This document shows, piece by piece, positions 1 through 64,000 of a stretch of 64,000 nt of DNA (positions within the stretch are counted from its first letter, which is position 1; the number at the start of each line of letters is the position of its first letter). The notes under the pieces are model-generated. The model did not search any database. It was not told where the DNA came from and saw only the letters and a program-made list of their open reading frames with translations. This stretch comes from Candidatus Rokuibacteriota bacterium (GTDB taxonomy: Bacteria; Methylomirabilota; Methylomirabilia; Rokubacteriales; CSP1-6): positions 62,001 through 126,000 of the forward strand of contig QHRU01000036.1 in assembly GCA_003220225.1 (NCBI GenBank). The letters are read 5' to 3'. The position numbers and the translations under genes were made by a program.

Positions 1-1
1 C

Positions 2-1168
2 GCCGTCCTGACCGGTCTCGACCTCCTCCTCCGCGACCGTCTTTCGAGCCTGCGCCGCCGCGCGATCGGGCTGCTCACGCACCAGGCGTCGGTGAATCGC
101 CGGCTCGAGCACGCGGTGACGCTGCTCAGCGACGCGCGCGGCGTGCGCCTGACGCGGCTCTTCGCTCCCGAGCACGGGCTCTGGGGCGCGCCGCAAGACC
201 ACGCGACGATCGCGAGCGACCGCGATCCCGTCACCGGGCTCCCGGTGATCAGCCTCTACGGCGCGCGCCGCGAGCCGACGCCGGCGATGCTGGCCGGGCT
301 CGACGCGCTCGTGGTCGACCTCCAGGATGTCGGCGCGCGCTACTACACGTTTCAGTGGACGCTGGCCCTCGCCATGCGCGCCTGCGCGCGGGCGGGCGTC
401 GAGGTCGTCGTGCTCGACCGGCCCAACCCGCTCGGCGGCGCCGTCGTCGAGGGCAACGTGCCGGATCCGGCCTTCGCGTCGTTCGTCGGCCTCTACCCGC
501 TGCCCGCGCGGCCGGGCCTCACGCTCGGCGAGCTCGCGCGCTGGCTCGCGCTCGAGCACGGGCTCGGCGGCCGGCTCAGCGTCGTCGAAATGCGCGGCTG
601 GCGGCGGGCGATGCTGTGGGAGGACACCGGCGTGCCGTGGGTGGCGCCGTCGCCGAACATGCCGACGCCCGACACCGCGCGCGTGTATCCCGGCGGCTGT
701 CTGATCGAAGGCACGAACCTCTCGGAGGGGCGCGGGACGACGCGGCCCTTCGAGTGGGTCGGCGCGCCCTACCTCGACGCGCACGACTACACGGCGGCGC
801 TCGACGCGCTCCGCTTGCCCGGCGTCGCCTTCCGTCCCGCGCGCTTCACGCCGACCTTCCACAAGTGGGCGGGACGGCTCTGCGGCGGCGTGCAGATCCA
901 CGTCACCGACCGCGCGACGTTCAAGCCGTTCCTGACCGGGCTCGCGGTGATCAGCGCCGCGCGTCGACTGCGCCCGCGGCGCTTCGCGTGGAAGCGTCCG
1001 CCCTACGAGTTCGAGCGCCGGCGGCTGCCGATCGACATCCTGCTCGGCACCGACCGGATCCGCCGCGCGCTCGAGCGCGGTCGTCCCCTGCGAGAGATCG
1101 AGCGCAGTTGGACAGCCGACCTCGCGCGCTGGCGGCGGCGACGGGAACGCGTGCTGGCCTACCGGTGA
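2..1168 (+). CDS. NamZ-like exo-beta-N-acetylmuramidase (DUF1343), 5' end cut
   Basis: The reading frame is open from base 2, so the start lies outside the window; about 388 residues are visible, close to the usual size of DUF1343 proteins. The family block is clear: LDRPNPLGG, then PSPNMPTPDTARVYPGG and EGTNLSEGRGTTRPFE in the centre. Characterised DUF1343 proteins (NamZ of Bacillus subtilis and Tannerella) release MurNAc from the non-reducing end of peptidoglycan fragments. No signal peptide can be judged because the N-terminus is missing. NagZ, a sodium/solute symporter and a BadF-type sugar kinase lie within 7 kb, which supports a role in cell-wall sugar salvage. The family call is firm; the substrate is inferred from the family. 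Confidence 0.88.
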   Translation, partial: AVLTGLDLLLRDRLSSLRRRAIGLLTHQASVNRRLEHAVTLLSDARGVRLTRLFAPEHGLWGAPQDHATIASDRDPVTGLPVISLYGARREPTPAMLAGLDALVVDLQDVGARYYTFQWTLALAMRACARAGVEVVVLDRPNPLGGAVVEGNVPDPAFASFVGLYPLPARPGLTLGELARWLALEHGLGGRLSVVEMRGWRRAMLWEDTGVPWVAPSPNMPTPDTARVYPGGCLIEGTNLSEGRGTTRPFEWVGAPYLDAHDYTAALDALRLPGVAFRPARFTPTFHKWAGRLCGGVQIHVTDRATFKPFLTGLAVISAARRLRPRRFAWKRPPYEFERRRLPIDILLGTDRIRRALERGRPLREIERSWTADLARWRRRRERVLAYR

Positions 1169-1245
1169 TCGAGGGGCGCCACGGCTCCGCCGGGACGCCC
1201 CGAGCGCTGGGGGGTTTGGGGGGCCATCTCGGGGCCCCCCATTTC
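1169..1245 (+). repeat. Intergenic hairpin repeat, short form (copy 1)
   Basis: It starts with CGAGGGGCGCCACGGCTCCG and ends in a strong hairpin at 1218-1240 (GGGGGGCC, seven-base loop, GGCCCCCC). It fills the gap between two convergent genes and stops just short of the minus-strand stop codon. The same sequence recurs at 6289-6460, 7369-7482, 11838-11912, 43543-43675 and 47955-48068. This copy lacks the middle part present at 7369 and 47955. The hairpin could end transcription from both sides. Confidence 0.85.
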
Positions 1246-1611
1246 CTAGTTCGAGAAGAGCCGCGTGAAGAAGTTCTTCACGCTCGCGCCGAACGCGTCG
1301 GCGCTCTCCCTGATGCTCCCGTCCTTCAGGTGCCCCCAGGCGCTCTTGGCCGGAGGCTTCGCCGCCTGGCCGGACTCCTTGAGCTTCTCGCCGCTGAACT
1401 TCGCGCCCTCGACGACGGTGTGGCCGATGCCCTTCGCGGTCTCCTCGACGCCGGTGCCGAGCTTGCCTTCACCGATCTTTTTCGCGCCGGTCTCGACCTC
1501 GCGGGTGGCGGATTTGACCTTCGATTCGTCGGCGGCCGTGGCCGGCGCCGCCATCCAGCCGATCAGGGCCGCCAGCGGGATCGCGACGGCCAGGAGTCTC
1601 TTGGTGGTCAC
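1246..1611 (-). CDS. Small exported protein of unknown function
   Basis: The product is 121 residues from a GTG at 1611, chosen because GAGGAGG lies about 9 bases upstream and a signal peptide follows at once (TTKRLLAVAIPLAALIGWMA, then ATAADES). The mature part is alanine-, lysine- and glycine-rich and probably helical, with phrases such as TREVETGAKKIGEGKLGTG, and ends FFTRLFSN. It belongs to a minus-strand run of small exported or membrane proteins up to 2954. No family is recognised. An upstream ATG at 1761 would add 50 proline- and arginine-rich residues that look non-coding. Confidence 0.7.
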   Translation of the reverse strand: MTTKRLLAVAIPLAALIGWMAAPATAADESKVKSATREVETGAKKIGEGKLGTGVEETAKGIGHTVVEGAKFSGEKLKESGQAAKPPAKSAWGHLKDGSIRESADAFGASVKNFFTRLFSN

Positions 1612-1684
1612 GGTGGGTTGCCTCCTCGTGTGCTTCACGCCCCCAGGGTACCGCGGGGCGGTCGCCGGCGGAGGGTCCGGCGAC

Positions 1685-1900
1685 TCAGCCCCGGCGGTCG
1701 GGTAGGTCCGTCGACAATCGCGCCAGCGGATGGCCGGCCGGGATGACGGCCTCGTGGCCAAGCCGCACGACCGAATCGTGCTGCTCGATCATCCAGGCGT
1801 CGCCGCCCACGGCCGCACGCGCCGAGCCCCGGCCCTCGCGAACCGAGGCCAGCACGAGCCAGATCGCGGTGACGATCAGAACCGCCGCCAGCACCTTCAT
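1685..1900 (-). CDS. Small single-pass membrane protein, 71 aa
   Basis: The ATG at 1900 lies 16 bases after the stop of the glycine-zipper gene, preceded by AGCGAGAGAAGACAGGC. One N-terminal hydrophobic segment (residues 3-20, VLAAVLIVTAIWLVLASV) is followed by a short polar tail with several His and Asp residues. It is either a signal-anchored periplasmic peptide or a small membrane protein. It probably shares a transcript with the flanking minus-strand genes. No family is recognised, but codon use and spacing support a real gene. Confidence 0.6.
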   Translation of the reverse strand: MKVLAAVLIVTAIWLVLASVREGRGSARAAVGGDAWMIEQHDSVVRLGHEAVIPAGHPLARLSTDLPDRRG

Positions 1901-1916
1901 GCCTGTCTTCTCTCGC

Positions 1917-2390
1917 TTACGAGGTGAAGCCACGCGCGCGCATGCAGCTCGCGTACGCGGCCCGATAGCGCTCGTCGTGCTTCTTGTTCTCGTTGAGACC
2001 GTAGAGCGTGCCGCCGCCGACGCCGACGACGCCACCGATGGCCGCGCCCTTGCCGGCACCCTTGCCGCCGCCGGCGATCGCTCCGCCCGCGGCACCGACC
2101 GCGGCGCCGACAACCGCCCCGATCGCGCCGTCCTTGACGACTTCCATCGTCTTGTCCTTCGAGCCGGTCTCGCTCGCCGCGTACTTGTTGCACGCGTCGA
2201 TCGCGCTCTGGCTCGGCGCGGCGGGAGCGCTCGCCACCCGCGCGGGGGTCGCCTGCTGCACCTTCTGCTGCGTCTTTTGCTCCTGCGCGGCACGGTCACC
2301 GCCGGTCCAGTTCGCGACGACCAGGCCGGTCACGAGGGCGGTGGCGATCACCACCGCCATGCCGATCGTCGTCACTTTCCATGGATTCAT
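1917..2390 (-). CDS. Glycine-zipper membrane protein
   Basis: The product is 157 residues. A hydrophobic N-terminal segment (about residues 8-27) is followed by a QQKVQQATPA linker and a long glycine/alanine zipper at about 84-135 (GAIGAVVGAAVGAAGGAIAG and GAAIGGVVGVGGGTLYG), ending in a charged tail with a Cys. Glycine-zipper proteins of this kind sit in or near the outer membrane and are often stress-related, but no specific role can be given. A strong GGGAGGGAC lies just before the ATG. It is the middle gene of the minus-strand run of small exported proteins. Confidence 0.75.
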   Translation of the reverse strand: MNPWKVTTIGMAVVIATALVTGLVVANWTGGDRAAQEQKTQQKVQQATPARVASAPAAPSQSAIDACNKYAASETGSKDKTMEVVKDGAIGAVVGAAVGAAGGAIAGGGKGAGKGAAIGGVVGVGGGTLYGLNENKKHDERYRAAYASCMRARGFTS

Positions 2391-2417
2391 TCGTCTGTCC
2401 CTCCCAGGCCCGGTGGG

Positions 2418-2954
2418 CTACCTGAGGTTACCGCTGCGGCCGTACGCGTCAACGTTGCCGTGCGGCGATGCGCCATCGCTCGGGCGAGCCGCGTTGCCGG
2501 CGAGGGCCCCGCTGCTGCGCGCGGCTTCGCTTCCGGTCGTGACGACCGACGCGCTCGGCGGCCGCGACGACTGGTTGTAGCGCGTCACCACCTGCCCGAT
2601 GTTCTTGTCGGCAACGAGGCCCTGGGCGCGCATCTGCCGGAAGACCTGCTCCCAGCCCGTGCCGCTCTGCTTCATCGCGGCGATCTGGTCGAGCGTGAGC
2701 GGCTTCGGACCGTTCGCGCTCCCCGCGGAGGGCGCGCCCGACGGCGACGGGGTCGTCGTCTTGCGGGCGCCCTTCGTCGTCGTCGTCGTCGTCGGCATGG
2801 TCTGCGCCTCGAACAGCGCCCGCGCGACCTTCTGGTGGCCGGGCGACAGTTTTTGATAGGCGCCGGCGGCGTTCGGCGGCGGCGTGATCTGCGCGTCAGC
2901 CGTCGCCGCTCCGAACAACAGAAGAATCGCTGCGACGTGAGATGCGTCGCCCAT
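2418..2954 (-). CDS. Exported protein of unknown function
   Basis: The product is 178 residues with an apparent signal peptide (hydrophobic residues 7-20, cleavage near ATADA-QI). The mature part has a conserved-looking stretch YQKLSPGHQKVARALFEAQ, a low-complexity Thr/Lys/Ser/Pro linker with six consecutive Thr, then LTLDQIAAMKQSGTGWEQVF and RQMRAQGLV, and a disordered tail. The LTLDQI...GWEQVFRQM block may bind a partner, but no function is known to me. It is the first gene of the small exported-protein run and is divergent from nagZ. Confidence 0.7.
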   Translation of the reverse strand: MGDASHVAAILLLFGAATADAQITPPPNAAGAYQKLSPGHQKVARALFEAQTMPTTTTTTKGARKTTTPSPSGAPSAGSANGPKPLTLDQIAAMKQSGTGWEQVFRQMRAQGLVADKNIGQVVTRYNQSSRPPSASVVTTGSEAARSSGALAGNAARPSDGASPHGNVDAYGRSGNLR

Positions 2955-3263
2955 GTCAGGCCTCCCGGGTCGTGCACGCGGTCAGTACCGCCTGGTGGCG
3001 GCCGGAAAAGACACCTGCGCGCACGCCCTCCGGGCCCAAAGGAGCAGCACCACCCGTGCCAGGCCTCGGGGAATTGTCTTCTCGTCAAATAAAATGCCGA
3101 GTTAGGCTACGACCAGGGAGAGTCGCCACCCCCGTTTTTGTGTCCGCGCTCTGACGTCTCGCCAGGTTTTACAAGTCAGACTGGCATTCGTGCATATTTT
3201 CCCACCGGGGTCCGTGACGCGGCGTGCCCCTACGAATCGAGACGTCGTGGCTAGAATGGCGGC
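2955..3263. other. Intergenic region between divergent genes
   Basis: These 309 bases separate the minus-strand exported-protein genes from nagZ. The part around 3080-3110 (GTCAAATAAAATGCCGAG) and 3155-3200 is noticeably richer in A and T than its surroundings, as expected of a promoter region. A TAGAAT hexamer sits just before the nagZ start. No coding signal or repeat was seen. Confidence 0.5.
3252..3257 (+). promoter_or_regulatory. -10-like TAGAAT, leaderless start of nagZ
   Basis: TAGAAT lies 6 bases before the GTG start and no Shine-Dalgarno sequence is present. This fits a leaderless transcript, a pattern repeated at about ten other starts in the window. Confidence 0.5.
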
Positions 3264-4781
3264 GTGACGAGCCTCGAAGATCTCGTCGGCGAGCGACTCA
3301 TGATCGGTCTGCCGGGCGCGACGCTCGACGACGCCGACCTCCGCGTGTTCCGCGACACGCGCGCGGCGGGGCTCATCCTCTATCGCCGCAACTTCGAGAG
3401 CCCGGCGCAATTGCTCGACGTCCTCGGCCGCCTCGAGGGCGCGCTCGGCCGCCGATTGCTCGTGGCGACCGACCACGAGGGCGGACGCATCGTGATGCTC
3501 GGGCGCGGCGTGACGATCTTTCCCGACAACCTCGCGGTGGGCACCGCGGGCGAGGAGACGTTCGCCTACAAGCAGGGACTGCTCGAGGCGCGCGAGCTGC
3601 GGCGGCTGGGCATCGACCTGAACCTCGGGCCCTGCCTCGACGTCCTGACCGATCGCTACAGCCCCAACATCGGCATCCGTTCCTACGGCAAGGACCCGAA
3701 GCTCGTCGCGCGCTACGGCGTCGCGCGGCTGCGCGGCATGACGAAGGGCGGGCTCTCGGCATGCCCCAAGCACTTCCCCGGCAAGGGTCATTCGCCGCTC
3801 GACGCCCACCTGAAGCTGCCGACGATCACGTCCGACTGGGACGAGATGCACGCGGTGCACCTGGTGCCGTTCTTCGAGGCGATCGCCGCGGGCGTCGAGT
3901 GCGTGATGACGTCGCACCCCGTGTACCCCCGGCTCGATCCCTCCGGCGTGCCGGCGACGTTCTCGCGCCGGATCGTCGACGAGTACCTTCGCGGCGAGGT
4001 CGGCTTCCGCGGCGTGATCGTCTCCGACGACCTCGAGATGGGCGCCGTCGCGGAGACGTGTCCGATCGGTGAGGCGACGGTGCGGACGGCGGAGGCTGGC
4101 CACGACCTCCTGCTCGTCTGCCACACCGAGCCAGCGCAGCGCGCGGCGGCGACGGCGCTCGTGGAAGCGTACCGCTCCCGGCGGCTGCCGCGCGCGGGGC
4201 TCGAGGCGGCCGCGGCGCGCGTCCGCGCGCTGCGCGAGCGGCGGAGCGCGCGGGTCGAGGGCGGACCGCCCGCGCCGGAGCGCGACGGCGCCCCGCTCGC
4301 GATGGCCATGGCCAGCCGCGCGGTCACCGAGCTCACGCCCGGCCGCGAGGCGTTCGCCCGCGCGCTGAACGGCCGCGTGCTCGTCGTCTTCCCGCGCTTC
4401 TCCGAGCTGGCCGCGCGCATCACGATCGAGCCGGAGGTGTGCGACGAGGCCGGCTGGGTGCGCGCGGCCTTCTTCCCCGCCGGGGTGACGCCGGAGCCGC
4501 GCGTGGTCGGCATCGAGCCGTCGGCGGCCGAGATCGAGGACGCGGCCGGACGCGCCGCGTCGTCAGACGCCACCGTGCTCTTCCTCTACGACGCGCACCT
4601 CTATCCGTCCAACCGCGCGCTGCTCGAGGCCGTGCAGGCGCGCGCGCGGCGCCTCGCCGTCGTGCTGCTGCGCGATCCTTACGACGCCGCGCTGCTGGCG
4701 CCGGGCGTGCACGGGATCACGGCCTTCGGCTGGCGGCGCTGCCAGCTCGAGGCGGTGGTGGCGCGCCTCGCCTATCCCTGA
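3264..4781 (+). CDS. nagZ: Beta-N-acetylhexosaminidase, glycoside hydrolase family 3
   Basis: The product is 505 residues starting at GTG. The GH3 barrel occupies about residues 1-330. DHEGG at 70-74, KHFPGKGHSPLDAH at 169-182 (the mobile loop carrying the NagZ His/Asp pair) and the nucleophile region SDDLEMGAV at 254-262 are all present. A C-terminal domain of about 170 residues follows, as in the longer NagZ proteins of Gram-positive type rather than the 340-residue E. coli form. No signal peptide is seen, so a cytoplasmic enzyme is likely. It removes GlcNAc from muropeptides or cell-wall sugars. The neighbouring NamZ-like muramidase, symporter and kinase fit one salvage pathway. The 3' end overlaps the convergent symporter gene by 10 bases. 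Confidence 0.9.
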   Translation: MTSLEDLVGERLMIGLPGATLDDADLRVFRDTRAAGLILYRRNFESPAQLLDVLGRLEGALGRRLLVATDHEGGRIVMLGRGVTIFPDNLAVGTAGEETFAYKQGLLEARELRRLGIDLNLGPCLDVLTDRYSPNIGIRSYGKDPKLVARYGVARLRGMTKGGLSACPKHFPGKGHSPLDAHLKLPTITSDWDEMHAVHLVPFFEAIAAGVECVMTSHPVYPRLDPSGVPATFSRRIVDEYLRGEVGFRGVIVSDDLEMGAVAETCPIGEATVRTAEAGHDLLLVCHTEPAQRAAATALVEAYRSRRLPRAGLEAAAARVRALRERRSARVEGGPPAPERDGAPLAMAMASRAVTELTPGREAFARALNGRVLVVFPRFSELAARITIEPEVCDEAGWVRAAFFPAGVTPEPRVVGIEPSAAEIEDAAGRAASSDATVLFLYDAHLYPSNRALLEAVQARARRLAVVLLRDPYDAALLAPGVHGITAFGWRRCQLEAVVARLAYP

Positions 4782-6277
4782 GGGGTCGTTCGCGCGGGCA
4801 GCAGCGGCGTCAGCGCGAGCGAGATCGCGATGGTGCCGACGGTGCCGACGATCACGAGCCACGACCACGGAAAGCTGATCCGGCCCGTCTCCGCGAGGTA
4901 GAGCAGCGTCAGGTTGATCAGCGTCATCATCACCATCGCCACGACGTTGGCGACGTCGGCCACGCGGCGCCGCGAGAGCAGGCCGAGCAGGAACACGCCG
5001 AGCAGCGAGCCGAAGGGGACGCCCGCGATCTTGAACACGAGCCAGAGGATCTGCTGCCGCCAGCCGAGAAACACCCACGCGATGATCCCGAGCACGACGC
5101 CGGAGACGACGACGCACGCGCGCGAGACGCGGAGGTAGTGGTCCTCCGAGCGCCCGCGCGCCAGGAGCGGCCGATAGATGTCGGTGACGAACGATGCGGA
5201 CAGCGAGCCCAGCGGCGAGTCGATCGATGCGAGCACGATGGCGGCGAGCATCAGGCCCCGAAGCACCGCGGGCATCGTGTGGCCGACGAAGTACGGCAGC
5301 ACCTCGTCGTTGCGCGCGATGGCCGGCGCCCCCTGCTGCGCGTAGAAGGCGAAGAGGCCGGCCCCGAGGCTCAGGTAGTTCGCCAGCGTCAGCAGCGTCG
5401 CGAGCGGCGTGAGGGCGAGCGTGCGCTGGCTGTCGCGCCGCGTCTCGACCGTGAGGAGCCGCTGCATGAGGTCGTGATCGGTCCCGAAGGCGGCCATCGA
5501 GCCGATGAACCCGTTCAGCACCGCCACCCAGACGATGTTGGGATCGGTCGCCAGCCGCGTCCAGAAGTCCGGGGCGCCCGGCGCGGGGCCCCAGTCGACG
5601 ATGCGCAGCCGGCCAGCGGCCTCCGTGAGTTGCACGATGGCCGCGACGCCGCCGTCGATCTGGGAGACGAGGAAGCCGAGCGTGAGGGCGCCGGCCCCGA
5701 GGAACATCAGCGCCTGGAACACGTTCGTCCACACCACGGCCGAGACGCCGCCGGTGGCGATGTACGCGATCGACACGACCACGGTCACCACGATCGTCGT
5801 CTCGATCCGCCAGCCGACGAGCAGCGAGACGGCGATGGCCGTCGCCGTGAGCCGGGCGCCCGAGCCCGTCAGCCGCGTGAGGAAGAAGAAGAGCGAGCCG
5901 GTCACCTGCGTGGCGCGGCCGAAGCGGTCGCGCAGGAATTCGTAGATGGTCGTGACGTCGTGCCGGTAGAAGGCGGGGATGAACAGGAAGGCGACGGCCA
6001 GCTTGGCCAGGCTCGAGCCGATGAAGAACTGCACGTACTCCCAGTTCTCGCTGTAGGCGGTGGCGGGCACCGAGATGATGGTGACCGCGCTGATCTCGGT
6101 GGCGAGGAACGACAGGCACGCCGCCCACCACGGCACGCGGCGGCGCGCCAGGAAGAAGTCGGTGGTGTCGCGCTGGCGGCCGGTGAACGCGAAGCCGATC
6201 GCGACGAGGACGCCGAGCGAGACGATGAGGACGGTGTAGTCGGGCCAGGTCAGCGACGGAGCCGGCGTGCCCGACAC
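4772..6277 (-). CDS. Sodium:solute symporter (SSS family)
   Basis: The product is 501 residues with about 13 hydrophobic segments. The N-terminus has the family pattern: YTVLIVSLGVLVAIGFAF, then RDTTDFFLARRRVPWW and FLATEISAVTIISVPA. SSS proteins take up sugars, amino acids or organic acids with sodium. The GTG start at 6277 follows a TATGAT hexamer by 5 bases. Because it lies between NagZ and a sugar-kinase-like gene, its cargo may be MurNAc, GlcNAc or a muropeptide sugar; that is inferred from position only. Confidence 0.88.
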   Translation of the reverse strand: MSGTPAPSLTWPDYTVLIVSLGVLVAIGFAFTGRQRDTTDFFLARRRVPWWAACLSFLATEISAVTIISVPATAYSENWEYVQFFIGSSLAKLAVAFLFIPAFYRHDVTTIYEFLRDRFGRATQVTGSLFFFLTRLTGSGARLTATAIAVSLLVGWRIETTIVVTVVVSIAYIATGGVSAVVWTNVFQALMFLGAGALTLGFLVSQIDGGVAAIVQLTEAAGRLRIVDWGPAPGAPDFWTRLATDPNIVWVAVLNGFIGSMAAFGTDHDLMQRLLTVETRRDSQRTLALTPLATLLTLANYLSLGAGLFAFYAQQGAPAIARNDEVLPYFVGHTMPAVLRGLMLAAIVLASIDSPLGSLSASFVTDIYRPLLARGRSEDHYLRVSRACVVVSGVVLGIIAWVFLGWRQQILWLVFKIAGVPFGSLLGVFLLGLLSRRRVADVANVVAMVMMTLINLTLLYLAETGRISFPWSWLVIVGTVGTIAISLALTPLLPARTTPQG

Positions 6278-6282
6278 GCCTC

Positions 6283-6288
6283 ATCATA
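6283..6288 (-). promoter_or_regulatory. -10-like TATGAT before the symporter gene
   Basis: On the minus strand TATGAT ends 5 bases before the GTG start. A leaderless transcript is likely. The hexamer abuts the intergenic repeat that follows. Confidence 0.45.
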
Positions 6289-6460
6289 CATACATGGGGG
6301 CCCCGACATGGCCCCTGCTCATCAAGCGAAGGGGGGGACGCCCCCCTTCGGCCTCCCCCCGGCCAAACGCTCCATCGCAGGCTCGCCTCGGCCGTCGAAC
6401 GGCCTGCGGCTTCGCACTGCCACGCGGCCCGGCGGAGCCGTGGCGCTCGTCGTTTACCGG
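6289..6460 (-). repeat. Intergenic hairpin repeat, long composite form (copy 2)
   Basis: In reverse orientation it carries both ends of the repeat (GGGGGCCCC hairpin at 6296-6315; GGCGCCACGG-type end near 6420-6458) and the GAAGGGGGG/CCCCCCTTC stem of the full form. It also holds an extra block, near 6375-6420, containing CCTCGGCCGTCGAACGGCCT. That extra block recurs alone at 57380-57430 and in weaker form at 18352-18441. It lies between divergent genes, unlike most copies. Confidence 0.75.
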
Positions 6461-6518
6461 GACTTCGGGCCTCTCGCGCGGCCGGGCGGCGCCGGCGGAT
6501 AATGCGTCACTGTCAGCC

Positions 6519-7358
6519 ATGTTGCGAAGCCAACACCGTTCGGCCGGGATCGTGGTGGGCGTGGACGCCGGCGGCACCTGGGTGCGCGTCCGCGCGCTGG
6601 CCGACGCGCGCCCGGTCGCCAGCGTCGCGCACCCGGCGCGCGCCGTACCGGAACTCGCGACGTTCTTGCACAACCTGTGGCGCCGCCGCGGGTGGACCCG
6701 CGCGCGGGTGGACGCGCTCGTCGTCGCCTCGCGGGGCGTGTGGCTGCCGCGCGAGCGGCGGGCGCTGCGGCGGCGGCTCTCCGGGCTGGCGCGGCGCGTG
6801 AACGTCATCGCCGACGTCGAGGCGGCGTGGCACGCCACGCTCGGCGCGGAGCGCGGCGTGCTGGTCGTGGCCGGCACGGGCTCCATCGCGCTCGGCCGCG
6901 ACGCGCGCGGACGCTGGGCGCGCGCGGGCGGGCTCGGACCACTGCTCGGCGACGAGGGCTCCGCATTCTGGATCGGCCGCGAGTGGCTGCGCGCGACCGC
7001 CGACGAGCGCGCGCGGCGCCGCTTCGCGACGGCGCCGCAGCCGGTGAGCACCGTCGCCGCGCTCGCCCCGCGCGTCGTGGCCCGCGCGCGTCGGGGCCAC
7101 CGCGTCGCGGGGCGCATCGTGAGCGCCGCTCAGGCGCACCTCGCCGCGCAGGCGTCGGCGGTGGCGCGCGCGCTGCGGCTGCCGCCGCCCGTGGTCGTGG
7201 GCGGGGCGGGCAGCGTGATGGGTGACCGCTGGTTCGCGGCGGGCGTGCGCAGCGCGCTCGCGCGCGCCGGCGTGCGGGCGCACTGGCGCGAATCCGGCGG
7301 CGCGCCCGTGGACGCCGCCGCGCGCCTGGCGGCGGCGCTCGCCGCGGGCGGCCGATGA
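6519..7358 (+). CDS. BadF/BadG-type ATPase, probable N-acetylhexosamine kinase
   Basis: The product is 279 residues from an ATG at 6519. The ATP-binding motifs of the actin-like kinase fold are present: VGVDAGGTWVRVR at about 12-24, ADVEAAWHATLG near 99-110 and VVAGTGSIALG near 117-127, plus GDEGSAFWIG. GlcNAc kinase and the MurNAc/GlcNAc kinase MurK belong to this family, so with NamZ, NagZ and a symporter next door it probably phosphorylates the liberated amino sugars. ATPase subunits of the benzoyl-CoA reductase activator type are the alternative, but they normally carry Cys ligands not seen here. Confidence 0.78.
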   Translation: MLRSQHRSAGIVVGVDAGGTWVRVRALADARPVASVAHPARAVPELATFLHNLWRRRGWTRARVDALVVASRGVWLPRERRALRRRLSGLARRVNVIADVEAAWHATLGAERGVLVVAGTGSIALGRDARGRWARAGGLGPLLGDEGSAFWIGREWLRATADERARRRFATAPQPVSTVAALAPRVVARARRGHRVAGRIVSAAQAHLAAQASAVARALRLPPPVVVGGAGSVMGDRWFAAGVRSALARAGVRAHWRESGGAPVDAAARLAAALAAGGR

Positions 7359-7368
7359 GCACACGCGG

Positions 7369-7482
7369 GATCGAGGAGCGCCACGGGTCCCCCGGGGCGC
7401 TCCGAGCGCTGGCCGGGGGAGTCCGAGGGGGGCGTAGCCCCTTTCGCTTGAAGGATCTGGGGGGCCATCTCGGGCCCCCCAC
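7369..7482 (+). repeat. Intergenic hairpin repeat, full form (copy 3)
   Basis: This is a full-length copy. It runs from GGATCGAGGAGCGCCACGGG through GAGCGCTGGCCGGGGGAGTC and a GAGGGGGGCGTAGCCCCTTTC stem to the terminal hairpin at 7459-7480. It matches the reverse complement of 47955-48068 almost base for base. Short ORFs inside it are by-products of the repeat. Confidence 0.85.
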
Positions 7483-7490
7483 GTAGAACG

Positions 7491-7865
7491 ATGAGCGCGG
7501 CGCGCCGGCTCGTGGTCACCGTCTGCCCGCGCGAGCGTGGCGTCGTTGTCCTGCCGGTCGAGCGCGGCGGCCGCGCCGCGCGGCTCGACGCCACCGGGGT
7601 GCTCGGCGCGCTGCGCGCGCTCGTGGCGCGGCGCGGCCTCGACGACCGCGTGCACGTGCGCGACGGCTGCGCGGGCGGCTGCTGGGGCGCGGGCCCGAAC
7701 GTCGACGTGCGCGTCTACGCGGCCCCCGCGCCCGGCGAGCGTCCCGACCACGTGGCGCTCGGCTGGAAGACCTATGTCTACTCGTTGCCGACGCTGGCGA
7801 GCCTCGCCGACGTCATCGACGAGAACCTGCCCGGCGCGCGAGCCACCAGACGAGCGGCCCGCTGA
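7491..7865 (+). CDS. Small Cys-containing protein, thioredoxin-like ferredoxin-related (weak)
   Basis: The product is 124 residues. LVVTVCPRERG near the N-terminus and DGCAGGCWGAGPNVDVRVY near residues 58-76 resemble the cysteine pattern of thioredoxin-like [2Fe-2S] ferredoxins and related small redox proteins. Only three cysteines are visible instead of four, so cluster binding is uncertain. The last 53 bases overlap the 3' end of the convergent permease gene. The start lies immediately after repeat copy 3. It could equally be a metal-binding protein. Confidence 0.5.
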   Translation: MSAARRLVVTVCPRERGVVVLPVERGGRAARLDATGVLGALRALVARRGLDDRVHVRDGCAGGCWGAGPNVDVRVYAAPAPGERPDHVALGWKTYVYSLPTLASLADVIDENLPGARATRRAAR

Positions 7866-9108
7866 GCGCGGCCGCGAGCCCGGCGAGCGTGTTGCCCCAG
7901 CCAGCCGTGGCCATCGCCCCCAGCGCGAACAGCGCGGGCGGCACCGTCACCGCGAGGGCGCCGGCCCGCCCGCCCGGCACCCGCCACGGCCGCGGCAGCT
8001 GCGGCGCCGTGGCGCGCAGGGTGAGGAAGGCGGCCAGCTCCACGAGCAGCGCCAGCGAGTAGAGCCACACGTTGAGGACGATCAGCGCCTTGAACGAAAA
8101 CGCGGCGCACGCCGCGTAGGCCGCCGCCGACACCAGCACCGCCGGCCACGGCGTGCCGAAGCGCGGGTGCAGGGCGCCGAGGCCACGCGGCAGCACGCCG
8201 GCGCGCGCGAGCACGTAGGGCAGCCGCGAGTTCGTGAGGAGCAAGGCCATGAAGAGGCCGGCCGTGCTCAGCACGGCGCCGGCGGCCACCGCGTGGCCGA
8301 GCCACGCGCCGCCGACGCGCGCCGCCAGCGCGGGCAGCGCGCCGGTGGTCCACGTCGTCCAGTCGGCGGCGCCGCTCGCGAGCACCACGCCGACCGGCAG
8401 CACGTACGACACGCCGACGAGCGGCACCGCGAGGAGCAGCGCACGGCGGAACGCGTGCTCCGGGGCGCGCGTCTCGCCGAGCACGGTTGAGGGCGTGTCC
8501 CAGCCGGCGTAGTTCCACATCACCACCGCGAGCCCGAGCCCGAGCCCGCTCGCCAGCGTGGGGCCCTCGATCGTGAACGGCGTCCACGGCGCCGCGGCCA
8601 TGCGCGGCAGCCCGACCGCGACCAGCAGCGCGACGGGCGCCAGGGCGGCGACGGCGAGCGCGACGGCGGCGCGACCGGTCGGCCGCACGCCGAGCAGGTT
8701 GAGCGTCGTCAGCGCGACGATGAAGGCGAGCGCGAGGAGCCAGCGCTCGAGCGGCGCCAGCGTCGGATGCCAGTACCGGAGATACTCGACGAACAGCGCC
8801 GGATAGACGGCGACGTCGACGAAGCTGTCGAGCCACGACCACCAGCCGACCTGGAAGCCCCAGAACGGCCCGAAGGCGCGCGTCGTCCACGTCACGTAGC
8901 CGCCCTCGTCGGGCATCGCGGAGGCCAGCTCCGACATCGCGAGCGAGACGGGCAGGCTCCAGAGCAGCGGCGTGAGCAGGAGCAGCACGAGGGTGAGGCC
9001 GGGACCGAACGACGGCACCGTGTCCTCGATGCCGTAGGGGCCGCCGCTCACGTTGAAGAAGACGATGGCGGCGAGCGACACCACGCCGAGCTCCCGCCGG
9101 AGGCTCAC
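7813..9108 (-). CDS. Amino acid permease, APC superfamily
   Basis: The product is 431 residues from a GTG at 9108, which shares a GTGA junction with the upstream stop; an upstream ATG at 9147 would add 13 arginine-rich residues. The N-terminus LGVVSLAAIVFFNVSGGPYG has the unwound TM1 glycine motif of the APC fold, followed by about 12 membrane segments and MPDEGGYVTW. It probably moves amino acids or amines. It sits downstream of a 66-residue protein and an Ldh-family dehydrogenase on the same strand, perhaps as one operon. The substrate is unknown. Confidence 0.85.
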   Translation of the reverse strand: MSLRRELGVVSLAAIVFFNVSGGPYGIEDTVPSFGPGLTLVLLLLTPLLWSLPVSLAMSELASAMPDEGGYVTWTTRAFGPFWGFQVGWWSWLDSFVDVAVYPALFVEYLRYWHPTLAPLERWLLALAFIVALTTLNLLGVRPTGRAAVALAVAALAPVALLVAVGLPRMAAAPWTPFTIEGPTLASGLGLGLAVVMWNYAGWDTPSTVLGETRAPEHAFRRALLLAVPLVGVSYVLPVGVVLASGAADWTTWTTGALPALAARVGGAWLGHAVAAGAVLSTAGLFMALLLTNSRLPYVLARAGVLPRGLGALHPRFGTPWPAVLVSAAAYAACAAFSFKALIVLNVWLYSLALLVELAAFLTLRATAPQLPRPWRVPGGRAGALAVTVPPALFALGAMATAGWGNTLAGLAAALSGPLVWWLARRAGSRR

Positions 9109-9305
9109 CTCACGGCGGCGATCAGCGCGGGGAGCTCCTGGAGCCACTCGCCGATGGGGCGCGCGGCGTCCACGGTGATCTCGAGCTTGCCGTTCGGCAG
9201 GCGGCGCACCCGGCCGGGCGCGGCGGGCCCGAGCGGGATGACGAGCGACTCGCGGTGGATGCCGAGGGCGTCGGTCACCCCGAAGATCGCGTCGATCTCC
9301 TTCAT
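9105..9305 (-). CDS. Hypothetical protein, 66 aa
   Basis: The ATG at 9305 begins MKEIDAIFGVTDALGIHRES; the protein is 66 residues with a short beta-like core (LPNGKLEITVDAARPIGEWL). It ends in a GTGA overlap with the permease gene and begins 10 bases after the dehydrogenase gene, which is good evidence for translation. No family is recognised. The position suggests it works with the dehydrogenase or the permease. Confidence 0.55.
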   Translation of the reverse strand: MKEIDAIFGVTDALGIHRESLVIPLGPAAPGRVRRLPNGKLEITVDAARPIGEWLQELPALIAAVR

Positions 9306-9315
9306 CGTGACCACC

Positions 9316-10350
9316 TCAAGCACGGACGCCGACCTCGCTCGCGCACGCGGTGATCTGCCGCCACGTCTCGTCCTCGACGCCGACGCCTTCGGCGCGGCGC
9401 GCGCGCTCGGTGCGCGCCTCCGGCTCGCCGGGCACCAGGATCTCGGAGGCGCCGGCGGCGGGCGAGGCGCCGCGGACCCACGCGAACAACGCCGCCACCT
9501 GAGCGTGGAACTCGGCCGGCGGCAGGAAGCGCGTGGGATCGAGCGCGACGATGAGGGTGCCGTTCGCGAACTTTCCCTTCTCGGCGCTGGCCGCGCCCGT
9601 GCCCGACAGGATGCCGCCGAGGATCTCGATGGCGAGCGAGAGGCCGTACCCCTTGTGCGCGCCGGCGGTGAGCAGCGAGCCCGGCGGCTCGCCATAAAAC
9701 TCCTTCGGATCGGTCGACGGCTCGCCGCGCCCGTTCAGCATGATCCCGGACGGCACCGTCTCGCCGCGGTTGAACTTGACGCGCAGCTTGCCCTCGGCCC
9801 AGACGCTGGAGGCGAAGTCGTGCGACATCGCGATCGCGCCGCCGGGACCGGGAATCGCGATGGCGTGGGGATTCGTGCCGAGGCGCTTGCCGCTGCCGCC
9901 CCACGGCGCGACGTTCAGGCCGCTCTTGGCGTTCGCCCACAGCATGCCGACCAGACCCTCGGCCGCGAGCGTCTCCGCGTAGTCGGCGAGCCGGCCCACG
10001 TGGCTCGTGCGCCGCAATGCGACGGCGGCCAGCCCGTGCGTCCGGCCGCGCTCGATGGCCAGGGCCGTGCCGCGACGCGCGACGACCTGACCGAAGCCGT
10101 GGTCGCCGTCGAGCACCGCGATGGTCGGCGTGTCGACCGCGAGCTGGATCTTGGGGGTCGGGTTCAGGTGCCCGCTCTTCAGCGCGGCGCAGTACTGCGG
10201 CACGCGGATGACACCGTGCGAGTCGTGGCCGCGCAGGTTCGCGCGCACCAGCAGCATCGCGATCCAGTCCGCGTCGGCGCGCGGCACGTGGCGCGCGGCG
10301 AAGATCTCGGCGGTCAGCCGCTCCAGCTCGGCGGCGGGGACGATCGGCAT
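9316..10350 (-). CDS. Malate/L-lactate dehydrogenase family (Ldh2/YlbC type)
   Basis: The product is 344 residues. Family markers are ANLRGHDSHGVIRVPQY near 38-54, the SHVGRLADYAE stretch near 115 and GTNPHAIAIPGP near 160. Members are cytoplasmic NAD(P)-dependent dehydrogenases of 2-hydroxy acids such as malate, lactate, ureidoglycolate or sulfolactate; the exact substrate cannot be read from the sequence. A TAGTGT hexamer 8 bases before the ATG fits a leaderless transcript. It leads the 10350-7813 minus-strand group. Confidence 0.87.
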   Translation of the reverse strand: MPIVPAAELERLTAEIFAARHVPRADADWIAMLLVRANLRGHDSHGVIRVPQYCAALKSGHLNPTPKIQLAVDTPTIAVLDGDHGFGQVVARRGTALAIERGRTHGLAAVALRRTSHVGRLADYAETLAAEGLVGMLWANAKSGLNVAPWGGSGKRLGTNPHAIAIPGPGGAIAMSHDFASSVWAEGKLRVKFNRGETVPSGIMLNGRGEPSTDPKEFYGEPPGSLLTAGAHKGYGLSLAIEILGGILSGTGAASAEKGKFANGTLIVALDPTRFLPPAEFHAQVAALFAWVRGASPAAGASEILVPGEPEARTERARRAEGVGVEDETWRQITACASEVGVRA

Positions 10351-10358
10351 CGGGCGTT

Positions 10359-10364
10359 ACACTA
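10359..10364 (-). promoter_or_regulatory. -10-like TAGTGT before the Ldh gene
   Basis: TAGTGT on the minus strand ends 8 bases before the ATG at 10350, with no Shine-Dalgarno sequence. Confidence 0.4.
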
Positions 10365-10381
10365 CTCGACGCGATGCCGGA

Positions 10382-10614
10382 AGAAAAGGTCCTGGCGTCG
10401 AGACCCTCGGACCGCGCGTCGAGTGGGTGCCGGTGGGTCCGGCGTGCCCGTGCACGGCGCGATGGGCGGCGCGGGCGCCGGGGTGTTCGCCACCGCGCTG
10501 CGCGCGCGCTTCCCCGACCTGCCGATCGAGGACGAGGGCCGGCTCGCCGATCCCGACGTCCGCGCGCGCTTCCTCGACCGCGCCGCCGCGAGATCGCGGC
10601 GGCATCGCGTGTAG
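10382..10614 (+). pseudogene. Decayed DUF523/DUF1722 (YbgA-like) remnant
   Basis: Two pieces of the DUF523 family are visible in different frames. In frame with 10382, LGPRVEWVPVGP resembles the conserved region before the CPE motif. In frame with 10444, VPVHGAMGGAGAGVFATALR runs into ARFPDLPIEDEGRLADPDVR, matching the family's conserved FPxLPxEEEGRLxDPxxRxxF block, and ends at 10614. Most of the first domain between them is deleted and the frame is shifted. The gene is therefore dead. It lies between Ldh and the CoA-transferase. Confidence 0.65.
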
Positions 10615-10617
10615 ACT
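10612..10617 (+). promoter_or_regulatory. -10-like TAGACT before the CoA-transferase gene
   Basis: TAGACT overlaps the stop codon of the pseudogene and lies 8 bases before the GTG start. No ribosome-binding site is seen. Confidence 0.45.
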
Positions 10618-10625
10618 AGGCGGCC

Positions 10626-11831
10626 GTGACCGATCCGTCCGCTCCGCTCGCCGGCCTCAGGGTCCTCGACCTCACGCGCGTGCTCGCGGGCCCGTACTGC
10701 ACGCGCCTGCTCGCCGACCTCGGCGCCGACGTCGTCAAGATCGAGCGGCGCGAGGGCGACGACACGCGCCGCGGCTACGTCCAGCTCGAGCCCGGGCGCG
10801 AGGATCAGGCGACGTACTTCGTGCGCATCAACGTGGGCAAGCGCAGCGTGGCGCTCGATCTCACGCGCCCGGAGGCGCGTCCGGTCGTGCTCGATCTCGC
10901 CAGGGCGAGCGACGTGGTGGTCGAGAACTTCGTGCCGGGCGTGGTCGCGCGGCTCGGCTGCGACCACGCCACGCTGGCGGCGGTGAAGCCGGACCTCGTC
11001 TACTGCTCGATCTCGGGCTTCGGCCAGTCGGGGCCGTGGCGGACGCTGCAGGCGTTCGCGCACATCATCAGCGCGGTCTCCGGCCTCATGCACCTCGAGC
11101 GCAACGCCGACGCCGAGCCGCGCGTGAGCTATCTGCAGGCGGCCGACGTGCTCGCCGGCACCCACGCCTTCGGCGCGATCTGCGCGGCGCTCCTGCGTCG
11201 CGGGCGCACCGGCCGCGGCGCGCACCTCGACGTCTCCATGCTCGAGTGCCTCGTCGCCGCCGAGGACATCACGTACGGCGCGATGCTCAACGGCGGCGCC
11301 GAGTACCCCGGGCCGCGCGCCGGCATGCTGATCCACCAGATCGACGGCCACTGGTTCACCGTGCAGAGCGTGGGCGCGCCCGACCTCTGGGCGCGGCTGC
11401 TGGCCGCGATGAAGCGTCCCGACCTCGGCCAGGACCCGCGCTTCGCCACGCCGCTGGCGCGGCGCCAGAACTGGGCCGAGCTGCGGCCGTTCATCGTCGC
11501 CTGGGTCGACGCCTTCCCGTCCGCGCAGGCGGCGCTCGAGGCGTGCACGGCGGCGCGCATCCCGGCGGCGCCGGTGCTCACGCCGGCCGAGGTCATCGCG
11601 CACCCGCACCTCGTCGAGCGCGAGTTCTTTCCCGCCGTCCCGCATCCCGCGCGCGAGGGCGTGCGCGTCACCGGCGTGCCCTTCGTGGTGGACGGGCGAC
11701 GCCCGGCGCCCGCGGGCCCCGCACCGTACCGTCCCGGCGAGCACACACGCGAGGTGCTGAGCGGCCTCCTGGGCTACGACGCGCAGAAGATCGAGGCGCT
11801 GCGCAAAGCGGGCGCGATCGAGACGGTTTAG
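10626..11831 (+). CDS. Family III CoA-transferase (CaiB/BaiF)
   Basis: The product is 401 residues, the normal family length. The N-terminus (LRVLDLTRVLAGPYCTRLLA, then DLGADVVKIE) and ISGFGQSGPW are typical, and GAHLDVSMLE keeps the Asp that forms the CoA anhydride in formyl-CoA and related transferases. It moves CoA between carboxylic acids in the cytoplasm; the donor and acceptor are unknown. It appears to stand alone, with a -10-like TAGACT just upstream and a repeat hairpin after the stop. Confidence 0.9.
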   Translation: MTDPSAPLAGLRVLDLTRVLAGPYCTRLLADLGADVVKIERREGDDTRRGYVQLEPGREDQATYFVRINVGKRSVALDLTRPEARPVVLDLARASDVVVENFVPGVVARLGCDHATLAAVKPDLVYCSISGFGQSGPWRTLQAFAHIISAVSGLMHLERNADAEPRVSYLQAADVLAGTHAFGAICAALLRRGRTGRGAHLDVSMLECLVAAEDITYGAMLNGGAEYPGPRAGMLIHQIDGHWFTVQSVGAPDLWARLLAAMKRPDLGQDPRFATPLARRQNWAELRPFIVAWVDAFPSAQAALEACTAARIPAAPVLTPAEVIAHPHLVEREFFPAVPHPAREGVRVTGVPFVVDGRRPAPAGPAPYRPGEHTREVLSGLLGYDAQKIEALRKAGAIETV

Positions 11832-11837
11832 ACCCGA

Positions 11838-11912
11838 GACCGAGGCGCGCCACGGCTCCGCCGGGGCGCGACGAGCGCTGGGGGGTGTGGGGGGCCATTT
11901 CGGGGCCCCCCA
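11838..11912 (+). repeat. Intergenic hairpin repeat, short form (copy 4)
   Basis: It has the same layout as copy 1: GAGGCGCGCCACGGCTCCGC, GAGCGCTGGGGGGTGTG and a hairpin at 11889-11911. It lies between the convergent CoA-transferase and hemG genes and ends 3 bases before the hemG stop codon. A bidirectional terminator role is plausible. Confidence 0.85.
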
Positions 11913-11915
11913 CAT

Positions 11916-13322
11916 TCAACAGACGGCGGCCTCGGCGGCGGCCTCGCCGGAACGCACACAGTCGGCGATGCCGACACCGCGATAGGCGGCGCCCGCGAGG
12001 TGCAGACTCGGCAGCGCAGCGGCGCAGCGCTCGATCGCCTCGACGCGGGCAAGATGGCCCACGCGGTACTGCGGCATCGACGCCGGCCAGCGCGACGCGC
12101 GCACCAGGACGGGCTCGGCGGTGACGCCCAGCGCGGCACCGAGCTCGCGCCGCGCGCGGGCGACGAGACCTTCGTCGTCCTCGCGCAGAGTCTCCGCGTC
12201 CAGCGCGCCGCCCATGAAGCAGCGGATCAGCGCGTGGCCGGCCGGCGCGCGCCCCGGATACTTCACGCTCGAGAACGTGGCGGCCAGGAGCGCCTTGCCC
12301 TCGCTGCGCGGCACCACGAAGCCGAAGCCGTCGAGCGGGTGCGGAACGTCGGCGCGGCGATAGCCGAGCGAGACCGTCGCCGCGCCCGCGTACTCGATCT
12401 CGCCCAGCAGCATGGCCAGCGCCGGATCCACGTAGCGCAGCAGGCGCGCGCAGACGTGCGCCTCGGCGGCGAGGATCACGCGGTCGGCGTCGAAGCGCAC
12501 GCCGTCGGCCGTCGTCACCCGCCAGCGCGCGCCCTCGCGCTCGAGGGCAGCCACGCGCTGGCCGAGGACGACCGCACTGTCCGGCAGGCGGTCGGCCAGC
12601 GTGCTCACGAGCGTCTGCATGCCGTCGGCGAACGTGACGAAGAGGCTCCACCGGGCGCCGCTCGTGCCGGACAGGGGCGCCTGCGCGAGCCCGCGCCGGA
12701 GCCCGAGGATCACCGAGCGGTGACGGCGCTCGACCTCGACGAAGCGCGGCATCGTCGCCGCCACGCTGAGCTCCTCCGGGTCGGCCGTGTAGATGCCCGC
12801 GACCAGCGGCTGGGCGACGCGCTCGAGCGCCTCGGCGCCGAGCCGGCGGCGCACGAACGCGCCGAGGCTCTCGTCGTCGCCGCCGCCCAGCGCGCCGCCG
12901 CCGCGCGGCAACACGAGATCGAGCGCCATCCGCGCCTTGCCGCGCCAGGAGAACAGCGACGACGTCGCGAACGGGGCGAGCCGCGTGGGCGCCAGCAGCT
13001 GAAAGCCGTCGGGCAGCGGGTGCAGCCGGCCGCGGAACCAGACGAAGACCCTGCGGAAACGATCGTCGGTGCGGACCAGCCGGTCCTCGACACCGAGCCG
13101 CCGGCAGAGCGCGAGCGCCCACGGCTTCTCGGACAGGAACGAGTCGGGGCCGGCCTCGACGAGGAAGCCGTCCGCGCGCTCCGTCACGATGGTGCCGCCG
13201 AGCCGCCGACGCGCCTCGACGACGCGCACGTCGAGATCGACGCGCCGCTCGCGCGCCAGCTCCATCGCGCGGTGGGCGGCGGCGAGCGCGGTCACGCCGC
13301 CGCCGACCACGACCAGCTTCAC
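11916..13322 (-). CDS. hemG: Protoporphyrinogen oxidase, HemG/HemY type
   Basis: The product is 468 residues from GTG at 13322. KLVVVGGGVTALAAAHRAME is the FAD-binding Rossmann start (GxGxxG-like), followed by ARRRLGGTIVTE and GFLVEAGPDSF, which is diagnostic for the flavin-type protoporphyrinogen oxidase. The C-terminus has the second FAD motif (HLAGAAYRGVGIADCV). It oxidises protoporphyrinogen IX or, in the coproporphyrin route, coproporphyrinogen III. The GTGA overlap with hemH and the order hemE-hemH-hemG match the Bacillus hemEHY operon. Confidence 0.9.
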   Translation of the reverse strand: MKLVVVGGGVTALAAAHRAMELARERRVDLDVRVVEARRRLGGTIVTERADGFLVEAGPDSFLSEKPWALALCRRLGVEDRLVRTDDRFRRVFVWFRGRLHPLPDGFQLLAPTRLAPFATSSLFSWRGKARMALDLVLPRGGGALGGGDDESLGAFVRRRLGAEALERVAQPLVAGIYTADPEELSVAATMPRFVEVERRHRSVILGLRRGLAQAPLSGTSGARWSLFVTFADGMQTLVSTLADRLPDSAVVLGQRVAALEREGARWRVTTADGVRFDADRVILAAEAHVCARLLRYVDPALAMLLGEIEYAGAATVSLGYRRADVPHPLDGFGFVVPRSEGKALLAATFSSVKYPGRAPAGHALIRCFMGGALDAETLREDDEGLVARARRELGAALGVTAEPVLVRASRWPASMPQYRVGHLARVEAIERCAAALPSLHLAGAAYRGVGIADCVRSGEAAAEAAVC

Positions 13323-14266
13323 GCGGCCTCGCGCACGAGCTCGGCGAGCATCTCGACGAACTCGGGGTGATCGTTCACGGCCGCCGCGCGGTGGTAGGCG
13401 ACCCCGTGCTGCGCGGCGACCGCGCGCGCCTCGGTGTCGAGGTCGTAGAGCACCTCGACGTGATCGACGACGAAGCCGATCGGCGCCAGGACCACGCGCC
13501 GCTCGCCGGCCTTGGCGAGGTCGCGGATCGCCTCGCCGACGTCGGGCTCGAGCCACGGATCGCGCGGGCCGCCGCTCCGGCTCTGGTACGCGAGCAGCCA
13601 GCGCGCGTGTCGGAGCCGGCGCGCGACGGCGGCCGCCGCCGCGCCAAAGTCGGCGACGTAGGGAGAGGTGGCGGCCATCGCGCGCGGAATCGAGTGCGCC
13701 GTGAAGACGAGCGGTGTGCGCTCGCGCGCCTGCGGCGGTATCTCGCCGAGCGCAGCGGCGGCGCGGTCGGCGGCCGCGGCGATGAAGTGCTCGTGCTCGA
13801 ACCACGGCGGCGCGTAGACGACCTCGGGCGCGCCGGCGACGCGCGCGCGGGCGGCGGCGACGTCGGCCGCGTAGCGCTCCCACGACGCCTCGGAGCGGAA
13901 CGCCGACAGGATCAGCCCGACCGCGCGGCGGCGGCCATCGGCGGCCATCGCGGCGAGGGTCTCGTGCAAGAACGGATGCCAGTTGCGCATGCCGACGTAG
14001 ACCGGGAGCGGACGGCCCCCGCGCACGAGCGCCGCGCGCAGCCCGGCGGCTTGCGCTTCCGTGAGCGCGTTGAGCGGCGAGCGCCCCCCCGGCATCGCCT
14101 CGTAATGGCGCGCCACCTCCTCGAGCCGCTCGCGCGGAATGTTGCGGCCGCGTCCGACGTTGGCGAGGAACGGCCGGATCTCGGCGGGCGCCGTCGGCCC
14201 GCCGAAGGCGATCAGCAGGACGGAGTCGATCGCGCTCGAGCTTGTCCTACCGAAGGTAGGGCTCAC
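13319..14266 (-). CDS. hemH: Ferrochelatase
   Basis: The product is 315 residues from GTG at 14266, sharing GTGA with hemE. The N-terminus SVLLIAFGGPTAPAEIRPFL is the ferrochelatase signature, and VFTAHSIPRAMA contains the conserved catalytic His. PIGFVVDHVEVLYDLDTEAR near the C-terminus is the second family block. It inserts iron into protoporphyrin (or coproporphyrin) in the penultimate or last heme step. No cysteine cluster of the [2Fe-2S] kind is evident. Confidence 0.92.
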   Translation of the reverse strand: MSPTFGRTSSSAIDSVLLIAFGGPTAPAEIRPFLANVGRGRNIPRERLEEVARHYEAMPGGRSPLNALTEAQAAGLRAALVRGGRPLPVYVGMRNWHPFLHETLAAMAADGRRRAVGLILSAFRSEASWERYAADVAAARARVAGAPEVVYAPPWFEHEHFIAAAADRAAAALGEIPPQARERTPLVFTAHSIPRAMAATSPYVADFGAAAAAVARRLRHARWLLAYQSRSGGPRDPWLEPDVGEAIRDLAKAGERRVVLAPIGFVVDHVEVLYDLDTEARAVAAQHGVAYHRAAAVNDHPEFVEMLAELVREAA

Positions 14267-15291
14267 CGCGAGGAGAGCTCGTGGACCATCTCCACGAGCG
14301 CCTTCACGTGCTCGACCGGCGTGGACGGGAGCACGCCGTGGCCGAGGTTGAAGATGTGGCCCGGCCGGCCGCCCGCCCGGCGCAGGATGCTTCGCACCGC
14401 GGGCTCGAAGGCCGCGGGCGGCGACAGCAGGGCGCCGGGGTCGAGGTTGCCCTGCACGCCGACGTCCTCGCCGACAGCGCGCCAGCCCGCGTCGAGGTCC
14501 ACGCGCCAGTCGAGGCCGATCACGTCGCCGCCCGCCTCGCGCATCAGCGACAGCAGCCCGGCGGTCCCGGTGCCGAAATGGATCACCGGCGTGCCGGGCG
14601 TGAGGGCCGAGATCACCGCGCGCGTATGCGGCAGGACGAACTCGCGATAGTCGTCGGGCGACAGGGCGCCGACCCACGAGTCGAAGAGCTGCACGACGGC
14701 GGCGCCGGCGGCGATCTGCCCGTTCAGGTACGCGGCGGTGGCATCGGCGAGGATCGTCATCAGGCGACGCCACGCCGCGGGCGTTTCGCGCATGAGCCGC
14801 TTGGTGGCGAGGTAGTCGCGCGAGGCGCCGCCCTCGACGACGTAGGAGGCGACGGTGAAGGGCGCCCCCGCGAAGCCGATGAGCGGCACGTGCGCGGGCA
14901 GCGCGCGCTTGACCAGCCGCACGGTCTCGAAGACGAACCCGACCGCGCTCGCGACGTCGACGGGAGCGAGCCGCGCGACGTCGGCCTCGCTGCGCACGGG
15001 ACGGTGGATGACCGGTCCCTCGCCCTTGGCGAATTCGAGCCCCACGCCGAGCGGCTCGACCACCAATAAGATGTCGGCGAAGAGAATCGCCGCGTCGACG
15101 CCGAGCCGCTCGATCGGCTGCAGCGTGACCTCGGCCGCGATCTGCGGCGTCCTGGCGAGCTCGAGAAACGCGTGACGCGCGCGCAGCGCGCGATACTCCG
15201 GCAGGTAACGTCCTGCCTGACGCATGAGCCACACCGGGGTGAAGGGCGTCGGCCGTCGGCGCGCGGCGAGCAGCAGCGGCGGGTCGGGCAC
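14263..15291 (-). CDS. hemE: Uroporphyrinogen decarboxylase
   Basis: The product is 342 residues from GTG. PVWLMRQAGRYLPEYRALR is the invariant uroporphyrinogen-binding motif near residue 19, and GFAGAPFTVASYVVEG follows near 133. The enzyme removes four carboxyl groups from uroporphyrinogen III to give coproporphyrinogen III. It is the first gene of the minus-strand heme operon. No ribosome-binding site or clear -10 element could be assigned. Confidence 0.95.
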   Translation of the reverse strand: MPDPPLLLAARRRPTPFTPVWLMRQAGRYLPEYRALRARHAFLELARTPQIAAEVTLQPIERLGVDAAILFADILLVVEPLGVGLEFAKGEGPVIHRPVRSEADVARLAPVDVASAVGFVFETVRLVKRALPAHVPLIGFAGAPFTVASYVVEGGASRDYLATKRLMRETPAAWRRLMTILADATAAYLNGQIAAGAAVVQLFDSWVGALSPDDYREFVLPHTRAVISALTPGTPVIHFGTGTAGLLSLMREAGGDVIGLDWRVDLDAGWRAVGEDVGVQGNLDPGALLSPPAAFEPAVRSILRRAGGRPGHIFNLGHGVLPSTPVEHVKALVEMVHELSSR

Positions 15292-15340
15292 GGCCGAAGC
15301 ATCGCAGGCGCCCGGGCTGGAATCAACTCACGGCGGGGTT

Positions 15341-15346
15341 TATGAT
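15341..15346 (+). promoter_or_regulatory. -10-like TATGAT before the ThDP enzyme gene
   Basis: TATGAT lies 8 bases before the ATG at 15355. The bases between (CCTCCGCC) are not a Shine-Dalgarno sequence, so a leaderless transcript is likely. Confidence 0.5.
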
Positions 15347-15354
15347 CCTCCGCC

Positions 15355-17028
15355 ATGGCCTACCTATCCGGCAAGCAAGCGTTCCTCCAGATCCTCAAGA
15401 CCGAAGGCGTCTCCGTCATGTTCGGCAACCCCGGCACCACCGAGCTGCCGCTCATGGACGGGCTCGCGCGTGAGCCCGGCATCCGCTACGTGCTGGCGCT
15501 GCAGGAGGCGGTGGCCATCTCGATGGCCGACGCCTACGCGCAGGCGCACGGCGGGCTCGCCGCGGTGAACGTGCACGTCTCGCCCGGCCTCGGCAACGCG
15601 ATGGGCATGCTGTACGACGCGTACAAGGCCCACTCGCCGCTGCTGCTCACGGCGGGCCAGCACGACCAGTCCTTCACGGTGACGGAGCCGATCCTCTGGT
15701 CCGATCTGCCGCCGGTGGCCACGCCCTTCGTGAAGTGGGCGACGGAGGCGCGCCGGCTCGAGGACCTGCCGCGCATCGTGCGCCGCGCGGTGAAGACGGC
15801 GCTCGCCCAGCCGAGCGGTCCGGTCTTCCTCTCGCTGCCCGTGGACGTCCTCAACGCGGAGCGCGACAACCTCGACTTGCTGGCGCCGACGCGCGTGGCG
15901 CCGCGGCTGGTCGGCGACCGAGCGGCCATCGACGCGGCGGCGAAGCGGCTCGTCGCCGCCGACAAGCCGCTCATCGTTGCCGGTGACGCGGTCGCCCACA
16001 GCGATGCCCTCGCGGAGCTGGTCGAGCTCGCCGAGCTGATCGGCGCGCCCGTGATGCTCGAGGGGGTGTCGTCGACGTGCAGCTTCCCGTTCACGCACCC
16101 GCTCTACGCGGGCTCGATGCCGCGCCTGGGCCCGGGCATCAAGGGCCTGCTGTTGCGCCACGACCTGCTCTTCTCCGTGGGCGGCGATCTCTTCACGCTC
16201 TCGCTGCCCTCCGACGTGGATCCGATGCCGCCGGGTCTCGACGTCGTCCACCTCGACGTGGACCCGTGGGAGCTGGGCAAAAATTATCCCGCCGCCGTGG
16301 CGATCCAGGGCGATCCGAAGGCATCGCTGCCCGAGCTCATCGAGGCGGTGCGCCGCCACGCGGGCAAGGCCGGTCACAGGGATGCCGGCCGGCGCCGCGA
16401 GGCGCTGGCGGCCAGACACGCACGCGAGCGTGACGATCTCGCGCGTCGCGCCGCCGACGAGGCCAGGAAGTCGCCGATGGGGCCGCTCGCCCTCGTGCAC
16501 GCCGTGTCGCAGGTGGTGCCCGACGACGTCGTCGTGGTCGACGAGGCGATCTCGTCGTCGGCCGGCATCCGCAACTTCTTCCGCTGCGCCGACGCGAAGT
16601 CCTTCTTCAGCCTGCGCGGCGGCGGCATCGGCTGGGGCCTGCCCGCCGCGCTCGGCGTGAAGCTCGCGCTGCCCAGGCGGCCCGTGGTCGCGCTCGTCGG
16701 CGACGGCAGCGCCATGTACACGGCGCAGGCGCTGTGGACGGCGGCGCACGAGTCGCTCGCCGTCGTCTACGTGATCTTCAACAACGCGTCGTACCGCATC
16801 CTCAAGGAGCGCACGAAGGCGCTCAAGGGCTTCTCCGCCGAGGACGACAGGTACGTGGCCATGGACCTCGTCGACCCGCTGATCGACTACGTCGGTCTCG
16901 CGAAGTCGCTCGGCGTCGTGGGCGAGCACGTGGAGAAGGCCGCCGACGTGGGCCCGGCCGTGGGCCGCGCGCTGGCGAGCGGCGCCCCCGCGCTGATCGA
17001 CGTGCGCATCGACCCCTCGTTCACGTAG
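15355..17028 (+). CDS. Thiamine-diphosphate enzyme, benzoylformate decarboxylase/acetolactate synthase-like
   Basis: The product is 557 residues with the three domains of the family. The N-terminal domain has FGNPGTTELPLMDGL, and the Glu of LALQEAVAISMADAYA activates the cofactor. The C-terminal ThDP motif starts GDGSAMYTAQALWTAAHESL and ends FNNASY. FGNPGTTE points to the benzoylformate decarboxylase-like branch, which acts on aromatic or other 2-keto acids. It is followed 9 bases later by a luciferase-like oxidoreductase and is probably co-transcribed with it. The substrate is not known. Confidence 0.85.
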   Translation: MAYLSGKQAFLQILKTEGVSVMFGNPGTTELPLMDGLAREPGIRYVLALQEAVAISMADAYAQAHGGLAAVNVHVSPGLGNAMGMLYDAYKAHSPLLLTAGQHDQSFTVTEPILWSDLPPVATPFVKWATEARRLEDLPRIVRRAVKTALAQPSGPVFLSLPVDVLNAERDNLDLLAPTRVAPRLVGDRAAIDAAAKRLVAADKPLIVAGDAVAHSDALAELVELAELIGAPVMLEGVSSTCSFPFTHPLYAGSMPRLGPGIKGLLLRHDLLFSVGGDLFTLSLPSDVDPMPPGLDVVHLDVDPWELGKNYPAAVAIQGDPKASLPELIEAVRRHAGKAGHRDAGRRREALAARHARERDDLARRAADEARKSPMGPLALVHAVSQVVPDDVVVVDEAISSSAGIRNFFRCADAKSFFSLRGGGIGWGLPAALGVKLALPRRPVVALVGDGSAMYTAQALWTAAHESLAVVYVIFNNASYRILKERTKALKGFSAEDDRYVAMDLVDPLIDYVGLAKSLGVVGEHVEKAADVGPAVGRALASGAPALIDVRIDPSFT

Positions 17029-17037
17029 GAGCCGCCC

Positions 17038-17988
17038 ATGGCCATGAGCTTCGGCATTCACATCGGCCACATGGGCGGGCCGCTCGAGGAGATGCGGCGC
17101 CTGTGGAAGTTCGCCGACACGGCCGGCTTCGACTGGTTCTCCGTCTCCGATCACTTCCAGGAGTCGCCGCCGCGCGGCGGCGACTCCGACTGCTTCGAGG
17201 CGATCACCACGCTCACCGCGGCCGCGGTGGAGACGACGCGGGTGCGCCTGGGCGCCCTCGTCTACTGCGTCGCCTACCGCAACCCGGGACTGCACGCCAA
17301 GTCGCTCACGACCATCGACCACCTGTCCAACGGCCGCGTGGACTGCGGCCTCGGCGCCGGCTGGCACGAGGCCGAGGCGAAGGCGTATGGCTACCCGTGG
17401 CCGCGCATCGGCGTGCGCGAGGACATGCTGGAGGAGTACGCGCAGGTGATGCGCATGCTCTTCGACACCGAGTCGCGCCGCTCGAACTTCTCGGGAACGC
17501 ACTTCCGGCTGGAGAACGCGCCGAACAATCCCAAGCCGCTCCAGCCGCGCGTGCCCATCTGGATCGGGGGCCGTGGGGAGAAGCGCACGCTCCGCGCCGC
17601 CGCGAGGTTCGCCGACGGCTGGAACGCGCCCTACATCGGACCCGACGAATGGATCCACAAGGGCAAGGTCCTGGATCAGTGGTGCGAGACGGAGAAGCGC
17701 GATCCCAGGACCATCCTGAAAACCGTGAACCTCGGCTTCTACCTCGGCGCCGACGCCAAGGGCGCGGCGCGCGGAGAACAGATCTTTCAATCGCACTTCG
17801 GCAAGGACCCTCGCGACGGCTTCCTGCGCGGCACCCCGAAGGAGACGCTCGCGATGCTCACGCGCTTCCGCGACGCGGGCTGCGTGCGCGTCAACATCGC
17901 CTTCCGCGAGGGACCGTACGACTGGGACGCGCTGCACGCGTTCGCTGAGACGGTGTTCCCCGTTTTTGCAATCCGGCCGCCGAGTTAG
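17038..17988 (+). CDS. LLM-class (luciferase-like) flavin/F420 oxidoreductase
   Basis: The product is 316 residues. The family pattern includes the early strand FGIHIGHMGGP, a middle LKSLTTIDHLSNGR-like block (here AKSLTTIDHLSNGRVDCGLG) with AGWHEAEAKAYG, and IWIGGRGEKRTLR. Members are oxidoreductases or monooxygenases using FMN or coenzyme F420; which one applies here cannot be seen. TAGGAGCCGCCC precedes the ATG. It is the second gene of the pair with the ThDP enzyme. Confidence 0.85.
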   Translation: MAMSFGIHIGHMGGPLEEMRRLWKFADTAGFDWFSVSDHFQESPPRGGDSDCFEAITTLTAAAVETTRVRLGALVYCVAYRNPGLHAKSLTTIDHLSNGRVDCGLGAGWHEAEAKAYGYPWPRIGVREDMLEEYAQVMRMLFDTESRRSNFSGTHFRLENAPNNPKPLQPRVPIWIGGRGEKRTLRAAARFADGWNAPYIGPDEWIHKGKVLDQWCETEKRDPRTILKTVNLGFYLGADAKGAARGEQIFQSHFGKDPRDGFLRGTPKETLAMLTRFRDAGCVRVNIAFREGPYDWDALHAFAETVFPVFAIRPPS

Positions 17989-18051
17989 CGCGCACGCCGG
18001 CTGAATATCGCCCGCTCGACAGGCGTCAGACGTTTCGAGGACAATGAGCGC

Positions 18052-18342
18052 ATGAGAGTCGTGCTGACCGCCGTCGCCCTCGCCCTCGTGGTGGCCACCC
18101 CGCCTCTCGCCTACGCCGCCGGTCGCGAGCCGCGCAACGGCAAGCCGTACGCGTGCAACCCCCGGGCGGAGTGCCTGGCGCGTGCGGCCGGCCTCAAGGG
18201 GCGCGCCGCCGCTGCCGCAAAGAAAGACTGCGGCCGGATGCCGACCCAGGGCACCTGCTTCTCGCCGGACGACACGCAGGCCGACCGCGGCGGCCGCACC
18301 GACTTCGACCGCGCCGACGACAACGACCGTAAGCGTCGCTAG
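18052..18342 (+). CDS. Small exported Cys-containing protein
   Basis: The product is 96 residues with a clear signal peptide (MRVVLTAVALALVVATPPLA, then YAAG). The mature part has four cysteines (YACNPRAECLAR, KKDCGR, GTCFSP), enough for two disulfides, and a very acidic/basic disordered tail ending DDNDRKRR. No family is recognised. It stands alone between the LLM gene and repeat sequence. Confidence 0.65.
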   Translation: MRVVLTAVALALVVATPPLAYAAGREPRNGKPYACNPRAECLARAAGLKGRAAAAAKKDCGRMPTQGTCFSPDDTQADRGGRTDFDRADDNDRKRR

Positions 18343-18351
18343 CCTCGCCTG

Positions 18352-18441
18352 TTTCTAGGCTCGCCCCGGACGGCGGGGATTAGATCACAGGCTCGCCTCG
18401 CCTGTCGGCTGCGGCTCGCACCGCGGCCCCGCGAATCCAAC
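18352..18441 (-). repeat. Related intergenic repeat block (weak copy)
   Basis: CAGGCTCGCCTCGCCTGTCG and GCTGCGGCTCGCACCGCGGC resemble the extra block of the composite repeat at 6289-6460 and the copy at 57380-57430. The terminal GGGGGGCC hairpin is missing. It occupies most of the gap before the citrate synthase gene. Confidence 0.5.
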
Positions 18442-18524
18442 AGGCCGCACCGCGCCGCGCTTGCGGCCGCCCCGTCCCGCGGTATACCGTCGAGACCTAT
18501 TTCGCGACCGCGAGAGGGCCGGCC

Positions 18525-19658
18525 ATGACGAAGGAAGACAGCGCGCTGATCCGCGGACTCGAGGGCGTCGTCGCCGCCGAGACCCGCCTCTGCGACCTCG
18601 ACGGCAAGAACGGTCGCCTCGCCTACGTCGGCTACGACATCGACGAGCTGGCGCGCAAGGCCACGTTCGAGGAGGTCACGTACCTGCTGCTGTACGGCGA
18701 GCTGCCGAAGGCCGCTCAGCTGGACGCCTTCACCGTCGCGCTGACCGCCGCCCGCGAGATCCCGCGCGAGCTGACGCAGGCGTTCAGGCTGATGCCGAAG
18801 GCCACCGACCCGATGCGCGTGCTGCAGGCCGCCGTCGCGACCCTCGGCATGTCGGACCCCGACACGACCGACAACTCCCACGCCGCGAACGTCCGCAAGG
18901 CGATCCGCCTCACCAGCCAGATCGCCACCGCGATCTGCGCGCACCACCGGGTCCGCAGCGGGCAGGAGCCGGTGGCGCCGGCGGCCGGGCTCGGGCACGC
19001 GGCGAACTTCCTTTATATGCTGACCGGCCAGCGCCCGGGGGGCGCCGCCGTCAAGGCCTTCGACGCGAGCCTCACCCTCTACGCCGAACACGAGCTGAAC
19101 GCGTCCACCTTCACCACGCGCACGATCGTCTCCACCCAGTCGGACATGCACTCCGCCGTCGCCGGCGGCGTGGGCGCCCTCAAGGGTCCCCTGCACGGCG
19201 GCGCGGGCGAGGCGGTGATGCGCACGCTCATGGAGATCGGCGAGGTCGCCAGCGTCGACGCGTTCACGGAGAAGGCGCTCGCCGCGAAGCGCCGCCTCAT
19301 GGGCTTCGGCCATCGCGTGTACAAGGCCGGCGATCCGCGCGCGGCGATCCTGCGCGGCATGGCCGAGCAGGCGTGCCGCGAGTCGGGCCAGTTCCAGTGG
19401 TATCAGATCGCGGTGAAGCTCCACGAGCGCATCGGTGGCGCAAAAGGCCTCATTCCCAATGTCGATTTCTATTCCGCTCCTCTCTTCTACTCGCTCGCCA
19501 TCCCGGTGGATCTCTTCACACCGGTCATCGCGGCGGGACGCATCGCGGGCTGGAGCGCCAACATCATCGAGCAGCACGACGACAACCGACTGATCCGGCC
19601 GCGCGCCGAGTACGTGGGGCCCGGCCGCCGCGCCTTCGTGGACATCACAAAGCGTTGA
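18525..19658 (+). CDS. Citrate synthase or 2-methylcitrate synthase
   Basis: The product is 377 residues, the short (type I) form. Conserved features are AAETRLCDLDGKNGRLAYVG with GYDIDELA, GPLHGGAGEAV (active-site His region), MGFGHRVYKAGDPRA (second active-site His) and the late NVDFYSAPLFYSLAIP block with its catalytic Asp. It condenses acetyl-CoA or propionyl-CoA with oxaloacetate. An aconitase and a PrpF homologue directly downstream favour a methylcitrate-type pathway, but no 2-methylisocitrate lyase (PrpB) is visible, so ordinary citrate synthase remains possible. Confidence 0.88.
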   Translation: MTKEDSALIRGLEGVVAAETRLCDLDGKNGRLAYVGYDIDELARKATFEEVTYLLLYGELPKAAQLDAFTVALTAAREIPRELTQAFRLMPKATDPMRVLQAAVATLGMSDPDTTDNSHAANVRKAIRLTSQIATAICAHHRVRSGQEPVAPAAGLGHAANFLYMLTGQRPGGAAVKAFDASLTLYAEHELNASTFTTRTIVSTQSDMHSAVAGGVGALKGPLHGGAGEAVMRTLMEIGEVASVDAFTEKALAAKRRLMGFGHRVYKAGDPRAAILRGMAEQACRESGQFQWYQIAVKLHERIGGAKGLIPNVDFYSAPLFYSLAIPVDLFTPVIAAGRIAGWSANIIEQHDDNRLIRPRAEYVGPGRRAFVDITKR

Positions 19659-19734
19659 AAGCGCACGGGACCGGGGACCTTCTTGAACGGGCCACCCACG
19701 GCCTTAACCGTGTAAGCGGACCCCGCGACAACAC

Positions 19735-21651
19735 ATGCCCCAGAGCCTGACTCGGAAGCTGATCGACGCCCACCTCGTGGCCGGCAAGGCCGTGGCGGGA
19801 GAGGAGATCGGCGTCCGCGCCGACCAGATCCTCCTCACGGACACCAACGGGATCCAGTCGTGGCTGCAGTTCGAGGCGATGGGCTTTCCACGCGTCGTGC
19901 CGCCGCGCGTGGTCACCTACATCGACCACCAGGTCTTCCAGGTCGACTCGCGCAATTCCGACGACCATCGCTACATGCAGACGGCTTCGCGCAAGTACGG
20001 CGCGGTGTTCAGCAAGCCGGGCAACGGGATCTGCCACCAGGTCCACATGGAGACGTACTCGATTCCCGGCCAGATGGTGCTCGGCAGCGACAGCCACACG
20101 CCGCTCTGCGGCGCGGCGGGCATGCTCGCGATCGGCGCCGGCGGTCTCGACGTCGCGGTCGCGATGGGCGGCGGGCCCTACTTTCTGACCATGCCCACGG
20201 TGGTGCGCGTGTGGCTCACCGGACAGCTGCAGCCGTGGGTGACCGCCAAGGACGTGATCCTCGAGCTCCTGCGCCGCTACTCCGTCCGCGGCGGCAGCGG
20301 CAAGATCTTCGAATACGCCGGCCCCGGGGTGAAGAGCCTGCTCGCCGCCCAGCGCATGACCATCGCCAACATGGGCGCCGAGCTGGGGCTGACGACCAGC
20401 GTGTTCCCGAGCGACGAGGTCACACGCTCGTTCCTGACGCGGCTCGGGCGTGGGGACGACTGGCGACCGGCGCAGGCCGACGACGACGCGGAGTACGACG
20501 CGCAGATCGAGCTCGACCTCTCGGCCGTCACGCCGCTCGTCGCGCTGCCCGGGTCGCCGGACAAGGTCGTCCCGGTGGAAGAGGTCGCCGGCACGGCCAT
20601 CGAGCAGGTGATGGTCGGCTCCTGCACGAACGGATCGTGGCACGACATGGCGTCGGTGACGAGCGTCGTCCGCGGCCGGCGCGTGCATCCGTCGCTGTCG
20701 TTCGTGCTCTTCCCGGGCAGCCACCGGATCCTCGAGACGATGGCGCGCGAGGGGCTGCTCGCCGACCTCCTCGCGGCGGGCGTGCTCGTCTCCGAGCCGA
20801 GCTGCGGCTCGTGCGCGGGCCTCGGTCACGTGCCCGCGACGGGGAGCAAGAGCCTTCGCGCGTTCAACCGCAACTTCTCGGGGCGCAGCGGCGTCAAGGA
20901 CGACGAGGTCTACCTCTGCTCGTCGCTGGTGGCGGCGGCCTCGGCGGTGACCGGCGTCATCACCGACCCGCGCACGCTCGGCGCGGAGGCGCCGGTGAGG
21001 CTGCCCGAGCGCTTCGCGACCTCCGACGTCGGCTTCGTCCCGCCCGACGGTCTCGGCGAGGTCGTGCGCGGCCCCAACATCAAGCCGGTGCCGCTCGGCG
21101 ATCGGCTCGCCGAGCGGCTCGAGGCGCCCGTGCTGCTCAAGCTCGGCGACAAGGTCTCCACCGACGACATCTCACCGGCGGGCGCGGCCGCGCTGATGTT
21201 CCGCTCGAACGTCCCCGCCATCGCAGAGTTCTGCTTCAAGTACGTCGATCCGCAGTTCGTGGCGCGCGCCAGAGCGGCGGGGCCGAGCCTTATCGTCGGG
21301 GGCGAGCTCTACGGCCAGGGCTCCTCGCGCGAGGTCGCCGCCATCGCGCCGATGTTCCTCGGGGTGCGCGCGGTCATCGTGAAGTCGTTCGCGCGGATCC
21401 ACCGCGCGAATCTCGTCAACTGGGGCGTCGTCCCGCTGACCTTCGACGATCCCACCGCCTACGACGGGATCGAGCGCGACGACCGGCTGCGCGTGGACGA
21501 CCTGCGCGCGTCGGTGGCCGCCGGCGCGCGCGTCCGCGTGGTGAACGAGCGGACGGGCGCCGCGTTCACGGCGTCGTGCGTGCTCACGCCGCGCGAGCGC
21601 GAGATCCTCCTGGCCGGCGGCCTGCTCGCCCACACCAAAGGTCACCCGTGA
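19735..21651 (+). CDS. Aconitase-family hydratase
   Basis: The product is 638 residues, shorter than E. coli AcnA and similar to the compact bacterial mitochondrial-like aconitases. The three [4Fe-4S] ligand cysteines are in GSCTNGSW and SCGSCAG. LGSDSHTPLCGAAGMLAIGA in the first half and YGQGSSREVAAIAP in the swivel domain are the aconitase signatures. It isomerises citrate or dehydrates/rehydrates methylcitrate. It lies 76 bases after the citrate synthase gene and overlaps the PrpF gene by GTGA, which suggests the two act together on the same intermediates. Confidence 0.9.
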   Translation: MPQSLTRKLIDAHLVAGKAVAGEEIGVRADQILLTDTNGIQSWLQFEAMGFPRVVPPRVVTYIDHQVFQVDSRNSDDHRYMQTASRKYGAVFSKPGNGICHQVHMETYSIPGQMVLGSDSHTPLCGAAGMLAIGAGGLDVAVAMGGGPYFLTMPTVVRVWLTGQLQPWVTAKDVILELLRRYSVRGGSGKIFEYAGPGVKSLLAAQRMTIANMGAELGLTTSVFPSDEVTRSFLTRLGRGDDWRPAQADDDAEYDAQIELDLSAVTPLVALPGSPDKVVPVEEVAGTAIEQVMVGSCTNGSWHDMASVTSVVRGRRVHPSLSFVLFPGSHRILETMAREGLLADLLAAGVLVSEPSCGSCAGLGHVPATGSKSLRAFNRNFSGRSGVKDDEVYLCSSLVAAASAVTGVITDPRTLGAEAPVRLPERFATSDVGFVPPDGLGEVVRGPNIKPVPLGDRLAERLEAPVLLKLGDKVSTDDISPAGAAALMFRSNVPAIAEFCFKYVDPQFVARARAAGPSLIVGGELYGQGSSREVAAIAPMFLGVRAVIVKSFARIHRANLVNWGVVPLTFDDPTAYDGIERDDRLRVDDLRASVAAGARVRVVNERTGAAFTASCVLTPREREILLAGGLLAHTKGHP

Positions 21652-22745
21652 GCCAGCGGAAGATCCGCGCCGTCTACATGCGCGGCGGCACCAGCCGCTG
21701 CCTCGTGTTCCGCGAAGGCGACCTGCCGCACCCCGGCCCGGCGCGCGATCGCATCTTGCTGGCCGCCCTCGGCAGTCCCGACCCCTACGGCCGCCAGCTC
21801 GACGGCCTCGGCGGCGGCATTTCCTCACTGTCGAAGGCCTGTATCGTCGGCGCGCCGTCCCATCCCGAGGCCGACGTCGACTACACCTTCGCCCAGGTGG
21901 ACGTGCGATCGCCCGTCGTGGAATACCACGGCAACTGCGGCAACTGCTCGTCCGCCATCGGTCCCTTCGCCATCGACGAGCGCCTCGTCGCCGCCCAGGA
22001 AGGCGAGACCATCGTCCGCGTCCACAACACGAACACGAAGAAGGTGATCGTCGCCCACGTGCCCACCCGCGACGGCGAGGCGGCCATCGAGGGCGACTTC
22101 GAGCTGGCCGGCGTGGCGGGGCGCGGCGCGCGCATCGCGCTGGACTTCCTCGAACCGGGCGGCGCCGGCACCGGCCGGCTGCTGCCCACCGGATCCGCGC
22201 GCGACGTCATCGCGGGCGTCGAGGCCTCGTGCGTGGACGCCACGAACCCCCTGGTGTTCGTGCGCGCGCGTGACGTCGGACTCACCGCCGGCGAGACACC
22301 GTCGGCCGTCGACGCGAACGCCGACGTCATGGCGCGCCTGGAGAAGATCCGCGTGGAGGCGGCCATGCGCATGGGCCTCCCCACCAGCGCCTCCGCGCCG
22401 AAGATCGCGTTCGTGGCCGCCCCCGCGGACTACGTCGCGCTCGACGGCGTGCGCCACGCCGCCGGCGACTACGACGTGCTCGCCCGCGCGATCTCCATGG
22501 GCAACTGCCACCGCGCGTTTCCGCTGACCTCCGCCATGTGCCTGGCCGTGGCCGCGCGCATCGAGGGCACCCTCGTGCACGAGGTCGCGCGCCGGCACGC
22601 CGGCGATGTGCGCCTGGGCCACGCGTCCGGCGTGCTGCCGCTCGACGCCAAGGTCGCCACGCGAGACGGCGCGCCGTGGGCCGAGCGCGTGACGGTGTAT
22701 CGCACGGCGCGCCGGCTGATGGAAGGCTTCGTCCGCGTTCCATGA
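21648..22745 (+). CDS. prpF: PrpF-family aconitate/methylaconitate isomerase
   Basis: The product is 365 residues from GTG sharing GTGA with the aconitase stop. IRAVYMRGGTSRC at the start and YHGNCGNCSSAIGPFAI at about 95-110 are the PrpF (DUF453) signatures; the fold is that of diaminopimelate epimerase. In the AcnD-PrpF methylcitrate route PrpF isomerises trans-2-methylaconitate. Direct coupling to an aconitase gene supports this role. Related enzymes acting on oxalomesaconate are the alternative. Confidence 0.85.
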   Translation: MSQRKIRAVYMRGGTSRCLVFREGDLPHPGPARDRILLAALGSPDPYGRQLDGLGGGISSLSKACIVGAPSHPEADVDYTFAQVDVRSPVVEYHGNCGNCSSAIGPFAIDERLVAAQEGETIVRVHNTNTKKVIVAHVPTRDGEAAIEGDFELAGVAGRGARIALDFLEPGGAGTGRLLPTGSARDVIAGVEASCVDATNPLVFVRARDVGLTAGETPSAVDANADVMARLEKIRVEAAMRMGLPTSASAPKIAFVAAPADYVALDGVRHAAGDYDVLARAISMGNCHRAFPLTSAMCLAVAARIEGTLVHEVARRHAGDVRLGHASGVLPLDAKVATRDGAPWAERVTVYRTARRLMEGFVRVP

Positions 22746-22768
22746 CGCGCGCGCCGGCGCTCTGAGCG

Positions 22769-23320
22769 ATGGGGCGCCTCTACTTCATGGCCGACGGCGA
22801 CGAGATGGTGCGGCGCCGCGCGCGCATCCCGAAGGGCTTCGTGGTCGAGGCGTGGGCGGACCGCCGCGGCGGCAGCGCATTCTGGGTGGGCGAGGACTCC
22901 AAGCGCCTGCTCGACGAGGCGGGCGAGGCGCCGATGCCCGCGCGGCTCTCCGTCCCCGACGACGGCGTGCCCGTCTTCTACGGCCCGCGGCTCTGCGACG
23001 TCGAGTCGCTGCCGCGCGAGGAGTCGCTGCGCGCGCGCGTGCTCTCGATGCAGGGCATCGCGGTCGCCTGGATCACCCTCGACCGCTTCGGCGAGCGCGT
23101 GTCCTACGAGCCGAAGTCGCCCGCCGATCCCGTGTTCCACCTGCGCCGCCCCGGCGGCGGCGCCGGGCACGTGTGGCGTCGCTTCGAGACGAAGCGCGAG
23201 GCGATCGACTTCATGCGCGAGGCGTACGGCGCGGAGTCGGAAGGCATCGAGTGGGCGGAGACGCTCCCCATCGGCGACTTCGACGCGCTGCTGAAGCGGT
23301 TCTCGGAGAAGGGCGGGTGA
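22769..23320 (+). CDS. Conserved-looking protein of unknown function, 183 aa
   Basis: The product is 183 residues, soluble and with no signal peptide. Recognisable phrases are MGRLYFMADGDEMVRRRARI, VPVFYGPRLCDVESLPR and VWRRFETKREAIDFMREAYG; the latter looks like a helix near the C-terminus. No family is recognised. It starts 23 bases after prpF and overlaps the next exported-protein gene by GTGA, so it belongs to that transcription unit. Confidence 0.6.
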   Translation: MGRLYFMADGDEMVRRRARIPKGFVVEAWADRRGGSAFWVGEDSKRLLDEAGEAPMPARLSVPDDGVPVFYGPRLCDVESLPREESLRARVLSMQGIAVAWITLDRFGERVSYEPKSPADPVFHLRRPGGGAGHVWRRFETKREAIDFMREAYGAESEGIEWAETLPIGDFDALLKRFSEKGG

Positions 23321-24015
23321 GCCGTGCGGCGCGGGCGCTGTGGCTCGCGGCCGCGCTCGTCGCGCTCGCGAGCGGCGAGGCGCTGGCCACGTGCCCGCCC
23401 TTCACCGGCGGCAGCGGTAACTGGCTCGAGCGGTTCGCGGCGAGCCGGGGCGGGCGCGCGGCGCCGCCCTCCGATGCCGAGCTGCACGACTGGCTCCGCC
23501 GCGAGAACATCCCGCCGATCGGCGTCGTTCCGCCGAGCGGCCCAGCCCCGCTGTCGGTGCGGGCACGCTGGCTGTACGACCCCGTCGCCGATCCGGCGAA
23601 GATCGAGCTCGACGCCGGCGACGGCCGACAGCAGACGCTCGGGCCGGGCTACGGACACATCGATCACACCTACGACCGTGCCGGCCGCTACGACTTCACG
23701 GTCTGGGTCCACGAGCGCGGCGGCGGCGTCCAGCGCTACTCGTCGCCCGTGGAGGTGCTGTCGCCCGCCGCGTTCGAGGCGGAGCTCCAGTCGCACTGGG
23801 ACACCCTGAAGACCCGGCTGGGCCGCGGCGACGTCGCCGGCGCGCTCGACTGCATCCATAGCACGCGACGCGCGGAATACGCGCGGCTCTTCGACGAGGT
23901 CTTCGTCATCGCCGTCTACCACATGCTCCGGACCGACCCGCCGCACGGACGGCTGTCCTACGACGTCCGCTTCGTGATCGACGGTGACGGCGTGTGGCGG
24001 CTGCGCTCGTTCTGA
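23317..24015 (+). CDS. Exported protein with PKD-like region
   Basis: The product is 232 residues from GTG. A signal peptide (ALWLAAALVALASGEALA) ends just before a Cys (LATC), so a lipoprotein is possible. Residues about 80-150 resemble a PKD/Ig-like fold: ARWLYDPVADPAKIELDAGD, then HIDHTYDRAGRYDFTVWVHE. The C-terminal third (WDTLKTRLGRGDVAGALDCI, then RRAEYARLFDEVF) is helical and resembles proteins that follow a nuclear-transport-like fold, but the assignment is not safe. It probably acts in the periplasm or at the cell surface. Confidence 0.6.
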   Translation: MSRAARALWLAAALVALASGEALATCPPFTGGSGNWLERFAASRGGRAAPPSDAELHDWLRRENIPPIGVVPPSGPAPLSVRARWLYDPVADPAKIELDAGDGRQQTLGPGYGHIDHTYDRAGRYDFTVWVHERGGGVQRYSSPVEVLSPAAFEAELQSHWDTLKTRLGRGDVAGALDCIHSTRRAEYARLFDEVFVIAVYHMLRTDPPHGRLSYDVRFVIDGDGVWRLRSF

Positions 24016-24046
24016 TGCGCTCCGCCGCGCGCGCGGATCGCGCCGC

Positions 24047-25432
24047 ATGAGCGCGCGGGAGCGCATGGATCGCTTCTACCGCGCGGTGCGCGCCGTCGCG
24101 CGGTTCTGGCTCTGGTTCTTCTTCAAGGCGGTCGACGTGCGCCACCCGGAGCGCGTGCCCCGCGAGGGGCCGGTGCTCCTCTGCATCAATCACCCCAACA
24201 ACTTCATCGACTCGTTCGTCGTCGGCGCCGCCGTGCGGCGCAAGGTCCACTACCTCGCCACCGCCGCCCTCTTCCGCAACCCGCTCGTCGCGCGCTTCCT
24301 GCTCGCCGCCGGCGCCATCCCCGTCTACCGCAAGCAGGACGATCCCGGGAAGATGGACAAGAACAGCGACACATTCGCGGCGTGTGCGGCCGGCTTCGAG
24401 CACAACGCGCTCATCGCGATCTATCCCGAGGGCACGACCCACGCCGAGGCCCGCGTGCAGCGCATCAAGACGGGCGCCGCGCGCATCGCGCTGGCGTGGG
24501 AGGCCGCGCACCCGCGCACGCTGAGGGTGCTGCCCGTCGGCCTCACCTTCGAGGCGCGTAAGTCGTTCCGCGCGCGCGTGCTCGTGTCGTTCGGGCCGCC
24601 CCTGCCGCTTCACGCGTACGCCGACGCGTACCGCGAGGACCCCGTGAAGGCCGTGGACGCGCTCACGCGCCACCTGCAAGAGGCGATGGAGGCGGAGGTC
24701 GTCAACGTCGAGCGGATCGACGACGCGCGGCTGCTGCAGTCGATCGAGGCGCTCTACCGCGACGTCCTCGCGCGCGCGGTGATGGAGGCGCGTGGCGTCG
24801 GCCCCCGCGACGTGGACCTGGTGCGGCTCTCGCGCTCGATCGTCGAGGCCATCGGCTGGTTCAAGGCGCGCGAGCCCGAGCGCGTGGAGGCGATCTGGCT
24901 GCGCATCCGCGCCTACCGCGCGCTGCTCGCGCAATATCACCTGCGCGACGAGACGGTGCGCGCGCGGCTCGAGCGGTTGCCGGCGCGGCGACGGATCGTC
25001 TCTTCCTGGGACGCCATCGTGGGGTTCCCGTTCTTCCTGTACGGCACGCTCGTGAACCTGCTGCCGTATCTCGTGCCGCGCTGGCTGGCGCGGCGAACGG
25101 CGCGCAAGGAGACCGACTACGCCACCGTGCGGCTGCTCGCGTCGATCGTCGCCGTCCCCGTCTTCTATGGCCTGGAGACGTGGCTCGTCTTCCGCGCCGC
25201 CGGCGGCCTCGCCGCCGCGCTCTTCGCGCTCTCCCTGCCGCTCTCGGGGATGATCGCGTATCGTTATCTGGCTGGCGCCGGGCGGTTCGGCAGTCGCCTC
25301 CGGTTCGCCGTGCTGACGGCGACGCAAGCGGCGGCGGCGCGGCGGCTGGTGGTCGAGCGCGAGGCGATCGTCGCCGAGCTGGAGCGCGCCAAGACCGAGT
25401 GGCTCACCGCCACCAAAGGGAGCAGCTTTTGA
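24047..25432 (+). CDS. Phospholipid/glycerol acyltransferase (PlsC-like domain)
   Basis: The product is 461 residues. The acyltransferase box is INHPNNFIDS near residue 46 (catalytic His and Asp) and the acceptor motif is IYPEGTTH near 126. The spacing NHPNNFID is that of the glycerol-3-phosphate/DHAP acyltransferase branch. Two hydrophobic segments near residues 320-400 anchor it in the inner membrane. It probably acylates glycerol phosphate or lysophosphatidate. The stop overlaps the next start by TTGA. Confidence 0.82.
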   Translation: MSARERMDRFYRAVRAVARFWLWFFFKAVDVRHPERVPREGPVLLCINHPNNFIDSFVVGAAVRRKVHYLATAALFRNPLVARFLLAAGAIPVYRKQDDPGKMDKNSDTFAACAAGFEHNALIAIYPEGTTHAEARVQRIKTGAARIALAWEAAHPRTLRVLPVGLTFEARKSFRARVLVSFGPPLPLHAYADAYREDPVKAVDALTRHLQEAMEAEVVNVERIDDARLLQSIEALYRDVLARAVMEARGVGPRDVDLVRLSRSIVEAIGWFKAREPERVEAIWLRIRAYRALLAQYHLRDETVRARLERLPARRRIVSSWDAIVGFPFFLYGTLVNLLPYLVPRWLARRTARKETDYATVRLLASIVAVPVFYGLETWLVFRAAGGLAAALFALSLPLSGMIAYRYLAGAGRFGSRLRFAVLTATQAAAARRLVVEREAIVAELERAKTEWLTATKGSSF

Positions 25433-26376
25433 GCGTCCACCTGCTGGAGGAGATGTCCACGCCCGCCGTCGACGCCCTCGACCGCGCGAAGACGGTGGTG
25501 CTGCTGACCATCAGCCCGCTGGAGACCCACGGGCCGCACCTGCCCGTCGGCGTGGACGCGTTCACCGCGCGTCACTTCGCCCAGACGATCGCCGACCGGC
25601 TCGTGGCCGCCCGGCCGGGCTGGTCAGCGGTGCTGGTGCCGACGCTGCACCTCGGCTCGTTCACCTTCGACAGCGTCGGCACCGTGACCGTCCGCCAGCG
25701 CGTGGTGCGCGACGCGCTCGTGGACTACGGCAGCGCCTTCGCGCGCGCCGGCTTCCGCTACATCCTCATCGCGAACGGTCACGCCGGGCCCGGCCACCTC
25801 GCGGCGCTCGACGAGGCGGCCGCCCTCGTCTCGCGACGCCACGGCATCACCATGGCGTCGTTCACCGGCCACCTCGCCTGGGAGTTCATGCGCGGCCACT
25901 ACGCGACGAAGATCGAGGCGGTCCTCGGCCGCTCGATGAGCGACGAGGAGCGGCGTGCGTTCGCCGAGGACGCGCACGGCGGCTGGTGGGAAACGTCGCT
26001 GATGCTGCTGCTGCGGCCCGACCTGGTGGACGAGTCCTATCGCACGCTGCCGCCCGCCCGCTACTCGTGGCCGGAGCGGATCCTGCCGAACTACGCGCTG
26101 CGCAAGGGCGGCCTCGGCTACGTCGGCCATCCCGCGCTCGCCGATCCGGCCTTCGCGCGCGCAACGACGGACGTGCTCATGACGGAGGCGATGGCCATCG
26201 TGGACGGGCTGCTCGACGGCACGCTGTCGCACTCGGCGCGGCGCTCGCCGTTCTCGAGGGTGCCGCTGTTCCGCACCAACTTCTGGCCGGCGACCGCCGG
26301 CGTCACCGCCGGGCTCGGCGCGCTCGCCGTCGGTGTCGCGGGCTTTCTGCTGCGTCGCCGTCCCCCGCCGGCGTGA
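25429..26376 (+). CDS. Creatininase-family amidohydrolase with C-terminal membrane segment
   Basis: The product is 315 residues from TTG at 25429 (TTGA overlap, AAAGGGAGC upstream). Metal ligands of the family are in LETHGPHLPVGVDA (Glu32, His34, Asp43), NGHAGPGH and DAHGGWWETS. Members hydrolyse cyclic or linear amides such as creatinine, mycofactocin precursor or formamidopyrimidines. An added C-terminal tail contains a transmembrane helix (VTAGLGALAVGVAGFLLRRR), unusual for this soluble family. It overlaps the enoyl-CoA hydratase gene by GTGA. Confidence 0.8.
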   Translation: MSVHLLEEMSTPAVDALDRAKTVVLLTISPLETHGPHLPVGVDAFTARHFAQTIADRLVAARPGWSAVLVPTLHLGSFTFDSVGTVTVRQRVVRDALVDYGSAFARAGFRYILIANGHAGPGHLAALDEAAALVSRRHGITMASFTGHLAWEFMRGHYATKIEAVLGRSMSDEERRAFAEDAHGGWWETSLMLLLRPDLVDESYRTLPPARYSWPERILPNYALRKGGLGYVGHPALADPAFARATTDVLMTEAMAIVDGLLDGTLSHSARRSPFSRVPLFRTNFWPATAGVTAGLGALAVGVAGFLLRRRPPPA

Positions 26377-27131
26377 GCGACCTCGTCCTGCTCGACGACC
26401 CGCGCGACGGCGTCGCGCGACTGACCCTCAACCGTCCCGAGGCGCTCAACGCGCTGAATCGTCCGATCGCCGACGCGCTCGAGGACGCGCTGGGTCGCGC
26501 GGCGGCGATGGACGACGCGCGCGTGCTGCTCGTGGCCGGGCGCGGACGCGCCTTCTGCGCGGGCAACGACATCGCCGAGATGGGCGAGATCGCGGGCCCC
26601 GAGGCGGAGGCGCTCGCGCGGCGCTGGGCGGCGATCATGGAGCGCTTCGCCGCGCTGCCCCAGGTGACGATCGCCGCCGTGGACGGTCACGCGCTCGGCG
26701 GCGGCCTGATGCTCGCCGTCGCCCAGGATCTCAGGATCGCCTCCGACCGCGCGCGCTTCGGCCTGCCGGAGGTCACGCTCGGCTTCAACCCCGCCTACGG
26801 CATCGCGCGGCTGCTCGACGTGCTGGGCGGCGGCCACGGCCGCGACCTGCTGCTCACGGGACGCACGCTGCACGCCACCGAGGCGCTGCGCATGGGCCTG
26901 GTGAACCGCGTGGTGGCGGCGACGACGCTGGCGGAGACGGCCGTGGCGTGGGCGACGGAGATCGCGAAGTCGCCGCGCGAGGGCCTGGCCGCGACGAAGG
27001 AGATCGTGGCCGCCATCCGCGGCGGCCAGCCGGGCGGCGACCCGGCCGCGTATGGGGCGGCGCTCAGGACCGGCGCCGCCGCCCGTGAGCGCATCCGCGC
27101 CTTCGTCGAGCGCAAACGGCAGCACGGCTGA
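26373..27131 (+). CDS. Enoyl-CoA hydratase/isomerase
   Basis: The product is 252 residues with the crotonase fold: LTLNRPEALNALN at the start, the oxyanion motif GRAFCAGNDIAEM near residue 60 and VDGHALGGGLMLAVAQDLRI near 100. FGLPEVTLGFNPAYGIARLL carries one of the two catalytic glutamates (PEV). The Glu usually found about 20 residues earlier is less clear, so isomerase or other crotonase chemistry is possible. It ends the 22769-27131 plus-strand unit. Confidence 0.85.
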   Translation: MSDLVLLDDPRDGVARLTLNRPEALNALNRPIADALEDALGRAAAMDDARVLLVAGRGRAFCAGNDIAEMGEIAGPEAEALARRWAAIMERFAALPQVTIAAVDGHALGGGLMLAVAQDLRIASDRARFGLPEVTLGFNPAYGIARLLDVLGGGHGRDLLLTGRTLHATEALRMGLVNRVVAATTLAETAVAWATEIAKSPREGLAATKEIVAAIRGGQPGGDPAAYGAALRTGAAARERIRAFVERKRQHG

Positions 27132-27170
27132 TTTCCCATCAATGGAGACTTCGACGGCGTTCAGCGGCGA

Positions 27171-29429
27171 CTACTCTCCGCGCGAGCTCTTCTTGTCCTG
27201 CATGTTGCGGTCGGCGTCGCGGAGGAACTCCTCGGCGGTGTCGGGCGGGGACTGGCTCCACGCGAGCCCGGTGGAGCACTCGACGGAAACGGGCAGGCGG
27301 CGCTGGACGCCGAGCGCGGCCAGCTTGTCGCGCACGCGGGCGGCGACGATCTCGGTGTCCTTCGGCTGCGCGTCCAGCAGCAGCACCGCGAACTCGTCGC
27401 CGCCGTAGCGGGCGATGAAGTCGGTGGTCCGCGTGGACTCGACGAGCGCGTCGGCCACCGTTCGCAGCACCTCGTCGCCGAGCGCGTAGCCGAAGCCGTC
27501 GTTCACCGACTTCAGATTCAGCACGTCGAGCGCGAGCAGGAGCAGCCCGGTCTTGCGGCGGCGCGCGCCGGCCGCGAGCCTGCGGTACTGCTCGTGGAAC
27601 GCGCGGCGGCTGGCGAGACCCGTCAGGGGGTCGGGCGCGTAGCGCGCGAGCTTGCGGTCGGCGTCGTACAGCCGGCCGGCCACGACGCGCAGGAGCGCGT
27701 TCGAGAGCTCGCTGGAATCCTCCAGCACGGCCAGGAAGTCGCGCTGGCGCAGGACCAGGCAGTGCGTGCGGTCCACCGCGATGACGGTGGCCGAGCGCGG
27801 CTGGTCGCGCAGGATGCCGAGCTCGCCGAAGATCTCCGCCTTGCCGATCTCACCCAGCAGCATCTCCGCCTGCCCGTCGGCGGTGGCCTCGACCACGCGC
27901 ACGCGGCCCGAGAGCAGGACCCAGAGGTTTTCAGGCGGCTCGCCCTGGCGCGTGACGATGTGGCCGGAGGGATAGACCTGCTCGCTGGCGCGCCGTACGA
28001 GCATGTTCAGCTGCTCGGGCGTGCACTTTCTGAACAACGGCACGGACGCCAGGATGCTGGCCAGGAGCGTCTGCGTCGTCGCGTGGTCCTCGATCGTCTC
28101 CGGCCGCCCGGGCGACTCCTCGCCCTCGGCCTGGCCGTCGAAGGAGACCACCGTGCGCGCCAGCCACGAGCGCACGCGCGCGCGGAGCATCGGCGGGCTG
28201 TACGGCTTCGCGAGGTAGTCGGTGGCTCCGGTCGCCGCGCGGTCGGCGGCGGCGTCGGGCCGGTCGGCGAGCAGGAGGATCGGAAAGTTCGGGCGGTTCA
28301 GGCGCGCGCGCAACGCCGGGATGAGGTCGATGCCGTCGGCGGGCGGCAGGTCGGCGTCGACGATGGCGAGGTCGGGCAGGTGCTCGGTGCCGCGCGTGAG
28401 CGCCGCGTGCATGTCGGGCACGGGCAGCGCGACCATGCCGTCCTCCGCCAGCACGTCCTCGATCGTCATCACCTGTGTCTCGTCGGAGGTGACGACGAGC
28501 ACGCGCGCGCCGGCGACGAGCCGCCGCCGCAGCGCGGAGATGTCGGACACCGGCGCGGAGCCGCCGTCGCCGCTGATCGTCAGCTCGATCCCCTCGCGCG
28601 CGGCGAAGACCTCCATGCGCGAGCCCGCCGCCTGCGCGCGCGCCCGGGCGCTCGCCTCCAGGCGCTCCATCGCCGCGTCGTCGTGGGTCGGGTCGTGGTG
28701 GAAGAGCGCGACGCGCTTGGCGCCAGCGGCCATGGCGACGTCCACCGCGTACTCGAAGGTCGAGTGGCCCCAGCCCACGCGCTGCAGAAACTCCTCCTCG
28801 GTGTACTGCGCGTCGTGGATGACGAGGTCGGCGCCCTTCATGAACGCGACGTGGCGCTGGTCGCCCGGATGATGGAGGATCCCTTCCTCCGGCTTCCAGA
28901 ACGGCTCGTGGTCGGTGCAGTAGGCGACGGTGGCGCCGCCGCTCGTCATGCGGTACGCGATCGTCGGTGCGGTGTGGTTGAGGTACTGCGTCTCCACGAG
29001 CACGTCGCCGACGCGGAAGAAGCCCTCCTCGAGCTCGGTGAAGTGGATGCGCGAGCGCAGGTCCCGGAGCTTGACCGGGAAGTACGAGTACTCCATCTGC
29101 CCCGCCATCGCCTCCTCGAGGCTCTGCTGGAAGCCGAGCGGCGCGTAGACGTTCAGCTCGACGCCGGGAATGAACGCGGGGACGAAGAACGGAAAGCCCT
29201 GGATGTGGTCCCAGTGCGTGTGGCCGATGAAGAGGTGCAGGTGGACCGGCGGCTTCAGCGTCTGGGTGAGGTGGAGGCCGAGCTCGCGCGCGCCGGTCCC
29301 GCAGTCGAGCACGATCACGGTGCCGTCCGCCCCGCGGACTTCCGTGCACGACGTGTTGCCGCCGTAGCGCGCGGTGTGCTCGCCGGGCGCGGCGATCGAG
29401 CCGCGAGTACCCCAGAACCTGACGTACAC
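27171..29429 (-). CDS. Four-domain signalling protein: MBL, receiver, cyclic-nucleotide-binding, GGDEF
   Basis: The product is 752 residues from GTG at 29429 with GGAGG upstream. Residues 1-280 form a metallo-beta-lactamase domain (HTHWDH at 70-75, later TDHEPF, HDAQYTEEEF, GWGHST), like cyclic-nucleotide phosphodiesterases of the RNase Z/AdpP group. About 290-415 is a receiver domain with VDADLP and the KPY lysine. About 430-560 is a cyclic-nucleotide-binding domain (GEIFGELGILRDQPRSATV-type phosphate cassette). About 575-745 is a GGDEF domain with an intact GGDEF at 676-680 and an RxxD inhibitory site (RTTD) five residues before it. It should make c-di-GMP under control of phosphorylation and cNMP. 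Confidence 0.88.
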   Translation of the reverse strand: MYVRFWGTRGSIAAPGEHTARYGGNTSCTEVRGADGTVIVLDCGTGARELGLHLTQTLKPPVHLHLFIGHTHWDHIQGFPFFVPAFIPGVELNVYAPLGFQQSLEEAMAGQMEYSYFPVKLRDLRSRIHFTELEEGFFRVGDVLVETQYLNHTAPTIAYRMTSGGATVAYCTDHEPFWKPEEGILHHPGDQRHVAFMKGADLVIHDAQYTEEEFLQRVGWGHSTFEYAVDVAMAAGAKRVALFHHDPTHDDAAMERLEASARARAQAAGSRMEVFAAREGIELTISGDGGSAPVSDISALRRRLVAGARVLVVTSDETQVMTIEDVLAEDGMVALPVPDMHAALTRGTEHLPDLAIVDADLPPADGIDLIPALRARLNRPNFPILLLADRPDAAADRAATGATDYLAKPYSPPMLRARVRSWLARTVVSFDGQAEGEESPGRPETIEDHATTQTLLASILASVPLFRKCTPEQLNMLVRRASEQVYPSGHIVTRQGEPPENLWVLLSGRVRVVEATADGQAEMLLGEIGKAEIFGELGILRDQPRSATVIAVDRTHCLVLRQRDFLAVLEDSSELSNALLRVVAGRLYDADRKLARYAPDPLTGLASRRAFHEQYRRLAAGARRRKTGLLLLALDVLNLKSVNDGFGYALGDEVLRTVADALVESTRTTDFIARYGGDEFAVLLLDAQPKDTEIVAARVRDKLAALGVQRRLPVSVECSTGLAWSQSPPDTAEEFLRDADRNMQDKKSSRGE

Positions 29430-29491
29430 GCTGCCTCCAGCTGTCGTGACGTGGAACGCGGCGAATATAGCACCAACGCGCGGCGGCGGGC

Positions 29492-29497
29492 TACAAT
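29492..29497 (+). promoter_or_regulatory. -10-like TACAAT upstream of the Liv operon
   Basis: TACAAT lies about 41 bases before the ATG at 29539, followed by an AAGGAGGGA ribosome-binding site. This is a conventional leader, unlike the leaderless genes nearby. Confidence 0.45.
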
Positions 29498-29538
29498 GCC
29501 GCCCGGCGAGGCCGGTCGGACCACCAAGGAGGGATCGC

Positions 29539-30810
29539 ATGCGCTGTACCCGCCGCCACTTTTTAAAGCTGTCCGCTGCGGGCGCCGCCGCCGCGGCCCT
29601 CCCGCTCGACGTCGCTCCCGTCCTGGCGCAGAGCGGACCCGTCCGGCTCGGCATCCTCGTCGCCAAGGCCGGCGTGCTGGCCCCCGTCGGCGAATCGGGG
29701 CTGCGTGGCGTGCAGTTCGCCACCGACCGCATCAACGGCGCCGGCGGCATCCTCGGCCGCAAGCTCGAGCTGGTGATCGAGGAGGAGTCGAGCCCGAAGG
29801 ACACCGTCGAGCGCTTCCGCAAGCTCGCGCTGCAGCACAAGGTGGACGCGGTCAGCGGCGCGATCTCCACGGGCGTCGGGCTCGCGCTCGGTCCCGCCGC
29901 CGAGGAGATGAAGACGATCTGGCTCTCGTGGGACGCGACCACGCAGAAGGGCGTCGAGGAGTCGATGCCCAAGCCGAAGTACTCGTTCCGCTCGACGGAC
30001 AACGAGTGCGAGGCGGTGATGGCCTCGATCCTCACCGCCCGGCACTGGAAGGGACGATTCAAGACGGTGGCCGGCATCAACCCCGACTACTCGTACGGCC
30101 GCGACAACTGGGCGGCCTTCCTGGCGATCATGAAGAAGTACGGGATCGAGGCGCAGGTCGTGAGCGAGCTCTGGCCCAAGCTCGGCGCGACGGACTTCAC
30201 CTCGCACGTGGCGACGCTGGCGCAGGCCAGGCCGGACCTGATCTTCTCGTGCTTCTGGGCGGGCGACACGCCGATCTTCATGAAGCAGGCGCACGCGGCC
30301 GGGCTCACCAGGTCGACGAAGCTCGTGCTCACCACCGGCGGCGGCGTCCACGAGTCGCTCAAGAAGGACTTCACGCCGGAGGGCGCCCTCCTCGGCTACA
30401 ACTGCTTCTACTTCGAGAACACGAAGGCGAGCGCGCTGGCCAGGGAGTTCACGCGCTGGCACCACGACAAGTTCAAGGAGTGGCCGAACTACGAGTCCGA
30501 CCACGGCTACTTCACGGTGGCGGCCTTCAAGGCGGCCGTCGAGCGCGCGGCCAGGGCGGGGGGCGGCAAGTGGCCGACGCAGGACGCCATCATCCAGGCG
30601 CTCGAGGGCGTGGAGGCGGAGTCGCTGTCCGGACCGCGGCGCTACCGCGAGGACCACATCATGGAGGCGACGTTCTTCCAGGGCTTCACCACCCACAAGA
30701 ACAAGCACGACTTCGTCACCATCGATCCCGTGGAGTCGATGGGCACGAAGCAGATCCAGAAGCCGTCGGGCGTCGGCCTCTACGACTGGATCAACGGCTG
30801 GAAGGTCTGA
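29539..30810 (+). CDS. Branched-chain-type ABC transporter substrate-binding protein
   Basis: The product is 423 residues with a twin-arginine-like signal (RRHFLKLSAAGAAAAALPLD). The mature part has the LivJ/K fold: VRLGILVAKAGVLAPVGES, FATDRINGAGGILGRKLELV and YSYGRDNWAAF. In this family ligands include branched-chain amino acids, amides, urea or aromatic acids; the cargo cannot be told from sequence. It is the first gene of a complete importer (SBP, two permeases, two ATPases) and is well translated, with AAGGAGGGA. Confidence 0.9.
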   Translation: MRCTRRHFLKLSAAGAAAAALPLDVAPVLAQSGPVRLGILVAKAGVLAPVGESGLRGVQFATDRINGAGGILGRKLELVIEEESSPKDTVERFRKLALQHKVDAVSGAISTGVGLALGPAAEEMKTIWLSWDATTQKGVEESMPKPKYSFRSTDNECEAVMASILTARHWKGRFKTVAGINPDYSYGRDNWAAFLAIMKKYGIEAQVVSELWPKLGATDFTSHVATLAQARPDLIFSCFWAGDTPIFMKQAHAAGLTRSTKLVLTTGGGVHESLKKDFTPEGALLGYNCFYFENTKASALAREFTRWHHDKFKEWPNYESDHGYFTVAAFKAAVERAARAGGGKWPTQDAIIQALEGVEAESLSGPRRYREDHIMEATFFQGFTTHKNKHDFVTIDPVESMGTKQIQKPSGVGLYDWINGWKV

Positions 30811-31685
30811 CGCTCGTCGGCATCCTGCTGGGCGGCGTCTTCCACGCCGCCGTGCTGTTCCTGGTGGCGGCGGGGCTGCAGCTGGTCTTCGGAGTCCAGA
30901 AGATCCTGAATCTCGCGTGCGGCTCGTTCTACGCGCTGGGGGCGTACGCGGGGGTCTCCGCCGTGCGCGCGGCGCTCGCCGCGGGGCTGCCGGCGCCGCT
31001 CTTCTTCCCCGTCCTGCTCGGCGCCGGGCTCGCGCTGGCCGTCATCGGCCCCGCCATCGAGCGGCTGCTGCGCCCGATCTACGATCGCGACGAGTCGTTC
31101 CAGCTCCTGCTCACCTTCGCGCTCGTGCTCATGTTCGAGGACGTGATCCGCTTCGTCTGGGGCACCGCGCCGCACCAGCTCGGCAACGTCTACCTGACGT
31201 ACGGCCAGGTGCGCGTCGGCGCACTCACCGTCCCCACCTACAACCTCGTCGTCATCGCCTGCGGCGCGGCCATCGCGGCCGGCATGGGGTGGTTCCTCGC
31301 GCGCACGCGCTTCGGGCGCATCGTGCGCGCCACCGCCGAGAACCGCGAGATGGCCGAGGCGATGGGCGTCGACATGGCGCGCGTCTACTCGCGCGTCTTC
31401 ACCCTGGGCGTCGCCCTCGGCACCGTGGGCGGCGCGCTCGTGATTCCCGCCACCGCCGCCGTCAACGAGATGGGCATCGACCTGATCGTGGAGGCGTTCG
31501 CGGTGGTCGTCATCGGCGGGCTCGGCAGCATGCGCGGCGCCTTCGCGGGCGCGCTCATCGTCGGCGTGGTGAAGGCGGTGGCCATCGCCACCTGGCCGGA
31601 AGTCGAGATGCTCGCCATCTACGTGATCGTCATCGCCGTGCTGGTCCTGCGGCCGGCGGGACTCTTCGCCCGGGCCACCGCGTGA
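30807..31685 (+). CDS. livH: ABC permease, LivH type
   Basis: About 292 residues if translation begins at CTG 30807, which shares CTGA with the previous stop. No ATG, GTG or TTG lies in the right place; the next GTG (30849) would cut into the first membrane helix. LVFGVQKILNLACGSFYALG and the late VVVIGGLGSMRGAFAGALIV (EAA-like loop) are LivH hallmarks. About eight membrane segments are present. It forms the channel with the downstream LivM-type protein. Confidence 0.88.
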   Translation: MTLVGILLGGVFHAAVLFLVAAGLQLVFGVQKILNLACGSFYALGAYAGVSAVRAALAAGLPAPLFFPVLLGAGLALAVIGPAIERLLRPIYDRDESFQLLLTFALVLMFEDVIRFVWGTAPHQLGNVYLTYGQVRVGALTVPTYNLVVIACGAAIAAGMGWFLARTRFGRIVRATAENREMAEAMGVDMARVYSRVFTLGVALGTVGGALVIPATAAVNEMGIDLIVEAFAVVVIGGLGSMRGAFAGALIVGVVKAVAIATWPEVEMLAIYVIVIAVLVLRPAGLFARATA

Positions 31686-32629
31686 TCGTGCGCGCGCTCG
31701 GCCTGGCCGCGTGCGCGGCGCTGCTGCTGCTGCCGCTGGCCGGTCTGCCCTACACGACGACGCTGCTGCTGCCCGCCTTCGGCTACGCGATCGCGCTCCT
31801 CGGCCTCAACCTCCTCTTCGGGACCACGGGCCTGCTCTCGTTCGGCCACGCCCTCTTCGTCGCGCTCGGCGGCTACACGGCGGCGGTGCTGACGAGCCGG
31901 CTCGGTGTGCGCAGTCTCGAGATCGTCCTGCTGGCGGCGGCGGCCACGGCCGTCGTCGTCGCCGGCCCCGTGGGCCTGGTGTGCGTGCGCTACGTGAAGA
32001 TCTACTTCGGGATGCTGACCCTCGCCTTCGGCATGCTCTTCTACTCCTTCCTCTACAAGTTCTACGCGCTGACCGGCGGCGACGAGGGCATGCGCGTGCT
32101 CCGCCCCGTCCTCCTCGGCCGGCCGCTCGAGCACCTCGACACGGTCGCGTTCCTCACGGGACCCTTCTACTATTACGCGCTCGCCGTGCTGACCCTGGCC
32201 GCCCTCGTCATGCGCCGCCTCGTGGCCTCGCCCCTCGGGCTCTCGCTGCGCTCGATCCGCGAGAACGCCGCCAAGGCGGAGTCGCTCGGCGTCAGCGTGC
32301 GCCGCTACCGGCTGGCCGCGTTCGTGGTGGCCGCGGTCTTCGGCGCCGTCGGCGGCGCCCTGCTGGTGGTGCCCACCGGCCTCGCCGATCCGCTGCTCGC
32401 CTACTGGACGCACTCCGGCAACCTGGTCTTCATGCTGCTGCTCGGCGGCTTCGACCACTTCTTCGGCCCCGTGCTCGGCGCCGTGGTCTTCATCCTGCTG
32501 CAAGACCAGGTGATGTCGCTCACGTCCTACTGGCGCTTCCTCTTCGGCGCGATCCTGGCCGTCGTCGTCATCTTCTTTCCGCGCGGGCTCATGGGCCTGC
32601 TCGATCCGCGGCGGGCGCCCGCGCCGTGA
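31682..32629 (+). CDS. livM: ABC permease, LivM type
   Basis: The product is 315 residues from GTG (GTGA overlap). YAIALLGLNLLFGTTGLLSF and GHALFVALGGYTAAVL are LivM signatures; RENAAKAESLGVSVRRYRL and VFGAVGGALLVVPTG follow. It has about eight to nine membrane helices. It pairs with LivH to form the membrane channel of the importer. Confidence 0.9.
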   Translation: MIVRALGLAACAALLLLPLAGLPYTTTLLLPAFGYAIALLGLNLLFGTTGLLSFGHALFVALGGYTAAVLTSRLGVRSLEIVLLAAAATAVVVAGPVGLVCVRYVKIYFGMLTLAFGMLFYSFLYKFYALTGGDEGMRVLRPVLLGRPLEHLDTVAFLTGPFYYYALAVLTLAALVMRRLVASPLGLSLRSIRENAAKAESLGVSVRRYRLAAFVVAAVFGAVGGALLVVPTGLADPLLAYWTHSGNLVFMLLLGGFDHFFGPVLGAVVFILLQDQVMSLTSYWRFLFGAILAVVVIFFPRGLMGLLDPRRAPAP

Positions 32630-33378
32630 CGCTGCTGGAGGCGGCGGACGTGAGGAAGTTCTACGGCGACACCTGCGCGCTCGACGGCGTGAGCCTGCGC
32701 GTGGACGCGGGCGAGTTCGTCTCGATCATCGGTCCCAACGGCGCCGGCAAGACGACCCTCGTGAACGTGCTGACCGGGCTGGCGCCGCCGTCGTCGGGCC
32801 GCGTGAGCTTCAAGGGCGTCGACGTCGTCGGCGCCACGCCCGTCCGCCTGGCGCGACTCGGGATGGCGCGCTCGTTCCAGCTCGTGACGATCTTCCCCGG
32901 GCTCAGCGTGGCCGACACGCTGGCGGTGGCCGCGCTGTCGCGCCTGGGACGCAGCGCCCGGCCCTTCACCGCCCTCGCGCGCGACGCCGAGGTCCGCGCG
33001 GCCGTGGAGGAGGTCGCCGTGCTCTTCGGCCTGGCCGACAAGCTCGGGCGCCTGGCGCGCACGCTGCCCCAGGGCGACAAGAAGCTCCTCGACGTCGCGA
33101 GCGCGTTCGCGCTCCACCCGGACGTCATCCTGATGGATGAGCCGACGAGCGGCGTGAGCACCGCCGACAAGACGGCCGTCATGGAGACGCTGGTGCAGGC
33201 GGCGCGGCGCATGGGCATCCGGGCCATCGTCCAGGTCGAGCACGACATGGACATCGTGTTCGGCTACTCCGATCGCATCGTCGCGCTCCACCAGGGGCGC
33301 GTGCTGGCCGACGCGACGCCCGACGCGATCCGCGCCGACGCCGATGTCGTGGCCACCGTCGTCGGACGCCCCCGCTAG
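32626..33378 (+). CDS. livG: ABC ATPase, LivG type
   Basis: The product is 250 residues from GTG (GTGA overlap). Walker A is GPNGAGKTT near residue 37 and Walker B is VILMDEPTSG. The signature loop reads LPQGDKKLL instead of LSGGQ, as in many LivG-like proteins. It drives the importer together with LivF. Confidence 0.9.
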   Translation: MTLLEAADVRKFYGDTCALDGVSLRVDAGEFVSIIGPNGAGKTTLVNVLTGLAPPSSGRVSFKGVDVVGATPVRLARLGMARSFQLVTIFPGLSVADTLAVAALSRLGRSARPFTALARDAEVRAAVEEVAVLFGLADKLGRLARTLPQGDKKLLDVASAFALHPDVILMDEPTSGVSTADKTAVMETLVQAARRMGIRAIVQVEHDMDIVFGYSDRIVALHQGRVLADATPDAIRADADVVATVVGRPR

Positions 33379-33380
33379 CC

Positions 33381-34084
<704 letters not shown>

Positions 34085-34088
<4 letters not shown>

Positions 34089-35125
34089 TCACGCCCATGG
34101 CCACGCTCCCCCTGCTGCCCACCTCGGTCGTCGGATCCCACGGCAAGCCCGGCTGGTGGTTCACCGCTGTGAAGGCGTGGGAGGGCGCCGAGATGGGCCC
34201 CGGCGACATGGACGAGATGTTCGACGACGCCGTGCACACCGCCATCCGCGACATGGAGACGGCGGGCATCGACATCATCACCGACGGCGAGGTGCGGCGC
34301 ACCGACGGGTACGTCGACACCTACTACAAGATCATCAAGAACATCGCGCCGCTGCCGGTGCGCCGGAAGGCCGGGCCGTGGGGCTACGACCAGCAGCAGC
34401 GCTACGAGGCCGTGGGCCGCATCGAGGTGCCGTCCACCGGCTTCGGCCTCGTCAAGGACTTCCAGTTCCTGCGCGCGAACACCGAGCGCGCGCTGAAAGC
34501 CACGTGCGCGGGCCCGCTGACATTCGGCTCGCGGATCCATCCCGGGAGCGCCTACAAGGGTGTGGTCGAGGTCGCCGAGCGTTTCGCCGAGGTCATCAAT
34601 GCCGAGCTCAAGGGGCTCGCCGCCGCCGGCGCCGAGCTGATCCAGCTCGACGAGCCCGCGCGCGGCAACGTCTCGGGCGAGGAGATGGCGCGGCTCTTCA
34701 ACCTGGCCACCGACGGCGTGAAGGCGAAGCTCGCCTTCCACATCTGCTTCGGCAACCGCTTCGGCCGCTCACGCTTTCCGCGGTCCTACGAGCCGTACTT
34801 CCCCGGCGTGCTCAAGGCGCGCGCCGAGCAGTTCGTGCTGGAGTTCGCGAGCCGCGAGCTGTCGGAGGTCGACCTCTGGAAGACATACGGCGACGGGCGC
34901 GAGCTGGGCGCGGGCGTGGTGGACGTGAAGGGCTTCCAGGAGGAGACCGCGGACTCCGTGGCCCGGCGCATCCGCCGCGTGCTCCAGGTCTGCGCGGCCG
35001 AGAAGCTCACGCTGAACCCCGACTGCGGCTTCGGCTGGTCGCCGCGCTACATGTGCAACCAGAAGCTGACAGGGCTGGCGGCGGGGGCGGCCCTGGTCCG
35101 TGCGGAGCTGACCGGCAAGAAGTGA
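34085..35125 (+). CDS. MetE-like (UROD/MetE fold) methyltransferase homologue
   Basis: The product is 346 residues (342 if ATG 34097 is used). The N-terminus [19 protein letters not shown] and the middle ITDGEVRR and [11 protein letters not shown] resemble the C-terminal half of cobalamin-independent methionine synthase. Probable zinc ligands are the His and Cys of FHICFGN and the Cys of NPDCGFGW. Single-domain relatives act as methyltransferases with unknown or corrinoid-linked substrates. Its link to a Liv-type importer suggests that the imported compound is its substrate or product, but this is inference. Confidence 0.78.
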
Positions 35126-35196
35126 CGCGGGAACCGGGGATCCCATCGCGGGGTTTGGGCCGTGTGCGATGCTGGTACCCGATGGAGGGACACCCC

Positions 35197-35388
35197 ATGA
35201 CAGGATCCCGCTCGTACGACGCGGTCATCACCGACCCCGCGAGCCCGATCTTCCGCTACGCCAAGCGTGCGTACTTCATCGTCGATCGCCAGGGTGTCCT
35301 TCGCGACATGAAGGTTCAGCAGAACCCGCTCGAGCTGCTCAAGCCGGAGGAAGTCCTGCAGGCGCTCAAAGACTCGGGGGCGAAGTGA
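35197..35388 (+). CDS. Peroxiredoxin-tail protein, 63 aa (possible remnant)
   Basis: From ATG 35197 with GGAGGG upstream. The sequence [20 protein letters not shown] then [15 protein letters not shown] matches the C-terminal part of AhpC/TSA-type peroxiredoxins, but the N-terminal part with the peroxidatic Cys is missing. It has no Cys and cannot be a peroxidase alone. Its stop shares GTGA with the candidate selenoprotein, so it is transcribed and probably translated with it. Either a truncated remnant or a small accessory protein. Confidence 0.55.
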
Positions 35389-35921
35389 GGTCCTCCATCG
35401 TCGCGCTCGCCGCCGCCGTCGCCCTGACGGTCGCGGCGGTCGCGGCCGCCGCCCCCGATTTCGCGAGCCTCCAGATCCAGCCCTACGAGCCGCCGAAGCC
35501 CGCGCCCGCGTTCTCGCTGCCCGGGCTCGACGGCACGCCGCAGACGCTCGAGTCGCTGCGCGGCAAGGTGGTGCTCCTCTTCTTCTGGGCCACCTGGTGA
35601 CCGGACTGTCGGAAGGAGTTGCCTTCCGTCGACGCCCTCTATAAGGAGTACAAGGCCCGGGGTCTGGAGGTCCGCCTGATCGACTTCCGCGAGAGTCCCG
35701 ACGTCGTTCGCAAAGCGGTCGCCGAGCGCGGCTACACCGCCCCCGTGCTGCTCGACGAGAGCGGCGACACGACGGGCCGCATGTATGGCGTGTGGGGCCC
35801 GCCGACGGTGTACCTGCTCGACCGCCAGGGCCGGCTCGTCGGCCGCGCGGCGGGGCCGCGCGCGTGGGAGTCGCCCGCCGCGCGTGCGCTGATCGAGGCG
35901 CTCCTCTCCGCGCCGCGCTGA
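35385..35921 (+). CDS. TlpA/thioredoxin-like exported protein, candidate selenoprotein (in-frame TGA)
   Basis: The frame from GTG 35385 runs to TGA 35919 with one internal TGA at 35598-35600. Around it the protein reads [10 protein letters not shown]-(TGA)-PDCRKELP, so TGA takes the place of the first Cys of the WATWCxxC redox motif, giving a UPDC site (residue 72, with Cys75). Both sides are well-formed TlpA/redoxin: signal peptide [40 protein letters not shown] before, and [16 protein letters not shown] with the cis-proline after. A hairpin follows the TGA at once. With selenocysteine the protein would be 178 residues, a periplasmic disulfide reductase or peroxide reductase. If the cell lacks Sec machinery it would be a broken gene. 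Confidence 0.7.
35610..35628 (+). promoter_or_regulatory. Candidate bacterial SECIS hairpin
   Basis: CGGAAGG (35610-35616) pairs with CCTTCCG (35622-35628) around the loop AGTTG. The loop begins 16 bases after the TGA and has G in its second position. This agrees with the general bSECIS plan: a short stem-loop inside the coding region just 3' of UGA with a G at the start of the apical loop, bound by SelB. Confidence 0.5.
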
Positions 35922-36277
35922 TGGCGAAGGCGGAGCTCGAGTTCTTCCGTCCCGATCACCTGCCGTGGACGCGGGTGGCGGGCTCCGCCACCGCCGGCGC
36001 CGGCGGCGCCGGCATCGAGGAAAAAGTCCTGAGCCGCGATCCGGCCACCGGCGACCTCACGCGCCTGCTCCGCTTCGCGCCCGGCGTCCGTACCGCCGAG
36101 ACCATCGCGCACGACTTCTGGGAGGAGGTCCTGATCGTCGAGGGCAGCCTCGAGGACCTCGGGCTCGGCCGCACGTTCAGCGCGGGCATGTACGCGTGCC
36201 GTCCGCCCGGCATGCGCCACGGCCCGTACGCCTGCCCGGGCGGAGCGCTGCTGTTCGAGACGCGGTACCGGAGGTGA
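35921..36277 (+). CDS. Cupin-domain protein
   Basis: The product is 118 residues starting at an ATG that overlaps the stop of the TlpA-like gene (TGATG). EEVLIVEGSLEDLG and MYACRPPGMRHGPY form the two cupin motifs, like the ChrR C-terminal cupin. A metal is probably bound by His/Glu residues. Function unknown; ChrR-type cupins sense oxidants, which would suit its redox neighbour. A nearly identical but frameshifted second copy lies at 39811-40064. Confidence 0.7.
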   Translation: MAKAELEFFRPDHLPWTRVAGSATAGAGGAGIEEKVLSRDPATGDLTRLLRFAPGVRTAETIAHDFWEEVLIVEGSLEDLGLGRTFSAGMYACRPPGMRHGPYACPGGALLFETRYRR

Positions 36278-36289
36278 GCCACCCCGCTG

Positions 36290-37250
36290 GCGGCTGAACC
36301 TCGTCGAGTATCCGATCGCGCGGCTCGTGGGCAACGTGCTCCTCATCGCGTGCGTTGCGTGCACAACGTCAATATCCTGCGCGACTGGGGGCCACGGGGT
36401 TCGCGCACCTCGCGCTCGGGCTCCTCGCGTATTCGCTGCTGTCGTGGGTCGCGCTGCACCTCTTTATGGACGCGGGTCTGAGAGCGCGCGCGGCGTCTCG
36501 ACCTCGCCATCGTCTTCATGGCCCGGCGCTATCTCTTATTCCGGCTGGGAGCGCTCGTGGCTGTTCTTCTTGATGGTGACGCGCACGGCCGACCAGCGGC
36601 TCGCCGGCAGGCGACGCGTGCTGCTTTCGGCCTCTCGGTCCGTCGTTTGCTGCGGGGCCATGCTCGCGTGACTCGCCGGCGTCGAGCACCGTCCGCTGTC
36701 GCTCGGGGCCGAGCTGACCAAGCTCGCGCTGACCTTCGCCGCCAATCTTTACCTCGCCACTGCCGCCGCACGACCAACTACATGCACCGCAAGATGGTGG
36801 CGGTTTATCCGCGCGCCGAGCCAGCAGCTCGCCCACCGCGACGCGGCGGCGGCGGGCCGGTGCGAGAGCGAGGCGTCGTACCGCACGCTCTTCGAGACGG
36901 CGGACGACCGATCACGACCAGCGCGGTCGACCGCACCATCACGAGCGTGAATCGCGCCTTCGAGGTCGCCACCGGCTACACGCGGGAGGAGTTGATCGGC
37001 CGCCAGTACTCGATGCTGACGATGGCGCGCGTGGTGGCCACCTCCAAGGGGCGCCGGCGGCGCGCGCTGGCCGGGAAAACCCTGGACGCAGCGGAGGTGG
37101 TCGCGGTCCACAAGGACGGCGCGCGCGTGCCCTACGAGGTGCGCTCGGCCATCCCGCGAGGAGCTGGAGCGCGCCAAGGAGCCGGCCGAGCAGATGAGCC
37201 GGCGAGCGCGTTGCTGAGTGTCGGCCGGTGCTGGAGGCCCACGATCGGCG
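36290..37250 (+). pseudogene. Degraded sensor histidine kinase, membrane and PAS part
   Basis: No single frame is intact. Pieces in different frames are a hydrophobic stretch TGFAHLALGLLAYSLLSWVA near 36390, GAELTKLALTFAANLYLATA near 36710, SYRTLFETADD near 36870, and a PAS core VNRAFEVATGYTREELIG with HKDGARVPYEVR at 36940-37160. It ends with a coiled-coil-like EELERAKEPAEQMSRRA. This is the layout of a membrane PAS histidine kinase up to the point where the HisKA domain should start; that domain is found 2 kb further on, at 39286. Several frameshifts make it non-functional. Confidence 0.65.
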
Positions 37251-37378
37251 CGCCGGGGAATCCGGCTCTTTCGGGGCGTCGCCGTCCCCGCGATGGAACC
37301 GCCCGGCGCAGGAGCAACTCGGCAACACGCATTCCGGTTCCAGCCGGCCAGCGGGGCAGCAACGACCCGACCGGCGGA

Positions 37379-38776
37379 TCAGGAGAGCCGCGGCTTCTTG
37401 ACGACGCGGTACGCGCGCCTGATCAGCCGGTATGCCGGCGAGTTGATAGGGATGAACGAGCGGACCGTGTTGATAGCCCCTTGCTCGAACACACCGTGCA
37501 GCCGGAGGCTGAGCTGGTGCCTGAGGTACTCCCAGGGCGCGCGCTCGCGGTAGGCGTCAAAGTACTGTCGCAACTCTCCGATAGACTTCGCGCCCGCGTT
37601 GTCGCCGTACTTGGCGACATAAGGGGTGAAGTCCGGATATAGGCTCTGGTCTTTCCAATGGCCGTGGAACACCGTCCGCATGAAGTTCCCGATCAGAAGA
37701 TCGTCAAAAACCCCGTAGGTGACGGCGGTCATCAGCGACTGGCGGGGGACCTCGAAGCTCAGGCCGCGTCCGTGGCCGCCGGCGCCGATGGGGACGACAT
37801 TGTCGCGCCCGCCGACCCGCACGTTGACGAAGTCGAGGAAGGTGGTGAGGTGTCCGAAGGACAAGAAGTAGCGTTTCACAACGGCGAACTCCTCCGGATC
37901 CAGGGGGTCGCTCCAGTTGTCCCCGAACGCTTCCGGCGGCAGGGTGACATCCGGCTTCTCCCGAGGACGGATCTCGGTCAACGAGTCCTCGAGACAGTCG
38001 TAACGGATGAAGGCGGGAAGGATTGCGTCCCCCTTCGGTTCGAACCCCGTACTGTAGTCGGACAGGTGGGTGGTATGCGCCTTCGCCCACGCGCTGTCCG
38101 ATCGCTGATAGCGGTGCATCGAGCTGAAGGGCACGAAGTAGCGCACACCGTAATTCCTCATGCGCACGGCGATGCGGGCACCAAGCAAGTCGCGCGTGGC
38201 CAGATCCGGCCGCAAACTCCGGCCATGCTCGTCGAACAAATTGATCATGTCCGCGTCGCCGAAGCCGTCGAGGGCGAGAAGGAACGCGACCGGATACCGC
38301 CGGATGATCTTCTTGACGTACCAGCCCCAGCCGTAGTTGCTGGCGTCGTTCAGGTTCACGACAAGTCGGCCGCCGAGATCGACGAGCAAGATGGCATCCT
38401 GGTTGTAGTCGCTGATGCACAGAACCCGAAGGCGGGGCGATAGACGGCGCCACGTCCGGTCCGGGAGTACCTCGATGGTGAAGCCGCCCCGCTCGAGCTC
38501 GTTTTGGATGCGGCGGCCGACGTGATCGGGAAGGAGGATCACCCGATCGCGGAACAAGGGCAGCGACTCGGCGTTGAGATGATCGGGATGGCCGTGAGAG
38601 AACCACACGTACGGACAGGCGCGGATCGCCGCGCGTTGCTCCTCGGGGATCTCATGGGAAAGTGACCAGCTGCCGAAGTAAGGGCTGCCGTCAATCCAGG
38701 GGTCGGTGACGAGCACGGGCACGCCGTCGTAGCCGATGAGCGTCGCATTGCCGATCGTGTCGAACCCTAGTTCCAA
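37379..38776 (-). CDS. Metallo-beta-lactamase-fold hydrolase
   Basis: The product is 465 residues. The N-terminal third has the MBL metal motif FSHGHPDHLNAESLPLF near residue 59 and a strand GVPVLVTDPWIDGSPYFGSW. The C-terminal half contains GVFDDLLIGNFMRTVFHGHW and is not recognised. The gene has visibly more A and T in its third codon positions than its neighbours and lies between the two halves of a broken kinase gene, both signs of acquisition. Its role is unknown; similar hydrolases are found with polysaccharide genes, but no such context exists here. Confidence 0.72.
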   Translation of the reverse strand: MELGFDTIGNATLIGYDGVPVLVTDPWIDGSPYFGSWSLSHEIPEEQRAAIRACPYVWFSHGHPDHLNAESLPLFRDRVILLPDHVGRRIQNELERGGFTIEVLPDRTWRRLSPRLRVLCISDYNQDAILLVDLGGRLVVNLNDASNYGWGWYVKKIIRRYPVAFLLALDGFGDADMINLFDEHGRSLRPDLATRDLLGARIAVRMRNYGVRYFVPFSSMHRYQRSDSAWAKAHTTHLSDYSTGFEPKGDAILPAFIRYDCLEDSLTEIRPREKPDVTLPPEAFGDNWSDPLDPEEFAVVKRYFLSFGHLTTFLDFVNVRVGGRDNVVPIGAGGHGRGLSFEVPRQSLMTAVTYGVFDDLLIGNFMRTVFHGHWKDQSLYPDFTPYVAKYGDNAGAKSIGELRQYFDAYRERAPWEYLRHQLSLRLHGVFEQGAINTVRSFIPINSPAYRLIRRAYRVVKKPRLS

Positions 38777-39285
38777 TCTCCGAACCCTGTCTTTACTTCA
38801 TTTAGGAAGCCCTGCTTGGCTGTCGCCGGACGCTCGCTTGAACTACTAACCTCGTCAGGAACCGGCTTAAAGTACCTCCGACCGCCCCAAATCAAGGACA
38901 CGAAAACCTCCCCGAGGGCCCAGAAAATTAGGCCAGTTCCGAGGCGGTGTCAAGGCCCACCTTTGCCCACCTTTGCCAACAGGCACACCTTTGCCACGAG
39001 CGGCATCGTTGCCCGCACACTCAAGGGTACCCGGCGTTGCCTTGCCCGAACTGCTTGCCGCCCTCGCCTCGCGTGGATATGGACGGATGTCCGCTCCCTG
39101 GCGGCGTCCACCGAGCCGCCCGTCCCCTCGGTCAGCTCGTTCATCTTTCCGACACGTTGACGGAAGTCATTCTCGCGGCGCCTCTACCGCCGCGGCTTCG
39201 TCCTCGTGAGGTGGTCGCTTCGACTGTGCTCGATCAGGTAGGGCACCATGCGAGGCGCTCGTGCAAGCGCAGGATTCTTCAACCC
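38777..39285. other. AT-richer spacer upstream of the MBL gene
   Basis: These 509 bases carry no credible gene. The first 170 bases are much less GC-rich than the window (for example TTTACTTCATTTAGG near 38790) and probably hold the MBL gene promoter on the minus strand. Three copies of CACCTTTGCC occur at about 38958-38997. The remainder resembles decayed coding sequence without an intact frame. Confidence 0.5.
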
Positions 39286-39520
39286 TAGGCGGCGGACAAA
39301 CCGCGCCGAGACGCACGCCCTGATCAACATGAGCCACGAGCGGCGCACGCCGCTCAACTCGATCATTGGATTCACGCGCCTGCTGCTCAAGCGCCACGAG
39401 CTGAGCGAGCGCCAGGAGACCGACGTGGGCTCGGTGCACGACAGCAGGAGCCACTGCTCAAGCTTATCAACAGCGTGCTCGACCTGTCGGGCCGGCCAGG
39501 GTGGCTCGCCCGCCGCCACC
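39286..39520 (+). pseudogene. Degraded HisKA domain of a histidine kinase
   Basis: In one frame [20 protein letters not shown] continues to [11 protein letters not shown], the dimerisation and phospho-His (H-box) region; the standard HELRTPLN reads HERRTPLN. After a frameshift near 39440, [12 protein letters not shown] follows. It matches the domain expected directly after the remnant at 36290-37250. No ATPase domain follows. Confidence 0.65.
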
Positions 39521-39541
39521 GGCGCTGCTACACTCGCGTCC

Positions 39542-39811
39542 GTGGCCCTGCCGCTCGACGGAATCGTCGTCGTCGACCTGACCCAGAACGTCGCCGGTCC
39601 GTTCTGCACCCAGACGCTCGGCGACATGGGCGCCGACGTGGTCAAGGTCGAACGCCCGGGACGCGGCGACGACGCGCGTGCGTGGGGCCCGCCCTTGGTG
39701 TACCTGCTCGACCGCCAGGGCCGGCTCGTCGGCCGCGCGGCGGGGCCGCGCGCGTGGGAGTCGCCCGCCGCGCGTGCGCTGATCGAGGCGCTCCTCTCCG
39801 CGCCGCGCTGA
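39542..39811 (+). pseudogene. Chimeric duplicate: CoA-transferase head joined to TlpA tail
   Basis: Bases 39542-39648 duplicate the first codons of the CoA-transferase at 40114 ([20 protein letters not shown] onward) and continue into the family sequence [10 protein letters not shown] that the gene at 40114 lacks. From 39701 the sequence equals 35811-35931, the C-terminus of the TlpA-like gene. The switch falls in TGGGGCCCGCC, present in both genes. The fusion is in frame (89 codons) but mixes unrelated folds, so a functional product is unlikely. Confidence 0.7.
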
Positions 39812-40064
39812 TGGCGAAGGCCGCGATCCGGCCACCGGCGACCTCACGCGCCTGCTCCGCTTCGCGCCCGGCGTCCGTACCGCCGAGACCATCGCGCACG
39901 ACTTCTGGGAGGAGGTCCTGATCGTCGAGGGCAGCCTCGAGGACCTCGGGCTCGGCCGCACGTTCAGCGCGGGCATGTACGCGTGCCGTCCGCCCGGCAT
40001 GCGCCACGGCCCGTACGCCTGCCCGGGCGGAGCGCTGCTGTTCGAGACACGGTACCGCCGCTGA
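39811..40064 (+). pseudogene. Frameshifted duplicate of the cupin gene
   Basis: It repeats 35921-35931 and then 36035-36277 almost exactly; the 103 bases between are missing, which shifts the frame. The last codons differ slightly (CGCCGCTGA against CGGAGGTGA). The near identity shows the duplication is recent, or an assembly error. Confidence 0.7.
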
Positions 40065-40100
40065 GCGGCTCGGCGACTCGCCCGCCGCCACCGGCGCTGC

Positions 40101-40106
40101 TACACT
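40101..40106 (+). promoter_or_regulatory. -10-like TACACT before the second CoA-transferase
   Basis: TACACT lies 7 bases before GTG 40114 with no ribosome-binding site. The same hexamer and spacing occur in the duplicate just before 39542. Confidence 0.45.
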
Positions 40107-40113
40107 CGCGTCC

Positions 40114-41127
40114 GTGGCCCTGCCGCTCGACGGAATCGTCGTCGTCGACCTGACCCAGAACGTCGCCGGTCCGTTCTGCACCCAGACGCTCGGCGACATG
40201 GGCGCCGACGTCTTCGTTCAGAGCCTGAGATCGGGCGTCATCGAGGAGCTGGGACTCGACTTCGCGGGCGCCGCGCGGCTCAACCCGAGGCTCGTCTACT
40301 GCTCGATCACCGCGTTCGGGACCGAGGGGCCGCTCGCCGCGCTGCCGGGCTACGATCCGCTCATGCAGGCCTACGCGGGGCTGATGTCGATCAACGGCCA
40401 CCCGGGCCAGGAGCCCGCGCGCGTCGGCACGTCGATCGTGGACATGGGGACGGGGATGTGGGCCGCCCTCGGCATCGTCGCCGCGCTGCGCGAGCGCGAT
40501 CGCACGGGACGCGCCATGGAGGTGACCACCGCGCTCTTCGAGACGGCGCTCACGTGGGTCTCGTATCACGCGGCGGGGTTTTTCGGCGACGGCGAGGTGC
40601 CGCAGCCGCAGGGCTCGGGCACGGCGATGATCGCGCCCTACCAGGCGTTCCCGACCGCCGACGGCTACGCGATGATCGCGGCAGGCTCCGACGCGCTCTT
40701 CCGCCGCCTCGCCGACGCGCTGGGCGATCCGGATCTCGGCGCCGACCCGCGCTTCGCCGACAATCCCGCACGCGTGTTGAACCGCGCGGCGCTCGTGGAG
40801 GCGATCGCCGCCTCGACGCGCCGGTTCAAGACGGCGGACCTGCTCGAGCGGCTGCGCGCGGCCGGCGTGCCGTCGGCGCCGATCCTCACCGTGGACCGCG
40901 TGCTGGAGGAGCCGCAGACGGCGGCGAGCGGGATACTGGTGGCGGCGCCGCACCCGCGCGTGCCCGACTATCGCGCCGTCGGCCTGCCGATCCGCTGGGA
41001 CCGCCACCGCCCGGGCGTGCGGCGCGTGCCGCCGCTGCTCGGCGAGCACTCGGCCGACGTGCTCACGTGGCTCGGCTACACGCTCGACGACGTCCGCAGT
41101 CTCCAGACGCGAGGAGTCGTGCAGTGA
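40114..41127 (+). CDS. Family III CoA-transferase with internal deletion
   Basis: The product is 337 residues, about 55-60 short of the family norm. The first 33 residues are normal, then MGADV jumps directly to FVQSLRSGVIEELG; the missing stretch is the [10 protein letters not shown]...NKRS-type region, part of which survives at 39640-39690. The rest is typical (ITAFGTEGPLA, GTAMIAPYQAF). In the catalytic block the usual VDxSLFE reads VTTALFE, so the nucleophilic Asp is replaced by Thr. The enzyme may be inactive. It heads a 4-gene acyl-CoA operon. Confidence 0.7.
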   Translation: MALPLDGIVVVDLTQNVAGPFCTQTLGDMGADVFVQSLRSGVIEELGLDFAGAARLNPRLVYCSITAFGTEGPLAALPGYDPLMQAYAGLMSINGHPGQEPARVGTSIVDMGTGMWAALGIVAALRERDRTGRAMEVTTALFETALTWVSYHAAGFFGDGEVPQPQGSGTAMIAPYQAFPTADGYAMIAAGSDALFRRLADALGDPDLGADPRFADNPARVLNRAALVEAIAASTRRFKTADLLERLRAAGVPSAPILTVDRVLEEPQTAASGILVAAPHPRVPDYRAVGLPIRWDRHRPGVRRVPPLLGEHSADVLTWLGYTLDDVRSLQTRGVVQ

Positions 41128-41912
41128 CCTATCGGCACCTGCTCGTCGAGTATTCGCCGGACCGCTACGTCGTCACGGTCACGCTCAATCGCCCGGAGCA
41201 GATGAACGCGATGAACACCGCGATGGGCGAGGACCTGCTCGCCTGCTTCGACGCGCTCGCGCGCGATCCCGACGCGCGCGCCGTGGTCTTCACGGGCGCG
41301 GGCGACAAGGCGTTCTGCGCGGGCGGCGATCTCAAGGAGCGCAACGGGATGACCGACGAGGCGTGGCGCGCCCAGCACGTGATCTTCGAGCAGGGCGCGC
41401 TGCGCGTGCTGCGCTGCCCGGTCCCCGTGATCGCCGCCGTCGAGGGCTTCGCCCTGGCCGGGGGCTGCGAGCTGGCGATCCTGTCCGACTTCATCGTGGC
41501 CAGCGAGACGGCGGTGTTCGGGGTGCCGGAGACGACGCTGGGCATCTTCCCCGGCATCGGCGGCACCCAGCTGCTGCCGCGGATCCTCGGCGCGCCGCTC
41601 GCCAAGGAGCTGATCTTCACGGGCCGGAGAATGAAGGCGGACGAGGCACGGGCCTCGGGACTGATCAATCATCTGGTCCCGGCCGGACACGCAAAAGCAA
41701 AGGCGACGGAGATCGCGGGAACGATCGCGAAGAACGGGCCCATCGCCGTGCGCCAGGCGAAGAAGGCGATCGCGTACGGCAGCGAGACGGACCTCGAGAC
41801 CGCGCTGGTCCTGGCCATCGAGGCGTACAACGCCACCGTGGTGACCGAGGACCGGCTCGAGGGCGTACGCGCGTTCAACGAGAAGCGGAAGCCCGAGTTC
41901 AAAGGGCGCTAG
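41124..41912 (+). CDS. Enoyl-CoA hydratase
   Basis: The product is 262 residues from GTG (GTGA overlap). VTVTLNRPEQMNAMNT, KAFCAGGDLKE (oxyanion hole) and VEGFALAGGCELAIL with VPETTLGIFPGIGGTQLLPR give a complete crotonase with both catalytic Glu positions (ELAIL Glu and PETTLG Glu). It hydrates 2-enoyl-CoA in fatty-acid or branched-acid degradation. It lies between the CoA-transferase and an acyl-CoA dehydrogenase. Confidence 0.9.
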   Translation: MTYRHLLVEYSPDRYVVTVTLNRPEQMNAMNTAMGEDLLACFDALARDPDARAVVFTGAGDKAFCAGGDLKERNGMTDEAWRAQHVIFEQGALRVLRCPVPVIAAVEGFALAGGCELAILSDFIVASETAVFGVPETTLGIFPGIGGTQLLPRILGAPLAKELIFTGRRMKADEARASGLINHLVPAGHAKAKATEIAGTIAKNGPIAVRQAKKAIAYGSETDLETALVLAIEAYNATVVTEDRLEGVRAFNEKRKPEFKGR

Positions 41913-41921
41913 AGGACGGAG

Positions 41922-43088
41922 ATGGCGACGATATCGCTCGCACTGACCGATGAGCAGCGCGCGCTCGAGAAGGGCGTGACGGAGATCTGCAAGCGCTACC
42001 CCGGCGAGTACTGGCGCGATCTCGACGCGCGCCGCGAGTACCCGGAGAAGTTCGTCGACGAGCTGACGCAGGCCGGCTACCTGGCCGCCCTCATCCCCCA
42101 GGAGTACGGCGGCGCCGGGCTGCCGATCCGCGACGCCGCCCTGATCCTCGAGACGATCCACGCCAACGGCGGCAGCGCCTCCGCGTGCCACGCGCAGATG
42201 TACATCATGGGCACCGTGCTGCGGCACGGCAGCGAGGCGCAGAAGCGGAAATACCTGCCGAAGATCGCCACCGGGGAATTACGCCTGCAGGCCTTCGGCG
42301 TGACCGAGCCCGACGCCGGCTCCGACACCACCCAGCTCAAGACCACCGCGCTGCGGAAGGGCGACCGCTACGTGGTGAACGGCCGCAAGATGTTCATCTC
42401 GCGCGCCATGCAATCGGATCTCATGCTGCTGCTCGCGCGCACCACGCCGGCGGAGCAGGTCAGGCGCCGCACGGAGGGGCTGAGCGTCTTCCTCATCGAC
42501 ATCCGCGGGATCAAGGGCCTGGAGATCCGGCCGCTGCGCATGATGATGAACCATTCCACCAACGCGCTCTTCTTCGATGACATGGAGATTCCCGCCGACA
42601 GCCTGGTGGGCGAGGAGGGCAAGGGCTTCTCGTACATCCTCTCCGGCATGAACGCCGAGCGCATCCTCGTGGCGTCGGAGTCCATCGGCGACGGTCGCTG
42701 GTTCACCGAGAAGGCCGTCGCGTACTCCGGCGGGCGCGTGATCTTCGGCCGGCCGATCGGCGCCAACCAGGGCGTGCAGTTCCCGATCGCGAAGGCCCAC
42801 ATGAGCGTCGAGGCCGCCGCCCTGATGCGCGACAAGGCCGCCGCCCTCTTCGACACCGGCGAGCCGTGCGGCGCCGAGGCGAACATGGCCAAGTTCCTGG
42901 CGGCGGAGGCGGCGTGGGAGGCGGGCAACGCGTGCATCGACTGCCACGGCGGCTACGGCTACGCGGAGGAGTACGACGTCGAGCGCAAGTTCCGCGAGGC
43001 CCGGCTCTACAAGACGGCCCCGGTGAACCAGAACCTCGTCATGGCCTACGTCGGCGAGCACGTCCTCGGGATGCCGCGCTCCTACTGA
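41922..43088 (+). CDS. Acyl-CoA dehydrogenase
   Basis: The product is 388 residues with AGAGGACGGAG upstream. LQAFGVTEPDAGSDTTQLKT is the FAD/substrate motif, followed by GRKMFISRAMQSDLMLLLAR and the C-terminal CHGGYGYAEEYDVERKFREA helix. It oxidises acyl-CoA to 2-enoyl-CoA, passing electrons to ETF. The chain-length or branched preference cannot be read. It is the third gene of the acyl-CoA operon. Confidence 0.9.
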   Translation: MATISLALTDEQRALEKGVTEICKRYPGEYWRDLDARREYPEKFVDELTQAGYLAALIPQEYGGAGLPIRDAALILETIHANGGSASACHAQMYIMGTVLRHGSEAQKRKYLPKIATGELRLQAFGVTEPDAGSDTTQLKTTALRKGDRYVVNGRKMFISRAMQSDLMLLLARTTPAEQVRRRTEGLSVFLIDIRGIKGLEIRPLRMMMNHSTNALFFDDMEIPADSLVGEEGKGFSYILSGMNAERILVASESIGDGRWFTEKAVAYSGGRVIFGRPIGANQGVQFPIAKAHMSVEAAALMRDKAAALFDTGEPCGAEANMAKFLAAEAAWEAGNACIDCHGGYGYAEEYDVERKFREARLYKTAPVNQNLVMAYVGEHVLGMPRSY

Positions 43089-43098
43089 TCGGCGCCGC

Positions 43099-43542
43099 GT
43101 GCCCCTCTATCTCGAGGACTTCGCGCCCGGACAGGTGCGCGAGTCGCCGCCGCGGACGCTGACGAAGGACGAGATCGTCGCCTTCGCGCGCGAGTACGAC
43201 CCGCAGCCGTTCCACACCGACGAGGAGGCGGGCAAGCGCTCCGTGTTCGGCGGTCTCATCGCGAGCGGCTGGCAGACGGTCGGGATCATGATGCGCCTGC
43301 TGTGGGACACGTTCCTCAAGGACACGGCGTCGCTCGGCTCGCCGGGCTGCGACGAGATCCGCTGGCTCAAGCCCGTGCGGCCGGGCGACACGCTGCGCGC
43401 GCGCTTCACGATCACCGAGGTCGTGCCCTCGCGGAGCAAGCCGGACCGCGGCATGGTGCGCACGTTCACCGAAATCCTGAACCAGCACGGCGAGATCGTG
43501 ATGACCGTGCGCGGCCTCGGCCTCTTCGGACGACGTCCGTAA
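43099..43542 (+). CDS. MaoC-like (hotdog) dehydratase
   Basis: The product is 147 residues from GTG. AREYDPQPFHTDEEAGKRS contains the hydratase-2 dyad (Asp, and His after PQPF), followed by GLIASGWQTVG. It probably hydrates an enoyl-CoA, complementing the crotonase in the same operon. A repeat hairpin follows 1 base after the stop. Confidence 0.85.
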   Translation: MPLYLEDFAPGQVRESPPRTLTKDEIVAFAREYDPQPFHTDEEAGKRSVFGGLIASGWQTVGIMMRLLWDTFLKDTASLGSPGCDEIRWLKPVRPGDTLRARFTITEVVPSRSKPDRGMVRTFTEILNQHGEIVMTVRGLGLFGRRP

Positions 43543-43675
43543 TGGGGGGCCCCGATATGGCCCCCCATACCCCCCATACCCCCCAGCGCTCGTCGCGCCC
43601 CGAGTGAATCGGGGCGCTCCTCGAACCGTGGCGCTCCTCGATTTCCGCTCCTCGATTTCCCCGCTCCTCGATTGT
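43543..43675 (-). repeat. Intergenic hairpin repeat, variant (copy 5)
   Basis: In reverse orientation the hairpin comes first (43544-43566), then a duplicated CCCCCCATA unit, CAGCGCTCGTCGCGCCCCG and the GGCGCTCCTCGA end. GCTCCTCGATT is repeated three times (near 43634, 43648 and 43663), a small tandem expansion of the repeat end. It fills the gap between the convergent MaoC and Dps genes. Confidence 0.8.
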
Positions 43676-43676
43676 G

Positions 43677-44150
43677 CTAGGCGAGGAACGCGCGGAGCAT
43701 CCAGGCCATCTTCTCGTGCTTCTCGAGGAGGCCCGTCAGGAAGTCGCTGGTCCCGATGTCCTGGTACGTGTCGGCCACCGGCCCGATGTCGGCGCGGAGC
43801 GAGCGGATGACCGCCTCGTGGTCGGCGAGCAGCGTCGCGATCATGTCCTTCGCGGCCGGCACCGCTCCCGGCGCCTCCGTCAGGCGCGCCACCTTCACGA
43901 ACTCCGCCAGCGTGCCATACGCGCGCCCGCCGAGCTGGCGCGCGCGCTCCGCGACCTCGTCGACGAACTCGTTGAGCTCCTCGTACTGCGCCTCGAAGAA
44001 CTTGTGCAGGTCGTTGAACTGCGGGCCGGTCACGTTCCAGTGGTAATTGCGCGTCTTGGTGTAGAGCAGATACTCGTCCGCCAGCAGGGTGTTCAGGATC
44101 TCCACGAGCGTCTGACGGGCGCCTTCGGGGATCGCGATGTCGATTTTCAT
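43677..44150 (-). CDS. dps: Dps-family ferritin-like protein
   Basis: The product is 157 residues from ATG 44150. The ferroxidase ligands of Dps are in place: His37 in NYHWNVTG, His49 in FNDLHKFF, Asp64 and Glu68 in VDEVAERA, spaced exactly as in E. coli Dps. It stores iron and protects DNA from peroxide. It ends just after repeat copy 5. The 84 bases to the divergent lyase gene must hold both promoters. Confidence 0.9.
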   Translation of the reverse strand: MKIDIAIPEGARQTLVEILNTLLADEYLLYTKTRNYHWNVTGPQFNDLHKFFEAQYEELNEFVDEVAERARQLGGRAYGTLAEFVKVARLTEAPGAVPAAKDMIATLLADHEAVIRSLRADIGPVADTYQDIGTSDFLTGLLEKHEKMAWMLRAFLA

Positions 44151-44234
44151 GACCTTGGGATGTCTCCTCACGGGCCGGGGTTTCGGCTTCGGCCGTGGTA
44201 GAGTTTTGACCACTTCGAGCTGGGAGGCGACGCC

Positions 44235-45185
44235 ATGCGGCTGCCCGAGCGCGTGACGATGTGCGAGGTGGGGACCCGCGACGGGTTCCAGATCGAGCCC
44301 GACTTCATCCCGACCGAGCAGAAGGTCGAGGTCGTGAATCTCCTGTCCGCGGCCGGCCTGCCCCGCATCGAGGTGACGTCGTTCGTCCACCCCAAGGCCG
44401 TGCCGCAGCTGCGTGACGCCGAGGAGGTCATGGCGCGCATCACGCGCCGGCGCGGCATCCGCTACGCGGCGCTGGTGCCCAACGAGAAGGGCGCGGTGCG
44501 CGCCATCGAGGCGGGCGTGGACGCGATCCACACCGTGCTGTCGGCGAGCGAGAGCCACAACCTCGCCAACGTGAACATGACGATCGCAGAGTCGCTCGAC
44601 CGGCTCGGCGCGGTGATGCGCGTGGCCGCTGCCGCGAAGCTACACGTCGGGTGCGGCGTCTCGACGTCGTTCGGCTGCCCGTTCGAGGGCGACGTGCCGC
44701 TGGCGCGGCTCGAGCGCGTCGTCGGCCGCCTGGTGGAGATGGGCGCACGCGCCGTCGGCCTCGCCGACACGACGGGCATGGCCAACCCGCGTCAGGTCGG
44801 GCGCGTGCTCGAGCACCTGATCCCGCGCTTCCCCGGGGTCGAGTGGACGCTGCACACGCACGACACGCGCGCGATGGCGATCCCGAACATCCTGGCCGCG
44901 ATGGAGCACGGTGTCACCAACTTCGACGCCTCCATCGGCGGGCTCGGCGGCTGCCCGTTCGCACCCGGCGCCTCCGGGAACGTCTGCACCGAGGATCTCG
45001 TGCACTGCCTGCACGCGATGGGCGTGCAAACGGGCATCGACCTCGACCGGCTCGTCGGCGTCAGCCGCCGCGTGCAGGAGATCGTGGGCCGCGCGCTGCC
45101 CGGCCAGATCGTGAAGGCGGGGCCCTCGACGCGGAAATATCCGGTGCCCGACACGGTGGCAGGCCGGATTCCCAGGGCCGGGTAG
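44235..45185 (+). CDS. Hydroxymethylglutaryl-CoA lyase-like enzyme
   Basis: The product is 316 residues with CTGGGAGGCGACGCC before the ATG. VTMCEVGTRDGFQIEP carries the catalytic Arg/Asp of the HMGL-like DRE barrel, IEVTSFVHPKAVPQL follows, and GGLGGCPFAPGASGNVCTED contains the essential Cys loop and metal ligands. It splits HMG-CoA or a similar acyl-CoA into acetyl-CoA and a ketone body. Its neighbours (acyl-CoA dehydrogenase, hydratases, CoA-transferase) suit leucine- or branched-acid degradation. Confidence 0.88.
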   Translation: MRLPERVTMCEVGTRDGFQIEPDFIPTEQKVEVVNLLSAAGLPRIEVTSFVHPKAVPQLRDAEEVMARITRRRGIRYAALVPNEKGAVRAIEAGVDAIHTVLSASESHNLANVNMTIAESLDRLGAVMRVAAAAKLHVGCGVSTSFGCPFEGDVPLARLERVVGRLVEMGARAVGLADTTGMANPRQVGRVLEHLIPRFPGVEWTLHTHDTRAMAIPNILAAMEHGVTNFDASIGGLGGCPFAPGASGNVCTEDLVHCLHAMGVQTGIDLDRLVGVSRRVQEIVGRALPGQIVKAGPSTRKYPVPDTVAGRIPRAG

Positions 45186-45188
45186 CTC

Positions 45189-45755
45189 GTGACCAAGAAA
45201 GCGCAGCGCATGCTCGCGCTGATGGACCGCACCACGCGCCTCTGGCACATCCCCAACGTGGGCCGCGCCAAGGGCCGCATCATCCGCCGGCTCATCGACC
45301 GCCACCGCCCGACGCGCGCGGTGGAGATCGGCTCCCTCCTGGGCTACTCGGCGATTCTCATCGCGGGCTCGCTCCCGCCGCGCGGACGACTCACCTGCAT
45401 CGAGACCAGCGACTACCTCGCGCGCATGACGAAGCACAACGCCCAAGAAGCCGGGCTCGGAGGCCGGGTCAAGGTGATCCAGGGCGACGCGCTGCGCCTG
45501 CTGCCCCTGCTGCCCGGGCGCTTCGACTTCGTCTTCATCGACGCCGCCAAAGAGGATTACCTGGACTACCTGCGCTCGCTCGAGCCCAAGCTCGTCGCCG
45601 GCTCCGTCGTCATCGCCGACAACACCGGCATCTACCGCAAAGAGGTCACGCCGTACCTCGAGCACGTGCGCGGCTCCGCCGACTACACGAGCCGCGAGCA
45701 CGAGTTCGACGACGACGCGATGGAGGTCAGCCTATACCGCTCGCCGCGTACCTGA
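45189..45755 (+). CDS. O-methyltransferase (family 3, SAM-dependent)
   Basis: The product is 188 residues from GTG. RAVEIGSLLGYSAILIAGSL is the SAM-binding loop, FDFVFIDAAKEDYLDYLRSL contains the metal-binding Asp, and VVIADNTG has the second Asp-Asn pair, as in catechol- and caffeoyl-CoA-type O-methyltransferases. The acceptor is unknown. The next gene overlaps its 3' end. Confidence 0.82.
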   Translation: MTKKAQRMLALMDRTTRLWHIPNVGRAKGRIIRRLIDRHRPTRAVEIGSLLGYSAILIAGSLPPRGRLTCIETSDYLARMTKHNAQEAGLGGRVKVIQGDALRLLPLLPGRFDFVFIDAAKEDYLDYLRSLEPKLVAGSVVIADNTGIYRKEVTPYLEHVRGSADYTSREHEFDDDAMEVSLYRSPRT

Positions 45756-46684
45756 ATCCCGGCACCAACCTCGGCGCCGCCGTCGACCTCGCGCGCACCG
45801 CCGACCGGCTGGGCTACGACAGCGTCTGGGTCACGCACGGGGCCGGCCGCGACTCGTTCGTGGTGCTCGCCGCCTACGCCGCCGCCACCACGCGCGTGGG
45901 GCTCGGCAACGGCGTCGTTCCCGTCTATCCGCGCCATCCCGTCGCCATGGCGCAATCCGCGCTCACGCTCAACGAGGTCAGCGGGGGCCGCTTCCGGCTG
46001 GGTATCGGGGTGAGCCACAAGACCTCGATGGAGGCGATGCTCGGCCTGCGCCTCGTCGAGCCGCTCGCGGTGATGCGCGAGTACGTCGCGGTGCTGCGCG
46101 GCGCGCTCGGCGCCGGCAGCGAGTTCGAGGGCCGCCACTACCGCGTGCGCTGGGCGATGGCGGTGCCGACGCGGCCGCCGGCGCCGCCGATCTATCTCGC
46201 CGCGCTCTCGGTGAAGATGCTGGAGCTCGCCGGCGAGATCGCCGACGGCGTCGTGCTCTGGCTCTGCCCGCCCGCCTACGTGCGCGACGTCGCGGTGCCC
46301 GCGCTCGAGCGCGGCCGGCGCCGCGCGGGCAAGCCGCTCGCCGGCTTCGAGGTCGTCGCCGCGGTGCCGCTCGCGGTGACCGACGCTCGCGCGGCGGCGA
46401 TGGCCGCCTTCCGCGCCGAGCTCAAGCGCTACCTGGAGCAGCCGTTCTATCGCGCGATGATGCAGGCGGCGGGCCTCGGCGACGGCGTGACCGCCTTCGA
46501 TCGCGGCGGCGAGGCGCCGGAGAGCCTCGCGGACGCGCTCGGGGGCATCGGGGACGCGCGCGCCGCGCGCGCCTACGTGGAGGCGTACCGCAAGGCCGGC
46601 GTGACGCTGCCGGCCGTGCGACCGATCACGTTCCCCGACGCGCCGTGGTATCGCCGCACCGTCGAGGAGGCCGCCGCCTGGTGA
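45734..46684 (+). CDS. LLM-class (luciferase-like) oxidoreductase, unusual start
   Basis: About 316 residues. AAYLNPGTNLGAAVDLARTA, GYDSVWVTHGAGRDSF and LNEVSGGRFRLGIGVSH are typical. The first strand (PLAAYLNPG) begins right after an ATA codon at 45734, which has GGAGGT 6 bases upstream; the only other candidate is CTG 45752, overlapping the previous stop as CTGA. No ATG, GTG or TTG is near. It is the second LLM protein in the window and uses FMN or F420. Substrate unknown. Confidence 0.78.
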   Translation: MPLAAYLNPGTNLGAAVDLARTADRLGYDSVWVTHGAGRDSFVVLAAYAAATTRVGLGNGVVPVYPRHPVAMAQSALTLNEVSGGRFRLGIGVSHKTSMEAMLGLRLVEPLAVMREYVAVLRGALGAGSEFEGRHYRVRWAMAVPTRPPAPPIYLAALSVKMLELAGEIADGVVLWLCPPAYVRDVAVPALERGRRRAGKPLAGFEVVAAVPLAVTDARAAAMAAFRAELKRYLEQPFYRAMMQAAGLGDGVTAFDRGGEAPESLADALGGIGDARAARAYVEAYRKAGVTLPAVRPITFPDAPWYRRTVEEAAAW

Positions 46685-47382
46685 GACGCGCGCTGGCGGC
46701 GGCGGTCGTGCTGTCGCTGGCCGCGGGCTGCTCGTCCACGCGCGGGGCGGCGGCGCGCACGCTGCCCGCCGATCGCGACGCCGAGATCACGTACGTGGCG
46801 CTCGGCGACAGCACCGTCGAGGGCGTCGGCGCGAGCCGCCCGGAGTCCACGTACGTGAGCCTCCTGCACGCTCGCCTTCGCGCGATCTATCCGAACGCGC
46901 GGCTCGTCAACCTCGGCGTCGGTGGCGCGACGTCCGCCGACGTGCTCGCGCGCCAGCTCGACCGCGCCGTCGCGCTGCAACCCGAGCTCGTCACGCTGTC
47001 GGTGGGGCCCAACGACATCACCGGGCAGGTCGTGCTGGGCGACTACGCGCGCAACATGCGGACGATCCTCGGCCGGCTCGCCGCCGGCACCCGGGCGGTC
47101 ATCGTCGTGAACCTCCTGCCCGACCTCGCGGTGACGCCGCGCTTCCGTGGTCGCCCGGAGGAAGCGACCGTCGGCCGGCTCTCGATCGAGTTCAACGAGG
47201 CGCTGGCCCGTGCGGCCGGGCGGTACGGCGCGCAGGTGGTGGATCTGTACGCGGCGAGCCGCCGGGAAGTCCCCGCGCGGCCGGAGCTGGTGGCCCGCGA
47301 CGGCTACCACCCGTCGGACCTCGGCTACGCCCGGTGGGCGGAGTTGATGTGGGACGCCGTCCGCAGCAGAATTCGCTCGTGA
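46681..47382 (+). CDS. SGNH/GDSL-family lipoprotein hydrolase
   Basis: The product is 233 residues from GTG (GTGA overlap). The signal peptide ends in a lipobox, LAAGC, so a lipoprotein is likely. The catalytic blocks are VALGDSTVEGVG (Ser), VGGATSADVL (Gly), SVGPNDI (Asn) and DGYHPSDLGY (Asp, His). It is an esterase or acylhydrolase at the periplasmic side of a membrane. Confidence 0.88.
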   Translation: MRRALAAAVVLSLAAGCSSTRGAAARTLPADRDAEITYVALGDSTVEGVGASRPESTYVSLLHARLRAIYPNARLVNLGVGGATSADVLARQLDRAVALQPELVTLSVGPNDITGQVVLGDYARNMRTILGRLAAGTRAVIVVNLLPDLAVTPRFRGRPEEATVGRLSIEFNEALARAAGRYGAQVVDLYAASRREVPARPELVARDGYHPSDLGYARWAELMWDAVRSRIRS

Positions 47383-47423
47383 GCCTGAATAGGACGGCGG
47401 GAGTCCCGGTCGTACGTGGCGTC

Positions 47424-47951
47424 ATGCTCCGGAACGGCCTGTTCGCGATCCTGGCGCTGCTGGCCCTGGCCGCACCCGCGTGGGCGGGGGGCGAAAGGGT
47501 CACCGCCGCGGCGCCGTCCGTCGTGATGCCCCTCGGATCGTTCGTGCCACGGTCCACCACGACCGTGCTCCCGGCGAGCTCGCCCTTCGCGGTGACGACC
47601 AGGCCCTTCGCGGCGTCGAGCGCGGTCGGCGCGCCGCTGCCGTTCGTGACGACGCCGGTTCCCGAGTCGCGTCACCACCGGCCCGCCACGATCTTCGTCG
47701 CCGCGCCGCCGACCCAGGTGGTCGTCGTGCAGCAGCCCGTGTACTACCAGACGGCCGCCGCCCCCAGCCAGTGCGTGACGCCGGGCTACTGGTCGTACGC
47801 CTGGGTTCCGTACACCACGACGCAGACGGTCTGGGTGCCCGGGTCGTGGGCCGCCGACGACACATGGACCGACAGCCACTGGGAGTCACGCCCCTACTCC
47901 TCCGGCTACTACGAGCCCTTCTGGACGCCCGGCCAGGCGTACGCCTGCTGA
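47424..47951 (+). CDS. Exported protein with YxWxxW-like repeats
   Basis: The product is 175 residues from ATG 47424, chosen because a signal peptide follows (LRNGLFAILALLALAAPAWA); a GTG at 47379 overlapping the previous stop is possible. The C-terminal third, PGYWSYAWVPYTTTQTVWVP then GSWAADDTWTDSHW, resembles the YXWGXW-type repeat proteins of cell envelopes. Function unknown. Ser/Thr/Pro-rich middle part. A repeat hairpin follows 4 bases after the stop. Confidence 0.65.
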   Translation: MLRNGLFAILALLALAAPAWAGGERVTAAAPSVVMPLGSFVPRSTTTVLPASSPFAVTTRPFAASSAVGAPLPFVTTPVPESRHHRPATIFVAAPPTQVVVVQQPVYYQTAAAPSQCVTPGYWSYAWVPYTTTQTVWVPGSWAADDTWTDSHWESRPYSSGYYEPFWTPGQAYAC

Positions 47952-47954
47952 AAA

Positions 47955-48068
47955 TGGGGGGCCCCGAAATGGCCCCCAGCCTGTTCAAGCGAAGGGGGCT
48001 ACGCCCCCCTCGGACTCCCCCGGCCAACGCTCGGAGCGCCCCGGGGAACCCATGGCGCTCCTCGATCC
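47955..48068 (-). repeat. Intergenic hairpin repeat, full form (copy 6)
   Basis: Reverse-oriented full copy: hairpin 47956-47977, CAAGCGAAGGGGGCTACGCC stem, CTCCCCCGGCCAACGCTCGG and the GGCGCTCCTCGAT end. It is almost the exact reverse complement of 7369-7482. It lies between convergent genes. Confidence 0.85.
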
Positions 48069-48127
48069 TGCTTCCAGCCCTCGCGAACAGCAGCACGGTG
48101 CCATCGGCATACGCCTGCGAGCTCGGC

Positions 48128-49225
48128 TCACGCACCTCGCCTGACGATCGCCGCCACCGGTCCGCCGCCGCTCGGGCCCTGGTGCTCGGCGCCGCCCGAG
48201 ACGTAGACCAGCGGATCGCCGATCACCGACGCGACCACCGCCGCGACCGCCGCGCGCGCGTGCCGCGTGTGGTTGATGTCGGAGTCGTCGATCATCGTGT
48301 GGCGCCGGCCGCGGATGCGGCCCGACGGCGACGCCTCCGCTTTCGCGAACACGCCGACCGCGCTGCCCGCTGAGCCCGCCGCCGCGTCGGGACGCCAGCC
48401 CGCGCTGCCGAGCGCCCGGCGCACGGCCGCCGCGTCGATCGCGTCCTGCATCACGTCGTGGCCGATCACCAGCGCGCTCGCGGACGGCGCGTTGCCGAGC
48501 ACGAGCACCTCGCAGTGGTCGATCTCGACGCCGGCCGACGTCGAGGCGACGCGCGAGAAGAGATCCCAGCGGCGGCAGACGGCGCCGTCGGCGACGGCGG
48601 CGCGGTCGACCTCGCCCAACGCCAGGGCCACGCCGAGCGCGGACGCGCCGCGCGAGTAGCCCATCGACGCGTACGTGCTCGACGTCGCGACCTTCTTGCC
48701 GCGTCGCTCGGCCTCGCCGATCGCCTCGGCCGTGAGCAGCGGGCACTTGATCTGCACGAAGTGCACGTCGCCCGCGCCGCCGATCGAGGCCGAGGCCATC
48801 GCCTCGCCCACCGCGCGCTCGACCTCCGTCACCTGCACCATCGTGCCGAGCTCCTCGGGGGCGAAGGCCCGCGTCCTCGCGATGCCGGCCACGAGCCCGG
48901 GCGCGCCCGCGGCGCCGGGCGACTCGCGTCGCGTGAAGACCGTCATGTGCGGGGCCATCACGCCCTCGGTGCCGCCGGACATGATGAACAGCACGCGCGC
49001 GGCGACCTCGGCCTCCGACCGGCCGAGTGCCTGCGCCAGCCGCGTCTTGAAGGCGCGGGTCGCGAACCCGCGGCTGAAGTCGTTGACGCAGCCGTTGCCC
49101 TCGGTCTTGCCGAGCAGGCAGATCACGTGGGCGGGATCGACCGTGCCCGCGCGGATCAGCGCGTCGAAGCCGGTGACATCGTCGGGCGCGGCGGTCGGGA
49201 TGATGTGGACGTCGACGCGTTGCAC
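48128..49225 (-). CDS. Ring-opening amidohydrolase, cyanuric acid hydrolase/barbiturase family
   Basis: The product is 365 residues from GTG with GGAGGGTGG upstream. The three pseudo-symmetric units of the family each keep a Lys and a Ser: [15 protein letters not shown] and [15 protein letters not shown] and [27 protein letters not shown] and [18 protein letters not shown]. This small family (AtzD, barbiturase) opens cyanuric acid or barbiturate rings. Its direct partnership with a nucleoside-type importer, 55 bases away, makes oxidised pyrimidine or related ring degradation the likely role. The actual substrate is open. Confidence 0.88.
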
Positions 49226-49280
49226 GGGACCACCCTCCGTCGTTGGAGTGCGCTGCCGGACCTCGTGGCGAGGATCGAGT

Positions 49281-50210
49281 CTACTCGCGACGGAACGGCG
49301 TGCCGAGCGCGGCCGGCAGCCGCGCCGAGCGGCCCAGCCCCGCGAGCACGACGAGCGCGACCACGTACGGGGTCATCTGGATCACGTACGACGACACGGG
49401 GAGCCGCAGCGATTGCACGCGCAGCTGCAGCGCGTCGGCGGCGCCGAACAGCAGGCAGCCGAGCAGCGTGCCGCCGGGCAGCCAGCGGCCGACGATGATC
49501 GCCGCCAGCGCGATGTAGCCGCGGCCGTTCGTCATCGCGTCGGTGAACGTGCCGACCTGCTGCAGGCTCAGCACGGCGCCGCCGAGGCCCGCCAGCGCGC
49601 CGCACGCCAGCACCGCCGCCAGGCGCACGCGCGCGGGCTCCACGCCGACCGCGAACGCCGCGGCCGGGTTCTCGCCGACCGCGCGGAGCGTGAGCCCCGC
49701 GCGCGTGCGCGCGAGGAACACCGCGATGAGCACGCCGAAAACGACGGCGGCGTAGGTCAGCGGCGGCTGGCGGAAGAGCACGACGCCGAGCACCGGCACC
49801 TCGGCCAGCCCCGGCACCGGCCACGCGGCCAGCACGGGCACGCGCAGGGTCGCCGCCTCGCCGCGCGCGGCGAAGCCGCGCAGCAGGAAGCTCGTGAGAC
49901 CGACGGCGAGGATGTTGACGGCGAGGCCCGTCACCATCTGGTCGGCGCCGAACCGCACGGTCGCGACGGCGACGAGCAGGGCGAGCAGCACGCCGGCGGC
50001 GACGCTGGCGGCGAGGCCGGCGGCGGCGCTGCCGGCGAGGTGGCCGGCGAGCACGCCGCCGAAGGCGCCCGCGAGCATCATGCCCTCGAGGCCCACCGCG
50101 AAGACGCCGGCGCGCTCCGAGAGAATGCCGCCGAGGGCGGCGAAGAAGAGCGGCGTGGCGATGCGCACGGCCGCGGCCAGCAGCTCCACGAGCGCCGTCT
50201 CGACGCTCAC
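49281..50210 (-). CDS. ABC permease, nucleoside-type (NupQ/YufQ-like)
   Basis: The product is 309 residues from GTG 50210 (GTGA overlap). [20 protein letters not shown] and NLGLEGMML-like [18 protein letters not shown] are family marks, and [20 protein letters not shown] follows later. About nine membrane helices. Together with the 351-residue permease upstream it forms the channel. Confidence 0.88.
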
Positions 50211-51262
50211 ACGCGCGCTCGCGCTGCGGACAGCGCCATCGCCGCCAGCACGAAGATCATCGTCAAGCCCTGGATGACCGAGACGAGCGGCGTCGGCACG
50301 CCCACCGCGCGCTGCATGGCCAGCGCGCCCGACTCGAGAAAGCCGAAGAAGAGCCCCGCCGGCAGCACGCCCAGCGGGCTCAGCCCGCCGATCAGCGCGA
50401 TGGAGACGGCGGCGAAGCCGAAGCCCTGCGAGAAGCCCTCGATCAGCCGGTAGTGGACGCCGAGGACCTCGATGGCGCCCGCCACGCCGGCGAGCGCGCC
50501 CGCGAGCATCATCACCGAGAGCGTGGCGCGCGCCGCGCCGATCCCCGCGTAGCGCGCGGCGCCCTCGCTGGCGCCCAGCACGCGCAGGCGAAAGCCGAAG
50601 GGCGTGCGCCAGAGCACGAGGTGACACGCCACGACGGCGGCGACGGCCACGAGAATGCCCACGTGCAGGTCGGTGCCGCGCACGAGCCTGGGCAGCCACC
50701 CGGCGGCCGGCAGCAGCGGCGACTGTGGGAAGCCGGCGCCGGGCTCGCCCAGCTCGCCGTGCAGCACCTCGCCGACGATGAGCACACCCACGAAGTTCAG
50801 CAGCAGCGTCACGAGCACCTCGTGCACGCGGCGCTTGAGCCGCACGAGCGCGGCGAGCCCGCCCCAGACGGCGCCTGCGCCCGCGCCGGCGAGCGCGCAG
50901 AGCACCGGCAGCACGACGGCCGGGGCCTGCGGCAATCGCAGCGCGAGCCACGTGGCGGCCAGCCCGCCGAGCGCGATCTGTCCCTCCGCGCCGATGTTGA
51001 CGATGCGCGCGCGGAAGCAGAGGGCGACGCCGGCGCCCGTCAAGAGATAGGGCGTCGCCTTGTTGAGGGCGACGGCCACGCGGTCGGGCGTGCCGACGGC
51101 GCCGCCGAGGAGGGCGAGATAGGCGACGACCGGGTTGCGTCCCGAGAGCAGCACGAGCAGGGCGGCGGTCCCGAGCGCGACCGCGATGCCCAGCACGGCC
51201 GAGGCGAGCGGGCGCGCGGCGCCGCCGACGGCAAAGGAGCGGGCGAGGGCAGCGGCCGTCAT
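50207..51262 (-). CDS. ABC permease, nucleoside-type (NupP/YufP-like)
   Basis: The product is 351 residues from ATG. YLLTGAGVALCFRARIVNIG with GAEGQIALGGL is the diagnostic region. Helices number about nine to ten. Its start overlaps the ATPase stop by 4 bases (ATGA). The inner-membrane half of the importer. Confidence 0.9.
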   Translation of the reverse strand: MTAAALARSFAVGGAARPLASAVLGIAVALGTAALLVLLSGRNPVVAYLALLGGAVGTPDRVAVALNKATPYLLTGAGVALCFRARIVNIGAEGQIALGGLAATWLALRLPQAPAVVLPVLCALAGAGAGAVWGGLAALVRLKRRVHEVLVTLLLNFVGVLIVGEVLHGELGEPGAGFPQSPLLPAAGWLPRLVRGTDLHVGILVAVAAVVACHLVLWRTPFGFRLRVLGASEGAARYAGIGAARATLSVMMLAGALAGVAGAIEVLGVHYRLIEGFSQGFGFAAVSIALIGGLSPLGVLPAGLFFGFLESGALAMQRAVGVPTPLVSVIQGLTMIFVLAAMALSAARARV

Positions 51263-52821
51263 GCGAGGACGCCGTACAGCGCGGCGGCGTCGGGCGGCTC
51301 CTCGAGCGCGCCGGCCATCATCAGCCCCAGCCGGGTGAGGTCGGCATCGGCCGGCCGCATGACGCCCACCAGCCGCCCCGCGTGCATCACGGCGAGCCGG
51401 TCGGCGACGCCGAGGATCTCCTCGAGCTCGGTGGAGACGTAGAGGATGGCGGCGCCGCCGTCGCGCAGCGCCCGCACCCGGTCGATCACGAAGCGCGTCG
51501 CGCCGGGGTCGAGGCCGCGCGTGGGCTGCACGGCCAGCAGCACGCGCGGCCCGCGGCCGAGCTCGCGCGCGAGGATCACCTTCTGCTGGTTGCCGCCGGA
51601 GAGCGTGCGCACGGGGACGTCGACGCCTTCGGCGCGGATGTCGAAGGCCTCGATCCCGCGGCGGGCGGCCTCGCGCGCGGCGTCGCGGTCGAGCCAGCCG
51701 CGCCGGCAGAACGGCGGCCGGTCGACGTCGCGCAGCACGACGTTGTCGGCGATCGTCATGTCGCGCACGAGCCCGACGCTCGCGCGGTCGGCCGGCACGT
51801 GCGCGACGCCGGCCGCGAGGCGCGTGGCCACGCCGCCGACGATCTCCGCGCCGTCCACGAACACGCTGCCGCGCGTCGGCGGCGCCACGCCGCCGACGAC
51901 CTCGGCCAGCTCCGCTTGCCCGTTGCCGTCCACGCCGGCGATCGCGAAGATCTCACCCGCCCGCACGGAGAAGCTCACGCCGCGCAGCCGCTCGACGCCG
52001 GCGGCGTCGCAGGCGTGGAGGTCGGCGACCACGAGGATCTCGGCGCCGGGCGCGCGGGACGCGCGCTCGACGGGAGGCGGCAGGTCGCGTCCGACCATGA
52101 GCCGCGCGAGGTCCTCGCGGCTGGCGCCGGCCACAGCGCGCCGGCCGGCCACCTCACCGTCGCGCAGCACCACGACCTCGTCGCACACCTCGAGCACCTC
52201 GCCGAGCTTGTGGGAGATGAAGATCACCGAGCGCCCCTCGTCGCGCAGCCGGCGCAGCACGGCGAGCAGGGCCGTGACCTCGGGCGGGCTCAGGCTGGAC
52301 GTGGGCTCGTCGAGGATGAGGAGGTCGGCGCCGCGCAGCACCGCCTTGAGGATCTCCACGCGCTGCTGCAGTCCCAGCGGCAGCATGCCGACCACGGCGC
52401 CGGGATCGAGCTCGAGGCCGTAGGCGCGGCTCGCCTGGACGATGCGCTCGGCGATGGCGGCCGCGCGTAGCCACGAGCCGGCGGCCCGCCAGCCGAGCAT
52501 GACGTTCTCGGTCACGCTCATCGCGGGCACGAGCATGAAGTGCTGGTGGATCATGCCGATGCCCGCCGCCAGCGCCGCGCGCGGCGAGCCGAGCGGCAGC
52601 GGCCGGCCCCTGAACGTCGCGCTGCCTGCGTCCGGGCGCACGAGGCCGTACAGCACGTTCATGAGCGTCGTCTTGCCGGAGCCGTTCTCGCCGAGGAGGC
52701 CGACGATGGCGCCGGCGGGCACGTCGAGGTCGATGCCGCGGTTCGCGCGCACGGCGCCGTAGCTCTTGACGATGCCGCGCATCGCCAGCATGGCGCCGGG
52801 CGCGCGCGCGGGCTCAGGCAC
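51259..52821 (-). CDS. ABC ATPase with two nucleotide-binding domains (NupO/YufO-like)
   Basis: The product is 520 residues from GTG (8-base overlap with the binding-protein gene; ATG 52791 is another possible start). The first domain has GENGSGKTT and LLILDEPTSSLSP; the second has VDGNGQAELAEV (degenerate Walker A, as usual in sugar/nucleoside ATPases) and LSGGNQQKVILARE with VLLAVQPTRGLDPG. It powers uptake by the two permeases. Confidence 0.9.
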   Translation of the reverse strand: MPEPARAPGAMLAMRGIVKSYGAVRANRGIDLDVPAGAIVGLLGENGSGKTTLMNVLYGLVRPDAGSATFRGRPLPLGSPRAALAAGIGMIHQHFMLVPAMSVTENVMLGWRAAGSWLRAAAIAERIVQASRAYGLELDPGAVVGMLPLGLQQRVEILKAVLRGADLLILDEPTSSLSPPEVTALLAVLRRLRDEGRSVIFISHKLGEVLEVCDEVVVLRDGEVAGRRAVAGASREDLARLMVGRDLPPPVERASRAPGAEILVVADLHACDAAGVERLRGVSFSVRAGEIFAIAGVDGNGQAELAEVVGGVAPPTRGSVFVDGAEIVGGVATRLAAGVAHVPADRASVGLVRDMTIADNVVLRDVDRPPFCRRGWLDRDAAREAARRGIEAFDIRAEGVDVPVRTLSGGNQQKVILARELGRGPRVLLAVQPTRGLDPGATRFVIDRVRALRDGGAAILYVSTELEEILGVADRLAVMHAGRLVGVMRPADADLTRLGLMMAGALEEPPDAAALYGVLA

Positions 52822-53821
52822 CGCTGCGGGCGTCGTCCTTGGTGGGCTTCACCCTCAGCGCGCCCGAGGCGAGCTTCTTTTTGATGGCCTCGAGCTCCGC
52901 CACGACGGCGGGCGGGACGCCGGCGTTGAACTCACGCTCCGGCGAGTAGCGCAGCTCGCCGCCCGTCGTGCCCCTGGTGTCGTATCCGAAGGCGATGTAT
53001 GGTCCGTGCAGCCGGCCGGCGATCAGCTCGGGCACCGCGGTCGCATACACCTCCGACCACTTCTCGTTGATGTTGGTGAGCACGCGCTCGGGGGCGATCT
53101 GCGTGTGGCCGAACGAGCGGCCGATCGTCCACACGCCCTTTTCCTTCGCCGCCTGCACGAGCCCCGCGTGGCCCGCGTTGAGCTTGCCGCCCACGACGTC
53201 GGCGCCGGCGCCGATCAGCGAGAACGCCGCCTCCTTCGCCGCCGCGGGATCCTCCATCGACTGCAGATACACGATGCGGACCTCCACGTCAGGCCGCACG
53301 CTCTTCGCGCCGAGCCGGAAGCCCCCCATGCTCGCCACCATGTTCGGCAGCCCCTCGAGCCCGGCCACCGCGCCGATCTTGCCGGTCTTGCTCATGCGCG
53401 CGGCGAGCGCGCCCGCGAGGTAGCCGAACTGCTCGTTGGCGAGATCGAGCGAGATCACGTTCTTGCCCTGCCCGCCCGAGCCCGAGCCGACCACGAAGAG
53501 CGTCTTCTCGAACTCGGGCCCCACGCGCTGCGCCGCCGACAGGAAGCGCCCGGAGTGGCCGATCACGGGACTGAATCCGCGGCGCGCGTAGTCCTTCATC
53601 GCCTCGATGTGGTCCGCGGCCTGCACGTTCTCGGAGTACGCGGTCTCCATCCCCTGCTCCTTGAGCTTCTGGAGCCCGCCGTAGCCGGCGGCGTTCCAGC
53701 TCTGGTCATTGATGGAGCCGGGCAGGAGCATGGCGACCTTGCCGCCCTGCGCGGTCACGGGACCGAGCGACCCCGCGGCGACGACGAGGACGGCGGCGAC
53801 GGCGACGATGCGCTTGAGCAT
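52814..53821 (-). CDS. BMP-family substrate-binding protein
   Basis: The product is 335 residues from ATG 53821 with GAGGAGGTCTGTC before it. Signal peptide: LKRIVAVAAVLVVAAGSLGP. The mature part has KVAMLLPGSINDQSWNAAGY, the Bmp/Med family start, and VGGKLNAGHAGLVQAAKEKG. BMP proteins bind nucleosides or similar ring compounds. It is the first gene of the operon that ends with the ring-opening hydrolase. Confidence 0.9.
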   Translation of the reverse strand: MLKRIVAVAAVLVVAAGSLGPVTAQGGKVAMLLPGSINDQSWNAAGYGGLQKLKEQGMETAYSENVQAADHIEAMKDYARRGFSPVIGHSGRFLSAAQRVGPEFEKTLFVVGSGSGGQGKNVISLDLANEQFGYLAGALAARMSKTGKIGAVAGLEGLPNMVASMGGFRLGAKSVRPDVEVRIVYLQSMEDPAAAKEAAFSLIGAGADVVGGKLNAGHAGLVQAAKEKGVWTIGRSFGHTQIAPERVLTNINEKWSEVYATAVPELIAGRLHGPYIAFGYDTRGTTGGELRYSPEREFNAGVPPAVVAELEAIKKKLASGALRVKPTKDDARSGA

Positions 53822-53988
53822 GACAGACCTCCTCGATCTCGTCGGCTGGCGACGGCGCGCGCCGTCGCCGCAAGAAGCACGCCACGGCGCAAGTGGCCGA
53901 AACATCGGCTGAGCGGCCGACGGCGCTGCGGGCCCGCTGCCTCCGTCCTGGGCAGGCGGGACGCGATCGCCGAAAGAGCGGGCAGCCG

Positions 53989-54462
53989 TCAGACGCGTGG
54001 CGTGAAGAAGGAGTCGCCCGCGACGTAGCGGCGGCCGTCGCGCATGTCGGGAGGCGGGCCAGCCTCGACGCTGCCGTCGAAGGTCAGCTCGAGCTGCACG
54101 CCGCTCGGATCGTACACGAACAGCTGCCAGAGCGTGGTGCCGGGCACGAGGAACTCGCGCCAGTCGAGGTCCGCCGCGCGGAATCGCTCGCGGAACTCGT
54201 GGAAGCCGTGCGCGGCGAGCGAGAGATGGTCGATGGCGCCGGTGCCGGACGGCGCCTTGCCCTCACGACCGAGCGCGGGGCCGCCGGCGTAGATGTGCAC
54301 GATCGCGTCGCCGCCCGGCGCGGGACACGCGAGCCACGCGCCGGGATAGCCGAAGTCGGGCCGCGCGACCTCGCGCAGGCCGAGCACCCTGGTGTAGAAG
54401 CCGACGGTGGCCTTGAGATCGTTGGTCTTGATCGCGCAGTGGAAGAGGCCGGTGACCAGCAT
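53989..54462 (-). CDS. VOC/glyoxalase-family protein
   Basis: The product is 157 residues. LFHCAIKTNDLKATVGFYTR has the first metal His, AIDHLSLAAHG the second and GVQLELTF the Glu; all three ligand positions of a single VOC module are therefore seen. It may be a dioxygenase or lyase. TACACT lies 9 bases before the ATG. Gene neighbours give no hint of its substrate. Confidence 0.82.
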   Translation of the reverse strand: MLVTGLFHCAIKTNDLKATVGFYTRVLGLREVARPDFGYPGAWLACPAPGGDAIVHIYAGGPALGREGKAPSGTGAIDHLSLAAHGFHEFRERFRAADLDWREFLVPGTTLWQLFVYDPSGVQLELTFDGSVEAGPPPDMRDGRRYVAGDSFFTPRV

Positions 54463-54471
54463 GGCGCGCGG

Positions 54472-54477
54472 AGTGTA
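54472..54477 (-). promoter_or_regulatory. -10-like TACACT before the VOC gene
   Basis: TACACT on the minus strand ends 9 bases before the ATG and touches the 3' end of the upstream membrane-protein gene. No ribosome-binding site. Confidence 0.4.
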
Positions 54478-55635
54478 TCAGGTCTCCCGGTAGAACAGCA
54501 GCACGGTGGCCATCGCGGTGAGGAAGGCGGGCCACGCCCAGGCGAGCCACGGCCGCATGCGCGCCGTGCGGGTGCCGATCAGCAGCGCCACGCCGACGCC
54601 GACGGCCGTCGATCCCATCAGGACGTGCTGCAGGTAGATCGAGTCGACGTGCAGCCGCCCTTCGTGGAAGTGGAAGAAGAGCGTGGCGCCGCCCGCGAGG
54701 GCCAGGACGCCCAGCGCGCGCGCCAGCCGCCGCCCCGGCAGCACCGCGGCGCCGCGCAGCGCCGTGATGACCCCGATCGCGATCGGCAGCAGCGCGAGCA
54801 GCTTGTGCTGGAGCACGAGCGGATCGACGAAGATCTCGGCGAAGCGCTGCGGCCCGTAGGGCCACGACTCGGGATCGCTGCTGGGGATCAGGTAGACGCC
54901 GAACGCCATCCAGAGCGGCGCCGACACCGCGTTCCACGGGAAGGGCCGCGACCGCCACGACTCCCAGATCGTGAGCGCGGCCAGCGTCAACAAGATCGCC
55001 CCGGCCACGCGGTGCGTGAGCTGCGAGTAGAACGTCTCGGCCGGGTTCCGCGCGTGGTGCGCGGGCGCCGCGATACCGCCGTAGGGCCCGAGCCACGGGT
55101 TGCTCTCCGCGAACACGCCGTCGGGATTCGGGTACCACGCCCAGACGTGGGCGACCGCGAGCGCCGGGTGCCAGCCGACGAATGGCTCGCCGCTGGCCGG
55201 ATGTCGCGCCGGGCACGCGCGCGCGCTCGCCGCCGGCAGCTCGCGGAAGTCGCGGTAGTGGCACGACGCCTCGTGTCGGTGCCACACGGCGCCGGGCAAC
55301 GGGTCGTCGGTCGGCACGGACGGCAGCGCGTACTCCACGCCGACGAGCTGCCAGGCGCCGTCACGCTCGACGTAGAGCAGCACCGGCGGCGTCGCGAGAT
55401 CGAGCGCACCCGTCGCGAGGGCACGCGCCTGCGCCGCCGGCTGCACGAAATGATAGCCGTGCCGTGCCTCCATCCCGCTCGCCTGGAGGTAGCCGTCGGC
55501 GCGCGCGTTCGCGACGTCCGCGTAGCGCGCGGTCGCGCGGCGCACCTCGGCCACGACCTCCTCCGGTCCGCGACCTGCCGCCGCCCACGAGGGCGCGCCG
55601 AGGAGCAGGGCCAGAACGAGCGTGACGGAGCGCAC
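54478..55635 (-). CDS. Exported-domain membrane protein of unknown function
   Basis: The product is 385 residues from GTG 55635. A signal sequence (SVTLVLALLLGAPSWAAAG) leads into a periplasmic domain of about 170 residues with YLQASGMEARHGYHFVQPAA and VWHRHEASCHYRDF, rich in His and Cys and able to bind metal. Six or so membrane helices follow in the second half, starting at LTHRVAGAILLTLAALTIWE, with several His (FFHFHEGRLHVDS). The layout suggests metal or heme handling but no family is recognised. A TATACT hexamer lies 8 bases upstream. Confidence 0.6.
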   Translation of the reverse strand: MRSVTLVLALLLGAPSWAAAGRGPEEVVAEVRRATARYADVANARADGYLQASGMEARHGYHFVQPAAQARALATGALDLATPPVLLYVERDGAWQLVGVEYALPSVPTDDPLPGAVWHRHEASCHYRDFRELPAASARACPARHPASGEPFVGWHPALAVAHVWAWYPNPDGVFAESNPWLGPYGGIAAPAHHARNPAETFYSQLTHRVAGAILLTLAALTIWESWRSRPFPWNAVSAPLWMAFGVYLIPSSDPESWPYGPQRFAEIFVDPLVLQHKLLALLPIAIGVITALRGAAVLPGRRLARALGVLALAGGATLFFHFHEGRLHVDSIYLQHVLMGSTAVGVGVALLIGTRTARMRPWLAWAWPAFLTAMATVLLFYRET

Positions 55636-55643
55636 GGCTTCCC

Positions 55644-55649
55644 AGTATA
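55644..55649 (-). promoter_or_regulatory. -10-like TATACT before the membrane-protein gene
   Basis: TATACT on the minus strand ends 8 bases before GTG 55635. It shares a 47-base gap with the divergent TerC promoter. Confidence 0.45.
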
Positions 55650-55665
55650 CGGACGGACGCTGCGG

Positions 55666-55671
55666 TAGTAT
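55666..55671 (+). promoter_or_regulatory. -10-like TAGTAT before the TerC gene
   Basis: TAGTAT lies 10 bases before ATG 55682; an earlier in-frame ATG at 55670 overlaps it. No ribosome-binding site. Confidence 0.4.
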
Positions 55672-55681
55672 GCCGCCGACG

Positions 55682-56422
55682 ATGGACGCGTTCCTGACCG
55701 CCGACGGCCTGATCGCGCTCGCGACGCTCGCCGCCCTCGAGATCGTCCTCGGCGTGGACAACGTCGTCTTCATCGCGATCCTCACCGGGCGGTTGCCCGT
55801 GCGCCAGCGCGAATCCGCCCGCCGGCTCGGGCTCACGCTCGCGCTCGGCATCCGCATCGGGCTGCTCTTCACGATCTCGTGGATGATGGGACTCACGCGG
55901 CCGCTCCTCGCCGTGCTCGGCCACGCGTTCACGGGGCGCGATCTGATCCTGATCGGCGGCGGCCTGTTCCTCGTCGGCAAGGCGACGTGGGAGATCTACG
56001 ACAAGCTCGAGGTCGAGCACGTCGAGCGCGCGGGCGCCGGCCGCGCGCAGTTCGTGGCCGTGCTGGCGCAGATCCTCCTGCTCGACATCGTCTTCTCGCT
56101 CGACTCGGTGATCACCGCCGTCGGCATGGCCAACCGGCTCGAGGTGATGGTCGCCGCCATGGTGATCGCCATGCTCGTGATGCTGGCCAGCATGGGCGCG
56201 GTGGCCGGCTTCGTCGAGCGTCACCCGAGCGTGAAGATCCTCGCGCTGTCGTTCCTGCTCCTCATCGGCGCGGTGCTGGTGGCCGACGGCATGGGCCAGC
56301 ACGTGTCCAAAGCCTACATCTACGTCGCCATGGCCTTCTCGCTCTTCGTCGAGCTGCTGAATCTGCGGTATCGCAAGCGCCGGCAGCCCGTGAAGCTGCG
56401 CCGCCGCTACGAGCGCGGCTGA
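55682..56422 (+). CDS. TerC-family membrane protein
   Basis: The product is 246 residues with about seven membrane helices. The TerC motifs LEIVLGVDNVVFIAIL near residue 19 and LLDIVFSLDSVITAVGM near 139, with their paired acidic residues, are intact. TerC proteins export metal ions such as manganese, often to metallate secreted enzymes. The gene precedes a peptide-type permease by 2 bases, perhaps only by chance of compaction. Confidence 0.9.
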   Translation: MDAFLTADGLIALATLAALEIVLGVDNVVFIAILTGRLPVRQRESARRLGLTLALGIRIGLLFTISWMMGLTRPLLAVLGHAFTGRDLILIGGGLFLVGKATWEIYDKLEVEHVERAGAGRAQFVAVLAQILLLDIVFSLDSVITAVGMANRLEVMVAAMVIAMLVMLASMGAVAGFVERHPSVKILALSFLLLIGAVLVADGMGQHVSKAYIYVAMAFSLFVELLNLRYRKRRQPVKLRRRYERG

Positions 56423-56424
56423 GG

Positions 56425-57345
56425 ATGCGCGCCTGGATCGCCGCCCGTCTGGCGCAGACCGTGCTCGTCGTCGTCCTCTCGCTCACGGCCGTGTTCGGCA
56501 TGGTGCGCCTGGCCGGCGACCCCGTGCTGCTCTTCATGCCGATGGACATCCAGGCCAAGGACGTCAACGAGTACCGCCAGCGCCTCGGCTTCAACGACCC
56601 GGTGCTCGTGCAATACGCCCGCTTCATGCAGGGCGCCGTGCGGGGCGACTTCGGAGAGTCGCTGCGCTACCGGCGCGACGCCCTCGGCCTCGTGCTCGAG
56701 CGGCTGCCGGCCACGCTGCTGCTGGCGGGCACGGCCATGCTGCTCACGCTCACCGTCGCGGTGCCGCTCGGCGTCGTCACCGCCGTGCGTCGCGACCGCG
56801 CGGTCGATCACGCGGGCACCGTGCTGACGGTGCTCGGACAGGCCATCCCGGGCTTCTGGCTCGGCCTCATGCTGATCTACGTCTTCGCCGTGCAGCTCCG
56901 CTGGCTGCCAACGGGCGGCATGGGCGGGCTGGCGCACCTGGTCATGCCGTCCATCGTGCTCGCGGCCTTCTACGCCGCGCGCGTCGCGCGGCTCACGCGC
57001 TCGGCGGTGCTGGACGCGCTGGGGGAGGACTACGTGCTCACCGCGCGCGCCAAGGGACTGGCCGAGCGGCGCGTGGTCGGCAAGCACGCCCTCCGCAACT
57101 CCGCGATCCCGATCGTCACGCTGGCGGGGCTCGAGGCGGGCCAGCTCCTCGGCGGCGCCGTCGTGACCGAGACGATCTTCGCGTGGCCGGGGCTCGGGCG
57201 GCTCACCGTGCAGGCGCTGCTCAACCGCGACTTTCCCCTGGTCATGGCCGCGGTGTCGTTCACCTCGATCGTCTACACGCTGATGAACCTGGTCGTGGAC
57301 TTGCTCTACGGCTGGCTCGACCCGCGCGTGAGATCACGCGCGTGA
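56425..57345 (+). CDS. Peptide/nickel-type ABC permease (DppB-like)
   Basis: The product is 306 residues. LFMPMDIQAKDVNEYRQRLG with FNDPVLVQYARFMQGAVRGD is the DppB periplasmic loop, and the EAA motif is YVLTARAKGLAERRVVGKHA. Six helices. It pairs with the DppC-like permease at 57467, from which it is separated by a repeat. Confidence 0.9.
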   Translation: MRAWIAARLAQTVLVVVLSLTAVFGMVRLAGDPVLLFMPMDIQAKDVNEYRQRLGFNDPVLVQYARFMQGAVRGDFGESLRYRRDALGLVLERLPATLLLAGTAMLLTLTVAVPLGVVTAVRRDRAVDHAGTVLTVLGQAIPGFWLGLMLIYVFAVQLRWLPTGGMGGLAHLVMPSIVLAAFYAARVARLTRSAVLDALGEDYVLTARAKGLAERRVVGKHALRNSAIPIVTLAGLEAGQLLGGAVVTETIFAWPGLGRLTVQALLNRDFPLVMAAVSFTSIVYTLMNLVVDLLYGWLDPRVRSRA

Positions 57346-57379
57346 GATCACCGATGACCGTTCTCCGCCCGACCGTCGA

Positions 57380-57466
57380 GCCGCAGTGCGAGCCGCAGGC
57401 CGTTCGACGGCCGAGGCGAGCGCTGAAATGTTGTGGGCGCCCTGCGAAGGCGCTCCGACGGCACAT
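57380..57466 (-). repeat. Repeat block inside the dpp-like operon
   Basis: GAGCCGCAGGCCGTTCGACG and GCCGAGGCGAGCGCT are the reverse complement of the extra block in the composite repeat at 6289-6460. A TGTGGGCGCCCTGCG segment with a small stem follows up to the next start. It lengthens the gap between two permease genes that normally nearly touch. Confidence 0.65.
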
Positions 57467-58267
57467 ATGAAGAAATGGCTCGGCCTGGCGCTGACGGTGG
57501 GCGTCGTCGTCGCGGCCCTGACCGCACCCTGGCTCGCGGCGATCGACCCGATGGTCACCGACTTCGCGAGCAGTCTCAAGCCACCGGGCTCGCCGGGTCA
57601 TCCGCTGGGCACCGACCAGCTCGGCCGCGATCTGCTGGCGCGCGTGCTCTATGGAGCGCGGCTCGCGCTGTTCATCGGCGCGTGCACGGTCGCGGTGACG
57701 GCGGTGGTCGGCGGCCTGCTCGGCCTCGTCTCCGGCTTCGTCGAGGGCTGGCCGGCGACGGCGATCATGCGGCTGGCCGACGTGCAGCTCTCGTTTCCGT
57801 TCATCCTGCTCGCGCTCACCATCAACGCCATCGTCGGCCTCGGCCTGCGCAACATCATCCTGAGCCTGTCGGCGGCGGGCTGGGTCGTCTATGCCCGCGT
57901 CGTACGCGGCGAGGTGCTGTCGGTGAAGCAGCGCGATTACGTGCACGCCGCGGCGGCGCTCGGCGTCGGCCGGCCGCGGCTGCTCTTCCGCCACGTGCTG
58001 CCGAACGTCGCGCCCTCCATCGTCGTGGTGGCCAGCCTGCAGTTCTCCCAGTTCGTGGTGGCCGAGGCCGCCATCTCGTTCCTCGGCTTCGGCGTGCAGC
58101 CGCCCACACCGGCGTGGGGCAGCATGCTGAGCGAGAGCCGCGACTTCCTCTACGTGGCGTGGTGGCTGGCGGCGTTTCCGGGGGCGGCGCTGGCGCTGAC
58201 GGCGCTCGGCGTGAACCTGCTCGGCGACTGGCTGCGCGACACGCTCGACCCGAAGCTGCGGGTCTAG
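57467..58267 (+). CDS. Peptide/nickel-type ABC permease (DppC-like)
   Basis: The product is 266 residues from ATG 57467. GHPLGTDQLGRDLLARVLYG is the DppC signature near residue 45, and the EAA loop is YVHAAAALGVGRPRLLFRHV. Six helices. It lacks an obvious ribosome-binding site. Its stop overlaps the convergent 59-residue gene by 4 bases. Confidence 0.9.
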   Translation: MKKWLGLALTVGVVVAALTAPWLAAIDPMVTDFASSLKPPGSPGHPLGTDQLGRDLLARVLYGARLALFIGACTVAVTAVVGGLLGLVSGFVEGWPATAIMRLADVQLSFPFILLALTINAIVGLGLRNIILSLSAAGWVVYARVVRGEVLSVKQRDYVHAAAALGVGRPRLLFRHVLPNVAPSIVVVASLQFSQFVVAEAAISFLGFGVQPPTPAWGSMLSESRDFLYVAWWLAAFPGAALALTALGVNLLGDWLRDTLDPKLRV

Positions 58268-58443
58268 GTCCGATGCTCGCGGAGAGTTCGCTTGACCTCG
58301 AGGTAGACCGCCGCACTGATGCCTTCGATCTGGTCCAGGCTCTTCCGCGTCTTGTACCAGAACACGAGGAACGCCACGATGACGACGGCGACCTCGCCGC
58401 ACACGATCCCCAGCATCAATTGCTGAAACGCGTGCTCGCTCAT
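58264..58443 (-). CDS. Small single-helix membrane protein, 59 aa
   Basis: From ATG 58443: one hydrophobic helix (LMLGIVCGEVAVVIVAFLVF) is followed by a basic helical tail (YKTRKSLDQIEGISAAVYLE). It lies on the minus strand between the permease and the binding-protein gene, separating them. No family is recognised. It may be genuine because its codon use and hydrophobic pattern are good. Confidence 0.5.
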   Translation of the reverse strand: MSEHAFQQLMLGIVCGEVAVVIVAFLVFWYKTRKSLDQIEGISAAVYLEVKRTLREHRT

Positions 58444-58570
58444 CTCGGCTGTGATTATCGGCCGGCACGCGATCGGGGTCAACGTCACGACCCGGATACG
58501 GCGTAGTACACTGCTGGCCGCCGAGCCGGGCGGCGCAGACCGGCACCCGAGCAGGACCCAGGAGGAACTC

Positions 58571-60109
58571 ATGCGGATCGCGTTCCGCGTCGCCACGCTG
58601 GCCGCGCTGCTCGTCGCGGCCGTCACCGTCGCCTCCGCCCACGCCCAGGACCGCAGCAAGACGAAGGAGGTCGTGGTCGGCCTCGGCGCCGAGCCGCGCA
58701 CCATGCTCGCCGCCACCATCGTGGACTGGACGACCAACAACATGCTCGAGCACATCTACGACCGCCTGCTCGACCGCGACGCGAAGACCTTCAAGCCCAA
58801 GCCGATGCTCGCCACCGAGTGGAAGATCGTCAACGACACGACGTGGGAGTTCAAGCTGCGAAAGGGCGTGAAGTTCCACAACGGCGAGCCGTTCACGGCG
58901 GCGTCGGTGAAGGCGACCATCGACTACGCGCTCGATCCGGCCACCAAGAGCCACTTCGCGACCGCGGCGTACTGGGGCCTCGTGAAAGAAGTGCAGGTCG
59001 TCGACGACTACACGGTGCGGTTCGTGACGAAGCAGCCGTGGCCGAACCTCGTCGACAGCGCGTCACTGACGAACTCGCTCATGCTGCCGGCCAAGGCGCT
59101 CAAGGAGCTGGGCCCGGCCAGGCTGGCCGAGAAGCCGATCGGCACCGGACCGTTCAGGTTCGTCGAGTGGCGGCGCGACGAGCGGCTGGTGCTCGAGCGC
59201 AACCCGGATTACTGGCAGGGCCCGGCCGACGTGAGCCGCGTGACCTTCCGCTTCGTCCCCGAGTTCAGCGCGCGCATGGCCGCGCTGCTCTCGGGCGAGA
59301 TCGACATCATGAAGGACGTGCCACCGCACGCGGTGGAGGCGGTCGAGCGGAGCGGCCGCGCGCGCCTGCGCGCCACGGTGTCCTCGCGCATCAACTACCT
59401 GGCGCTGGTGAACCTCAAGCCCGGCCCCATGCAGGACGTTCGCGTGCGGCGGGCGATGAACCACGCGGTGGACGTGGAGGAGCTGATCAAGCAGGTGCTC
59501 AAGGGCCGCGCCACGCGCATGTGCGGCCCCCTGTCGCCCGCCAACGTCGACTACGCGCCCGTCGAATGCTACAAGCACGACCCCGCGCGCGCCCAGGCGC
59601 TCTTCCGGGAGGCCGGCGTCGATCCGAAGGCGCTCGCGCTCACGCTCGACACGCCGTCCGGCCGCTATCCGCTCGACAAGGACGTGTCGCTCGCCATCGC
59701 CGCGCAGCTGCAGCGCCTCGGCATCAAGACCAACGTCGTCGTGAACGAGTGGGGCACGCACCTCGACAAGATCAAGAACCGGAACACGGGCGAGATGTTC
59801 TTCCTCGGCTGGGGCCCCGCGCTCCACGGCCAGGGCACGATGCAGCCGCTCTTCCTCGCCGACCAGACCTACTCGTCGTACGGCAACAACAAGACGATCG
59901 ACGAGAAGATCTCGCGCGCCCAGACCCTGCTCGATCCGAAGGCGCGCGCGGAGGCGTACGCCGAGCTGCAGCGGCTCGTCCACGACGAGGCGCCGTGGGT
60001 GTTCCTCTGGCAGCAGCACGACCTCTACGGCGTGGCGCAGACGGTGGAGTGGACACCGCGCGCCGACGAGAAGGTCTGGATGTACGAGGCGAAGGTGATC
60101 GCGCGATGA
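58571..60109 (+). CDS. Peptide-type ABC substrate-binding protein (DppA-like, SBP_bac_5)
   Basis: The product is 512 residues with AGGAGGAACTC before the ATG and a Sec signal (RVATLAALLVAAVTVASAHA). VVVGLGAEPRTMLAATIVDW, YDRLLDRDAKTFKPKPMLAT and WEFKLRKGVKFHNGEPFTA are family marks. A -10-like TACACT sits at 58507-58512. Ligands can be peptides, nickel, glutathione or other small compounds. No ATPase genes follow; an amidohydrolase overlaps its stop instead. Confidence 0.9.
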   Translation: MRIAFRVATLAALLVAAVTVASAHAQDRSKTKEVVVGLGAEPRTMLAATIVDWTTNNMLEHIYDRLLDRDAKTFKPKPMLATEWKIVNDTTWEFKLRKGVKFHNGEPFTAASVKATIDYALDPATKSHFATAAYWGLVKEVQVVDDYTVRFVTKQPWPNLVDSASLTNSLMLPAKALKELGPARLAEKPIGTGPFRFVEWRRDERLVLERNPDYWQGPADVSRVTFRFVPEFSARMAALLSGEIDIMKDVPPHAVEAVERSGRARLRATVSSRINYLALVNLKPGPMQDVRVRRAMNHAVDVEELIKQVLKGRATRMCGPLSPANVDYAPVECYKHDPARAQALFREAGVDPKALALTLDTPSGRYPLDKDVSLAIAAQLQRLGIKTNVVVNEWGTHLDKIKNRNTGEMFFLGWGPALHGQGTMQPLFLADQTYSSYGNNKTIDEKISRAQTLLDPKARAEAYAELQRLVHDEAPWVFLWQQHDLYGVAQTVEWTPRADEKVWMYEAKVIAR

Positions 60110-61341
60110 GCCTCACCGTCTTCACCAACGCGTTCCTGATCGACTGCACCGGCGCCGATCCCGTCGAGGGCGCCACCGTGATCGTCGAGGACGACCGTAT
60201 CAAGGACGTCCGCGCCAAGGGCGGATCCGGCGCGCTGCCGGGCCCGGTGACGACGATCGACTGTGCGGGCGCCACGCTCATGCCCGGCCTCACCGACGCC
60301 CACGTGCACATCTGCGCGGTGACCGAGAACATCACCGACCAGCACCGGTTCTATCCGCCGTCGTACATCGCCGCCCGCGCCATGCAGCGCGCGCACGAGT
60401 GCCTGATGCAGGGCTTCACCACGGTGCGCGACGCCGGCGGTGCCGACTACGGCTTCCGCATGGTGCTGGACGAGGGCCACTTCCCCGGACCGCGCCTGCT
60501 GGTCTCCGGCCGCTACATCTCGCAGACCGGCGGCCACGGCGACAAGCGGCGCCGCTCCGAGTGGACCGATCCGATCGACGGCTGTGTCGGCATGATCGGT
60601 TTCATCGCCGACGGGCCGGACGAGGTGCGCCGGGCCGCGCGCGAGAACATCCGCCGCGACGTCGACCAGATCAAGATCATGGCGTCCGGCGGAGCCATGT
60701 CGCCGTCGGACGAGCTCGACACCACGCAATTCACGGTCGCCGAGATGCGGGCCGCCGTCGAAGAAGCCCAGGCGGTCGGCAAGTACGTCCTCAGCCACGC
60801 CTACTCGGATTCGGCCGTCCGCCGCGCCATCGAAGCCGGCGTGCGCTCGATCGAGCACGGCAACCTGATCCGCGAGGCCGCCGCCAAGGCCATCAAGGAC
60901 GCGGACGCGTTCCTGGTGCCGACCATGGTGACGTACGAGGCCATTTATCGCGAGGGCAAGCGCTACGGCATCGGCGACCACCAGGTCGCCAAGATCGACA
61001 TGGCGCGCCAGCAATCGGTGCAGGGGCTGACCTACGCCTACAAGGCGGGCTGCAAGATCGGCTCGGGCTCCGACCTGCTCGGCGACATGATGACCCAGCG
61101 CGCGGTGGAGTTCGAGCTGAAGGGCCAGGTGATGAAGCCGATGGAGGTCCTGCTCTCGGCGACGAAGGTCAACGCCGAGCTGTTCCGCATGCACGACCGG
61201 ATCGGCAGCGTCGAGCCGAACAAGCTGGCCGACCTCATCGTCGTGCAGGGCAACCCGCTCAAGAACCTCCGTGTCTTCCAGGTCCAGGACAACCTGCGCG
61301 TGATCATGAAGGGCGGCCGGCTCTACAAGAGGATGGCGTGA
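60106..61341 (+). CDS. Metal-dependent amidohydrolase (imidazolonepropionase/prolidase-like)
   Basis: The product is 411 residues, with ATGA overlap. LMPGLTDAHVHI holds the HxH metal pair near residue 64; DQIKIMASGG has the Lys that is usually carboxylated; SHAYSD and SIEHGNL supply the other His, and GSGSDL the catalytic Asp. It is the amidohydrolase-superfamily branch that contains Xaa-Pro or Xaa-Arg dipeptidases and aryl-amidases. Coupling with a DppA-like protein suggests that it hydrolyses the imported peptide or amide. Confidence 0.88.
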   Translation: MSLTVFTNAFLIDCTGADPVEGATVIVEDDRIKDVRAKGGSGALPGPVTTIDCAGATLMPGLTDAHVHICAVTENITDQHRFYPPSYIAARAMQRAHECLMQGFTTVRDAGGADYGFRMVLDEGHFPGPRLLVSGRYISQTGGHGDKRRRSEWTDPIDGCVGMIGFIADGPDEVRRAARENIRRDVDQIKIMASGGAMSPSDELDTTQFTVAEMRAAVEEAQAVGKYVLSHAYSDSAVRRAIEAGVRSIEHGNLIREAAAKAIKDADAFLVPTMVTYEAIYREGKRYGIGDHQVAKIDMARQQSVQGLTYAYKAGCKIGSGSDLLGDMMTQRAVEFELKGQVMKPMEVLLSATKVNAELFRMHDRIGSVEPNKLADLIVVQGNPLKNLRVFQVQDNLRVIMKGGRLYKRMA

Positions 61342-62102
61342 GCGACGCGCATCGCGAGGCGATCCTCGACCAGTTCACGCGGCAGGCGGTGCCGTTCGCG
61401 ACAGCGCCCTCGATCAGGGACGAGGCCGCGCTCGAGACGGTCATCGCGTTCAGCGGCTGCGGGCCGGGGGACACCGTGCTCGACGTCGCGTGCGGGCCGG
61501 GCATCCTCGCCTGCGCCTTCGCGAAGGTCACGCGCCACGTCACGGGCATCGACCTGACGCCGGCGATGCTGGAGCGGGCTCGGGCCCTCCAGTCCGAGAC
61601 GCGCCTGACGAACCTCACGTGGCGGCAGGGGGACGTGCTGCCGCTGCCCTTCACGGACGGCGCGTTCACGCTCGTCGTCTCGCGCTTCGCGTTCCACCAC
61701 CTGCTCGACCCCGGCGCGGTGCTGGGCGAGATGCGGCGTGTCTGCGCACCCGGCGGCACCGTGATGGTGATCGACAGCGCGCCGGCGCAGGAGAAGGCCG
61801 ACGCCTTCAACGCGATGGAAGCGCTGCGCGACCCGTCCCACGTGCGGGCGCTGCCCCTGGTCGAGCACCTGGCGCTCTTCGCGAAGGCCGGGCTCGGCGA
61901 GCCCCGCCAGACGTTCTACCGCCTGCCGTCCGACCTCGAGGGCCTGCTGTCGCGCTCGTTCCCCAATCCGGGTGACGCCGACAGGATCCGGGAGACGTTC
62001 CAGCGCTCGCTCGCCGACGACGGGCTCGACATGGCCCCCCATCGCGTCGGCGGCACGATCCGCCTGAGCTATCCCGTGGCCGTGCTCGCCGCGCGCCGCT
62101 GA
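61338..62102 (+). CDS. Class I SAM-dependent methyltransferase
   Basis: The product is 254 residues from GTG (GTGA overlap). VLDVACGPGILACAFAK is motif I, GIDLTPAMLERARAL motif II, and VVSRFAFHHLLDPGAVLGEM a UbiE/COQ5-like block. The acceptor is unknown. Overlap with the amidohydrolase suggests co-translation. Confidence 0.85.
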   Translation: MSDAHREAILDQFTRQAVPFATAPSIRDEAALETVIAFSGCGPGDTVLDVACGPGILACAFAKVTRHVTGIDLTPAMLERARALQSETRLTNLTWRQGDVLPLPFTDGAFTLVVSRFAFHHLLDPGAVLGEMRRVCAPGGTVMVIDSAPAQEKADAFNAMEALRDPSHVRALPLVEHLALFAKAGLGEPRQTFYRLPSDLEGLLSRSFPNPGDADRIRETFQRSLADDGLDMAPHRVGGTIRLSYPVAVLAARR

Positions 62103-62103
62103 C

Positions 62104-62412
62104 GTGCAGTTCGCCATCGCCGTCGCCTGCGCGGCGGTGGTCGTCGCGCTCGCGATGCGCGGCGTGCCGCGCCGGGTCGGCGCCGTGCGCGCGCTGGGCG
62201 GCGTCGTCACCTTCTGCGGTGTCGGCTATCTCTGGGTGCTGGCGATGTGGATCGTCGTGCCGAGGCTGGAGCCCGTGTTCTCGGCGCTCCCCGGCGTCTA
62301 CCTCAAGGCGATCCTCGCGCTGCTCCTCTCCTTCGCGCCGCCGACGCTGGCGGCCCTCGCGGTGGTGCGGCTCGTCGCCCGCGCCGCGCGCCGCGATAGA
62401 ATGGCGGGGTGA
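62104..62412 (+). CDS. Small membrane protein, 102 aa
   Basis: From GTG, with about three membrane segments (FAIAVACAAVVVALAM; VVTFCGVGYLWVLAMWIVV; ILALLLSFAPPTLAALAVVR). Basic C-terminus. No family is recognised. It lies between the methyltransferase and the Dus gene and overlaps the latter by GTGA. Confidence 0.6.
   Translation: MQFAIAVACAAVVVALAMRGVPRRVGAVRALGGVVTFCGVGYLWVLAMWIVVPRLEPVFSALPGVYLKAILALLLSFAPPTLAALAVVRLVARAARRDRMAG
62397..62402 (+). promoter_or_regulatory. -10-like TAGAAT before the Dus gene
   Basis: TAGAAT lies within the end of the upstream gene, 6 bases before GTG 62409, exactly as at nagZ. It may provide an internal leaderless transcript. Confidence 0.4.
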
Positions 62413-63311
62413 GCGCGCCCGACCTCCGACTCGCCCCCATGGCCGGCGTGACCAACGCGCCGTTCCGGCTCGTCGCCCGCGAGTGCGGCGCCGGCCGGCT
62501 CACCAGCGAGGAGATCGACGCCCGCGCGCTCGTGCGCGACAACGCGCGCACGGTGGCCCTCACCGCGTACCTGCCCGAGGAGCGGCCCCTCGCGATGCAA
62601 TTGCTCGGCGAGGACCCCGACCTGCTCGCCGAGGCGGCGCGCCGGCTGGAGACCGCGGGGGCGGACGGGATCGACCTCAACATGGGCTGCCCGGTGGCGA
62701 AGGTCGTCGCCAAGGGGCAGGGCGCGGCCCTGATGCGCGACCCGCTCCGGGCCGCCGTGATCTTCCGCACGCTGCGCAAGGCGGTCGCGGGAGCGTTCAC
62801 CATCAAGATCCGCGGGGGCTGGGACGACCGCACCGTGAACGCGCCGGAGATCGCGCGGCTCGCCGAGAGCGAGGGCGTGGACGGCGTCACCGTGCACCCG
62901 CGCACGCGCAGCCAGCAGTACACGGGGCGCGCGCCGTGGGACGTGATCGCGGACGTGGTCGACGCCGTGCGCATTCCGGTCGTCGGCAACGGCGACGTGA
63001 GCTCGGTGGACGACGCGCGCGCGATGGTCGCCGCCACCGGCTGCGCCTCGGTCATGATCGGACGCGGCGCCCTCGGCCGGCCGTGGATCTTCCGGGGCGT
63101 GGACGTGCCGCGGGACGCGCGCGCGACGATCATCCGGCGCCACTGCGCGCTGATCGAGGCGCACCTGCCCGAGCGCGCGGCGCTCGTCCAGCTCAAGAAG
63201 CATCTCGCGTGGTACTCCGACGGCCTGCCGTTCGCGGCGCGCTCGCGCCCGGCCATCTTCGCCGCGCGCACGCCCGCCGAGGTCGCCGACCTGTTCTGGC
63301 GGCTCTGGTGA
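62409..63311 (+). CDS. tRNA-dihydrouridine synthase
   Basis: The product is 300 residues. LAPMAGVTNAPFRLVAREC, GIDLNMGCPVAKVVAKGQGA (active-site Cys) and KIRGGW, VHPRTRSQQYTG and GNGDVSSV give a complete FMN-binding Dus barrel, nearest to DusB. It reduces uridine in the D-loop of tRNA. The Dus C-terminal tRNA-binding domain is short. A housekeeping gene in the middle of unrelated neighbours. Confidence 0.93.
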   Translation: MSAPDLRLAPMAGVTNAPFRLVARECGAGRLTSEEIDARALVRDNARTVALTAYLPEERPLAMQLLGEDPDLLAEAARRLETAGADGIDLNMGCPVAKVVAKGQGAALMRDPLRAAVIFRTLRKAVAGAFTIKIRGGWDDRTVNAPEIARLAESEGVDGVTVHPRTRSQQYTGRAPWDVIADVVDAVRIPVVGNGDVSSVDDARAMVAATGCASVMIGRGALGRPWIFRGVDVPRDARATIIRRHCALIEAHLPERAALVQLKKHLAWYSDGLPFAARSRPAIFAARTPAEVADLFWRLW

Positions 63312-63757
63312 CCGGTCAGCGCTGGTTCGGCGACTTCACGGTCGGCGACCGGTTCGAGAGCCCGTCGAAGACGCTCACCGACGCGCACTTCATGTTCTTC
63401 GCCGGCATGACCGGCGACGCGCATCCCATCCACTACGACGACGAGTACGCGAAGACGACGCGCTACGGCCGCCGGCTCGCTCACGGCCTCATGCTGACCT
63501 CGCTGACGGCCGTCGGCGCCTCGACCCTGGCGCCGGTCATCGAGGCGTCGATCGTGGCCTTCGTCGAGCAGACGACGCGCTTCAGGCATCCGGCCTTCGT
63601 CGGCGACACCCTCAAGCCGCGCCACGAGGTCACGGCGCTCGAGCGCAAGCGCTCGGCCGGTCTGCTCACGCTGCGGGTGACCCTCGAGAACCAGCGTGGC
63701 GAGACCGTACTGGAGGGCGAGCACCGCTACCTGATCGCGTACCGCCCGGGCGCGTGA
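63308..63757 (+). CDS. MaoC-like (hotdog) dehydratase
   Basis: The product is 149 residues from GTG (GTGA overlap). FAGMTGDAHPIHYDDEYAK carries the hydratase Asp/His pair, with GRRLAHGLMLTSL after it. It probably hydrates an enoyl-CoA. It is unlike the other MaoC protein at 43099 apart from the motif. It overlaps the next gene by GTGA. Confidence 0.85.
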   Translation: MTGQRWFGDFTVGDRFESPSKTLTDAHFMFFAGMTGDAHPIHYDDEYAKTTRYGRRLAHGLMLTSLTAVGASTLAPVIEASIVAFVEQTTRFRHPAFVGDTLKPRHEVTALERKRSAGLLTLRVTLENQRGETVLEGEHRYLIAYRPGA

Positions 63758-64000
63758 GCCGCGCGGCCACTCTCGCCGTGGCGCTGCTGCTCGTCGCCTC
63801 GACGGCCGCCGCCGAGGAGTCGCTGCGCCTGGCCGACTTCGGCCTGAAGGGCCAGGCCGTCTTCAAGAACTTCTCGCACTTCTCCGCGGCCGCAACCGAC
63901 GATCAGACGTTCGTGGACCTCGCCCTGCTGCAGCTCGAGTGGAGCCGGCGGTTCGCCGAGTGGGGCGCGGCCAAGGCGGTCGTGGAGGCGCGCGACGACG
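63754..64000 (+). CDS. Exported protein, 3' end cut by the window
   Basis: Begins at GTG 63754. A signal peptide (ATLAVALLLVASTAAAEE) is followed by LADFGLKGQAVFKNFSHFSA. Only 82 codons are visible. An outer-membrane or periplasmic protein is likely, but no family can be named from this part. Confidence 0.55.
   Translation, partial: MSRAATLAVALLLVASTAAAEESLRLADFGLKGQAVFKNFSHFSAAATDDQTFVDLALLQLEWSRRFAEWGAAKAVVEARDD

Follow-up and report, generated by a model that had tools for sequence, protein, structure and literature searches.

A bacterial MBL, pseudo-receiver, cNMP-binding and GGDEF fusion protein as a possible converter of cyclic mononucleotide signals into c-di-GMP

Enzymes of c-di-GMP metabolism that respond to a cyclic mononucleotide have been described in several bacteria. 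In XC_0249 of Xanthomonas campestris, a cNMP-binding domain is joined to a GGDEF domain, and binding of cGMP to the cNMP domain raises diguanylate cyclase activity (PMC3770947). Bd1971 of Bdellovibrio combines a cNMP-binding domain with an EAL domain and degrades c-di-GMP (PMC6717892), and Lcd1 of Leptospira, as cited in the same paper, has a cAMP-sensing GAF domain together with GGDEF. Hydrolysis of cyclic mononucleotides, in turn, is carried out by enzymes that include several of the MBL fold. Rv1339, YhfI and C. glutamicum CpdA, all PF12706 proteins, define the atypical class-II phosphodiesterases, which are related to RNase Z and are thought to derive from the RNase Z group (PMC9293780). 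YhfI prefers cAMP and cGMP, and Apyc1 (anti-Pycsar) is an MBL-fold cNMP phosphodiesterase (PMC9117128).

The protein reported here is encoded within a 64-kb window (the whole stretch of DNA that was analysed) of the Rokubacteria-type genome (6.0 Mb in 167 contigs) of a soil bacterium. It comprises 752 amino acids, read from a minus-strand ORF at 29429-27171, with domains in the order MBL, pseudo-receiver, cNMP-binding and GGDEF (27171..29429; this and all features of the gene given below lie on the minus strand). Like XC_0249 it joins a cNMP-binding domain to GGDEF, whereas XC_0249 is cGMP-specific and has neither an MBL domain nor a receiver. With Bd1971 and Lcd1 it shares the principle of a c-di-GMP enzyme that senses a cyclic mononucleotide; neither of these, however, has a hydrolase of the input, and Lcd1 senses through a GAF domain. 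A receiver-like domain upstream of an I-site GGDEF is also found in PleD (REC-REC-GGDEF), but here the receiver is not phosphorylatable by sequence, the cNMP domain lies in between and the MBL domain stands in front. The protein is a new form of cNMP-controlled diguanylate cyclase rather than a new category.

The gene begins with a GTG codon at 29429, just downstream of a Shine-Dalgarno-like GGAGG (29434..29438), and ends at a stop codon at 27171-27173; the start residue is common to the relatives. Four Pfam matches, each exceeding its curated cut-off, cover the chain: Lactamase_B_2 (residues 39-245, 3e-16), Response_reg (310-420, 1.5e-12), cNMP_binding (484-571, 5.5e-22) and GGDEF (600-749, 9e-33). 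Eighteen database loci in other species encode the protein at full or near-full length, the taxa that hold it being Rokuibacteriota, Nitrospirota, Acidobacteriota and one Chloroflexota MAG. Within the same family, 27 of 57 genomes carry the four-domain gene essentially complete, and both the cNMP and GGDEF domains are present in 18 of the 19 aligned members. The closest genus relative is 91% identical across the whole chain, with dN/dS values against the nearest relative of 0.12-0.19 within each of the four domains. In view of these loci, genomes and substitution rates, the gene is real and under constraint, and is the product of neither chance nor assembly fusion. The single-chain, four-domain fusion proposed in the first-pass annotation is therefore borne out by Pfam order, conservation and dN/dS. 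A tree restricted to MBL-domain sequences groups the four-domain proteins in a single clade (SH-aLRT 98-99). A search of open-access papers found none on this four-domain fusion or on MBL as an output domain of response regulators.

Two irregularities in the public records were apparent. Three relatives (L042, L044 and L013) come from records whose titles name Klebsiella pneumoniae, Halobacteria and Chloroflexi, yet in the tree they look foreign to those taxa, which probably reflects wrong labelling or binning of the MAGs. In one genus relative (G002 C65:14578-16714; L090, L091) the gene is split over two frames, with the break in the receiver, which is probably an assembly error.

The gene is not part of a run of genes. 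On one side it converges with an enoyl-CoA hydratase gene; on the other it diverges from a substrate-binding protein gene, the first of an ABC transporter of the branched-chain amino acid type. No cyclase adjoins it. The wider order (acyltransferase, creatininase, enoyl-CoA hydratase, four-domain gene, branched-chain amino acid ABC transporter; window 23981-36000) is kept in several Rokubacteria genera. The hydratase and transporter flank the gene in six to eight Rokubacteria loci, and the neighbours are different in other phyla. A functional tie to the transporter or the hydratase was rejected, because order conserved only within Rokubacteria is read as shared position. The genome as a whole offers suitable company for such a protein, with 21 class III cyclase domains and 12 matches to cNMP-binding, together with 6 GGDEF domains and 3 PilZ domains.

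The C-terminal half has the anatomy of a regulated diguanylate cyclase. Its cNMP-binding domain (residues 456-595; 27645..28064), delimited by Pfam, alignment and structure model, ends in a C-helix (573-595) that runs towards GGDEF. The phosphate-binding cassette GELGILRDQPRSATV (27783..27827) includes E536, found in 19 of 19 four-domain proteins, and R545, found in 18 of 19. The GGDEF diguanylate cyclase domain follows directly (residues 596-752; 27174..27644), and its metal and substrate residues, D635, N643 and D652, are invariant across the 19 proteins. The GGDEF motif itself (residues 676-680; 27390..27404) keeps DEF throughout, and five residues ahead of it is an RTTD I-site (residues 667-670; 27420..27431), the Arg and Asp of which are likewise invariant (19/19). 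The protein thus has what a cNMP-regulated diguanylate cyclase calls for, namely a cNMP domain directly before GGDEF, the cassette Glu and Arg, and the catalytic and I-site residues. The first reading of an active-looking cyclase with an I-site agrees with residues that are all but invariant, and the proposed link from cNMP to c-di-GMP is well supported by this anatomy and by the precedent of XC_0249, which has the same domain pair (PMC3770947). The residues and the XC_0249 precedent predict that a bound cyclic mononucleotide controls c-di-GMP synthesis by the C-terminal half, and that c-di-GMP itself would limit this synthesis via the I-site.

The N-terminal MBL-fold domain (residues 1-290; 28560..29429) is assigned by Pfam, alignment, structure model and profiles to Lactamase_B_2, of the RNase Z / atypical class-II phosphodiesterase type. 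Its metal-binding motif, HTHWDH (residues 70-75; 29205..29222), is invariant in 79 MBL relatives, in which H70, H72, D74, H75, H152, D173, H205, D206, H222 and H245 are all retained. Like the atypical class-II phosphodiesterases Rv1339, YhfI and CpdA, it therefore combines a PF12706 fold close to RNase Z with an HxHxDH motif and a complete di-metal site (PMC9293780). Those enzymes, however, are single-domain proteins, and their signature, [T/S]HXHXDH, reads GHTHWDH in the window gene and in all 19 four-domain proteins; of the 63 other relatives, 52 begin it with S or T. At 36 bits, the score against NF041851 (cyclic nucleotide-degrading phosphodiesterase) is also below the cut-off of 400. RNase Z ranks first by both sequence profile (PDB search, E 1.7e-18) and structure; the predicted model (pLDDT 87) aligned with RNase Z at TM 0.70/0.76, with YhfI at 0.65/0.78 and with yeast PDE1 at 0.65/0.55, the PhnP family also being among the best PDB matches. 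The HST motif of RNase Z is kept (H222-S-T), but the exosite arm is absent, with 21 residues between H152 and D173, the HEAT motif is HDAQ, and the best NCBIfam match, RNase Z TIGR02651, falls far below its cut-off (77 bits versus 293).

Other assignments were rejected. The domain did not match PDEase_II (PF02112) at E 0.1, nor did any of the 79 relatives at 0.01, and Apyc1 (PF23023) was unmatched by the window gene and matched by one of the 79 relatives, at E 0.008. These profiles rule out membership of the typical class-II phosphodiesterases or of Apyc1, which belongs to the same MBL superfamily but reaches a TM of only 0.56-0.60 by query length. A phage link was likewise discarded, all that came up being a match at 24% identity in a single Enterococcus phage, together with distant viral folds. 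By sequence and model the domain thus fits the atypical class-II phosphodiesterases in fold and metal site, though not in signature or by the NF041851 cut-off. The first-pass annotation had described the domain as phosphodiesterase-like, a description that loss of the metal site or closer kinship to other hydrolases was to count against. Neither point refutes it: no metal ligand is missing, and RNase Z, to which the domain is closest, is the presumed origin of the atypical class-II enzymes (PMC9293780).

Genome context bears on the substrate. The MBL domain occurs alone, as MBL-REC, as MBL-pseudoREC-GAF, as a three-domain MBL-pseudoREC-cNMP protein and in the four-domain form. Among 12 alphaproteobacterial plasmid records with a stand-alone MBL (33-43% identity, same catalytic motifs), nine have a class III cyclase gene at a distance of 5 kb or less, where about 1.1 would be expected. 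Computed as if the records were independent, P is about 6e-9 for this distance and 2e-6 for same-strand direct neighbours, values that are too strong given that several rhizobial loci represent one syntenic cluster; at least three to four of the arrangements are distinct. In Ensifer, a CHASE2-cyclase gene overlaps the MBL gene. In Rhizobium ACO-34A, genes for a cNMP-binding protein, the MBL and a 2Fe-2S-cyclase form a same-strand row, the last two also following one another in Allorhizobium, and in Mesorhizobium a cNMP-binding gene lies directly upstream of the MBL gene. On a Niveispirillum plasmid the MBL gene is divergent from a gene for a protein with two cNMP-binding domains, which is followed by a GGDEF gene, in a region left unannotated in the record. 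Furthermore, an MBL-REC-GAF gene of Sphingomonas directly precedes a GAF-PAS-cyclase gene, and a cyclase was present, within the fetched stretch, in 4 of 26 tested genome loci (0.6 expected). A broad neighbour scan that took in both MBL-REC-GAF and MBL-REC genes showed hybrid histidine kinases next to some of the latter and no prevailing partner for the former. The class III cyclase and cNMP-binding genes beside the stand-alone relatives support cyclic nucleotides as the substrate of the domain, with hydrolysis of cAMP, cGMP or a related cNMP as its most likely activity. The phosphodiesterase-like label thus holds in part: the metal ligands and the company of the relatives speak for it, whereas the proximity to RNase Z and the cyclic nucleotide profiles do not.

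Several of these loci have features of their own. The Niveispirillum locus (L206 2736-5828) presents the components of the window protein as separate genes. In two of the adjoining class III cyclases (L207 5853-7628, L208 5849-7603), the catalytic domain is preceded by a ferredoxin-like domain of the 2Fe-2S type, possibly a redox-controlled synthesis of cNMP paired with its hydrolase. The rhizobial cluster (L203, L204, L205, L210) consists of MBL, polysaccharide deacetylase and GT4 glycosyltransferase genes, with a class III cyclase gene nearby, joined in L204 and L205 by DUF3095 and nucleotide sugar dehydrogenase genes, which suggests cNMP control of surface polysaccharide.

The strongest competing explanation, which we consider possible but clearly less probable than cNMP hydrolysis, is that what the MBL cleaves has nothing to do with cyclic nucleotides, or is an unknown phosphodiester metabolite, and that the domain serves as a sensor-enzyme, the cNMP-GGDEF half working on its own. 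The best family models, RNase Z and generic Lactamase_B_2, are consistent with this, as are the polysaccharide genes that also adjoin the Rhizobium copies. In addition, several MBL-REC genes adjoin a hybrid histidine kinase with Hpt and look like ordinary phosphorelay outputs; the two-domain relatives are not beside cyclases. Against it, cyclase and cNMP-binding neighbours recur in several arrangements. Less probable still is an MBL on the output side, cleaving c-di-GMP, pGpG or another dinucleotide or RNA end, so that the protein would be a bifunctional enzyme of c-di-GMP turnover gated by cNMP. An RNase Z-type phosphodiesterase fold and the union with GGDEF in the four-domain clade would suit such a role, but most MBL relatives have no GGDEF at all, their neighbours are cyclases and cNMP proteins, with a clear GGDEF neighbour only in Niveispirillum, and we know of no MBL-fold c-di-GMP phosphodiesterase.

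The second domain (residues 309-423; 28161..28505) had been taken for a phospho-receiver, and this part of the first-pass annotation fails. D358 and K408 are kept, but the acidic pair is replaced by T314/S315 and the switch Thr by A388, so that only part of what phosphorylation calls for (an acidic pair, the phospho-Asp, a Thr or Ser, and the Lys) remains. The acidic pair is lost in 19 of 19 four-domain proteins, where a small residue preceded by S or T mostly takes its place, and about half of these proteins have Ala for the switch Thr. In contrast, 24 of 26 two-domain MBL-REC relatives retain the pair, and nearly all keep the D, T and K. Judged by its sequence, the domain is a pseudo-receiver throughout the four-domain clade, and given this degeneration a phosphorylation input is unlikely. 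A canonical response regulator, in which receiver phosphorylation turns on the MBL and GGDEF domains, is thus very improbable and was set aside for want of the acidic pair, despite the Response_reg match, the retained Asp and Lys and a PDB search in which the closest receiver structures were those of PleD; nor does any histidine kinase adjoin the window gene. The relatives with an intact pair include a two-domain MBL-REC paralogue in the same genome (L002 315-2826, contig C1; 50% identity, intact receiver), which directly follows, in the same orientation, a gene for a Spo11-like subunit A of topoisomerase VI, a neighbour that is unusual for a bacterium.

Between the MBL-receiver half and the cNMP-GGDEF half is a linker (residues 424-455; 28065..28160) with a dN/dS of 0.85 against the genus relative, a mean identity of 18% and an AlphaFold pLDDT of 26-34 at its centre. 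The protein would therefore consist of two constrained halves on a free tether, which argues for co-location over rigid or tight allostery between them.

The remaining proposal of the first-pass annotation, a self-contained signal converter, retains its anatomy and its cNMP to c-di-GMP link, but the receiver is degenerate and the sequence profiles do not support a cNMP-degrading role, leaving the case roughly evenly balanced. At that level of confidence, we favour a model whereby an atypical class-II cNMP phosphodiesterase is flexibly tethered to a cNMP-controlled diguanylate cyclase, forming a self-limiting converter of cNMP into c-di-GMP. The N-terminal half would be a di-metal MBL of the RNase Z-derived, atypical class-II kind with an unphosphorylatable receiver, and would reduce the cNMP, whether nearby or throughout the cell, that the other half senses, such that the signal is ended or thresholded. 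In this model we infer the MBL substrate, the direction of cNMP control and any coupling of the halves. More tentatively, and with slightly less confidence than in the converter itself, the MBL family may represent an undescribed clade of bacterial cNMP phosphodiesterases, serving as outputs of phosphorelays or GAF sensors or, in the four-domain clade, combined with a diguanylate cyclase and a cNMP sensor, so that a single chain would sense the messenger, break it down and turn the signal into c-di-GMP. If correct, one protein would remove cNMP, sense it and produce c-di-GMP, providing a compact, timed conversion between second messengers, and bacteria, whose means of cNMP degradation are often unknown, would gain a widely distributed family of cNMP phosphodiesterases under regulation.

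Follow-up and report, generated by a model that had tools for sequence, protein, structure and literature searches.

A probable selenocysteine-containing TlpA/ResA-like protein encoded in a Rokubacterial genome

Organization of the locus

The window (the whole 64-kb stretch of DNA analysed) comes from a Candidatus Rokuibacteriota (Methylomirabilota) genome of 6.03 Mb that is 97% complete (G000). It carries a forward-strand frame whose sole interruption, read directly from the sequence, is a TGA at residue 72, where a TlpA/ResA-type protein would have its first redox Cys (FFWATW-U-PDC). The frame closes at a regular TGA stop (35919–35921). The initial annotation had placed the only break of the frame exactly at this Cys, which proved accurate to the base, and it had described the signal peptide, second Cys and cis-Pro as kept, all of which we located (a hydrophobic N-terminus, TGT at 35607–35609 and cis-Pro at 35802–35804). 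The features, all on the + strand, are:

35197..35388, +, remnant of a selenoprotein peroxiredoxin (Prx) gene, 63 codons; intact Sec-Prx upstream in relatives
35385..35921, +, Sec-TlpA gene, predicted exported TlpA/ResA-like thiol:disulfide oxidoreductase of 178 aa with Sec at residue 72
35385, +, GTG start of Sec-TlpA, overlapping the stop of the upstream ORF; an identical overlap in loci L023 and L024 supports this start
35385..35453, +, predicted N-terminal signal sequence, a hydrophobic stretch with AVAAAA/PDF; end of the stretch judged by eye
35598..35600, +, TGA, putative selenocysteine codon at the first redox Cys position (WATW-U-PDC), from sequence and orthologue comparison
35607..35609, +, TGT, codon of the resolving Cys (C75) of the UxxC motif; invariant
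35610..35628, +, bSECIS hairpin with a 7-bp stem (CGGAAGG/CCTTCCG) and loop AGTTG (35617–35621), from folding, conservation and the published model
35802..35804, +, cis-Pro codon, P140 in GPPT; invariant (cis-Pro/Thr, 35802–35807)
35921..36277, +, ChrR-type cupin gene, its start overlapping the Sec-TlpA stop (TGATG)

An equivalent hydrophobic N-terminus is present in the orthologues. Because mechanical ORF calling splits the gene at the TGA (into ORFs 35169–35600 and 35619–35921), a predicted envelope redox enzyme is easily overlooked here, and it occurs in dozens of genomes of this uncultured soil and groundwater phylum.

Profile searches, for which Sec-TlpA was translated with the TGA as Cys, returned the Pfam families AhpC-TSA (6e-25) and Redoxin (6e-22), both matches spanning the TGA. 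The fold of an AlphaFold model (mean pLDDT, 89.9) matches ResA/TlpA structures (for example, 4nmu, 1su9 and 1jfu), and sequence comparison likewise gives ResA/TlpA-type proteins as the nearest solved structures. The predicted protein combines a thioredoxin fold, a redox motif between strand and helix and, preceding a Thr, the conserved cis-Pro. It reached none of the NCBIfam family cut-offs, scoring 91.5 of 170 bits for ResA, 80.8 of 230 for rhizobial TlpA and 58.9 of 123 for DsbE/CcmG. Judged by its sequence, Sec-TlpA is thus a member of the TlpA/ResA-like superfamily, yet none of the named ResA, TlpA or DsbE/CcmG.

The upstream Prx remnant retains its start and C-terminal third in frame, the middle with the signal peptide and Sec codon being deleted, and its stop codon shares bases with the Sec-TlpA start in GTGA. 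Of the 30 orthologous loci, 24 have an AhpC/TSA-type peroxiredoxin gene immediately upstream, with a TGA at the peroxidatic Cys (QAFTGT-U, TxxU) wherever the active site is present. Among congeners, the same gene has a different internal deletion in G002 (L023) and is intact in G001 (L024). The deletion at 35197–35388 may be an assembly error. Elsewhere in G000 there is a full-length Prx homologue (62% identity) with one in-frame TGA. The cupin gene adjoins the orthologue in 5/30 loci. Further downstream (39500–40211), a mosaic duplication holds copies of 35792–35938 (96%) and 36033–36279 (98%)—the 3′ end of Sec-TlpA and part of the cupin gene—with the start of a CoA-transferase family III gene, itself present in two copies (99%), on either side; this may be a rearrangement or an assembly artefact.

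Selenocysteine machinery and bSECIS hairpin

A search of G000 for the Sec machinery, which the initial annotation had suggested, recovered all four components: a tRNA-Sec with UCA anticodon (69.7 bits; gathering score, 47), selA (585 bits) and selB (372 bits) on the same contig as the tRNA-Sec, and selD (335 bits), which has an in-frame TGA of its own. ARAGORN found no tRNA in the window, the tRNA-Sec being on another contig.

Nine nucleotides past the TGA, the stem arms 35610–35616 and 35622–35628 pair to form the hairpin, as had been annotated from the sequence. The bSECIS model requires a loop of 3–9 nt with a stem of 4–16 bp, a G in the first two loop positions, a spacing of 16–37 nt and a minimum free energy (MFE) of −7.5 or lower (PMC13188914), and the hairpin satisfies all four constraints (5-nt loop, 7-bp stem, AG, TGA-to-loop gap of 16 nt and MFE of −12.5 over 36 nt), so the proposed agreement with a bSECIS held. 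When the peptide was recoded synonymously 20,000 times, only 0.135% of the resulting sequences had a bSECIS-like stem of at least 7 bp. A scan of the 6.03-Mb genome for a TGA followed by such a hairpin gave two hits, Sec-TlpA itself and its paralogue L014, against none in the reversed control. An Rfam search of the 64-kb window gave no match. The folding energy was not lower than that of dinucleotide shuffles of this GC-rich DNA (z = −0.38); because folding energy alone is unremarkable for such DNA, the weight of the hairpin evidence comes from conservation.

A 6-bp stem in fixed register is present in 88/88 TGA sequences (near-copies and paralogues counted in) versus 2/50 Cys homologues. Stem pairs 2–7 are formed in all 30 orthologues; the one that varies, pair 4, is A-U (8), G-C (9) or G-U (13) and is broken in none. 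Taken by itself, pair 4 shows a weak compensatory pattern (Fisher p 0.069, for sequences that share descent). In paralogues, both sides of pairs 2 and 5 have changed, the stem reading GAGGG/CCCTC around an identical loop. Wherever a TGA sequence has Leu in the loop, the codon is TTG or TTA, codons that make up 4/127 Leu codons in four window genes (about 97% being CTC/CTG in neighbouring genes), and in Rokubacterial Cys homologues the residue here is mostly Met (ATG).

The genome looks rich in selenoproteins. The paralogue L014 (G000:C65:5067-5591) encodes WATW-U-PYC-ARELP and has its own AGTTG hairpin with a GAGGG/CCCTC stem. Other contigs of G000 hold further genes of thioredoxin fold, each with a single in-frame TGA in its active site: L019 (WASW-U-GC), L021 (FWTFG-U-YNC), L094 (RGYW-U-PFC), L095 (DWTPG-U) and L098 (RGRW-U-PYC). 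A related group (L080, L083, L084 and L087) has FFTT-x-U-PxC with RREAP or RRESP and a different hairpin (GCGGGAGGCTCCCGC, 3-nt loop).

Conservation and alternative readings

Across 80 related genomes searched, the 35 closest matches (59–99% identity, 33 genomes) have exactly one in-frame TGA each, and the score falls from 222 to 152 bits directly after them. Inspection of 30 of these orthologues at base level placed the TGA at one and the same codon every time, where it aligns with the redox Cys of homologues. Relatives show no random stops elsewhere in the gene. Against two congeners, dN/dS is about 0.2–0.3 before the TGA and about 0.1 after it; within the genus, dN (0.03–0.10) is well below dS (0.12–0.67) on both sides. 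Sequencing error as the source of the TGA is untenable because 32 other genomes share it. A tree of 116 rows unites the orthologues in a single clade of Sec sequences only (43 rows; support, 99/100), which is nested, with weaker support, in a larger and almost all-Sec group that includes one sequence each from Desulfobulbaceae, Desulfofustis and Nitrospirae; the Sec/Cys label requires three changes on the tree. The paralogue L062 looks like a Sec-to-Cys reversion, and a few distant matches have an internal TAG (G064:C74:313-813 (L091), G054:C86:5086-5580 and G055:C31:7231-7725).

Given the machinery, the conserved TGA codon, the conserved hairpin and the codon bias of the loop Leu, we interpret the gene as a selenoprotein gene with a bSECIS, and assign a probability of about 0.95 to its predicted product being a selenoprotein of TlpA/ResA-like fold. 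A pseudogene created by a chance nonsense mutation at the redox Cys codon, already judged unlikely by the initial annotation, would account for the formally interrupted frame and has a parallel in the gene decay nearby (the Prx remnant and the partial copy near 39.7 kb). The same TGA in 30/30 orthologues, purifying selection past it and the retained hairpin leave this reading next to no probability. It is also very improbable that UGA is decoded as another amino acid, whether as Trp by a changed code or as Cys by a UGA-reading tRNA-Cys: homologues do have Cys at this position, but TGA serves as the terminal stop of both Sec-TlpA and its Prx neighbour, G000 has a canonical tRNA-Sec together with selA, selB and selD, and a reassigned codon needs no conserved bSECIS hairpin.

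The split produced by mechanical ORF calling would also fit an outcome of two proteins, in which UGA mostly terminates and a second protein begins at TTG 35619. That division would, in the structural model, run through the thioredoxin fold, separating the strand of residues 62–67 from the helix that starts at residue 73. Moreover, the TTG belongs to the conserved bSECIS loop and is replaced in some orthologues by TTA, which is not a usual start, so we give this outcome very little credence.

Proposed function and relation to known systems

In the selenoprotein reading, SelB would bind the AGUUG hairpin 9 nt downstream of the UGA at 35598 and deliver Sec-tRNA-Sec, placing Sec at residue 72. The product would then be exported to the cell envelope, where the Sec of U-P-D-C would attack a disulfide or selenenylsulfide of the substrate, to be resolved by C75. 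Electrons might, as a guess, be supplied by a CcdA/DsbD-type membrane protein; G000 has two DsbD_TM-family genes, and no ccdA was seen adjacent to Sec-TlpA. The ancestral substrate may have been the Sec-peroxiredoxin whose gene immediately precedes that of TlpA in most relatives and has been lost at this locus here. Judging by the pairing of the Prx and TlpA genes, TlpA may reduce Prx, or the two may share one pathway; we put peroxiredoxin forward as the substrate of Sec-TlpA only tentatively, at somewhat below even odds. Sec-TlpA is likely to be an exported Sec-dependent thiol:disulfide reductase that was ancestrally coupled to a Sec-peroxiredoxin. On a more speculative reading, which we also hold to be less probable than its converse, the Rokubacterial operon would encode an exported relay of two selenoproteins in which a dedicated UxxC TlpA serves as the reductant of a TxxU Prx. 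In the lineage of the window, the Prx would have been cut to a short ORF keeping only its start, frame and overlapping stop, perhaps retained to feed ribosomes to the Sec-TlpA start. The conserved pairing offers a testable hypothesis on the function of these exported selenoproteins.

The initial annotation proposed a new selenoprotein. The assignment as a selenoprotein is supported, and novelty applies to the gene and the clade only; it is not a new kind of selenium protein, because UxxC selenoproteins of TlpA-like and Prx-like groups have already been catalogued (PMC13188914). The gene may already figure in published selenoprotein lists. Sec-TlpA fits the 63 selenoprotein genes reportedly predicted for a Methylomirabilota genome (Deng et al. 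2026, as cited in PMC13188914). A literature search combining Rokubacteria with selenoprotein matched only work on the phylum KSB1. The main text of the deep-Sep paper mentions neither TlpA nor Rokubacteria, and the Prx and TlpA pair is absent from a review that names other selenoprotein operons.

Sec-TlpA resembles the CxxC-containing ResA/TlpA/CcmG proteins (PDB 4nmu, 1su9, 1jfu and 3kcm) in fold, active-site position and cis-Pro, and differs in that these have Cys where the Rokubacterial protein has a predicted Sec. With the ResA-like WAxxUGC selenoprotein family NF041054 and the UGC-containing TlpA family it shares a ResA-like fold and Sec after WAxx; however, it has UPDC rather than UGC and scores 58 bits against the NF041054 cut-off of 300, which places it outside that family. 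A UGC-type gene (L019, WASW-U-GC) is a separate gene of the same genome. In relatives, the partner encoded upstream shares T-x-x-U at its peroxidatic site with the selenoprotein peroxiredoxins PrxU and Prx-SUH, yet scores far below the cut-offs of both (28.9 of 270 and 34.3 of 298, respectively), and the window has a remnant only. A family of Prx-like thiol:disulfide oxidoreductase selenoprotein was reportedly treated by Kryukov and Gladyshev in 2004. Catalogued UxxC selenoproteins include a 'Prx-like thiol:disulfide oxidoreductase' (PF00578, WP_010940744.1) and a 'Thiol-disulfide isomerase-like protein' (cd02966) (PMC13188914). Compared by description, these entries match Sec-TlpA in Pfam/CDD group, in having Sec first in UxxC, in being bacterial and in bSECIS-type decoding (PMC13188914). 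Unlike them, Sec-TlpA belongs to a Rokubacterial clade whose members carry a predicted signal sequence and usually have a Sec-Prx as partner.
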